IMG/VR virus record: IMGVR_UViG_3300025112_000002
Span: 1 to 30,035 of that record
DNA length: 30,035 nt
Strand: one strand, 5' to 3'
From: a virus
The notes under the pieces are model-generated. The model had not been told where the DNA came from, did no database searches, and was given only the letters and a program-made list of their open reading frames with translations. The stretch's first letter is position 1; the number at the start of each line of letters is the position of its first letter. Shown piece after piece: positions 1 through 30,035 of the stretch. The position numbers were made by a program, and so were the translations under genes.

Positions 1-127
1 GCATTGTAAAGAAGCTCATACTAACCTGCATAAAATTATGAGTATATTATATAGACCCATAGTAAAAGAAACTAAAACAAGGTACAGTATAGAACCCTAT
101 AGCCCAAGTGAAGAAACAGAGGAGTCC
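1..127. repeat. Terminal direct repeat, left copy (circular junction)
   Basis: These 127 bases are identical to 29909-30035 at the other end. One open reading frame (29577 onward) continues without a break from the right copy into the sequence after the left copy. This is what an assembler leaves when it walks once round a circular or circularly permuted molecule. A length of 127 equals a common maximum k-mer size, so I read it as an assembly overlap and not as a biological terminal repeat. The unique genome is then 29,908 bp. Confidence 0.9.
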
Positions 128-256
128 TTTTTAGACTTCCCAGTATTACCATCAATGTCAGCATTGAGTTTTTTTTTTCATTTAGGCAAAAAACTACCGA
201 TAGCTTCGGTCAGATATTTGAGAAAGGAGAGGGAGAAGTTGAAGAAAAAAGCCTAA
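2..256 (+). CDS. Tail assembly chaperone-like protein, C-terminal part in the original frame
   Basis: This is the 3' end of the gene beginning at 29577, in the same frame, ending in KLKKKA and TAA at 254-256. The segment just before and after the T run (LPSMSALSFFFHLGKKL) could be a genuine C-terminus of the short product. However, the codons after 178 (ccg, tcg, gtc, ttg, several agg/gag/aag) are richer in third-position G and C than the rest of the genome. This suggests that the true coding frame leaves this one at the T run. A methionine at 38 is internal and is not the gene start. Confidence 0.55.
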   Translation, partial: HCKEAHTNLHKIMSILYRPIVKETKTRYSIEPYSPSEETEESFLDFPVLPSMSALSFFFHLGKKLPIASVRYLRKEREKLKKKA

Positions 257-432
257 CCGGTAAGTGGGGATGGTATAATATTATCTTTTCTTTAGCAAAT
301 GATGATATTTTAAATATTAAAAAAGTAACAGAATTAGAATTATATTTAGTATTAACTTATTTATGTTACCAACAAGACAAAAATAATACAAAGAAAAATA
401 ACTATGGTGACATTCAAAAACGTAATAGATGA
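166..432 (+). CDS. Frameshifted (-1) C-terminal extension of the chaperone-like gene
   Basis: The -1 frame is open from about 166 to TGA at 430-432 and encodes about 84 residues after the T run, including DSFGQIFEKGEGEVEE and KWGWYNIIFSLANDD. Its codon use is AT-rich like its neighbours. I find no ATG in this frame between 166 and 432, so it cannot start by itself with a normal codon. It must be reached by ribosomal frameshifting or by a missed base in the T run. The W-G-W-Y and L-A-x-x-D pattern resembles phage proteins I know from this gene position. The extension overlaps the start of the next gene by 29 bases. A second, weaker slip site is the A run at 245-250. Confidence 0.6.
   Translation, partial: EFFFSFRQKTTDSFGQIFEKGEGEVEEKSLTGKWGWYNIIFSLANDDILNIKKVTELELYLVLTYLCYQQDKNNTKKNNYGDIQKRNR
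169..178 (+). other. T10 homopolymer, likely -1 frameshift site
   Basis: Ten consecutive T give three in-frame TTT codons (170-178) followed by CAT. A one-base backward slip keeps every Phe-tRNA pairing intact and moves translation from the 0 frame (stop at 254-256) to the -1 frame (stop at 430-432). Tail assembly chaperone genes of many siphoviruses use programmed -1 frameshifts. A homopolymer miscall (11 T read as 10) would give the same picture. Confidence 0.5.
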
Positions 433-916
433 TTTTAGTAATATAGCCACTAATCATTATTTAATAAACTCTTTTCATTCAGGCTTCTTAGATGAGGTGG
501 ACGTAAACAAACTTGACCAATCAGATTTTCCGATACTATACTGTGAGCCTGGAACAGCTACTATTGATATGGGTGTATTAACCTACTCATTTACCATCTT
601 TGTTTTAGATATGTTAAAAGAAGATTTGACAAATAGGAATATAGTATGGACAAATACATTACAAACAACGCAAGATATAATAGCAGAATTTAGACAGAAC
701 TTAGCTTTACAAACATCAGGAGATGATAGTGGTAAGAAATTAAGCTATGTGCCAAATGAAGCTGTTTTAGAGCTTCCAATAAGTACCGAACCATTTACTG
801 CTAGATTTGCTAATATATTAACAGGATGGTCTGCTACTATGTCAATACAAGTTAATAATACTAACAATCTCTGTGATGCTCCTATAGAGCCTTCAGACAA
901 TGACCCTGATTCATAA
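404..916 (+). CDS. Neck / tail terminator-like structural protein
   Basis: 170 residues, soluble, with no signal peptide. The core (SFTIFVLDMLKEDLTNRNIV, then a helix TTQDIIAEFRQNL, then PFTARFANILTGWSATMSIQV) is the alpha/beta layout I associate with Bacteroidota phage proteins placed between the chaperone-like gene and a gp10-like neck protein. There the usual role is tail completion or termination. The ATG at 404 overlaps the frameshift extension upstream, and the stop overlaps the next ATG (TAATG). This tight packing supports co-translation with the neck genes. No enzymatic motif is present. The specific role is inferred from size and order. Confidence 0.5.
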   Translation: MVTFKNVIDDFSNIATNHYLINSFHSGFLDEVDVNKLDQSDFPILYCEPGTATIDMGVLTYSFTIFVLDMLKEDLTNRNIVWTNTLQTTQDIIAEFRQNLALQTSGDDSGKKLSYVPNEAVLELPISTEPFTARFANILTGWSATMSIQVNNTNNLCDAPIEPSDNDPDS

Positions 917-1533
917 TGGCAGTAGTATTTAGATTAAGAGGGCCGGATGGTAAGTTTGTAAAGGGAGATGCTAAGAACCTAGAAAAGGCTATGACTAGCT
1001 TTGGTTCTAATGTTGTAAAGGGTGGTAGAGCTATTCTTAATAAGGACAAAAAAAGAACACAAAGCAATACTCTATTTAATCAATTCCATTATACTATGAA
1101 AAGCACAGATAGTACTATTAGTATGGGATTTGAGTTTGGAGATGCTGATGATTACTGGCAATTTGTAGACCAAGGAGTAAAAGGAACAGGTAGTAAAGGG
1201 GGGAGAAGTAAAACAACAGGTCAATTTACAAGAGGGGCAGGAAGTCCTTTTAAATTTAAGTATGACAATCCAGGAGGGAAGCTAGTGAATGCTATACAAG
1301 GATGGATAAAGAATAAGCCAATTAGCCTAAGAGATGGAAATGAAATGGGAGCAGCTTGGGCAATAGGATATTCCATTAAAAGACGTGGTTTAGAGAGAAC
1401 AATGTTTTATAGTAGACCAGTAACAAAAGCTCTTAAAACGCTTCCTGATGAGCTTACAGAGGCATTTAGATTAGACTTTAGTAAATTAATAGATAAACTA
1501 CCAAGCAAGGTATTAATAGAAACAACAGAATAA
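916..1533 (+). CDS. HK97 gp10-like neck / head-tail adaptor protein
   Basis: 205 residues, basic. The N-terminal helix region is followed by the motif YWQFVDQGVKGTG at about residues 80-92. This resembles the conserved W-x-x-V-D-x-G-V segment of gp10-like minor structural proteins, including those of Bacteroidota phages. A Gly/Lys/Thr-rich loop follows. The second half has a helix ending in RPVTKALKTLP, then a C-terminal helix. It starts on the TAATG overlap with the preceding gene and is one base from the next gene. I expect it at the head-tail junction. The family is moderately sure and the exact position in the virion is not. Confidence 0.5.
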   Translation: MAVVFRLRGPDGKFVKGDAKNLEKAMTSFGSNVVKGGRAILNKDKKRTQSNTLFNQFHYTMKSTDSTISMGFEFGDADDYWQFVDQGVKGTGSKGGRSKTTGQFTRGAGSPFKFKYDNPGGKLVNAIQGWIKNKPISLRDGNEMGAAWAIGYSIKRRGLERTMFYSRPVTKALKTLPDELTEAFRLDFSKLIDKLPSKVLIETTE

Positions 1534-1534
1534 T

Positions 1535-2947
1535 ATGGCATATTCAATAGCACAAAAACCAAATCAATTAGCAGGAGCAAATAGCCCTATGATATTTATA
1601 TTAAAAGAACCAAGTTCAGTAATATATAATGCTGCTAAATTTAGATATATAGCTCAAGTATATATAAGTACATCAGATGCTTCAACTTGGACAGAGAAAG
1701 CTAAAATAAAGCTATATAAAAACAATTCAAACGTAGGAATAGTAGATGTTTCAAAAATAGTTAAAACATATTTAGAAACACAAGAGAATAATATAGGTGA
1801 CCAAGAAGATATAGATGGCAGTATACATTCAATAGGAATATCAGATACAAGTAATTCTTATTCGCAAAATAGAAGTCAAGTAGTAGGCGTTAAAATAGTA
1901 GGGGGATATGAAAAAGCAGATGATGCAAGTTCAAGCCCTGAAGAATTTTTAGATGAGGCTAATACAATTATATACTCAATACCTGCAACAACGCCTTATA
2001 CAGATACAGGAGCAAATGTAGGGGGGTTAGATATATCAGGAACTAACTACCCATTAACTAATTACTTTCCTAGCGCAGTAACAAAAAAGTTTTTAACAAA
2101 TTCTCCTACAGCGCAATTTGTGAGAGGAGGTAATACAGCATCAGATAATGTTGATGAATTAACAGTAGCTTTTATTCAAAGGGGTTTAGTAACTAGCTCT
2201 ACAGTTATGTATAAAATAATAGTAACATATTATACAGCAGCAGGATCTTCTATTAATGCTACCGATATGATATGTACTACAAGTGTGGGTGGTCAGGCTA
2301 CTGCTGATGATGTTAAAAACAGTTTAATATATTTTGGTTGTGGAACTGCTAATTTAGAGAGCTTTAATAATGGTGGAACTAATCTACAAAGACCAAGTAA
2401 TAATACAAACTGGGCATATTACACTATACAAGCTACTACAAGTGGAGGGGGGGCTTTAACTCAAATGTATTATTTTTATAAATATGCTAGTGGAGCAGCT
2501 GTAGATGATAGGCATCAATCTTGCACAAGGTTTGATAATGTAAGACTTGCTTGGGTAAATAGATTAGGGGCTTGGGATTATATGAACTTCAGGGGAAAAT
2601 CCACAGAAAGTGTAGCTATAACAAAATCAGAAAGTGCTAAAATACCAGGTACTTGGGGTAACCTTACATTTACCTATGATAACTGGGATAGAGGCAGAAA
2701 GACTTTATATACTGAAGCAACAAGAAAACTGACTATTAATAGTGATTGGCTTAATCCTGATGAGGGAGCTTGGTTAGAAGAACTATTTACATCTACTAAT
2801 ATACAAATACTAGCAGATAGCAATATAGTATATCCTGTTATATTAACAGACAAAACATACACTAAAAAAACAAGTGTAAATAATAAAATAAAAATACAGT
2901 ATACAATCAATTTAGAATACGCTAATAAAGTAAGAACAAACAGCTAA
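1535..2947 (+). CDS. Putative tail structural protein
   Basis: 470 residues, predicted beta-rich, with many Ser/Thr/Asn and no signal peptide or membrane segment. It opens with SIAQKPNQLAGANSPMIFIL, a form seen in Bacteroidota phage tail proteins with an N-terminal beta domain. The middle is low in charge and rich in TTSG-type turns. The C-terminal part (KLTINSDWLNPDEGAWLEEL and later YTINLEYANKVRTNS) looks like a compact beta domain typical of tail tip or baseplate components. The stop overlaps the next ATG (TAATG at 2945-2949), coupling it to the large tail protein downstream. No catalytic motif is visible. The structural role is inferred from context. Confidence 0.45.
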   Translation: MAYSIAQKPNQLAGANSPMIFILKEPSSVIYNAAKFRYIAQVYISTSDASTWTEKAKIKLYKNNSNVGIVDVSKIVKTYLETQENNIGDQEDIDGSIHSIGISDTSNSYSQNRSQVVGVKIVGGYEKADDASSSPEEFLDEANTIIYSIPATTPYTDTGANVGGLDISGTNYPLTNYFPSAVTKKFLTNSPTAQFVRGGNTASDNVDELTVAFIQRGLVTSSTVMYKIIVTYYTAAGSSINATDMICTTSVGGQATADDVKNSLIYFGCGTANLESFNNGGTNLQRPSNNTNWAYYTIQATTSGGGALTQMYYFYKYASGAAVDDRHQSCTRFDNVRLAWVNRLGAWDYMNFRGKSTESVAITKSESAKIPGTWGNLTFTYDNWDRGRKTLYTEATRKLTINSDWLNPDEGAWLEELFTSTNIQILADSNIVYPVILTDKTYTKKTSVNNKIKIQYTINLEYANKVRTNS

Positions 2948-5900
2948 TGAACACAAGACTTGTAGTATATAGACCAACCTTAACAGATACAGGTATGTTG
3001 GTCAATAATCCAGGCTCAACATATCCTGTTTCAGATTCCAATACAATAATAACAGTAGATGGTGAAAATGCAATATCTTCAGGAGCACAAGCAGGTGATG
3101 CTTTAGCAGATAGCCAACATAATATATTTGGAATAATAAAAAGCGTAGATAATGCTACTACCATTACTTTATATAGTGTCACAACAGTTATTCCTGATAA
3201 TGCCATGCTTTATTATTTACCTGAAAAACCTTACGATTTAGACTTACAAAAAGCTCCAAATGTTAGGCTAAATTATAATTGGTTAGATATTAAAGAGCCT
3301 GACCAAAGAAAATCTAATTTTAGTCAAACTGTTAAAATACCCTTTACTAATGAAAATAATAATTTTTTTGAGAATTGGTTTGATGTTAATTTAGATACTT
3401 TAGTATACAATACAAGAAAAAAATTCAAAGCCATTATATTAGTAGATAGCGTTCCACAGCTAGAGGGATATATACAACTAAAATCTATTTATATAAACAA
3501 AAGATTATACGAGGTTGTAGTATTTGGTGATACTGCCAATTTCTTTGCTGACATTAAAGGTCGGAAATTAGCTAGAGCCTTTATAAACGAAGATGGAACA
3601 CTAGACCAACAACTTGACCATAAATTAACATTAGCTAATGTAGAGAATAGTTGGACTGCTCCAGGTTTAACTACAGTATTATCAACAAATGAGTATGATG
3701 TTATGTACCCTATTATTGATTATGGTCATACAGAATTCCCTTTATGTGATAGTATGTTTTGGAATCCTGATTACCTTGACCCTTTAAGCCCAAATTATGA
3801 AGGTGGTGTTAATAGCGATCTCCAAGATAATACTAACTATTACGGATTAATTACAGCAAATAATTTAAAGCCTGCCATAAGAATACAAAGGCTTTTAAAG
3901 ATAATAGCAGCAAAGGCAGGTTATTCTATTACAAGTACTTTCTTAGGGTTAGATGGAGATGACCAAGATAAGGACACATTTTTTGGGAAGCAATTTATGA
4001 CATTAGCCCCTCAGTATGAAAGAACTAGAGTAAAAGTATTTGAAGGATTTAGTGCATCTACAACTACGGCAGTAGGTGAAATAATGGGTTATGTTAGCCC
4101 TTATAATGTACGACTAGATGGTATTGAATTTGACACAGTAGCTTATGACACTAATAATGTATTAACTAATCAAAACTGGGCAGGTTATACAGCTCCAACA
4201 ATTAATGTTTCATACGACCCTGATTCAGAGGATGAAGTGCCTTTTATGAATATTACATTACAAGTAGATATGGTTTTATATTTACCAGATGCAACTCTAA
4301 GTGGAAGTGCTATACAAAGTTTTGATGTAATGCAAAGTTGGAGTATATATGAAGGTGGGTACGCTGCTGGTCAAACTGTAACAGTTAATCCAGGTAATAC
4401 TGTTTCAGTTCAATTTACTCAAACACTTAGTATTTTATATTTTATAAATTACAATCCTTTTCTGGAATTATACATTGTGCCTAATATGGTGAGTGGTAAT
4501 TTAGGTGGAGCAACTTTTGTAGCATCAATGTTAAGTGGTTCAATACAGACTCTAAACTTAGGCGAGGCGTGGTATAATAACGGAGCTATTAACGGGGAAG
4601 TAATTATGGAACAAAATATGCCTGATGTAGATCAATCAGATTTTATAAAAGACTTATGCTCAAGGTATAATCTAATAATAACAAGTAATCCTAGCGACTC
4701 TAAAAACTTAATTATAGAACCTTATCAAGACTATATTGCTGATGGCGAAATGCAGTATTGGACTGATAAGCTAGATATATCAAAAGAGCAAGTAATTAAG
4801 TCTACTAATGAAATGCAAAAAAGAACTTTATTATTTTCTGATTTAGAAAATAAAGATTATCTAAATAAAAGTTATACTAATAAATGGCAAAGGGTTTATG
4901 GTAGTATTGAGCAAATAAATAACAATGATTTTGCTAAAGGCGATTTTAAAAACCATAGTATATTCGCTCCTTTTATTGCTCAAGGGATAGGACATTGGGC
5001 TAACAATCTACAAGGAATGTCGCCTAATGAACAGGTTGCAGTAGCGTATACTTATGAGGTAGATGATGATGGAATAAAGAAACCCATTACTGATGGCAAG
5101 CCTATGTTATTCTATTATAGTGGAACGCCTATCACGTTAACAGATATGAATGACCAATGGAATAACGACTGGGAGTTTAACATATTATCAGGAGCATATA
5201 CTGTCTTTGGCGAAACTGAGGCTTTAGATGTAAGTGATAAGTTTCCTTTATGCTTACAATATGATTTAAGCACTATTGGTAGTGGTGTAACAACATCAAC
5301 TAAAATACTCCACTGGGAATACTACAACCCCACATTTTTAACAGGATTTACTTTTAATATATTTGGTGAAACTGTCAGTAATCACGGATTTTATAATGAT
5401 TACTGGGCGAGTTATATAAATGAAATATATAGTGATGAAGCTAGAATAATGGAATGTAACTTACATTTAACTGAAGATGATATATTAAACTTTTCATTTA
5501 AAAATCCTATATATATTAAAAATACATTGTGGCGAGTTTTAAGTATAGATAACTACGTTGTAGGTGGTAAAGAAACAACAAAAGTAAAGTTAATAAAAGC
5601 CCTTTCAAAACTAAATTATGATTGTCAATACATACCAGAAACTTGGAATGCGCAAGGCACAATAAACTTTACTAATATTAATACTGGTGATACTTCATTA
5701 GCAGTAACTTATGAATGTTGTAAAGAAGTAAATCCATTTTATTTTTGGCAACAAACACCTCAACTTGCTGATTTAGGATTAGGTACTTGTTGGTGGGGAA
5801 TGATAGCTCCTGGTGGAAATGGTGGTGGTGGTATAGATATTGGTGGTGGTAACTCTGTACCAATCAGTCCACCTTTAGCTTTACCAATGATGCCAATGCA

Positions 5901-6444
5901 AGGTAGCGATACTCAAGTAATAAGAAGAAGGGGTAATCAAAACGCTCAAGAAACAGTTGTATATTTAGAGTGCGTAACACAAGACACTACAGCAGGTAAT
6001 TTAAGACAACGAAATGTAAATGATAGAATAATAACATTACCACCTAACTCTATGGCTTATATAAATGTAGAGCTAACAGGAAATATAATAGGTGGAACAG
6101 CAGGTAATACTGGCAAGGTGGGATTCTTTGAGTATTATAGTGTATTAAAAAGCCCGGCAAATAACGAAAAAACATACGCAGGTACAACAAGTCAATATAA
6201 AGATAAAGAACAAAGAGATAATGATTTCCCTGAACCTACAGTTGATATAGCTACTTTTGGTTCAGACAATACCTTAAAATTAACTATTACACATTCAGGC
6301 AATAATATGACTAATTGGTTAGCGAAAGTAAAATTATTAATTACTAATATTCAGGATGAGAACAGTCCTGTTCCTGAAATAGCAATCTTTCAAAATAGTA
6401 GTGGAATATTATTTCAAAATTATGGATTTTTATTATGGAATTAA
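2947..6444 (+). CDS. Large tail tip / baseplate-type structural protein
   Basis: 1165 residues. Residues about 95-200 (PYDLDLQKAPNVRLNYNW, then KSNFSQTVKIPFTNENNNFF, then EGYIQLKSIYI and VVVFGDTANFFADI) form a domain I recognise from large tail proteins of Bacteroidota phages, where it lies next to the tape measure gene. The middle holds several beta-rich blocks. A Gly-rich linker (about residues 953-975), a Pro/Met-rich hinge and a final beta-rich domain (about 985-1165) follow, suggesting a flexible joint to a terminal, possibly receptor-facing domain. It overlaps the next gene by 10 bases. Role as tail tip or baseplate hub/fibre is inference from length and position. Confidence 0.5.
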   Translation: MNTRLVVYRPTLTDTGMLVNNPGSTYPVSDSNTIITVDGENAISSGAQAGDALADSQHNIFGIIKSVDNATTITLYSVTTVIPDNAMLYYLPEKPYDLDLQKAPNVRLNYNWLDIKEPDQRKSNFSQTVKIPFTNENNNFFENWFDVNLDTLVYNTRKKFKAIILVDSVPQLEGYIQLKSIYINKRLYEVVVFGDTANFFADIKGRKLARAFINEDGTLDQQLDHKLTLANVENSWTAPGLTTVLSTNEYDVMYPIIDYGHTEFPLCDSMFWNPDYLDPLSPNYEGGVNSDLQDNTNYYGLITANNLKPAIRIQRLLKIIAAKAGYSITSTFLGLDGDDQDKDTFFGKQFMTLAPQYERTRVKVFEGFSASTTTAVGEIMGYVSPYNVRLDGIEFDTVAYDTNNVLTNQNWAGYTAPTINVSYDPDSEDEVPFMNITLQVDMVLYLPDATLSGSAIQSFDVMQSWSIYEGGYAAGQTVTVNPGNTVSVQFTQTLSILYFINYNPFLELYIVPNMVSGNLGGATFVASMLSGSIQTLNLGEAWYNNGAINGEVIMEQNMPDVDQSDFIKDLCSRYNLIITSNPSDSKNLIIEPYQDYIADGEMQYWTDKLDISKEQVIKSTNEMQKRTLLFSDLENKDYLNKSYTNKWQRVYGSIEQINNNDFAKGDFKNHSIFAPFIAQGIGHWANNLQGMSPNEQVAVAYTYEVDDDGIKKPITDGKPMLFYYSGTPITLTDMNDQWNNDWEFNILSGAYTVFGETEALDVSDKFPLCLQYDLSTIGSGVTTSTKILHWEYYNPTFLTGFTFNIFGETVSNHGFYNDYWASYINEIYSDEARIMECNLHLTEDDILNFSFKNPIYIKNTLWRVLSIDNYVVGGKETTKVKLIKALSKLNYDCQYIPETWNAQGTINFTNINTGDTSLAVTYECCKEVNPFYFWQQTPQLADLGLGTCWWGMIAPGGNGGGGIDIGGGNSVPISPPLALPMMPMQGSDTQVIRRRGNQNAQETVVYLECVTQDTTAGNLRQRNVNDRIITLPPNSMAYINVELTGNIIGGTAGNTGKVGFFEYYSVLKSPANNEKTYAGTTSQYKDKEQRDNDFPEPTVDIATFGSDNTLKLTITHSGNNMTNWLAKVKLLITNIQDENSPVPEIAIFQNSSGILFQNYGFLLWN

Positions 6445-6623
6445 ATGAAATTAAAATAATAGGTGGTATGATACCAAACTTATTAAAATTGATAATTGAA
6501 CGTAAATTATCAGGAGATGATTATAACTTTACTTATGGACAAGAGGAGTACACAAAGGATTTAACAAAAGTTAAAAAACAATTTAAAACACAACTAAAAA
6601 AGACATTTAGATTATGGCAATAG
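6435..6623 (+). CDS. Small protein between the tail tip gene and the tape measure
   Basis: 62 residues, basic, with no membrane segment. It overlaps the upstream gene by 10 bases and the tape measure gene by 10 bases, and this double overlap supports real translation. Sequence: an N-terminal hydrophobic helix (IIGGMIPNLLKLIIERKL), a short polar turn, and a Lys-rich C-terminal helix. Small ORFs just before the tape measure are common in siphoviruses, but I do not recognise this one. It could be a chaperone-like or tail tip accessory protein. Confidence 0.55.
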   Translation: MELNEIKIIGGMIPNLLKLIIERKLSGDDYNFTYGQEEYTKDLTKVKKQFKTQLKKTFRLWQ

Positions 6624-9205
6624 GTAAAAATATAATGGAACTTATTTTTAGGGTAAAGGCAGATGGTGCAAAAAAGGACATTAAGCAGGTAGGAGATGGC
6701 TTAAAGAAAGTAGGCATAGGTGGTAAGGTTGCTCAAAAGGGCTTAGGGTTTATGAGCAAAGGCTTTAAAGGTGTAGGACTTGCTATGAAAGCAGCCGGTA
6801 TTGGTTTGTTTGTTGGCTTACTTTCACAGCTTACAGGATTGTTTTCACAGAATCAAAAAACAGCAGATACTTTTAGTAGGATAATGATAAAACTACAACC
6901 TGTATTTGATGCTGTTGGTAAAGTGGTGGAAGTATTAGCAGCAGGATTAGAAAAAATGGTAGATTGGATTGTTCAAGCTATAGATTGGATAGGGGGTTTA
7001 ATTGGATTAAGTACCGGCTTTGGAGATTCAGTTAATGCTAGTGCAGATGCCTTAGTAAATCAAAGAAAAAAAGTGCAATTATTAGAAGCTGAATTAGGGT
7101 TGTTACAACTACAATATCAAAGGGAGGCAGAGTTAATGCGACAAATAAGAGATGATGAATCTTTAAGTATTCAAGAAAGAATTGATGCTAATTTTGAATT
7201 AGGTAAAGTATTAGAACAACAATTGCAACACGAAAAAAGTGTTGCTATGGAAAGTTTACGACTAGCTGAATTAGAGCTATCAAGAAATAAAGAGAATATA
7301 GACTTACAAGTTGAATTAACAAACGCCAAGACAAAACTGGCAGAAATAGATGAAAGGATTACAGGTCAAAGGTCAGAGCAATTAACTAATCTAAATTCAT
7401 TAAATAGAGATAGGGCGGCACAACAAAAAGAAGCTGCTACAAAAAGAGAAGAACAATTAAAGAAAGAAGCAGAGATGTTACAAAACTTAATTGATTTGCA
7501 GAATGAAGATATTGAAACAAAAAAGAAAGCCTACAAAACTATTAATGAGCAGTTTGACAATGCTGAAGAAGCGAATAAAGCACAGATAGATGCGTTAGAA
7601 AAAAGAAAAAAAGCCGAATTAGCTGCTTTAGATGCAAGTGTGCAAGGAGCAAAAAAGAATATAGAAGCACAGAAAGGGGTTACAGCAGGAATTGAGGAGG
7701 AGTTAGTAGTATTAGAAGATACTAATAAAAAGAAAAAACAAAGCGTAGAGGATTTAATTCAAGAAGAAATAAAGGCGTTTTCTGCAGGTTCAGATAATTT
7801 TTCTGACTATAATAAAAAGATAGAATCAGTACTGATAGATAAAGAGGAAGAATTATTGAAAAGGAGGCAACGTACTCTAGCAGCAGAGGGGGATGATAGA
7901 ATAACAAGCCTAGAAGAATACGAGAAGTATATGGAAGAATATATTGCCATAACTCAAGATAAATATGATGATTATATAGATGAATTAGGGTATGTAAATA
8001 TTTATAACAGAGATCAACACAACGCAAATATAGGAGTACTAGAAGATTCATTAACCCGAATTAAGAATGCGGCATCACTAACTAATGATGCTATTGTTGC
8101 AACAACAGAAGAACAATTAAATCAATCTATGCAAAGTGCTGCATCTTCGGAGCAAATAATTGCAAACTCTATTAATAAAAGATTAGAAATAGAGAAAAGG
8201 TACGCAAAGGAAATAGAGGCAACAGAACTGAGTTTAGATGATACTACATTAAAGCTACAAGAACAAGCAGATGAAAAACTATTCTTACATTTTGAAACAG
8301 CACAACAAAAAGAAATAAGATTAGCTACAGAAAAATATGCAGAATTACTAGGGGCATCAAAGAATAATGCAGAGATGACTAAAAGAGTTGAGGATGATAA
8401 GGTAAGGGCTTTAGAAAAAATAAACCAGAAATACATAGATGCTCAAAAAGTAGACAAAACTGAGTTTAATAATTACTTAAAGGTACAAGATAAGAACGCA
8501 AGAGAAAAGGAGTTAATGGAGCTAGAAGAACACTTAGCTAAGGTATTAGCTATAGAGGGGCTTAGTGATGAAGAAAAATTATTAGCAGAGGAGGAGTATA
8601 TAAGAAGATGGGATGAACTTAATGACAAACACAATGAAGAAGATTTAGAAAAGAAAAAAGCCAAACAAAGAGAGTTGGAAGATATGGCTTTGCAGGGTAT
8701 GAATCTGATGGTCGCAATAGCAGGAGAAAATGCAAAAAAAGAACTTAGTATCCTAGAAAAGAAATTTAAGAATGGGGAAATGTCAGAGAAGGAATACGTT
8801 AAACAAAAAAATGCAATAGAAAAGAAACAGGCTAAAAAAGAAAGGAATGCAGCTTTAGTACAAATTGCAGTAGATACAGCAAGAGGTATTTCAGCAGCTG
8901 TAAAAGCAGGTGCAGGCGTACCCTTTCCTGCAAATATTGCAGCAATAGCTACAGGGGTTTTATCTGTGTTAAGTGGAATAGCAGCAGCAAAGGCAGCTAT
9001 GAATGAATCCGCAGGTGCAGGTGAAACAGACCTTCCTGGAGATACTGATACTGATACTGGCGAAGATAATACAGGGGCAGTTCCTGGAATTACATTTGGA
9101 GCAGCAGGCTCTGAACAAGCTCCTGTTCAAGCTTATGTTGTAGAAACAGATATTAGTAATGCTCAAGCTTTACAGTCAGAACTTGATTTACAAAGTACCC
9201 TATAA
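6614..9205 (+). CDS. Tape measure protein
   Basis: 863 residues. The N-terminus (ELIFRVKADGAKKDIKQV) has the usual start of siphovirus tape measures. Hydrophobic Gly-rich segments at about 50-80 and 100-135 (GLAMKAAGIGLFVGLLSQLTG) follow, and then about 550 residues of Glu/Lys/Gln-rich coiled coil. A second hydrophobic block near 770-800 (ANIAAIATGVLSVLSGIAAA) precedes an acidic Asp/Thr repeat and the C-terminus. It sets tail length and is probably ejected into the cell with the DNA. At about 1.5 Angstrom per residue it predicts a tail near 130 nm. No peptidase or lysozyme domain is evident. The family call is firm from architecture, length and position. Confidence 0.85.
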   Translation: MAIGKNIMELIFRVKADGAKKDIKQVGDGLKKVGIGGKVAQKGLGFMSKGFKGVGLAMKAAGIGLFVGLLSQLTGLFSQNQKTADTFSRIMIKLQPVFDAVGKVVEVLAAGLEKMVDWIVQAIDWIGGLIGLSTGFGDSVNASADALVNQRKKVQLLEAELGLLQLQYQREAELMRQIRDDESLSIQERIDANFELGKVLEQQLQHEKSVAMESLRLAELELSRNKENIDLQVELTNAKTKLAEIDERITGQRSEQLTNLNSLNRDRAAQQKEAATKREEQLKKEAEMLQNLIDLQNEDIETKKKAYKTINEQFDNAEEANKAQIDALEKRKKAELAALDASVQGAKKNIEAQKGVTAGIEEELVVLEDTNKKKKQSVEDLIQEEIKAFSAGSDNFSDYNKKIESVLIDKEEELLKRRQRTLAAEGDDRITSLEEYEKYMEEYIAITQDKYDDYIDELGYVNIYNRDQHNANIGVLEDSLTRIKNAASLTNDAIVATTEEQLNQSMQSAASSEQIIANSINKRLEIEKRYAKEIEATELSLDDTTLKLQEQADEKLFLHFETAQQKEIRLATEKYAELLGASKNNAEMTKRVEDDKVRALEKINQKYIDAQKVDKTEFNNYLKVQDKNAREKELMELEEHLAKVLAIEGLSDEEKLLAEEEYIRRWDELNDKHNEEDLEKKKAKQRELEDMALQGMNLMVAIAGENAKKELSILEKKFKNGEMSEKEYVKQKNAIEKKQAKKERNAALVQIAVDTARGISAAVKAGAGVPFPANIAAIATGVLSVLSGIAAAKAAMNESAGAGETDLPGDTDTDTGEDNTGAVPGITFGAAGSEQAPVQAYVVETDISNAQALQSELDLQSTL

Positions 9206-9235
9206 ACAAAATATTAAATTTAATATATACTATTA
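9202..9235 (+). promoter_or_regulatory. Late-type phage promoter, copy A (before prohead protease)
   Basis: ATAAAC at 9202-9207, 18 bases, TATACT at 9226-9231, then ATTA. The same arrangement with the same spacing occurs at 10045, 12534 and 29541. The TATACT ends six bases before the ATG at 9238, so a start 6-7 bases downstream would give an almost leaderless message. The upstream hexamer overlaps the tape measure stop codon. Confidence 0.6.
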
Positions 9236-9237
9236 CA

Positions 9238-10041
9238 ATGGCAGAAAAAAAAGTAAAAAGATTAGTAGAACTAATTATAGATGAAGAGTCTGAAAGGTTT
9301 GGAGTAGAAGCGATAAGCCTTGTTGAATTTCCTGCAATCGAAGAAAACTGGGTGTTCTTCAATAAAGACAATTTCCTATCCTTAGCAAAATTAGATGAAG
9401 AAAAGAAAACTCTTGTAGGAGCTGTGCTTATTCCTGAGAAAGAGATACCTAGATATGACCAAGAACTTGATGAGGAGTATGTAGTTTACTTTAGTAAAGA
9501 AACTATTAAAAAGGCACAGGAGCTATTTATGGTTAATCTAAGAAACAATAATGCTACCTATGAACACAAAGTACCAATAGATGGTTTAAGCGTTGTAGAG
9601 AGCTGGATTAAAGAAGATGAAAAATATGACAAGTCCTCACAATTTGGATTTGAGAAAATGCCTATTGGAACGTGGTTTGTGAAAATGAAAATTTCTAATA
9701 ACGATGAGATGTGGGAAAAAGTAAAGAATAAAGAAGTAAGAGGATTTAGTATAGAGGGGTACTTTACTGATGTTTTAATTGAGGCTTCTAAAAAGAAGAA
9801 GTATAAAAAGAAATACACTAAAGAAGATATATTGTCTGATGAAGATTTATTAGACAGAATTAGAATGATTATAACTCAGGATGAAACAGACCAGTTTGAG
9901 TTAATGAAAGAATACATTACGAAAAAGGCTTTATCAAAATATCCTTGGAAACAATGTATCGCTGATATGAAGAAAAAGTACGGAAAAGAATCTGCTGCTA
10001 AAATCTGTTCAGCTATAAAAAGTGGCACTGTTAGAAGGTAG
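9238..10041 (+). CDS. Prohead protease, XkdF-like (serine protease)
   Basis: 267 residues. It resembles the XkdF-type putative phage serine proteases (peptidase S78-like) that cut the scaffold during capsid maturation. Visible catalytic candidates are His110 in NATYEHKVP and Ser171 in VRGFSIEGYF, the usual spacing and context for this family. The N-terminal region (RLVELIIDEESERFGVEAIS) is the typical lead-in. After a Lys-rich linker (185-195), the last 40 residues hold YPWKQCIADMKKKYG and AAKICSAIK, a short Cys-containing tail motif also seen at the ends of other phage head proteins. It sits directly upstream of scaffold and capsid genes, as expected, and has its own late-type promoter. Confidence 0.8.
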   Translation: MAEKKVKRLVELIIDEESERFGVEAISLVEFPAIEENWVFFNKDNFLSLAKLDEEKKTLVGAVLIPEKEIPRYDQELDEEYVVYFSKETIKKAQELFMVNLRNNNATYEHKVPIDGLSVVESWIKEDEKYDKSSQFGFEKMPIGTWFVKMKISNNDEMWEKVKNKEVRGFSIEGYFTDVLIEASKKKKYKKKYTKEDILSDEDLLDRIRMIITQDETDQFELMKEYITKKALSKYPWKQCIADMKKKYGKESAAKICSAIKSGTVRR

Positions 10042-10044
10042 CCT

Positions 10045-10078
10045 GTAAACAATATTAAATTAATTATATATACTTATA
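10045..10078 (+). promoter_or_regulatory. Late-type phage promoter, copy B (before scaffold/capsid genes)
   Basis: GTAAAC at 10045-10050, 18 bases, TATACT at 10069-10074. The spacing matches the other three copies. The ATG at 10092 lies 17 bases beyond TATACT, leaving a leader of about 10 bases. The downstream genes are scaffold and major capsid, which need strong late expression. Confidence 0.6.
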
Positions 10079-10091
10079 AAAATACTATACA

Positions 10092-10745
10092 ATGAAAGAC
10101 ACGTTAGAAAAAATCAAAACTTTATTGTCTATTGATAATAAAGAATCTAAAGAAGTTAAAATGTATGCTGAAATGATATTAGATGATGGCAGAGTTGTAG
10201 CTACTGAGGATGAACAATTTATGATAGGCTCTGAAGTTTTTGTAGTTAATGATGATGGAGAAGCTAGTTCTTTATCAGCAGGAACTTATAAAATGGAAGA
10301 TGGGGCTGAAATGACTATTGATGACAATGGTAAAGTTTTAGACTTAGGAGAAGAAAAAGAAGCTGAGGATGTAGAAGCTGAAGAAGAAGATAAAGAAGAA
10401 ATGGCAGAAGAAGCAGATGTTGCTGATTGGAAAGGAATGGAAATTAGAATTAAAAACCTTGAAGATGCTGTAGCTGATTTAAAAGCAGACAAAGAAAGTA
10501 TGTCTGTAGAAACTGAAGAAACAGTTGAAGAAGAAGTTGTAGAAGAAAAAGTAGAGATGTCTAAAGATATGGTTACTAGCTTAGTAGAAGAAATAGAACA
10601 CTTAAAAACTAAGTTATCAGAAATGGAAAATACACCAGGAGCTGAGGGTTTTAATCACAATCCTGAAATGAAAACTAAATCAGATAAAGTTGATTTAGCT
10701 AAAATGTCAATTAATGACAGAGTTAAATATTTAATAAATAATTAG
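10092..10745 (+). CDS. Capsid scaffolding protein (acidic)
   Basis: 217 residues, strongly acidic. An N-terminal helix is followed by a beta-rich module (YAEMILDDGRVVATEDEQ, IGSEVFVVNDDGE, SLSAGTYKMEDGAEMTIDDN). A Glu/Ala-rich segment with coiled-coil character and a C-terminal basic tail (KTKSDKVDLAKMSINDRVKY) follow. Scaffolds are typically helical and acidic with a basic C-terminus that binds the capsid protein, and they are cleaved by the protease encoded just upstream. Placed between protease and capsid gene, it fits that job. The beta module is also found in head proteins of related phages, so a role as an internal or decoration protein is possible. Confidence 0.65.
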   Translation: MKDTLEKIKTLLSIDNKESKEVKMYAEMILDDGRVVATEDEQFMIGSEVFVVNDDGEASSLSAGTYKMEDGAEMTIDDNGKVLDLGEEKEAEDVEAEEEDKEEMAEEADVADWKGMEIRIKNLEDAVADLKADKESMSVETEETVEEEVVEEKVEMSKDMVTSLVEEIEHLKTKLSEMENTPGAEGFNHNPEMKTKSDKVDLAKMSINDRVKYLINN

Positions 10746-10748
10746 AAA

Positions 10749-11756
10749 ATGAAAAAAGATAATAAAAACCAAATTATGAAATTGGCTAACAACAAACGCT
10801 ACGAGTTTGATATTACTGTAAATGGTGATACTTACGCAGGTGTTCATAGTTTGCCGTATGTAACTGCTGCGTTAAGAAGTCCTGACACAGTTGCTAAAGG
10901 ATATGTAAGGACTATAGATGGATTAACTAAGTCTGCTGTAATAAATAATATTGCTTCAAGCAATCCTATTGTTGCTGCTGCTTGTGGGTTTTCAAGTGAA
11001 GACACTACTTCTACTTCAGAGCAAGTTCTTTCTTTAACTGACCTAAAAGTAAACGAGGAAATTTGCCGAGGCACAATCTTCCCTACTTGGATGGGGCAAG
11101 GAATGGATAGAAACGGAAACTTACCACAAAACTTTTCTGATTTCTTATTAGGAGTAATTGCTTCTAAAGCTGCTGCTCAATTAGAGATTGGTATATGGCA
11201 GGGAACTTCTCCTTTTGGAACTGGATTCTTATCAGATGATGGAACTCAAGATGAAACAGGAGCAGATGCAAGTGCTTGTAAAGACTTCACAGAAGTTGAT
11301 TTTGCTGATGCCTTAGCAGCCTCAGATATTCTTACAGATATGGCTTCTATATACAATGCTGCTGCAAGTGATATATCAGGAATATTAACAAAACCAGGAG
11401 TTGGATTCTATATGAATAACAAGACTTATGGTTTTTATATTCAAGCATTAGCCGCTGCAGGTTCAAATCAAGGACAGGTTTCAGGAGCAGGGTTTAATTT
11501 GAATGGAGATAATATGACTTACTTCGGATTCCCTATTTATAGATGTCCTGGAATGTTCAACGATACTATCCTTTTCACTTATCCTGAAAACTTAGTATTC
11601 GGAACAAACTTAGCAACGGACTGGACTGAAGCAAGATTAATTCCAACGTATGAATACGATGGTTCTGATAACGTAAGAGTTACTATGAACTTTGCTGTAG
11701 GTGTACAGACTGCTGTAGCTACAGATGGTGTTTACGGAAGTACTGTTTGGACATAG
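10749..11756 (+). CDS. Major capsid protein (HK97-fold expected)
   Basis: 335 residues following protease and scaffold, with a strong terminator after it. The sequence has a long N-terminal region, a helix-rich centre (FLLGVIASKAAAQLEIGIWQ), and a C-terminal part with FGFPIYRCPGM, NLVFGTNLATDWTEARLIP and VRVTMNFAVGVQTA. This is the pattern of HK97-type capsid proteins from Bacteroidota phages (a bound domain with 'NLVFGTD'-like and final beta strands). No long delta domain of the HK97 kind is separate because the scaffold is its own gene. The start at 10749 is four bases after the scaffold stop. Confidence 0.8.
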   Translation: MKKDNKNQIMKLANNKRYEFDITVNGDTYAGVHSLPYVTAALRSPDTVAKGYVRTIDGLTKSAVINNIASSNPIVAAACGFSSEDTTSTSEQVLSLTDLKVNEEICRGTIFPTWMGQGMDRNGNLPQNFSDFLLGVIASKAAAQLEIGIWQGTSPFGTGFLSDDGTQDETGADASACKDFTEVDFADALAASDILTDMASIYNAAASDISGILTKPGVGFYMNNKTYGFYIQALAAAGSNQGQVSGAGFNLNGDNMTYFGFPIYRCPGMFNDTILFTYPENLVFGTNLATDWTEARLIPTYEYDGSDNVRVTMNFAVGVQTAVATDGVYGSTVWT

Positions 11757-11772
11757 TAGATAGATAATTAAT

Positions 11773-11797
11773 GGGGAGTGAAATATCTCCCCTTTTT
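11773..11797 (+). terminator. Rho-independent terminator after the capsid gene
   Basis: A perfect six-base stem GGGGAG (11773-11778) and CTCCCC (11787-11792) encloses an eight-base loop and is followed by five T. It is unusually GC-rich for this genome. It would end most transcription from the promoters at 9202 and 10045 and set the dose of scaffold and capsid apart from downstream genes. Confidence 0.8.
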
Positions 11798-11822
11798 ATA
11801 AACAAATTAAAACAAAAATAAA

Positions 11823-12419
11823 ATGGCTTGTAATTTAACACGAGGTTTATTGGTTGATTGTAAAGACCAAATAGGAGGACTAAAAAAAATCTTCTTTGTA
11901 AATACATATTGCTCTGATATTAGAGCAGGGGGTACATTTTCAGATAATGTAATGACTACAGCAGGTTTTGTAGATTGGGATATATATAGTGGTACTTATG
12001 TAAATGTATTTCAGTATGACCTAAGACCTAATCTATCTTCAGTAACTGTAAACATAAATAGTGACCCTGCAACAGGAACTACTTTCTTTGAGCAAACTTT
12101 ATCTCTTACGCTACAAAAATTAACAGCAGCACAATCTAATGAAATTAAACTTATGTCTTATAATAGAAGTCAGGTATTTGTACTTGATAATAATGACAAT
12201 GTATTCTTATTAGGTATGGACAATGGTTGTGATATTTCTGGTGGTACTGTTGTAACAGGAGCTGCTAAGGGAGATATGTCGGGTTATACTTTAGAATTAA
12301 GAGCAGAAGAAAAAGACCCATTAATTTGGCTACCTGCAACAGCAGGAGGTGGTACAGCTAAGTACCCATTTGATGGATTATCTGATGAAGATAAATTAAA
12401 TATAACTGTAGGAACTTAA
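11823..12419 (+). CDS. Tail tube-like / major structural protein
   Basis: 198 residues, beta-rich, with no signal peptide. The opening MACNLTRGLLVDCKDQIGG and the following KIFFVNTYCS match a conserved N-terminus I recall from abundant structural proteins of Bacteroidota phages, usually annotated as tail tube. The middle (FFEQTLSLTLQKLTAAQSNEIKL and QVFVLDNNDNVFLLGMDNG) has alternating strands typical of tube or decoration proteins. It sits alone between two terminators, which suits a separately and highly expressed virion protein. I see no matching promoter directly upstream, so it is probably reached by read-through of the first terminator. The tube call is tentative. Confidence 0.5.
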   Translation: MACNLTRGLLVDCKDQIGGLKKIFFVNTYCSDIRAGGTFSDNVMTTAGFVDWDIYSGTYVNVFQYDLRPNLSSVTVNINSDPATGTTFFEQTLSLTLQKLTAAQSNEIKLMSYNRSQVFVLDNNDNVFLLGMDNGCDISGGTVVTGAAKGDMSGYTLELRAEEKDPLIWLPATAGGGTAKYPFDGLSDEDKLNITVGT

Positions 12420-12446
12420 TCAATAAATCGTTACTCAATTAAAATA

Positions 12447-12473
12447 GGGTTATCCAATGGGTAGCCCTTTTTT
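12447..12473 (+). terminator. Rho-independent terminator after the tail tube-like gene
   Basis: A nine-pair stem (12447-12455 with 12459-12467, one G-T wobble) and a three-base loop AAT, followed by six T. It is a strong, compact hairpin that closes the capsid/tube transcription unit. Confidence 0.8.
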
Positions 12474-12526
12474 ATTAAATTAATTTTACAATTAACTAAA
12501 TAGTATAAAGTTTTCTTTATAAAACT

Positions 12527-12567
12527 TACATTTGAAAACGAATTAGTTATATTTATATATACTATTA
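12527..12567 (+). promoter_or_regulatory. Promoter region: late-type copy C plus a host-like -7 box
   Basis: GAAAAC at 12534-12539, 18 bases, TATACT at 12558-12563, then ATTA: same layout and spacing as copies A, B and D. Just upstream, TACATTTG at 12527-12534 matches the Bacteroidota sigma-A -7 consensus TAnnTTTG, but I see no convincing -33 TTG at the right distance. The region 12420-12580 holds nothing else but the terminator. Confidence 0.55.
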
Positions 12568-12580
12568 AAAGACAAATATT

Positions 12581-12778
12581 ATGGCTTGGAAAGTAAAAGA
12601 ACAATACAAAGATTATAAACCAATAAATATGAACTTGGCTTATGGTCAATTAAGACCTCATCAAATAGAAAATTTATCTGATGAATTAAAAGAGAAGTAT
12701 TTTGAACAAGATACTCCTAAACCAAAAAAGAAAAAAGTTAAAATAGAAACAGAATCTTATGATACCTATACTGATTAA
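12581..12778 (+). CDS. Small hypothetical protein
   Basis: 65 residues, hydrophilic. The first half contains AYGQLRPHQIENLSDELKEKYF, a helix pair. The end is Lys-rich (PKPKKKKVKIETESYDTYTD) and probably disordered. The stop overlaps the start of the next small gene (TAATG), and it is the first gene behind promoter copy C. Small proteins of this kind before the portal may help head assembly, but I do not recognise a family. Confidence 0.6.
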   Translation: MAWKVKEQYKDYKPINMNLAYGQLRPHQIENLSDELKEKYFEQDTPKPKKKKVKIETESYDTYTD

Positions 12779-12921
12779 TGGGAACTAAAACAGAAAATGT
12801 AGAAGTAAATAAAGATTTGTATCAGGAGTTTATAGAAAAAATATCTACTGTAGATAATGCAGAAAAACAGGAAGAATTAGTAAAAGAGTATTATAACAAA
12901 ATATACACAATTAGAGATTAA
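12778..12921 (+). CDS. Small helical hypothetical protein
   Basis: 47 residues from the ATG at 12778-12780 to TAA at 12919-12921. It overlaps the stop of the gene before and the start of the gene after by one base each (TAATG both times), which is strong evidence of translation. The composition is Glu/Lys/Val with two amphipathic helices (QEFIEKISTVDNAEKQEELV), suggesting a small helical or coiled-coil protein. Function unknown. Confidence 0.6.
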   Translation: MGTKTENVEVNKDLYQEFIEKISTVDNAEKQEELVKEYYNKIYTIRD

Positions 12922-13595
12922 TGGCTACTTACAATTTAAAATATTCAGGAGCTATGGCACAGTTGCAAAATGTATATTTTTATGAAGATATTACATCTGC
13001 TTTAGGTGGTGATAGTACCCTTATAGATAGTGGAACTCCAGGTAGTAGTAGCAATAAAACTATAATGTTTTATATAAGAGGTAGAAAGACAAATTGGACT
13101 AGAGGGATTTCTGCTTATGCAACAGTTTCAGAGGGGTTTTATAGGCCTACATACCTTCATAATGATAGGTATTGGCTACTAAGATTACAATTTGTGTACC
13201 CAACAGCAAGTAATATTACCACTTATGATGCAGGAGCAACCAGAGCTTTAGGTGGCTTTGTTGCCCCTGTAAATGAAACTTATGACATAAGTTTATATTA
13301 TGGGGCTTGGGATGTAAAAACCTTTGGAGATGCTTTAACTAAAATTGATGGCATCAATATTGTTTTAAATGTAACAGTAGATGAGACATTTACCTCTATA
13401 GAAACTGATAATCCTATCGCTTATTATAATGAATATAGCTCTAATGATGCAATAGAAAGACCCACAATGTATGGTTCAGCTTTAAATAAGGGTTTGCCTA
13501 CGCTTTCACTTGCTGATGGTGGAGATGGCGATACTCCTCTTATAGTTACAGATGCTCAATATGGCGTACAAACTTGGACTCCATCAACAGATTAA
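12921..13595 (+). CDS. Hypothetical structural protein upstream of the portal
   Basis: 224 residues, beta-rich, aromatic and Gly/Thr-rich, with no signal peptide or membrane segment. Segments such as NKTIMFYIRGRKTNWTRG, RYWLLRLQFVYP and YDISLYYGAWDVKTFGDAL suggest a jelly-roll or immunoglobulin-like fold, as in minor capsid, decoration or tail proteins. It starts on a TAATG overlap and ends two bases before the portal ATG, so it is produced with the portal. I do not recognise the family, and a virion role is inferred from neighbours. Confidence 0.5.
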   Translation: MATYNLKYSGAMAQLQNVYFYEDITSALGGDSTLIDSGTPGSSSNKTIMFYIRGRKTNWTRGISAYATVSEGFYRPTYLHNDRYWLLRLQFVYPTASNITTYDAGATRALGGFVAPVNETYDISLYYGAWDVKTFGDALTKIDGINIVLNVTVDETFTSIETDNPIAYYNEYSSNDAIERPTMYGSALNKGLPTLSLADGGDGDTPLIVTDAQYGVQTWTPSTD

Positions 13596-13597
13596 AT

Positions 13598-15427
13598 ATG
13601 AAAAAGAAAAATAATACAGAAATATCAGTAATACATTTAGCAGAGTTTAATCTACCACAAGTTACTGAAACAACTAATAAGGATTGGATTCAATTTGGCA
13701 CAGATAATATGTACCCTCAATATCTACTTGAATTATACAATGGAAGTAGTATTAATAATGCTATTATAAAAGGAGTTTCAGCTATGATCTATGGAGAGGG
13801 GTTAGATGCTACTGATAGAGGAGATAGTAATGAGCATAAAGAACAATGGTTAAGGCTTACATCATTACTAGGTCATTCACAGAAAGACCTTTTAAAGTGC
13901 CTAGCATTTGATTTAAAGCTGTTCGGAATGTGTTATGTTAATACGATATGGAACAAGCCTAGAACAAAGATAGTAGAAATGTACCATATCCCTGCACAAT
14001 ATATAAGAAGTGGAAAGACTGATGGATATGGTAATGTAAATGAATATTACTATTCAGCAGATTGGACTAATACTAGAAAGCACAAGCCAAGAACTTATAA
14101 AGCGTTTGATGAAAAGGACAGGACAAGTGCAAGTCAAGTATTATGTATCAAAGATTATTCTCCAGGAAGCTATTATTATTCACTACCTGACTATCAAGGC
14201 TCTACTTCTTATATTCAATTAGATATGGAGATTGCTCAATTTCACTTATCTAATATCAAATCAGGTATGTTTCCCAGTCTTGCTGTGAATTTCGCTAATG
14301 GAATTCCGAGCCACGATGAAAGAAAAACTATAGAAAGACAAATAAACTCTAAATTTGGTGGTAGTGGTAACGCAGGTAAAATTCTAATTACCTTTAATGA
14401 TGGAAAAGATACTGCTCCTGAGATAGTGCCTATAAGTTCAAATGACAATGCAGACAGTTATCAATTTCTATCAACAGAAACTACTAGAAAAGTGCTTACA
14501 GGACACAGGGTTACAAGCCCACTCTTATTCGGAGTAAAGGGAGATGGTAGTGGATTCGGTAATAACGCTGATGAACTACGAGATTCTTTTAGTTTGTTTA
14601 TGAACTCTGTGGTTAAACCAATGCAGAACACAATTTTAGAGGGTTTACAGCCTTTATTTTCAATTTGTGACATAAACCTTGATTTATACTTTAAATCGCT
14701 TAAACCTGCTGATTTCATTGATATTGAAAATGTGGCTAAAGTAAGTGAAGATGAACAAGAGAAAGAGGGAATAGATACAGGGGATGAAATTAAGAAAGAA
14801 TTTACTGAATTATCTAATGATGAATTTGATATTTTATTAAACAATTTAGAAGGAGAGCAAATAAATGATGATGAATGGGAAGTTGTGGATGAAAGAGAGC
14901 AAGGTACAGGAGATGATTATGAAGAATGGGCAGATAGATTTATACAAAAGAGAGAAGATTTTGCAGTAAATGAAATAAAAAGTAATGAAGATAAATTTAG
15001 TTATTTAGACAAGTCTTATTATAGAGTAAGATTCAAATATGCTGTAGGTACAACTAAAGGCTCAGGGGGTAAATCAAGACCATTTTGCAAAAATATGATG
15101 AGATTAAGTAGAGGAGGTTTTGTTTATAGAATTGAAGATATAGACATAGCAAGTGAGAGGGGAATAAATTATCAATTAGGTCATAATAAACAACCATACG
15201 ACCTTTTTAAATTCAAGGGCGGTGTTTACTGTCGCCATAAATGGAACGAAGTTTTATATAGACTTAAAAAGGGCACTGAATTAAAAGATGGACAAAGTTT
15301 AGATAATGATTATAACAAGGTAGATAGTATTCCTGCAAGTTATAAAAGAAAACCAAAAGGATTAAGAGAAAGTAAAATAGCTCCTTATAATATGCCAAAT
15401 AATGGTCATTATCCAGGAGTAAAATAA
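13598..15427 (+). CDS. Portal protein
   Basis: 609 residues from ATG 13598, preferred over an in-frame ATG at 13574 because the latter lies inside the previous gene. Signature parts of Bacteroidota phage portals are present: WIQFGTDNMYPQYLLELYNG near the N-terminus, then LLKCLAFDLKLFGMCYVN, YHIPAQYIRSG, and the late core SPLLFGVKGDGSGFGNNADE and SFSLFMNSVVKPMQN. The portal is the dodecameric DNA gate. After an acidic linker (about 390-450), a separate module spans about 473-558 with SRPFCKNMM (Cys near 497) and GGVYCRHKW (Cys/His near 545-547). This looks like a possible metal-binding or head-binding domain. Placement after the capsid and tube genes is unlike the usual terminase-portal-capsid order. 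Confidence 0.8.
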   Translation: MKKKNNTEISVIHLAEFNLPQVTETTNKDWIQFGTDNMYPQYLLELYNGSSINNAIIKGVSAMIYGEGLDATDRGDSNEHKEQWLRLTSLLGHSQKDLLKCLAFDLKLFGMCYVNTIWNKPRTKIVEMYHIPAQYIRSGKTDGYGNVNEYYYSADWTNTRKHKPRTYKAFDEKDRTSASQVLCIKDYSPGSYYYSLPDYQGSTSYIQLDMEIAQFHLSNIKSGMFPSLAVNFANGIPSHDERKTIERQINSKFGGSGNAGKILITFNDGKDTAPEIVPISSNDNADSYQFLSTETTRKVLTGHRVTSPLLFGVKGDGSGFGNNADELRDSFSLFMNSVVKPMQNTILEGLQPLFSICDINLDLYFKSLKPADFIDIENVAKVSEDEQEKEGIDTGDEIKKEFTELSNDEFDILLNNLEGEQINDDEWEVVDEREQGTGDDYEEWADRFIQKREDFAVNEIKSNEDKFSYLDKSYYRVRFKYAVGTTKGSGGKSRPFCKNMMRLSRGGFVYRIEDIDIASERGINYQLGHNKQPYDLFKFKGGVYCRHKWNEVLYRLKKGTELKDGQSLDNDYNKVDSIPASYKRKPKGLRESKIAPYNMPNNGHYPGVK

Positions 15428-15435
15428 ATTAAATT

Positions 15436-16008
15436 ATGGCAATACAGCACACACTTTTTGTAAGTACGGATAGAATCAAGAAAGACACAGCTCTCGGAGG
15501 AAGCGTTGATAACAACTTATTACTTCCGTATATACTAATGGCTCAAGATAGGTATATATTACCTGTACTTGGAACGGATTTAAATGATAAATTAGTATCA
15601 GACATTCAAGGTAGTAGTTTAGCAGGAGCATATCTAACCCTTTTACAAACATATATCCAACCTGCTTTAGTTCAGTTTGCTTTTGCTACTGTATTACCAT
15701 TTCTTAGACTTAGAATGGTAAACAATTCAGTAGTCACAATGAATAGTGAGCAGGGTGGTAGTGTTTCTCATAGTGATTTAAAGCCTTTAATTAATGCGAG
15801 TATAGACCAAGCTGAGTTCTACCGAGAACGATTGATAGACTACATAAGAAACAATACAAGTAGCTTTCCTGAGTATCAAACAAATCAGGGAGCTGATCTT
15901 ACTCCGACTTCTCAAAACTATTATGCAGGTCTAAATCTTGATGTAGCTCCAATGAGTAATAAAACAAAATCCTTTTTACAAGGAGCAGATATAACAATAT
16001 GTTGCTAA
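15436..16008 (+). CDS. Head-tail connector protein
   Basis: 190 residues, mostly helical. An N-terminal segment (LFVSTDRIKKDTALGGSVDNNLLLPYILMAQDRYILPVLG) and helices with LLQTYIQPALVQFAFATVLPFL and IDQAEFYRERLIDYIR match the helical-bundle connector proteins (DUF6712-like, gp6/gp15-like in role) found next to portals in Bacteroidota phages. It would form the ring below the portal. It lies eight bases after the portal stop. The Cys-Cys end is unusual. Confidence 0.6.
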   Translation: MAIQHTLFVSTDRIKKDTALGGSVDNNLLLPYILMAQDRYILPVLGTDLNDKLVSDIQGSSLAGAYLTLLQTYIQPALVQFAFATVLPFLRLRMVNNSVVTMNSEQGGSVSHSDLKPLINASIDQAEFYRERLIDYIRNNTSSFPEYQTNQGADLTPTSQNYYAGLNLDVAPMSNKTKSFLQGADITICC

Positions 16009-16011
16009 GAT

Positions 16012-16134
16012 ATGCAAACAAAACAAAAGGAAAAACAAAGGAAAAATAACGAACAAAAATTAAAAAAATATTTAGATAGTTATGGCAAATCAAAGACTGA
16101 CAGACAAAACAGAACTAGCAGAACAGGCAGGTAG
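16012..16134 (+). CDS. Possible small Lys/Gln-rich protein overlapping the next gene
   Basis: 40 residues, extremely Lys/Gln/Asn/Arg-rich, with a short helix (NNEQKLKKYLDSYGKSK). It begins three bases after the connector stop and overlaps the next gene's start by 53 bases in another frame. The similar placement of tiny basic ORFs after connectors in related phages makes it plausible. The long overlap and biased composition leave it uncertain. Confidence 0.3.
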   Translation: MQTKQKEKQRKNNEQKLKKYLDSYGKSKTDRQNRTSRTGR

Positions 16135-16621
16135 TGGGGATTTAATAATGCTCGTTGATGTAAATGACACCACAGGTAGCGCAGCAGGAACAAGTAAGAA
16201 GCAAGACTTTAAATACTTAATGCAAACAGATAAATTTTCATTAAGCAACGCTGAGGTATTAGCTTTAGATAGCACACCTAAAACTCTAATAGGTGCTTTA
16301 AGTGGTTATATGCCAACGATATTTAATGTTACTGTATTATGTACTTATGCTTCATCAACAGAAAGTTCAAGGAAAGATATGATATTTGGATTTGATGAAT
16401 CTGTTGATACTGAATATTGGGCGTATATAGAATCTATGATGGATAGTGAAACTTCAGACAATTCTTATGTAGCAGGAGCAAGCTCTCGAGTAATTAAAAC
16501 AGGGGTTTGTTCATCTTCTCTACTAAATAAACCTTTTAAAGTATGGGCAGAGGGAACAGGTTTTAATGGTGGTTGGAGTTGTGATATTTATGTAACCTAT
16601 TGTTATACAAAAGTATTATAA
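16082..16621 (+). CDS. Probable tail appendage / fibre-like protein
   Basis: 179 residues. The N-terminal 40 residues (RLTDKTELAEQAGSGDLIML VDVNDTTG, then GTSKKQDFKYL) resemble the head-fibre or tail-fibre attachment segment common to Bacteroidota phages, which is joined to variable C-terminal domains. The rest is beta-rich with aromatic residues and ends WSCDIYVTYCYTKVL, as a small receptor-binding or decoration domain would. There is no signal peptide. It ends two bases before the first exported protein gene and closes the virion block. The appendage role is inferred. Confidence 0.45.
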   Translation: MANQRLTDKTELAEQAGSGDLIMLVDVNDTTGSAAGTSKKQDFKYLMQTDKFSLSNAEVLALDSTPKTLIGALSGYMPTIFNVTVLCTYASSTESSRKDMIFGFDESVDTEYWAYIESMMDSETSDNSYVAGASSRVIKTGVCSSSLLNKPFKVWAEGTGFNGGWSCDIYVTYCYTKVL

Positions 16622-16622
16622 A

Positions 16623-17654
16623 ATGAAGATAACAGAAAAACCAATATATTTTTTTTTAATAGTTTTTATTCTAGGAATAGGAACTTGTAATGCGCAATTT
16701 TTTAAGTATGCTACTTTCTATTCATCAGGAAGTATTAATACAAGTATGATTGAAAATCAAGACTATATAGCTATAAACAAAGGTTATGAAGAAACAACTC
16801 AAATAAATCCTTATGACTACAACTTCACAATCGGAATCCGTAAAATTGCCCGTTTCAATTACGAACAAAAGCTCACGACTTGGTACTATGGTAATGAAAA
16901 AAGTGTTGGAGATAATACTACCATTGGTAATAATAATGGTTGGGAGTATTTGCTTAATTATTCTTTTATTCGTAATCGTTCTGAAACATTTACTAATAGA
17001 GATTTTTGGCTTAGGTACTTAGGTAATAGATGTGTTACTAAAATACAAGTAAAAAATGATGAACGTAGAAACTTAGAATACATATCTTTTGATACAAGGT
17101 TTAGAATTAATAAAGGAGCTTTTGATTTCACTATTGGAGCAGTTGGTAGGAATCATCCTGTCTACGGAATAACTCCTATTGAAGATTTTTGGGTAAGTGG
17201 AGAGAGTTCATTCCAAGAATTAGCAGAAGATTTTGGCTATTCAACTCAATTTGTACAAGGTCAATGGCACTGGTTTAATGATGATGAATTAATAGCAACT
17301 TCAAATGATGAGTTTTTTAAGCACTATTTTGGTTCAGCTATAGGTCAGTATAACCAAGAGCAATTAAACGCCTTAGGTAACGTTACAGAGCTTTCTGTGG
17401 CTATTGGTACAGCTTACTATTACTATAGTGATAAGTATTGGATTCACGGATGGCTAAATGTCATGCCTTTTCATTATGGATTAGATGATTATTCTTACAA
17501 CTATGAGGGAGTTTCTACGGATGTTGATTTTGGACTGGTTGCAGGATGGAGAATTACAAAGAATTTAGGTGTATTTGTAGAGGGTACTTATTTAGAATAC
17601 TGGGAAAAGCCTGTGCAGGAGTTCAAATTTGGTTTTAATTATTTAATATTTTAG
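16623..17654 (+). CDS. Phage-encoded outer-membrane beta-barrel-like protein
   Basis: 343 residues. An N-terminal signal peptide (hydrophobic FFLIVFILGIG, then CNAQ) has a probable cut after residue 24 or 25. Cys22 does not have a good lipobox because Thr precedes it. The mature chain has no hydrophobic helices but many alternating aromatic strands (LSVAIGTAYYYYSDKYWIHG, then DVDFGLVAGWRITKNLGVFV) and ends in FGFNYLIF. A terminal Phe in a last aromatic strand is the classic signal for outer-membrane insertion by the BAM machine. I infer a barrel of about ten or more strands. It opens the exported block, so it may alter the host surface, for example in exclusion of other phages or in lysis. 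A role in the virion cannot be ruled out. Confidence 0.55.
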   Translation: MKITEKPIYFFLIVFILGIGTCNAQFFKYATFYSSGSINTSMIENQDYIAINKGYEETTQINPYDYNFTIGIRKIARFNYEQKLTTWYYGNEKSVGDNTTIGNNNGWEYLLNYSFIRNRSETFTNRDFWLRYLGNRCVTKIQVKNDERRNLEYISFDTRFRINKGAFDFTIGAVGRNHPVYGITPIEDFWVSGESSFQELAEDFGYSTQFVQGQWHWFNDDELIATSNDEFFKHYFGSAIGQYNQEQLNALGNVTELSVAIGTAYYYYSDKYWIHGWLNVMPFHYGLDDYSYNYEGVSTDVDFGLVAGWRITKNLGVFVEGTYLEYWEKPVQEFKFGFNYLIF

Positions 17655-17655
17655 T

Positions 17656-18129
17656 ATGAAAAAATTAATATTATTATTATTTGTTTTTAGTTATGGATTT
17701 AGTCAGACGAATTGTGAATTATGCGTTGAGCAAAACGGATTCTATTGTGGAGATGATGAGGGTAATTGGACTCAGTATTCTCCACTTGGTTGTGTACCTA
17801 ATGGTCTTAATAATCTCTTATATCTTAACGATGGTTGGTTAGATTGTGTAGATGGATCAGATGAAGATGGTGCAGTACCTACAACTTTAGCAGACTGTGA
17901 GCAGTATGTAGTGCCTTGTGATACTGTATATATCAATGTAGTAGACACTTTATATGTTACTGAATACCTTGACTGTGAATCAGGTTTACCTTGTGGAAAT
18001 ACAGCTATTTTAGAGCTACTGCAAAAAACAAAAAACCAAAATAAAATATATAATCTAAAAGGACAGGAGATATACAGGAGAGAAAATGTATACATAGAAG
18101 ATGGGAAAATTAACTTTAAATTAAAATAA
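17656..18129 (+). CDS. Secreted Cys-rich protein with LDL-receptor-A-like motif and possible T9SS tail
   Basis: 157 residues. Signal peptide at 1-17 (KKLILLLFVFSYGFSQ). The mature part has nine Cys (20, 23, 31, 46, 64, 81, 88, 107, 113). Residues 29-71 (FYC, then LGCVP, then NDGWLDCVDGSDED) follow the calcium-binding LDL-receptor class A pattern closely at its acidic end. The last 28 residues (KIYNLKGQEIYRRENVYIED, then GKINFKLK) resemble the terminal strands of type IX secretion sorting domains, though such domains are normally 70-80 residues long. It lies one base after the barrel gene and before small membrane proteins. Exported, disulphide-bonded and possibly surface-displayed. Function unknown. 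Confidence 0.6.
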   Translation: MKKLILLLFVFSYGFSQTNCELCVEQNGFYCGDDEGNWTQYSPLGCVPNGLNNLLYLNDGWLDCVDGSDEDGAVPTTLADCEQYVVPCDTVYINVVDTLYVTEYLDCESGLPCGNTAILELLQKTKNQNKIYNLKGQEIYRRENVYIEDGKINFKLK

Positions 18130-18132
18130 AAA

Positions 18133-18318
18133 ATGAAAGAATTAATCTTAAAATTTATTAAATCAAGAAAGTTTTGGTACGGGTTTGTAACTGTTATGCT
18201 GATATTATTTTCAGATAGCTTTGGAATAAGCTCTACTAAAATGAATACTTTAGTAATAGTTACTGTAGCTTTAATAATTGGTCAGGGTATTGCTGACAAA
18301 GGGTGTAATAAATGTTAA
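18133..18318 (+). CDS. Small two-TM membrane protein, possible holin
   Basis: 61 residues. A basic N-terminus (KELILKFIKSRKFW), a hydrophobic segment at about 15-28, a short polar loop (DSFGISSTKMN) and a second at about 39-53 (LVIVTVALIIGQGIA), ending in CNKC. The size and two-helix form fit small holins or holin-like accessory proteins, and it is two genes upstream of the peptidase region. The later 3-TM holin gene is the better holin candidate, so this may be a partner or antiholin. Confidence 0.5.
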   Translation: MKELILKFIKSRKFWYGFVTVMLILFSDSFGISSTKMNTLVIVTVALIIGQGIADKGCNKC

Positions 18319-18321
18319 ACT

Positions 18322-18612
18322 ATGGCAACAGAGGTATCTGAAAATAGCAAGTTTACCCTAAGCCTTAAAAGTATTGGTATACTTTTAACAATGGTTGCTA
18401 CCATAATAGGTATGTATTGGTCATTAAGTATGGAAATTCAAGAAGCTAAAGAACTACCTAAAGTAGAGATTCCTGACCCTGAAATAACAAGACAGGAATT
18501 AGATTTAAAATTAGAGCTTATTAGTACAACTGTAATGAGTAATGCAGAGAAATTAGGAAAAATAGAAACGCAGGTAGAGAAAATAGAGGAGAGAGTATAC
18601 GAGCTTAAATGA
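18322..18612 (+). CDS. N-terminal anchored coiled-coil protein (spanin- or holin-accessory-like)
   Basis: 96 residues. A cytoplasmic N-terminus is followed by one membrane helix at about 16-34 (IGILLTMVATIIGMYWSLSM). A charged helix then runs from about 50 to the end with heptads (LDLKLELISTTVMSNAEKL, then KIETQVEKIEERVYEL). The topology places the coiled coil in the periplasm, as in inner-membrane spanins, and the size is right. It overlaps the thioredoxin-like gene by four bases (ATGA). No separate outer-membrane spanin lipoprotein is seen nearby. Confidence 0.45.
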   Translation: MATEVSENSKFTLSLKSIGILLTMVATIIGMYWSLSMEIQEAKELPKVEIPDPEITRQELDLKLELISTTVMSNAEKLGKIETQVEKIEERVYELK

Positions 18613-18986
18613 GATACCTTTTATATATATTATTGTGGGTAATACCTTATCAATGTTTGAGCCAATCGCTTATAACAAATACTGAATTAACAAAGTATCA
18701 GCAGTCCAATGAACCTCTAGTTATTGAGTTTTGGGCAGATTGGAACGACAGTAACAAATGTCAATTCTTAGGCAATCTTAAAGATTGTAGGATGTACAGA
18801 ATATGTATTGAGGACTATCCTGATTTGGCAGAATCTTACAAGATTAAAGTATTACCTACGATAATAGTTTTCAACAAAAAAGAAATAATAAAGACTTGGA
18901 AAGGAGATTTATTATTCAGGTTAAATGTTGATAAACAAGAAATTCAAGCTGTAGTAGACAGCATAATAATATCTAAATTTAGATAA
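18609..18986 (+). CDS. Exported thioredoxin-fold protein lacking the CXXC pair
   Basis: 125 residues. Signal peptide about 1-18 (YLLYILLWVIPYQCLSQ). The body follows the thioredoxin pattern: PLVIEFWADW at 36-45 where thioredoxins have FWA-x-WCGPC, then a helix, a second strand, and VLPTIIVF with the cis-proline at Pro83, followed by EIIKTWKGD. The active-site cysteines are replaced (W45-N46-D47-S48-N49-K50-C51), leaving Cys51, Cys60 and Cys66. Oxidoreductase activity of the normal kind is therefore unlikely; a binding or monothiol role is possible. It is embedded in the lysis block, overlapping both neighbours (ATGA upstream, TAATG downstream). Confidence 0.65.
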   Translation: MRYLLYILLWVIPYQCLSQSLITNTELTKYQQSNEPLVIEFWADWNDSNKCQFLGNLKDCRMYRICIEDYPDLAESYKIKVLPTIIVFNKKEIIKTWKGDLLFRLNVDKQEIQAVVDSIIISKFR

Positions 18987-19453
18987 TGATACTTTCAAAG
19001 AACTTTTCGCTAAATGAATTTACTAAAAGTGTATCAGCAATTAGAGGTGGAATAGAAAATAGCCCTACTTCTGAGCATATTAGGAACATACAACTATTAG
19101 TTAAATACGTTCTACAGCCACTTAGAGAGGCTCTAAGGAGTCCAATTAGGATCACTAGTGGTTATAGATCAGAAGCATTAAACAAGCTAATTAAAGGCTC
19201 TAAACGAAGCCAACATTGTAAAGGACAGGCATCAGACATACAATTTAAGGTAGATGGTGTGATGGATAACAAGGTTATTTGGGATAAGGTTATAGAATTA
19301 GGGTTACCTTTTGACCAAATGATTAATGAGTTTGAGTATTCTTGGATTCATATTAGTTACAACCACGAGCATAACAGAAAAAGTTTACTTGAAGCCTATA
19401 AAGAAAATGGAAGGACAAAATACAAGTTTCACAAAATAGAAAAAGGGATATGA
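18986..19453 (+). CDS. Endolysin, peptidase M15-type
   Basis: 155 residues, with no signal peptide. Motifs of zinc D-Ala/L-Ala-type carboxypeptidases of the M15 family (Peptidase_M15_3-like) are visible: ITSGYRSEALN at 56-66, SQHCKGQASDI with His77 and Asp84, and WIHISY with His122 as the third ligand. Glu115 in DQMINEFE is the likely catalytic base. It would cut peptide cross-links of peptidoglycan. Because it is cytoplasmic it needs a holin, encoded by the next gene, which overlaps it by four bases. Length is typical for single-domain phage endolysins of this type. Confidence 0.85.
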   Translation: MILSKNFSLNEFTKSVSAIRGGIENSPTSEHIRNIQLLVKYVLQPLREALRSPIRITSGYRSEALNKLIKGSKRSQHCKGQASDIQFKVDGVMDNKVIWDKVIELGLPFDQMINEFEYSWIHISYNHEHNRKSLLEAYKENGRTKYKFHKIEKGI

Positions 19454-19842
19454 AATTACTAAAAACACTATTCGGAGATGGAGCAAGTAAGCTAGTAGAG
19501 TCTGTAGGGGGTGTATTAGACAATCTAAGCACGTCTAAGGAAGAAAAGCTAGAAGCTAAAAGAAAGATAAAGGAGTTAATGGTAAATCATCAGGTAGAAG
19601 TAGAAAAGAATGTTACAGCAAGATGGCAATCAGATATGAATAGTGATAGTTGGTTGTCTAAAAACGTAAGACCACTTGTGTTAGTATTTACTATTGCTTG
19701 TACTATGCTACTTGTATTCATAGATAGTGGTAGTATTACCTTTCAAGTAGAAGAAAAATGGACGGATCTACTTCAATTAACGTTGATTACAATTATTGGA
19801 GCATACTTCGGTGGCAGGTCGGTCGAGAAACTTAAAAAATAA
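19450..19842 (+). CDS. Holin, 3-TM (GTA holin-like)
   Basis: 130 residues. The N-terminal third is amphipathic helix (SKEEKLEAKRKIKELMVNHQ). The sequence WLSKNVRPLVLVFTIACTML at about 68-88 and the later LLQLTLITIIGAYFGGRSVE match the conserved parts of the 3-TM holin family described from gene transfer agents and Bacteroidota phages. It would make inner-membrane lesions that let the M15 endolysin reach the wall. The start ATGA overlaps the endolysin stop. Its TAA is followed immediately, in the same frame, by the phosphoesterase reading frame. Confidence 0.75.
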   Translation: MKLLKTLFGDGASKLVESVGGVLDNLSTSKEEKLEAKRKIKELMVNHQVEVEKNVTARWQSDMNSDSWLSKNVRPLVLVFTIACTMLLVFIDSGSITFQVEEKWTDLLQLTLITIIGAYFGGRSVEKLKK

Positions 19843-20568
19843 ATTATCAAAAAAGACTATAGACTTAGATTAACTAAAGAAGAACACGACCTTATTAAAT
19901 CTAATAGGGTAAAGTCAATTAATAATGTATTAGTAATAGGAGATTTGCACGAACCATTTTGTTTAGATCAATATTTATATTTCTGTATAGAGCAATATGT
20001 AAGATATAATTGTACAGAAGTGGTATTTATCGGAGATATTATCGATAATCACTATGCTTCATATCACGAAACAAATGCAGATGGAATGGGTGGTGCTGAT
20101 GAGTTAGAATTAGCTATTAAAAGAATTGCTAGATGGTATGATGCATTCCCTAAAGCAAAGGTAATTATAGGGAATCACGACCGAATGGTAATGCGTAAAG
20201 CTCAAACCTCAGCTATACCAAGTAAATGGATTAAGAGTTATAAAGAAGTCTTAGAAGTGCCTAATTGGAACTTTGTAGAAAGGTATGAAAAGGATGGGGT
20301 ACAATACATTCACGGAGAAGGTGGTCAAGCATTTATGAAATGTAGAGCTGATTTAATGAATACTGTACAGGGTCATCTCCATACTCTTTGTGGATGCCAA
20401 CATTTTGTTGGAAGAAAGTTTAGAGTATTCGGTATGCAAGTAGGGTGTGGAATAGACTTTCAGCAATATAGTTTTGCGTATGCCAAATATGGAAAAAAAC
20501 CTGCTATTGGTTGTGGTGTAATCTTAAACAATGGTAATCTCCCTATTAATCTCCTTATGGAACTATGA
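19843..20568 (+). CDS. Calcineurin-like metallophosphoesterase (no standard start codon)
   Basis: 241 residues if counted from the codon after the holin stop. All metal-binding motifs are present: IGDLHEPF, FIGDIIDNHYASYHE, IGNHDR, IHGEGG and QGHLHT, so the enzyme should be active on a phosphodiester or phosphomonoester substrate. The first in-frame TTG is at 19945, but it falls inside the GDLH motif and would destroy it. Upstream, the frame is open to the holin TAA and contains only ATT, ATC or ATA as possible unusual starts. Residues before the motif (YRLRLTKEEHDLIKSNR) look like real protein. Either an ATT start at 19843 or stop read-through from the holin gene is needed. Homologues are common at the end of Bacteroidota phage lysis blocks. 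Confidence 0.7.
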   Translation: MIKKDYRLRLTKEEHDLIKSNRVKSINNVLVIGDLHEPFCLDQYLYFCIEQYVRYNCTEVVFIGDIIDNHYASYHETNADGMGGADELELAIKRIARWYDAFPKAKVIIGNHDRMVMRKAQTSAIPSKWIKSYKEVLEVPNWNFVERYEKDGVQYIHGEGGQAFMKCRADLMNTVQGHLHTLCGCQHFVGRKFRVFGMQVGCGIDFQQYSFAYAKYGKKPAIGCGVILNNGNLPINLLMEL

Positions 20569-20590
20569 TATTAACAATTTCTTGTTAATA
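20569..20590 (+). promoter_or_regulatory. AT-rich hairpin / dyad repeat after the lysis block
   Basis: TATTAACAA and TTGTTAATA form a nine-pair stem around a four-base loop. There is no T run after it, so it is a weak terminator at best. The core (20571-20591) is repeated at 23263-23283 with 19 of 21 bases identical, and both copies stand in front of early genes. This points to a protein-binding operator. Confidence 0.5.
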
Positions 20591-20676
20591 AACTTTAAAT
20601 ATATTTATTAAGTAATTTTTATATATGTAAAATTAATGTTATATTTATATATTATTAATTAAAACTAAAAGAGAAA
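20591..20676 (+). promoter_or_regulatory. Early-region promoter region (weak match)
   Basis: This is an AT-rich 86-base spacer between the lysis block and the first early gene. It holds TAATTTTT (20613-20620), a partial match to the host -7 box. A segment at 20638-20656 is similar to the late promoter but has TATTAT in place of TATACT and no AAAC box. I cannot fix a start site. The tandem arrangement with the dyad repeat just upstream suggests regulated early transcription. Confidence 0.35.
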
Positions 20677-20841
20677 ATGGAAAATTTAACTTATGAACAA
20701 GCAATAGAAAAATATAATATTAAAAAATATATTTTAGAAACTTATCCTATAGTTTCTTCTAACCCCAAAATGAAAAGGAGTTTAAATAATTTTTCTTATG
20801 AAGAATTATATAAATTAAAAAATATGTTAGATAATAAATAA
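20677..20841 (+). CDS. Small hypothetical protein, first early gene
   Basis: 54 residues from ATG 20677 to TAA 20839-20841. It is charged and mostly helical: NLTYEQAIEKYNIKKYILE, a Pro/Ser hinge, and FSYEELYKLKNMLDNK. It is the first gene after the early-type regulatory region. Size and place suit a host-takeover or regulatory peptide, but no family is recognised. Confidence 0.6.
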   Translation: MENLTYEQAIEKYNIKKYILETYPIVSSNPKMKRSLNNFSYEELYKLKNMLDNK

Positions 20842-20873
20842 TATAAACTTAAAAATAAAAAATAATAAATAAT

Positions 20874-21299
20874 ATGAAAAATATTAATAAAATGTTAAAT
20901 GATTCTATGAATAAATTAAAAGAATTACAAGAGGAACGTAGCGAGTTTGATAAATATATGGAAGAATATAGAAGAAAATCAGCACGTTCACAAGAACTAA
21001 GTAAGCCTGAGTTATATAATACTGTAAGGGCTAAATGGCAAATAGATTATATAGATTATAATGGCTCATTCTTAGAGGTTGCTAAAGACCATATTACTGG
21101 AGAAAACTTTAGTGACTTACCAAGTAGTAGTTATGAAAGCTCTCAATTTATAGGTACTAAAAAGCAATTAGATGATATGCTAAAACCTTTAGAATTGCTA
21201 CCTCATAATGAAATTAAAATAATTGGTTCATCATTCTTAGAAGAAGTTGGTGTAGACCATGACGAAGTTTATCAAGACTATTTAAATACTAAGAAATAA
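20874..21299 (+). CDS. Hypothetical early protein
   Basis: 141 residues. An N-terminal coiled coil (residues about 5-45, Glu/Lys/Arg-rich) is followed by a mixed alpha/beta part with KWQIDYIDYNGSFLEVAKDH and a helical end with EEVGVDHDEVYQDYL. It is soluble, with no catalytic motif I recognise. It is the second gene of the early cluster. Confidence 0.6.
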   Translation: MKNINKMLNDSMNKLKELQEERSEFDKYMEEYRRKSARSQELSKPELYNTVRAKWQIDYIDYNGSFLEVAKDHITGENFSDLPSSSYESSQFIGTKKQLDDMLKPLELLPHNEIKIIGSSFLEEVGVDHDEVYQDYLNTKK

Positions 21300-21303
21300 A
21301 ATT

Positions 21304-21525
21304 ATGTTAAAAAAATATAAACAAAATTTAAGAGTAGAAGGTAATAAAGTATATTCTTATAATACATTAGTTGCAGAAATATCAGGTGATATAATTAAAA
21401 AGGTTGATTGGATTATAGAAAGAAAAAATAAATACGGATGTACAGAGAAGATTTCTACAAGCCCAACAACAAATAAACATATAAATTATGTTGCAGAAGA
21501 ACTTAATTTAAATCTAATAAAATAA
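21304..21525 (+). CDS. Small hypothetical early protein
   Basis: 73 residues. The pattern VEGNKVYSYNTLVAEISGD, a Trp near the middle (VDWIIER), and SPTTNKHINYVAEELNLNLI at the end resembles a widespread small family (DUF8033-like) found in phages of Bacteroidota. Its function is unknown to me. It lies four bases after the previous gene and overlaps the next by one base (TAATG). Confidence 0.6.
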   Translation: MLKKYKQNLRVEGNKVYSYNTLVAEISGDIIKKVDWIIERKNKYGCTEKISTSPTTNKHINYVAEELNLNLIK

Positions 21526-21728
21526 TGGCAGTAAACTATATAGAAACAGCAGAGCTACACACCTTTAGCTGTGATGGGCAAATTACATATATAGGTGGTA
21601 TTGATGCTAGTGGTAATGAAATAGTAATAGAGGTTTGTACTTATCAACTATTACATACTTTGGACATCCCTTATATGAAAGAAAAGTTAAACGATTATAT
21701 TAATAAAATTAATACAGAAAAAAAATGA
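21525..21728 (+). CDS. Small hypothetical early protein
   Basis: 67 residues with a short beta part (HTFSCDGQITYIGGIDASGNE) and a C-terminal helix (YMKEKLNDYINKINTEKK). It overlaps the genes on both sides (TAATG before, ATGA after), so translation is likely coupled. Family and function unknown. Confidence 0.6.
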   Translation: MAVNYIETAELHTFSCDGQITYIGGIDASGNEIVIEVCTYQLLHTLDIPYMKEKLNDYINKINTEKK

Positions 21729-22126
21729 AATATTTATCAGAAATAATGGAAAAGCAACAAAATGATCTTTTCAAAAAAAATAAAGTTTTCTTTGCCTTTG
21801 GCAATAAACAATTTAAAGATGGAATAAAAAAACATAACATACCAAAAGAAACTAAAATGACAAACGTGGGGCAAGGTATGGTTTGTCCATCAGATAATGT
21901 TAAAGAAGTAATTGAAAAACTAGATGTAATATATAAAGAAAGCATAAAAAAAGATATGAAGCAGGGTAAGGATAAAGTTATATTAAGAGAATTACAAAAC
22001 CACGAGTGCTTTTATGTAGGAGATATTACAGATTGTGTAAGTAAATTAGAGGATTACCCCATAACAAAAGAAGAAATAGTTAAAGTATATCAAGAAAATT
22101 ATCAACGTATAACATCTAAATTTTAA
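21725..22126 (+). CDS. Hypothetical early protein (DUF7659-like)
   Basis: 133 residues. The pattern KKNKVFFAFGNKQFKDGIKK, then NVGQGMVCPSDNVKEVIEKL, then ELQNHECFYVGDITD resembles a small-protein family I recall from many Bacteroidota and Bacillota phages and mobile elements (a DUF7659-like family). Its biochemical role is unknown to me. It overlaps the previous gene by four bases (ATGA). It is soluble, mixed alpha/beta, with a helical C-terminus (TKEEIVKVYQENYQ). Confidence 0.6.
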   Translation: MKYLSEIMEKQQNDLFKKNKVFFAFGNKQFKDGIKKHNIPKETKMTNVGQGMVCPSDNVKEVIEKLDVIYKESIKKDMKQGKDKVILRELQNHECFYVGDITDCVSKLEDYPITKEEIVKVYQENYQRITSKF

Positions 22127-22129
22127 ATT

Positions 22130-22372
22130 ATGACACAAAAAGAAACATTATTAAAATACCTAAAGGATAATGAAAGTATTACTTCTTTAGAATGTGTAAC
22201 TAAACTGTTTATAATTGATTTACAGGGCGTTGTTAGAAACCTTAAAGAGGAGGGATATACCATACTTGATAAATGGGAAAAGAGAGTTAATTTATATGGA
22301 CAGAAAAAAAGATTTAAAAGATATTTCCTAATTCAGAATGATGTAGATTATGCTAACTTTAATATAAAATAA
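22130..22372 (+). CDS. Winged-helix HTH protein (HTH_39-like)
   Basis: 80 residues. ETLLKYLKDNESITSLECVT, then IIDLQGVVRNLKEEGYTI gives a helix-turn-helix with recognition helix at about 28-42 and a following beta wing (VNLYGQKKRFKRYFLI). This is the layout of small phage winged-helix proteins (HTH_39 type). Probably a DNA-binding regulator of early genes. It is the last gene before the promoter-like region at 22372. Confidence 0.6.
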   Translation: MTQKETLLKYLKDNESITSLECVTKLFIIDLQGVVRNLKEEGYTILDKWEKRVNLYGQKKRFKRYFLIQNDVDYANFNIK

Positions 22373-22410
22373 TAAACAGTTATGTTAAATTATATATATA
22401 TTTATAAAAA
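22372..22410 (+). promoter_or_regulatory. Promoter-like region before the XRE-type HTH operon
   Basis: ATAAAC (22372-22377), 19 bases, then TATATT (22397-22402): close to the late pattern but one base longer in the spacer and with T for C in the second hexamer. It also contains an imperfect dyad, TAAACA, four bases, TGTTAA (22373-22388), which resembles the operator-like repeat at 20571 and 23263. Confidence 0.35.
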
Positions 22411-22419
22411 GAAATTGTT

Positions 22420-22638
22420 ATGGTAAATATAAATTTAAAAGAATTAGCTGACCACATGGCTTTGGAGGAGTGTAAAAGAATCTATGGTGATGACCACGAA
22501 ACATTGTATAGAAATAATTATGAAGGATTTTCTGGATATGTTATGCGCCCCTCTGTGAGGGTTACTTATAAAAAGTTATACAATAAGTATTATGACTTAA
22601 TAAACTCATTAATAAAAAAGAAAGACAATGAAATATAA
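22420..22638 (+). CDS. Small hypothetical protein
   Basis: 72 residues, helical with many Tyr. An N-terminal helix (INLKELADHMALEECKRIYG) and a C-terminal basic helix (VTYKKLYNKYYDLINSLIKK) flank a loop. It overlaps the downstream HTH gene by 11 bases. No recognised family; possibly a partner of that regulator. Confidence 0.55.
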   Translation: MVNINLKELADHMALEECKRIYGDDHETLYRNNYEGFSGYVMRPSVRVTYKKLYNKYYDLINSLIKKKDNEI

Positions 22639-22852
22639 AGTATTAAACACAAGCCAAGATATAAGAGAATCTATCTATAGGCTAATGATTAGAAATAAAA
22701 TCAGAAAGGTAGAACTTGCTGATCGAATGGAATTATCCTATCCAAGTATATTGAATAAGATTGAGAATCCTGGAACATTTAAAGTTTCTGAATTACTTAA
22801 TTTATGTAATATACTAAATGTGGATATTAACGAATTATTAATTAAATACTAA
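22628..22852 (+). CDS. XRE/Cro-type HTH regulator
   Basis: 74 residues. IRESIYRLMIRNKIRKVELADRMELSYPSILNKIENPGTF, followed by KVSELLNLCNILNVDINELL, is the standard five-helix Cro/CI-type domain with no extra effector domain. It should bind an operator as a dimer. The TTAACA/TGTTAA dyads around 20571, 22373 and 23263 are candidate sites. With no integrase in the genome, it is more likely a timing regulator of early genes than a lysogeny repressor. Confidence 0.7.
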   Translation: MKYKVLNTSQDIRESIYRLMIRNKIRKVELADRMELSYPSILNKIENPGTFKVSELLNLCNILNVDINELLIKY

Positions 22853-22858
22853 ATAAAA

Positions 22859-23266
22859 ATGGAAATTAAAAAATCAGTAGTAACTGTAACTTCTCCTAAT
22901 GGTACTTGGGAAGGTAAATATGGTTTAATGTATAAATTTGTAATAGAATTTGAAAATGGAGATAGAGGAAGTTATCTATCTAAATTAGAAACTCAGAATA
23001 AATTTATAATTGGTAATGAAACTGAGTATGAATATACAGGAGGAGAATATCCTAAAGTTAAACCTCATTATGCTAATCCAATGCCAAACTCTAATTTTAC
23101 TAATAAAAGCTCTGAAACAAGGGATGAAATTAGATTTAGCGTAGCCTTTAAAGGAGCTATAGATTTAGCTAGTTCTAAAGTAATTGATATTAAAGATATT
23201 AAAAAGAAAACAATAGAATTTTCTGAATTTTTACAAAATAAAAAGGATGATGATTTACCTTTTTAA
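22859..23266 (+). CDS. ssb: Single-stranded DNA-binding protein-like (OB-fold with acidic tip)
   Basis: 135 residues. The first 75 residues give a beta-rich OB-fold-like pattern (TWEGKYGLMYKFVIEFENGD and NKFIIGNETEYEYTGGEYP). A flexible Ser/Asn/Pro linker, a helix and the terminus KKDDDLPF follow. The D-D-D-L-P-F end is the protein-interaction tip of bacterial SSB proteins and their phage counterparts. It lies directly before the replisome-organizer gene. The OB-fold assignment is from the pattern; the tip is explicit. Confidence 0.65.
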   Translation: MEIKKSVVTVTSPNGTWEGKYGLMYKFVIEFENGDRGSYLSKLETQNKFIIGNETEYEYTGGEYPKVKPHYANPMPNSNFTNKSSETRDEIRFSVAFKGAIDLASSKVIDIKDIKKKTIEFSEFLQNKKDDDLPF

Positions 23267-23300
23267 CAATTTTATGTTAATAACTAATATATACTATACT
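23263..23300 (+). promoter_or_regulatory. Operator-like dyad and TATACT boxes before the replication gene
   Basis: TTAACAATTT, two bases, TGTTAATAA at 23263-23283 repeats the element at 20571-20591. It is followed by TATACT at 23290-23295 and again, overlapping by one base, at 23295-23300. The AAAC box does not have the 18-base spacing of the late promoters. The arrangement suggests a repressible early promoter. The left arm overlaps the SSB-like stop codon. Confidence 0.45.
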
Positions 23301-23338
23301 TAATAATTATATAAGAAATATTATATATTTAACACACA

Positions 23339-24130
23339 ATGAAAAAATCAATATTAGCATCTAGTCCTTTTCTTATCTTAAACAAATCTCTTTTAGTTGC
23401 CTTTGGAATAGATGCTAATGTTGTTCTCTCTCACTTATATCAGCAACAAAATTACTTTAAAGAACAGAATCAGTTATTAGATGGAATGTTCTTTTGTACT
23501 ACAGAAAATATTAGCTGTGTAACAACTCTTTCTTATTACCAAATAAAACAAGCAATTAATATACTTATAAAATGGGGCATATTAAAAGTTGTAAGAAAGG
23601 GTGTTCCTGCTAAATTATATTTTAAAATAGATGAATCCCAGATATTAAAAAATTTAAACTCTAGTATTAAAAAAACTTCAATACTAGATTGTGAAAATTT
23701 TAATAACAAGACTTTAAAAAATTTAAGAACTATTAATAATAATAAAGAAATAATAATAAAAAATAATAATAGTATATCTCCAAAGGACAAATTTTTAAAT
23801 GATGTTAAAGAATTAGAACCTAAAGATTATATAGAAGATTTTGTTGATTATTGGACTGAAGAAAATAATAGTGGAAAAATGAGGTGGATGCTTGAAAAAA
23901 CTTGGAATACATCATTACGTTATAAACGATGGATAAGAAATAATGCTAAGTTTGAAAAAACTACTAAAACTACTGACCCTAAATTTCCAGACTATTATGA
24001 TATACATTTTGCCAAAAGGTTAGAGCAAGACCATACAGCCCTTAGAAGCTATTATAAGCATTTAGAGAGTTTAGGTTATGAAAAGAAAGTAAATAGCTAT
24101 GATGGTAAAATTAAATGGCTTAAACGATGA
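23339..24130 (+). CDS. Replication initiation / replisome organizer protein
   Basis: 263 residues. The N-terminal winged helix (about 15-100) contains DGMFFCTTENISCVTTLSYY, QAINILIKWGILKVVRKGVP and AKLYFKI, the pattern of DnaD-like or O-like phage initiators. An Asn/Lys/Ile-rich low-complexity linker follows (about 103-148). A C-terminal part with FVDYWTEENNSGKMRWMLEK and LRYKRWIRNNAKF resembles the domain that ends many Bacteroidota phage replisome organizers. It would bind the origin and load the host helicase, since no phage helicase is seen. The linker DNA is extremely AT-rich and carries repeats (see 23645-23726). Confidence 0.7.
   Translation: MKKSILASSPFLILNKSLLVAFGIDANVVLSHLYQQQNYFKEQNQLLDGMFFCTTENISCVTTLSYYQIKQAINILIKWGILKVVRKGVPAKLYFKIDESQILKNLNSSIKKTSILDCENFNNKTLKNLRTINNNKEIIIKNNNSISPKDKFLNDVKELEPKDYIEDFVDYWTEENNSGKMRWMLEKTWNTSLRYKRWIRNNAKFEKTTKTTDPKFPDYYDIHFAKRLEQDHTALRSYYKHLESLGYEKKVNSYDGKIKWLKR
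23645..23726. repeat. Candidate replication origin inside the initiator gene
   Basis: Two identical 13-base direct repeats TTAAAAAATTTAA (23645-23657 and 23714-23726) flank a perfect nine-base inverted repeat TCTAGTATT / AATACTAGA (23660-23668 and 23680-23688). Beyond it lies a run of almost pure A/T to about 23780. In lambda-like phages the origin lies within the initiator gene in the same kind of linker. Low complexity alone could also produce the AT repeats. Confidence 0.4.
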
Positions 24131-24270
24131 ATATTATAGTTTCAATAATATGGAATGGTTTGATGCTTGGGGTAAGACATTATGAAGCTGATAAAAATCA
24201 TCCTTATTTTGAACTAAGAATATATTTACTTTTAATACAGTTAACAATATTTATAGACAATAGAAAATGA
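24127..24270 (+). CDS. Small membrane-associated hypothetical protein
   Basis: 47 residues from ATG 24127, overlapping the stop of the gene before and the start of the gene after by four bases each (ATGA). It has a hydrophobic N-terminus (IIVSIIWNGLMLGV), a polar middle (RHYEADKNHPYFE) and a second hydrophobic stretch (IYLLLIQLTIFI), so two short membrane helices are likely. Function unknown. The double overlap supports expression. Confidence 0.6.
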   Translation: MNIIVSIIWNGLMLGVRHYEADKNHPYFELRIYLLLIQLTIFIDNRK

Positions 24271-24617
24271 AAGAAGTAGAATTACAAAATAGTATAGTAA
24301 CATACTTAGAATATACAGGAATGTTGTTTACCTGTACTCTTGGAGGTGTGTTTTTAGGTAAATCTAATTGGAAACAAAAGAGAATGTTATCAAAACACTA
24401 CTCAAAGGGAGTGCCTGATGTACTTATTTTTGAACCATCTAACAACGATAAATACAATGGCTTAATGATAGAGCTTAAAGTTGGATATAATAAGCCTACA
24501 AAAGAGCAGAAAGAATGGATAGCCAAATTAAATGCAAGAAACTATAAGGCAATAGTCTGTAGATCATTAGAACAATTTATAGAAATAATAAACGCATATA
24601 AAAATGAAACCATTTAG
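24267..24617 (+). CDS. VRR-NUC domain nuclease
   Basis: 116 residues, a stand-alone VRR-NUC (PD-(D/E)XK fold) domain. Visible motif residues are a leading Glu-rich helix with Gln7, Asp51 in SKGVPDVLIF, Glu69 and Lys71 in GLMIELKVG, and Gln81 in PTKEQKEWI. These make up the family's catalytic set. It should cut branched or structured DNA such as recombination intermediates before packaging, the usual role proposed for the phage stand-alone form. It overlaps both neighbours. Confidence 0.8.
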   Translation: MKEVELQNSIVTYLEYTGMLFTCTLGGVFLGKSNWKQKRMLSKHYSKGVPDVLIFEPSNNDKYNGLMIELKVGYNKPTKEQKEWIAKLNARNYKAIVCRSLEQFIEIINAYKNETI

Positions 24618-24882
24618 ATTTTTTAAAAACATAAAAAAGCCAAGTCATACTATATTTACACATTGTTTTATATTCTTTGTAAATGATGGTAAAAAAGAAA
24701 AGACATTTATATTCAGAGATTTAGATACTGATTTTGAGGGAGTAGATTATGACAAATATATACATAAAAAAGAAAAAGATTTATATGATAAATATAAAAC
24801 TAATGTAAAAATAGAAGGTAGTAGGCTTGGATTATGGGAGTATGAACAATTACTAGAGCTTGGTGTAGCTAAATTGTGTTAA
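24604..24882 (+). CDS. Hypothetical protein
   Basis: 92 residues, basic N-terminus (RFFKNIKKPSHTIFTHCFIF) and a charged C-terminal half with YDKYIHKKEKDLYDKYKTNV. The aromatic FIFFVNDGKKEKTFIFRDLD suggests two beta strands. It overlaps the nuclease gene by 14 bases and the sigma-like gene by seven. Family unknown. Confidence 0.5.
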   Translation: MKPFRFFKNIKKPSHTIFTHCFIFFVNDGKKEKTFIFRDLDTDFEGVDYDKYIHKKEKDLYDKYKTNVKIEGSRLGLWEYEQLLELGVAKLC

Positions 24883-25421
24883 AATTAAATGTATATATAA
24901 ACAAAAAGTATGCCAAACTGATGGAAGTTAGTAGAAAATTAACATCAAACAAATATCCTGACCATGAAGATTTACTACACGAAGTTATATTAGAGCTTTA
25001 TAGCAAAGAGGAGGAGCTGATTAATGGCTTAATAAATCGGGGGGAATTATTGTATTATATCGTAAGAGTTATGATTAATCAATACCATTCTTCAACTTCT
25101 CCTTTTTATGCTAAATATAAAAGGCACTATCAAATAAGAAAACAATATAAAGAAAATTATATATTTAATAAAAGGGATGGTGGTATTGCAATAGAAAATT
25201 GGGAGGAGCTAAAAGAAATGGAGAGAAAGCTGAATTGGATAGATAAAAAATGTAAGGACTTAAATTGGTTTGATGTACAGATATTTAAAATATATTATTT
25301 ATCAGAACAAAATTTTAGTTTGACTTCTATGCAAATGGCTACAAAGATTAATAGAAATACATTAGGAAAATCAATAAGAATAGTTAAAAAGTATTTAAAA
25401 AATGAACAAGAAAAAGCTTGA
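24876..25421 (+). CDS. Sigma-factor-like protein (ECF-type layout)
   Basis: 181 residues from a GTG at 24876; an internal ATG at 24921 is the alternative, but the first 15 residues (LNVYINKKYAKLMEVSRKL) look like part of the domain. Residues 27-42 (YPDHEDLLHEVILELY) match the region-2 signature of ECF-like sigma factors common in Bacteroidota phages. The segment from about 132 (FDVQIFKIYYLSEQNFSLTS, then MATKINRNTLGKSIRIVKKY) is a region-4-like helix-turn-helix. It is a candidate for directing host RNA polymerase to the shared late promoter sites (9202, 10045, 12534, 29541). The sigma role is inference from pattern. Confidence 0.6.
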   Translation: MLKLNVYINKKYAKLMEVSRKLTSNKYPDHEDLLHEVILELYSKEEELINGLINRGELLYYIVRVMINQYHSSTSPFYAKYKRHYQIRKQYKENYIFNKRDGGIAIENWEELKEMERKLNWIDKKCKDLNWFDVQIFKIYYLSEQNFSLTSMQMATKINRNTLGKSIRIVKKYLKNEQEKA

Positions 25422-25620
25422 AATAATAGAAAACTGCATAGAAACCTTTAATGCTATAGAGTATTTTGAAGTTTTTAGAATGAAAGAATTATTAAAAAAA
25501 GACAAATTTTATATTAAACATCTTATTAAACACATAAAACATTTAGAAAATGAAAAACAAAAAATGTTAGAGTTATTTAATTTAGCTATAAAAAAATTTG
25601 AAGATGAAAAAAAAAAGTAA
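25402..25620 (+). CDS. Small helical hypothetical protein
   Basis: 72 residues, almost wholly helical and Lys/Glu-rich (KKLEIIENCIETFNAIEYF and ENEKQKMLELFNLAIKKF). It overlaps the sigma-like gene by 20 bases and the next gene by 17. It could be a coiled-coil partner of the sigma-like protein (anti-sigma or co-factor) or unrelated. No family recognised. Confidence 0.55.
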   Translation: MNKKKLEIIENCIETFNAIEYFEVFRMKELLKKDKFYIKHLIKHIKHLENEKQKMLELFNLAIKKFEDEKKK

Positions 25621-25972
25621 AGGGCTTGGTGATACCATAGCAAATATTACAAAGGCTACAGGAATAGATAAAGTTGCTAAAGCAGTATTAGGTGATGATT
25701 GTGGATGTGAAGAAAGAAGAAAGAAATTAAATCAAATGTTTCCAAACTTTAGTAATATAAGACAATTCACAGAGGATGAGATGAAAATATATGATGAAGT
25801 AATACCTGCTGTAGATAAAAAGGGTATGCTTACACCTGCTGAAAAGGCAATAGTATCAGCATTATATAAAGGAGTGTTTGGTGTAGACCCACAATGGAAA
25901 AGCTGTAGCCCTTGTAATAAACAAATAATGACTAATCTAAAAAAAGTATATGAAAAAAGTTGTAAAATTTAA
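25604..25972 (+). CDS. Conserved phage protein with CGC motif
   Basis: 122 residues from ATG 25604, chosen over an in-frame TTG at 25598. The N-terminal pattern SKGLGDTIANITKATGIDKV, followed by DDCGCEERRKKLNQMFPNF, is one I recall from many Bacteroidota phages, always as a small uncharacterised protein. Five cysteines (CGC, then CSPC, then SCKI) could bind a metal. The C-terminal helix has MTNLKKVYEKSCKI. The start overlaps the previous gene by 17 bases. Function unknown. Confidence 0.65.
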   Translation: MKKKSKGLGDTIANITKATGIDKVAKAVLGDDCGCEERRKKLNQMFPNFSNIRQFTEDEMKIYDEVIPAVDKKGMLTPAEKAIVSALYKGVFGVDPQWKSCSPCNKQIMTNLKKVYEKSCKI

Positions 25973-26093
25973 TCTCGAAACATCAAAAGGTTTAAAGCTT
26001 ACTGTTTTAACAGAAAAAGGAGTAAAAGAAATTATAGATAAAAAGATAGCTAAAGCAATAGAAAAAATAAAAAAAAATATGAAGAAGAATTAG
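25950..26093 (+). CDS. Small basic hypothetical protein
   Basis: 47 residues from ATG 25950 to TAG 26091-26093, overlapping the end of the previous gene by 23 bases. A short beta part (VVKFNLETSKGLKLTVLT) leads into a Lys-rich helix (KGVKEIIDKKIAKAIEKIKK). Plausible as a nucleic-acid-binding peptide. No family recognised. Confidence 0.5.
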   Translation: MKKVVKFNLETSKGLKLTVLTEKGVKEIIDKKIAKAIEKIKKNMKKN

Positions 26094-26109
26094 AAAATGA
26101 TAATAAAGT

Positions 26110-26238
26110 ATGAAAAAGAATGTATGGAGGTTTACTCCTAATAAAAGTAAGCATCACGGCAGACACGCTAAAAGCAAAACTACCTTTAATAAAAAGGCAA
26201 AGAACTATGTAAAGAAATACAAAGGACAAGGTAGATGA
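26110..26238 (+). CDS. Small highly basic protein
   Basis: 42 residues ending in TGA 26236-26238, overlapping the HNH gene start by four bases (ATGA). About half of the residues are Lys, Arg or His (SKHHGRHAKSKTTFNKKAKN, then YVKKYKGQGR). Similar small basic proteins ending in KxYKGQGR occur in this position in related phages, in my recollection. DNA or RNA binding is likely from charge alone. Confidence 0.55.
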   Translation: MKKNVWRFTPNKSKHHGRHAKSKTTFNKKAKNYVKKYKGQGR

Positions 26239-26525
26239 GAAACCATACTAAGGTATATATGACATTCTTTTACTTAGATGAAAGCGATTTTATTGCCTGT
26301 GAAATGTGTAATGCTCAAGGACAAGACATTCATCATATACAAGCCAGAGGATTAGGAGGCTCAAAATGTATGGACTTTGTAGAGAACTTAATTTGCCTTT
26401 GTAGGGATTGCCATAATAGGGCAGAGAGTGATAAAGAATTTAATACCTATTGCAGAATACAACATTTAGAAAACATTAAAAAATATTTATATGAAAATTA
26501 CATTGATAGAAATAAACAATCTTAA
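26235..26525 (+). CDS. HNH endonuclease
   Basis: 96 residues. Zinc-binding pairs C22xxC25 (ACEMC) and C56xxC59 (CRDCH) surround the HNH core: H33-H34 in DIHHIQARGLGG, Asn51 in VENLICLC and His60 in CRDCHNRAE. All catalytic positions look intact. HNH proteins near terminase genes can help packaging-site cutting; those near ParB-like and base-modifying genes may act on or spare modified DNA. It overlaps the ParB-like gene by 35 bases, so all three genes of the cassette are probably co-expressed. Confidence 0.8.
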   Translation: MRNHTKVYMTFFYLDESDFIACEMCNAQGQDIHHIQARGLGGSKCMDFVENLICLCRDCHNRAESDKEFNTYCRIQHLENIKKYLYENYIDRNKQS

Positions 26526-26997
26526 TCCTGCTGAATATAATCCAAGACAAATTACTAAAAAGCAATTTGAGGATTTAAAAGCAAGTATTGATAAATTTGG
26601 ATTGGTTGACCCAATAATTATAAATTCAGATAATACTGTAATTGGTGGTCATCAGCGTTTAAAAGTTTTAAGAGAATTAGGAGCAAAAAAAATACCAACA
26701 GTAAGAGTTAATTTATCAAAGGAAGATGAGAGAGAATTAAATGTAAGACTAAATAAATCAGGTGGTACTTTTGATATGGATATATTAGCAAATGAGTTTG
26801 ATGTAGTAGATTTAAAGGAATGGGGTTTTAAAGATATTGAACTTGGCTTTAATATAGATAAAATACAAGATGATTTATCTGATAAAATAGAATTACAATA
26901 TAAGATAGAAGTAGATGTAACTTCTGAAAAAGAACAAGAACAATTATATAATGATTTAACTAATAAAGGATATATATGCCGAATTTTAACATTATAA
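26491..26997 (+). CDS. ParB-like nuclease-domain protein
   Basis: 168 residues. The N-terminal ParB/Srx-type domain has LNPAEYNPRQITKKQFEDL (11-29), FGLVDPIIIN (36-45) and GGHQRLKVLRELG (52-64), the conserved G-x-H/G-x-x-R nucleotide-binding segment. The C-terminal third is charged helix with no HTH. In phages, stand-alone ParB-like proteins often accompany DNA modification genes, acting as CTP- or phosphate-handling switches or nucleases. Here it is followed, with a 22-base overlap, by the ABC/acetyltransferase gene. Confidence 0.75.
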   Translation: MKITLIEINNLNPAEYNPRQITKKQFEDLKASIDKFGLVDPIIINSDNTVIGGHQRLKVLRELGAKKIPTVRVNLSKEDERELNVRLNKSGGTFDMDILANEFDVVDLKEWGFKDIELGFNIDKIQDDLSDKIELQYKIEVDVTSEKEQEQLYNDLTNKGYICRILTL

Positions 26998-28028
26998 AAG
27001 AAGTTAAGCCTAAAAAGACATTTAGGGTTAGCTCAGTTATGGGTAAATTTGATTTACAAACTGAACATATCAAAGAACAATTTATTGGAGATATAGATTT
27101 AAATGATGATTGGCAAATAGGTTGTATAATTGGAAGTAGTGGTAGTGGAAAGACAACAATAGCAAAAGAGTTATTTCCTGAAAGTTATATAACTAATTTT
27201 AAATATGAATCTGAAACTATATTAGATGATATGCCTAAAGAAAAAAGTGTAGATGAAATTACAAGGACTTTTAATAGTGTAGGATTTTCTTCTCCACCAA
27301 GTTGGCTTAAACCTTATTCAGTATTATCTAATGGACAAAAGATGAGAGTGGATTTAGCAAATGGTTTGTTACAAGATAAAGAGTTAATGGTATTTGATGA
27401 GTTTACAAGTGTAGTAGATAGGAATGTGGCACAAATAGGAAGTTATGCAGTACAAAAGGCTATTAGGAAAACAAAAAGAAAGTTTATAGCTGTAAGTTGT
27501 CATTATGATATTGTGGATTGGCTTTTACCTGATTGGATATTTAATACTGATTCTATGACTTTCCAAGATTTGAGAAAGCAAAAAAAAAATAGACCAGAAA
27601 TTAAATTTGAAATATACCAAACAAGAGATAAATCAGTATGGAGAATGTTTGCTAAACATCATTATTTAAGTCATAGTCATAATAATGCTGCTAATGTTTA
27701 TGTAGCTTTTGTTAATGAGCAGTTAGCAGGATTTATAAGTATATTACATCAGCCTCATCCAAAAGTTAGAAATATAAGGAGGGTGCATAGAGTTGTAGTT
27801 TTACCTGATTATCAAGGTATTGGAGTTGGTATAAGATTATTAGAATATATAGGAAATAAATATATAAATAATAAATATAGATTTACAATAACAACTTCAG
27901 CTCCAAGTTTAATAAACTATTTTAAAAATAGTATAAATTGGATATGTAGAAGATTTGGCAGGAATATAAAACATTTAATTGGAGATAGTTCATCTAGAAT
28001 TACAACTGCCTGGGAATATAAATTATAA
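26976..28028 (+). CDS. ABC-type ATPase fused to a GNAT acetyltransferase (COG2401-like)
   Basis: 350 residues. The N-terminal half is a soluble ABC ATPase: Walker A GSSGSGKT (53-60), signature LSNGQK (117-122), Walker B LMVFDE (137-142) and switch His176 in SCHYD. The insert between Walker A and the signature is short. From about 205 a GNAT domain follows with HHYLSHSHNNAANVYVAFVN (228-247) and acetyl-CoA motif A, VVLPDYQGIGVGIRLLEYIG (274-293). This fusion is the COG2401 type. I link it to DNA base modification because Mu Mom is a GNAT-fold base modifier and related phage cassettes pair such proteins with ParB. Protein or tRNA acylation are alternatives. Confidence 0.75.
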   Translation: MPNFNIIKEVKPKKTFRVSSVMGKFDLQTEHIKEQFIGDIDLNDDWQIGCIIGSSGSGKTTIAKELFPESYITNFKYESETILDDMPKEKSVDEITRTFNSVGFSSPPSWLKPYSVLSNGQKMRVDLANGLLQDKELMVFDEFTSVVDRNVAQIGSYAVQKAIRKTKRKFIAVSCHYDIVDWLLPDWIFNTDSMTFQDLRKQKKNRPEIKFEIYQTRDKSVWRMFAKHHYLSHSHNNAANVYVAFVNEQLAGFISILHQPHPKVRNIRRVHRVVVLPDYQGIGVGIRLLEYIGNKYINNKYRFTITTSAPSLINYFKNSINWICRRFGRNIKHLIGDSSSRITTAWEYKL

Positions 28029-28043
28029 ATTAAATTTAATAAA

Positions 28044-28424
28044 ATGAGCAAAAAAGAACACATAAAGAAAAAAATGTTAATAGAGAGTTTAGAAAACTCA
28101 TTAGGAATAATATCTACAGCTTGTACTAAAGTGAATATAAGTAGGTCTAGTTTCTATAAATGGTATAAAGAGGATGAGGAATTTAGAAAGAAAGTAGATG
28201 AGATAGATAGTGTTAAATTAGACTTTGTAGAAAGTCAATTATTTAAGAACATACAAAACCTAAAGGAAAAGAGTATTATATTCTATCTACAACATAAAGG
28301 GCATAAAAGAGGGTATATACAAAAGCAAAATATAAACCTTACTTCTAATGAAGAAAAAATAAATAAAATAGAAATTGAAATCATTAAACCTACAGGGAAC
28401 AATAGTTCTTCAGAAGAATCTTAA
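28044..28424 (+). CDS. terS: Terminase small subunit-like HTH protein
   Basis: 126 residues. An N-terminal HTH (LENSLGIISTACTKVNISRS, then SFYKWYKEDEEFRKKV) is followed by a helical oligomerisation region (KLDFVESQLFKNIQNLKEKS) and FYLQHKGHKRGY. This is the pattern of phBC6A51-like small terminases, which recognise the packaging site. It overlaps the large subunit gene by 50 bases, and the order small-large is standard. Confidence 0.75.
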   Translation: MSKKEHIKKKMLIESLENSLGIISTACTKVNISRSSFYKWYKEDEEFRKKVDEIDSVKLDFVESQLFKNIQNLKEKSIIFYLQHKGHKRGYIQKQNINLTSNEEKINKIEIEIIKPTGNNSSSEES

Positions 28425-29544
28425 TGCGACCACTAGAATTGTTGTAAATCAAGGAGGTACTAGAAGCAGTAAGACCTATTCTTTAGCACAATTAATAATC
28501 CTGAAAGCTCTACAGGAGCAAGGAAAGGTATATACAATATGTAGGAAAACACTACCTGCCTTAAAAGGTACTGCCTACCGAGATTTTTTTTCTATATTAG
28601 AACATCATAATTTATATAATCCTGATAATCATAATAAATCAGAACTTACTTACAAATTAAATAATAACGAAATAGAGTTCATCAGCGTGGATATGCCCCA
28701 GAAAATCAGAGGTAGAAAAAGGCATATATTATGGCTTAACGAAGCTAATGAGTTTAGATTTGAGGATTGGATTCAGCTTAGTTTAAGAACAACAGAGAAT
28801 ATATATTTAGACTTTAATCCTAGTGATCCTTATTCTTGGATATATGATAATGTTATGAATAGAGATGACTGTACATTTATTAAGTCAACATATTTAGATA
28901 ATCCTTTTTTACCTGAAGAAACAATTAAAGAGATAGAGAGATTAAAGAATTTAGATAGTAATTATTGGAAGATATACGGACTTGGAGATATGGCTCAGCC
29001 TACAGAAACTATCTTTAGACAATTTGAGATAGCTAATAATGTACCTAATGAAGCAGAGTTAATAGCAATAGGAATGGACTTTGGTTACTCTAATGACCCT
29101 ACAGCAATAGTAGAAGTATTTAAATTAAATGATAATTTGTATATTAATGAACTACTATACAGCAAAGGATTAACAAACCAAGATATAGCTCAGAAGCTAA
29201 GGGAATTAGATATTACAAGACAAACAGAAATAATAGCAGACTCAGCAGAGCCTAAGTCAATAGAGGAGCTACATAGACAAAATTTTAATGTAAAGGGAGC
29301 TAAGAAAGGAGCTGATAGTATTAATATGGGAATAGATGTTTTAAGGCGTTTTAAGCTACATATAACTAAGAACAGTACAAATGCTTTAAATGAGTTTAAA
29401 TACTACAAATGGCTAACTGATAAGAATGGTCATATAATAAATAAACCTGCTACTAACCAACAAGATCACTTGATAGATGCTGTTAGATATGTTGCTTTAA
29501 ATAAGCTAATGACTAATCATAGTGGTAAATACTATATTTTATAA
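28375..29544 (+). CDS. terL: Terminase large subunit
   Basis: 389 residues from TTG 28375. The ATPase has NQGGTRSSKTYS as Walker A and ILWLNEANEF as Walker B (Glu acting as catalytic carboxylate). The RNase H-like nuclease has Asp in AIGMDFGYSNDPTA, Asp in IIADSAEPKSI and Asp in DHLIDAVRYVA. It packages DNA into the procapsid through the portal. The start is uncommon (TTG), but no ATG precedes the Walker motif in frame and homologues begin about this far upstream. The stop overlaps promoter copy D. It resembles Terminase_3-type proteins of Bacteroidota phages. Confidence 0.85.
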   Translation: MKSLNLQGTIVLQKNLNATTRIVVNQGGTRSSKTYSLAQLIILKALQEQGKVYTICRKTLPALKGTAYRDFFSILEHHNLYNPDNHNKSELTYKLNNNEIEFISVDMPQKIRGRKRHILWLNEANEFRFEDWIQLSLRTTENIYLDFNPSDPYSWIYDNVMNRDDCTFIKSTYLDNPFLPEETIKEIERLKNLDSNYWKIYGLGDMAQPTETIFRQFEIANNVPNEAELIAIGMDFGYSNDPTAIVEVFKLNDNLYINELLYSKGLTNQDIAQKLRELDITRQTEIIADSAEPKSIEELHRQNFNVKGAKKGADSINMGIDVLRRFKLHITKNSTNALNEFKYYKWLTDKNGHIINKPATNQQDHLIDAVRYVALNKLMTNHSGKYYIL

Positions 29545-29574
29545 ACGATTATTAACAAATTATATATACTATTA
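29541..29574 (+). promoter_or_regulatory. Late-type phage promoter, copy D (before the tail chaperone-like gene)
   Basis: ATAAAC at 29541-29546, 18 bases, TATACT at 29565-29570, then ATTA. The ATG at 29577 is six bases after TATACT, as for copy A, so the message would be almost leaderless. The next coding stretch is the whole neck and tail cluster to 9205, so this is probably the main tail promoter. Confidence 0.6.
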
Positions 29575-29576
29575 AA

Positions 29577-30035
29577 ATGGGAACAAAAAAAAAGAAAGTT
29601 GAAATACCAGTAGATTGGAGTGGTATATCAATAGATATGTACCTAAAGTTTGATGAATTAAAAAAGAAAGGGTTAAATAAGAATGAGTTTAACATAGAAA
29701 TATTAGCAATTGTCTGTGGATTGGAAAGGGATGAAGTTGAGAGGATGGAGGTTAGTAGTTTAAATAAGGTTTTAAAAAGCCTTCATTTTATAACTAAAGA
29801 ACCTAATACTGATAAGCTACAAAAAAGAGTAGAATGGAATGGGGTTACTTATGGCTTTATACCAAACCTTAGTGAGATTACAATGGGTGAGTATGTAGAT
29901 ATTGAGGAGCATTGTAAAGAAGCTCATACTAACCTGCATAAAATTATGAGTATATTATATAGACCCATAGTAAAAGAAACTAAAACAAGGTACAGTATAG
30001 AACCCTATAGCCCAAGTGAAGAAACAGAGGAGTCC
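29577..30035 (+). CDS. Tail assembly chaperone-like protein, N-terminal part (continues at position 2)
   Basis: This is the 5' part of a gene interrupted by the window ends. Across the circular junction it reads on to a TAA at 254-256 (195 residues), or by a -1 shift to a TGA at 430-432 (254 residues). The N-terminal half is Lys/Glu-rich and helical. A central stretch with WNGVTYGF, PNLSEIT and ILYRPI resembles a family I know from Bacteroidota prophages in the position between terminase and tail genes. Position, size and the frameshifted extension suggest a tail assembly chaperone of the G/GT type, which coats the tape measure during tail assembly. A late-type promoter ends 6 bases before the ATG. 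The family call is inference; the reading frame is firm. Confidence 0.6.
   Translation, partial: MGTKKKKVEIPVDWSGISIDMYLKFDELKKKGLNKNEFNIEILAIVCGLERDEVERMEVSSLNKVLKSLHFITKEPNTDKLQKRVEWNGVTYGFIPNLSEITMGEYVDIEEHCKEAHTNLHKIMSILYRPIVKETKTRYSIEPYSPSEETEES
29909..30035. repeat. Terminal direct repeat, right copy (circular junction)
   Basis: Exact copy of positions 1-127. Removing one copy joins the gene that starts at 29577 to its 3' end at 256 or 432. Pac-type headful packaging would give circularly permuted DNA of this kind. A short true terminal repeat cannot be excluded from sequence alone. Confidence 0.9.

Follow-up and report, generated by a model that had tools for sequence, protein, structure and literature searches.

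The window analysed here, the full 30,035 bases of an uncultured virus record with structural and lysis genes, contains an open reading frame at 17656..18129 (+) whose product raises a question. What would a phage do with a small, cysteine-rich secreted protein that ends in something resembling a bacterial sorting signal? The 157-residue product begins with the signal peptide MKKLILLLFVFSYGFSQ (residues 1-17, 17656..17706, +; assigned by inspection and ending in FSQ), contains nine cysteines and the segment YLNDGWLDCVDGSDED, and finishes with KIYNLKGQEIYRRENVYIEDGKINFKLK. A preliminary description of this locus had pointed to the signal peptide, the nine cysteines, an acidic segment and a KIYNLKGQEIY-type end, and all of these are present in the reading frame. 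Beyond the signal peptide, the protein consists of a six-cysteine domain, a stalk of variable length and a conserved C-terminal tail.

A conserved family of predicted secreted phage proteins

A single-sequence scan identified at least 68 relatives of the protein in IMG/VR contigs, and profile scans of viral contigs widened the family to 207 members in one scan and 228 in another; tblastn of 50,697 deposited phage records gave zero matches. Our statements about invariance use 62 distinct full-length relatives that came from tblastn without motif selection, because a separate set of 152 N-domain sequences had been chosen with a motif regular expression. All 62 share C20, C23, C31, C46, C64, C81, D59, D63, D69 and E70 in the N-terminal domain, together with Q17 at the end of the signal peptide, C107, C113 and, in the tail, Y132, G136, I139, Y146, I147 and G150. 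Synonymous changes predominate across the family (dN/dS 0.11-0.21), with regional pN/pS values of 0.17 for the N-domain, 0.25 for the tail and 0.40 for the stalk. From the reading frame, its viral relatives and this pattern of substitution, we conclude that the family is real and is kept by purifying selection, and that its conserved features are not the product of chance. The analyses below lead us to describe the protein as a putative secreted, LDL-A-like cargo protein with a short CTD.

An LDL-A-like variant at the N-terminus

The six-cysteine domain occupies residues 18-81 (17707..17898, +) and includes the motif YLNDGWLDCVDGSDE (residues 56-70, 17821..17865, +), in which D59, D63, D69 and E70 are the predicted side-chain ligands of a calcium cage by analogy with LDL-A modules. 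These four residues, invariant among the tblastn relatives, are also found in 152/152 of the regex-selected sequences. The core of an LDL-A module follows the pattern C-I-x3-W-x-C4-D-x3-D-C5-x3-S-D-E. Compact members of the phage family read GCVQTSWINDGWVDCVDASDE and can be aligned to this core without gaps, the exception being C4, which is Asn.

Profile searches place the domain close to LDL-A, although the window protein itself is below the Pfam threshold, with an Ldl_recept_a match at E 0.29 and 11.8 bits against a gathering cut-off of 24.1. Among diverse N-domains of the family, 60 of 93 match Ldl_recept_a at E <= 0.1 (best 2.3e-5), and a family profile compared with PDB sequences ranks the LDL-A repeats of VLDLR at the top (E 0.0026), with LRP1 and glucosidase II beta next. 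An AF2 model of the 62-residue domain of a relative (L067, sharing 66% identity with that of the window), built with 93 sequences, has a pLDDT of 97.7 and a pTM of 0.83. When this model was compared with the PDB by Foldseek, the best single E value was 0.19 and the first unrelated chain appeared at rank 33, the best 32 chains all belonging to proteins known to carry LDL-A modules. VIA-align gave Z scores up to 3.1, with an rmsd of 2.2-3.2 A over 34-42 residues, and LDLR module 5 was among the structures aligned.

Comparison with the LDL-A module (PF00057; LDLR LR5, 1ajj) reveals both shared and divergent features. The D-x3-D-C-x3-S-D-E cage ligands are common to the two, F-x-C and C-V/I-x3-W precede the cage both in LDL-A and in compact family members, and the phage domain is predicted to be, like LDL-A, a small, helix-poor disulfide fold. 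Unlike LDL-A, the phage domain has Asn at the site of cysteine 4 (position 58; Asn in 151/152 sequences), an extra cysteine, C20, upstream of cysteine 1 and a long insertion that separates cysteine 2 from cysteine 3, in addition to its sub-threshold Pfam score. The canonical six-cysteine order, with cysteine 4 ahead of the first cage Asp, is thus not seen. Because of the replaced cysteine, the extra cysteine and the insert, we regard the domain, as judged from its sequence and the model of its relative, as an LDL-A-like variant rather than a member of LDL-A. The predicted disulfide pairs are C23-C46, C31-C64 and C20-C81, and by analogy the cage would bind calcium. The suggestion of an LDL-A-like calcium cage in the preliminary description is upheld as regards the ligands, and the model resembles LDL-A, but the agreement does not extend to cysteine 4 or the Pfam threshold.

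A stalk and a putative short T9SS signal

The stalk (residues 82-113, 17899..17994, +) comprises the CDTVYINVVDTLYVTEY repeat followed by DC..GLPC, and is also found in four cellular proteins (L153, L154, L155 and L070). Its DTIYVE..IDTLYV-like repeats drive the range of lengths among relatives, from 157 to more than 250 residues.

Following the stalk is a putative short T9SS C-terminal signal of 41 residues (117-157, 18004..18126, +), recognised from the alignment of tails, from cellular matches and from the published definition of this class (PMC11969387). It starts at T116/A117, where a T/AI site recalls the sortase motif PT/GI, and contains three recognisable elements. The first, KIYNLKGQEI (18043..18072, +), resembles CTD motif B and includes the invariant Y132 and G136; the second, NVYI (18085..18096, +), resembles motif D and reads GxYI in most relatives; and the third, GKINFKLK (18103..18126, +), resembles motif E. 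In 113/113 phage tails the gap between motifs B and D is 4 and the end is basic, with a basic residue among the last six positions. The first residue of motif D is less constant, being G in 89 of these tails, N in 16 and S in 8, and the window protein (N144) belongs to a clade with Asn, so the absolute conservation of this glycine that characterises short CTDs does not hold for the family.

Short CTDs have been described in Prevotella intermedia, where they are present in 48 of 80 cargo proteins and cleavage has been demonstrated for five (PMC11969387). Those of the seed set extend 40-51 residues from the PT/GI site, and the class has a B-D gap of 1-6, a conserved G, the GxYI motif and, at the C-terminus, a basic residue that is likewise conserved (PMC11969387). 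A short signal is also known from HBP35, in which it sits in the last 22 residues (PMC11285876). The phage tail and the P. intermedia signals both measure about 40-51 residues from a T/[GA]I-like cut site, and both have a Y..xG motif B, a short B-D gap and a basic motif E; the GxYI motif D is present in most phage relatives, with N for G in the clade of the window. The phage protein further has a signal peptide, and its tail runs to the exact C-terminus, at a length within the span of about 40-55 residues by which the class is recognised. P. intermedia belongs to a different bacterial order, and its short CTDs were demonstrated there and not in Flavobacteriales, whereas the phage tail is known by motif; with this proviso, the tail is a putative member of the published class except for the motif D glycine.

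Established CTD models do not capture this tail. TIGR04183 and PF18962 gave no match in the tail of the window protein or in 39 family members, NCBIfam and Pfam returned nothing for phage tails or the closest cellular tails, and a single intermediate cellular tail matched TIGR04183 at E 0.0029, below cut-off. Type A domains are seven-strand beta-sandwiches of about 70-100 residues, a size that the phage tail, at about 41 residues, does not reach. In a profile-profile comparison with 32 canonical CTDs, motif B alone was aligned (probability 45%). When the whole window protein was modelled by AF2 together with 39 relatives, the pLDDT was 44, too poor for judging strands in the tail, and for that reason we leave this model out of our claims about fold.

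Cellular counterparts and a likely host group

Searches with the tail profile located the same arrangement of stalk, DC.TGLPC and tail at the exact end of secreted cellular proteins of Flavobacteriales. These include an LRR protein (L153), two CNY-repeat proteins (L154 and L155) and two further proteins (L070 and L149); for L153, L154, L155 and L070 the E values are 1e-16 to 1e-20. A short-tail profile, A5, which partly contains its own matches, found 22 places in 9 genomes, 10 of these places being seeds; among the 12 non-seed matches, 11 lie at the C-termini of reading frames, including those of M43 peptidases and one canonical CTD. All nine genomes encode SprA, and each has 27-64 Por_Secre_tail matches. 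The preliminary description had likened the tail to T9SS sorting domains, and this likeness finds support in homologues, in that the tail ends cellular Flavobacteriales proteins and resembles the short CTD class; it does not extend to a match with TIGR04183 or PF18962.

The N-domain, too, has cellular counterparts, being found in large surface proteins of four genomes (G007, G033, G051 and G074) with E values down to 1e-23. The protein in G033 carries a canonical CTD at its end (TIGR04183, 5.4e-10), and the N-domain region of that in G074 matches PF00057 unaided. All seven genomes that strongly carry either module fall within one family of 12 genomes among the 296 Flavobacteriales sampled (p about 2e-11). 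A PorU-family T9SS sortase scores over cut-off in 10 of these 12; several of the genomes used are MAGs and may be incomplete. A search for the N-domain in 395 genomes across the phylum, run without a positive control, gave no match. Because both the N-domain and the tail are shared with it, this family of Flavobacteriales is, from sequence comparison, the likely host group of the phage.

In Flavobacteriales repeat proteins of the GCTDPxAxNYNPxATxDDGSC type (L362 and L365, genome G094), LDL-A modules score close to or above the Pfam cut-off, which indicates that surface proteins of bacteria can contain modules of the LDL-A type.

The gene lies in a barrel and lysis cassette

The target gene is part of a tightly spaced group that the preliminary description had overlooked. 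A putative structural gene (16082-16621; phrog_19691, E 0.0065) is followed by a gene for an outer-membrane beta-barrel-like protein with a signal peptide (16623..17654, +; barrel assigned by inspection), which is separated from the target by 1 nt. The target ends 3 nt ahead of a gene for a small holin-like membrane protein (18133..18318, +; phrog_9987 holin, E 0.0011). Next are a protein with an N-terminal TM segment and a coiled coil (18322..18612, +), for which PHROG matches are weak and an inner-spanin-like topology is inferred (TM assignments here are by inspection), and a secreted thioredoxin-fold protein lacking CxxC (18609..18986, +; Pfam Thioredoxin, 2e-6), which has homologues in the cassettes of other phages. 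The group continues, with gaps or overlaps of 1-4 nt, into an M15 peptidase endolysin (18986..19453, +; phrog_894, 1.1e-38) and a 3TM holin (19450..19842, +; phrog_3427, 1.4e-28). The window showed no recognisable lipoprotein outer spanin, and a promoter scan of it returned fewer sites than shuffled sequences.

The barrel gene adjoins the target gene in every viral locus tested. Marine viral contigs contain about 393 relatives of it, and in several phage types it marks an envelope and lysis cassette; tblastn of the 50,697 deposited phage records with the barrel, and with the third cargo described below, gave zero matches. The barrel belongs to no known family and has no relative in the PDB or NCBIfam. 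A role as a PorP/SprF-type partner was considered and is unsupported, these same searches being empty.

At 80 barrel loci, the cargo is LDL-A-like in 32, a protein with a canonical CTD in 7 and of a third type in 12, and at least 15 of the 80, with full flanks, carry no recognised cargo. The TM-coiled-coil and thioredoxin-fold genes lie beside the barrel in nearly all loci, whether cargo is present or absent. Because cargo-free loci have full flanks, we view the barrel, TM-coiled-coil and thioredoxin-fold proteins as a core, and the cargo as a swappable, non-essential partner. One canonical example lies on the phage-like contig L388, which was binned with G122, a genome of Flavobacteriales. 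It is a 994-residue CNY-repeat surface protein (8202-11186, -; TIGR04183, 1.7e-14) whose gene adjoins homologous barrel, TM-coiled-coil and thioredoxin-fold genes. The presence of a canonical CTD protein in this same slot is the strongest argument for the target being T9SS cargo. The third cargo type (L468 7654-8208, L417 7959-8477 and similar) has a signal or TM segment, a YGDGWNGA domain and a short tail reading DLLGREV..GLYIASDG..TRKVYID, and its DSYGDGWNGA domain resembles domains in host surface proteins.

We see an even chance that marine flavophages possess a dedicated cassette for remodelling the exterior of the infected cell by way of host type IX secretion. Such a cassette would comprise the barrel, interchangeable host-mimicking T9SS cargo, the TM-coiled-coil protein and a redox-inactive thioredoxin-fold protein, and the LDL-A-like cargo would be one among at least three swappable versions.

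Thioredoxin-fold proteins of the cassette (18609-18986 in the window; L388 6498-6827, -) retain a VLPT/VVPT cis-proline loop, and the one in the window has WNDSNKC; given that CxxC is absent, they are probably not disulfide catalysts.

Proposed role and alternatives

The anatomy of the protein, its conservation, the recurrence of its two modules in proteins secreted by cells and the linkage to the cassette are the observations from which any role has to be argued. We favour, as rather probable, a model in which the target is a phage-made cargo of the host T9SS that is displayed late on the cell surface. In this model, the signal peptide would take the protein through Sec to the periplasm, and the short C-terminal signal (motifs B, D and E; about 41 residues) would hand it to the T9SS translocon and to PorV/PorU, which would cut near T116/A117 and then anchor the protein on the cell surface. 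What the cell displays would be an LDL-A-like module, held by disulfide bonds and a calcium cage and raised on a stalk rich in beta structure. Among these steps, the sequence lends support to export by Sec, to the caged domain with its disulfides, to a signal of T9SS type and to an operon that includes the barrel and lysis genes. As surface proteins of the host clade contain the domain, the stalk and the tail as modules, the phage would be making an imitation of a host surface protein; and since the gene shares one operon with the barrel, TM-coiled-coil, thioredoxin-fold and lysis genes, its expression is probably late. The purpose is a more tentative matter, and taken alone we rate it at somewhat under an even chance: together with the barrel, the protein may mask or occupy receptors, so that superinfection, and the loss of progeny on debris, would be prevented. 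Llp of phage T5 is the analogue we invoke for masking of the surface and superinfection exclusion.

The same operon structure, with its 1-4 nt spacing into the endolysin and holin genes, also accommodates a role in lysis, in which the barrel, cargo, TM-coiled-coil and periplasmic thioredoxin-fold proteins act jointly to weaken the outer membrane as infection ends. This set would replace a classical outer spanin, consistent with the failure to recognise a lipoprotein outer spanin in the window and with TM-coiled-coil and thioredoxin-fold genes keeping near-constant company with the barrel whether or not cargo is present, and the cargo would act from outside, for instance by capturing calcium or gating the barrel. 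We think this unlikely, as the type and position of the cargo vary on a constant core and some cassettes have none, and the best HMM support for a spanin is only E 0.99. The apparently late, lysis-linked operon speaks in turn against the idea that the cargo serves the infected cell, altering its attachment, aggregation or nutrient capture and not phage adsorption. Surface proteins of the host clade are indeed routinely built from the LDL-A-like domain, the stalk and CNY repeats, but a dying cell would have little time to benefit, and we judge this explanation decidedly unlikely.

Two further explanations dispense with display by the T9SS. If the likeness of the tail to CTDs were due to chance, the tail could be a stabilising beta-hairpin on a periplasmic or otherwise secreted protein, as might be suggested by its position outside the CTD HMMs and by a profile match that is partial. 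Against this, unrelated secreted proteins in T9SS-rich cellular genomes end in the same tail, and another phage has a canonical CTD cargo in the slot, which makes this explanation slightly less probable again than a benefit to the infected cell. Lastly, since the gene lies just downstream of putative structural genes, the protein might be a component of the virion, such as a tail-tip adhesin, with a misleading N-terminus. The invariant end of the signal peptide, the disulfide-rich domain and the fact that the gene is linked to those for the outer-membrane barrel and lysis, not to tail genes, render this very improbable. Surface display as T9SS cargo remains our preferred reading, and is the one taken up below.

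Relation to reported phage-encoded T9SS cargo

The preliminary description regarded export of a phage protein by this route as new, but phage-encoded cargo had already been reported for Cryophage by Bellas et al. in 2020, who found phage proteins with T9SS sorting domains, proposed hijacking of the host T9SS and suggested superinfection exclusion as one role (PMC7468147). The cargo proteins of Cryophage, which have type A domains, are an endoglucanase, a GH39 protein and a PA14 protein (PMC7468147). As in Cryophage, the window, a virus record, encodes a protein with a putative sorting signal, here of the short type by motif, and its probable host family has SprA and a PorU-family sortase. Unlike the Cryophage cargo, the protein of the window joins a short tail to an LDL-A-like module, and is tied to a barrel and lysis cassette conserved across hundreds of marine phage contigs. 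A T9SS sorting domain has also been noted in ORFs of crAss-like phages (PMC6949934); these lie near head genes and have carbohydrate-binding BACON repeats, with no barrel or lysis cassette described (PMC6949934). What is new here is the family with an LDL-A-like module and short tail, an envelope cassette that is conserved while its cargo can be exchanged, and the link to a likely host group.

If our reading is correct, phages of abundant marine bacteria use a secretion system restricted to Bacteroidota to dress infected cells in host-like proteins. The cassette would then offer a system, testable by deletion, for the study of superinfection exclusion or of outer-membrane lysis, both of which are poorly known in this phylum. 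Shared by Flavobacteriales and their phages, the LDL-A-like module would be a case of a fold known above all from animals serving as a part of bacterial and phage surfaces, and modules shared in this way indicate a host family for uncultured phages.

Elsewhere in the window, a gene at 26976-28028 encodes a 350-residue protein that, by eye, resembles an ABC-type ATPase fused with an acetyltransferase-like C-terminal half, and adjoins a gene with a ParB-like nuclease domain at 26491-26997.
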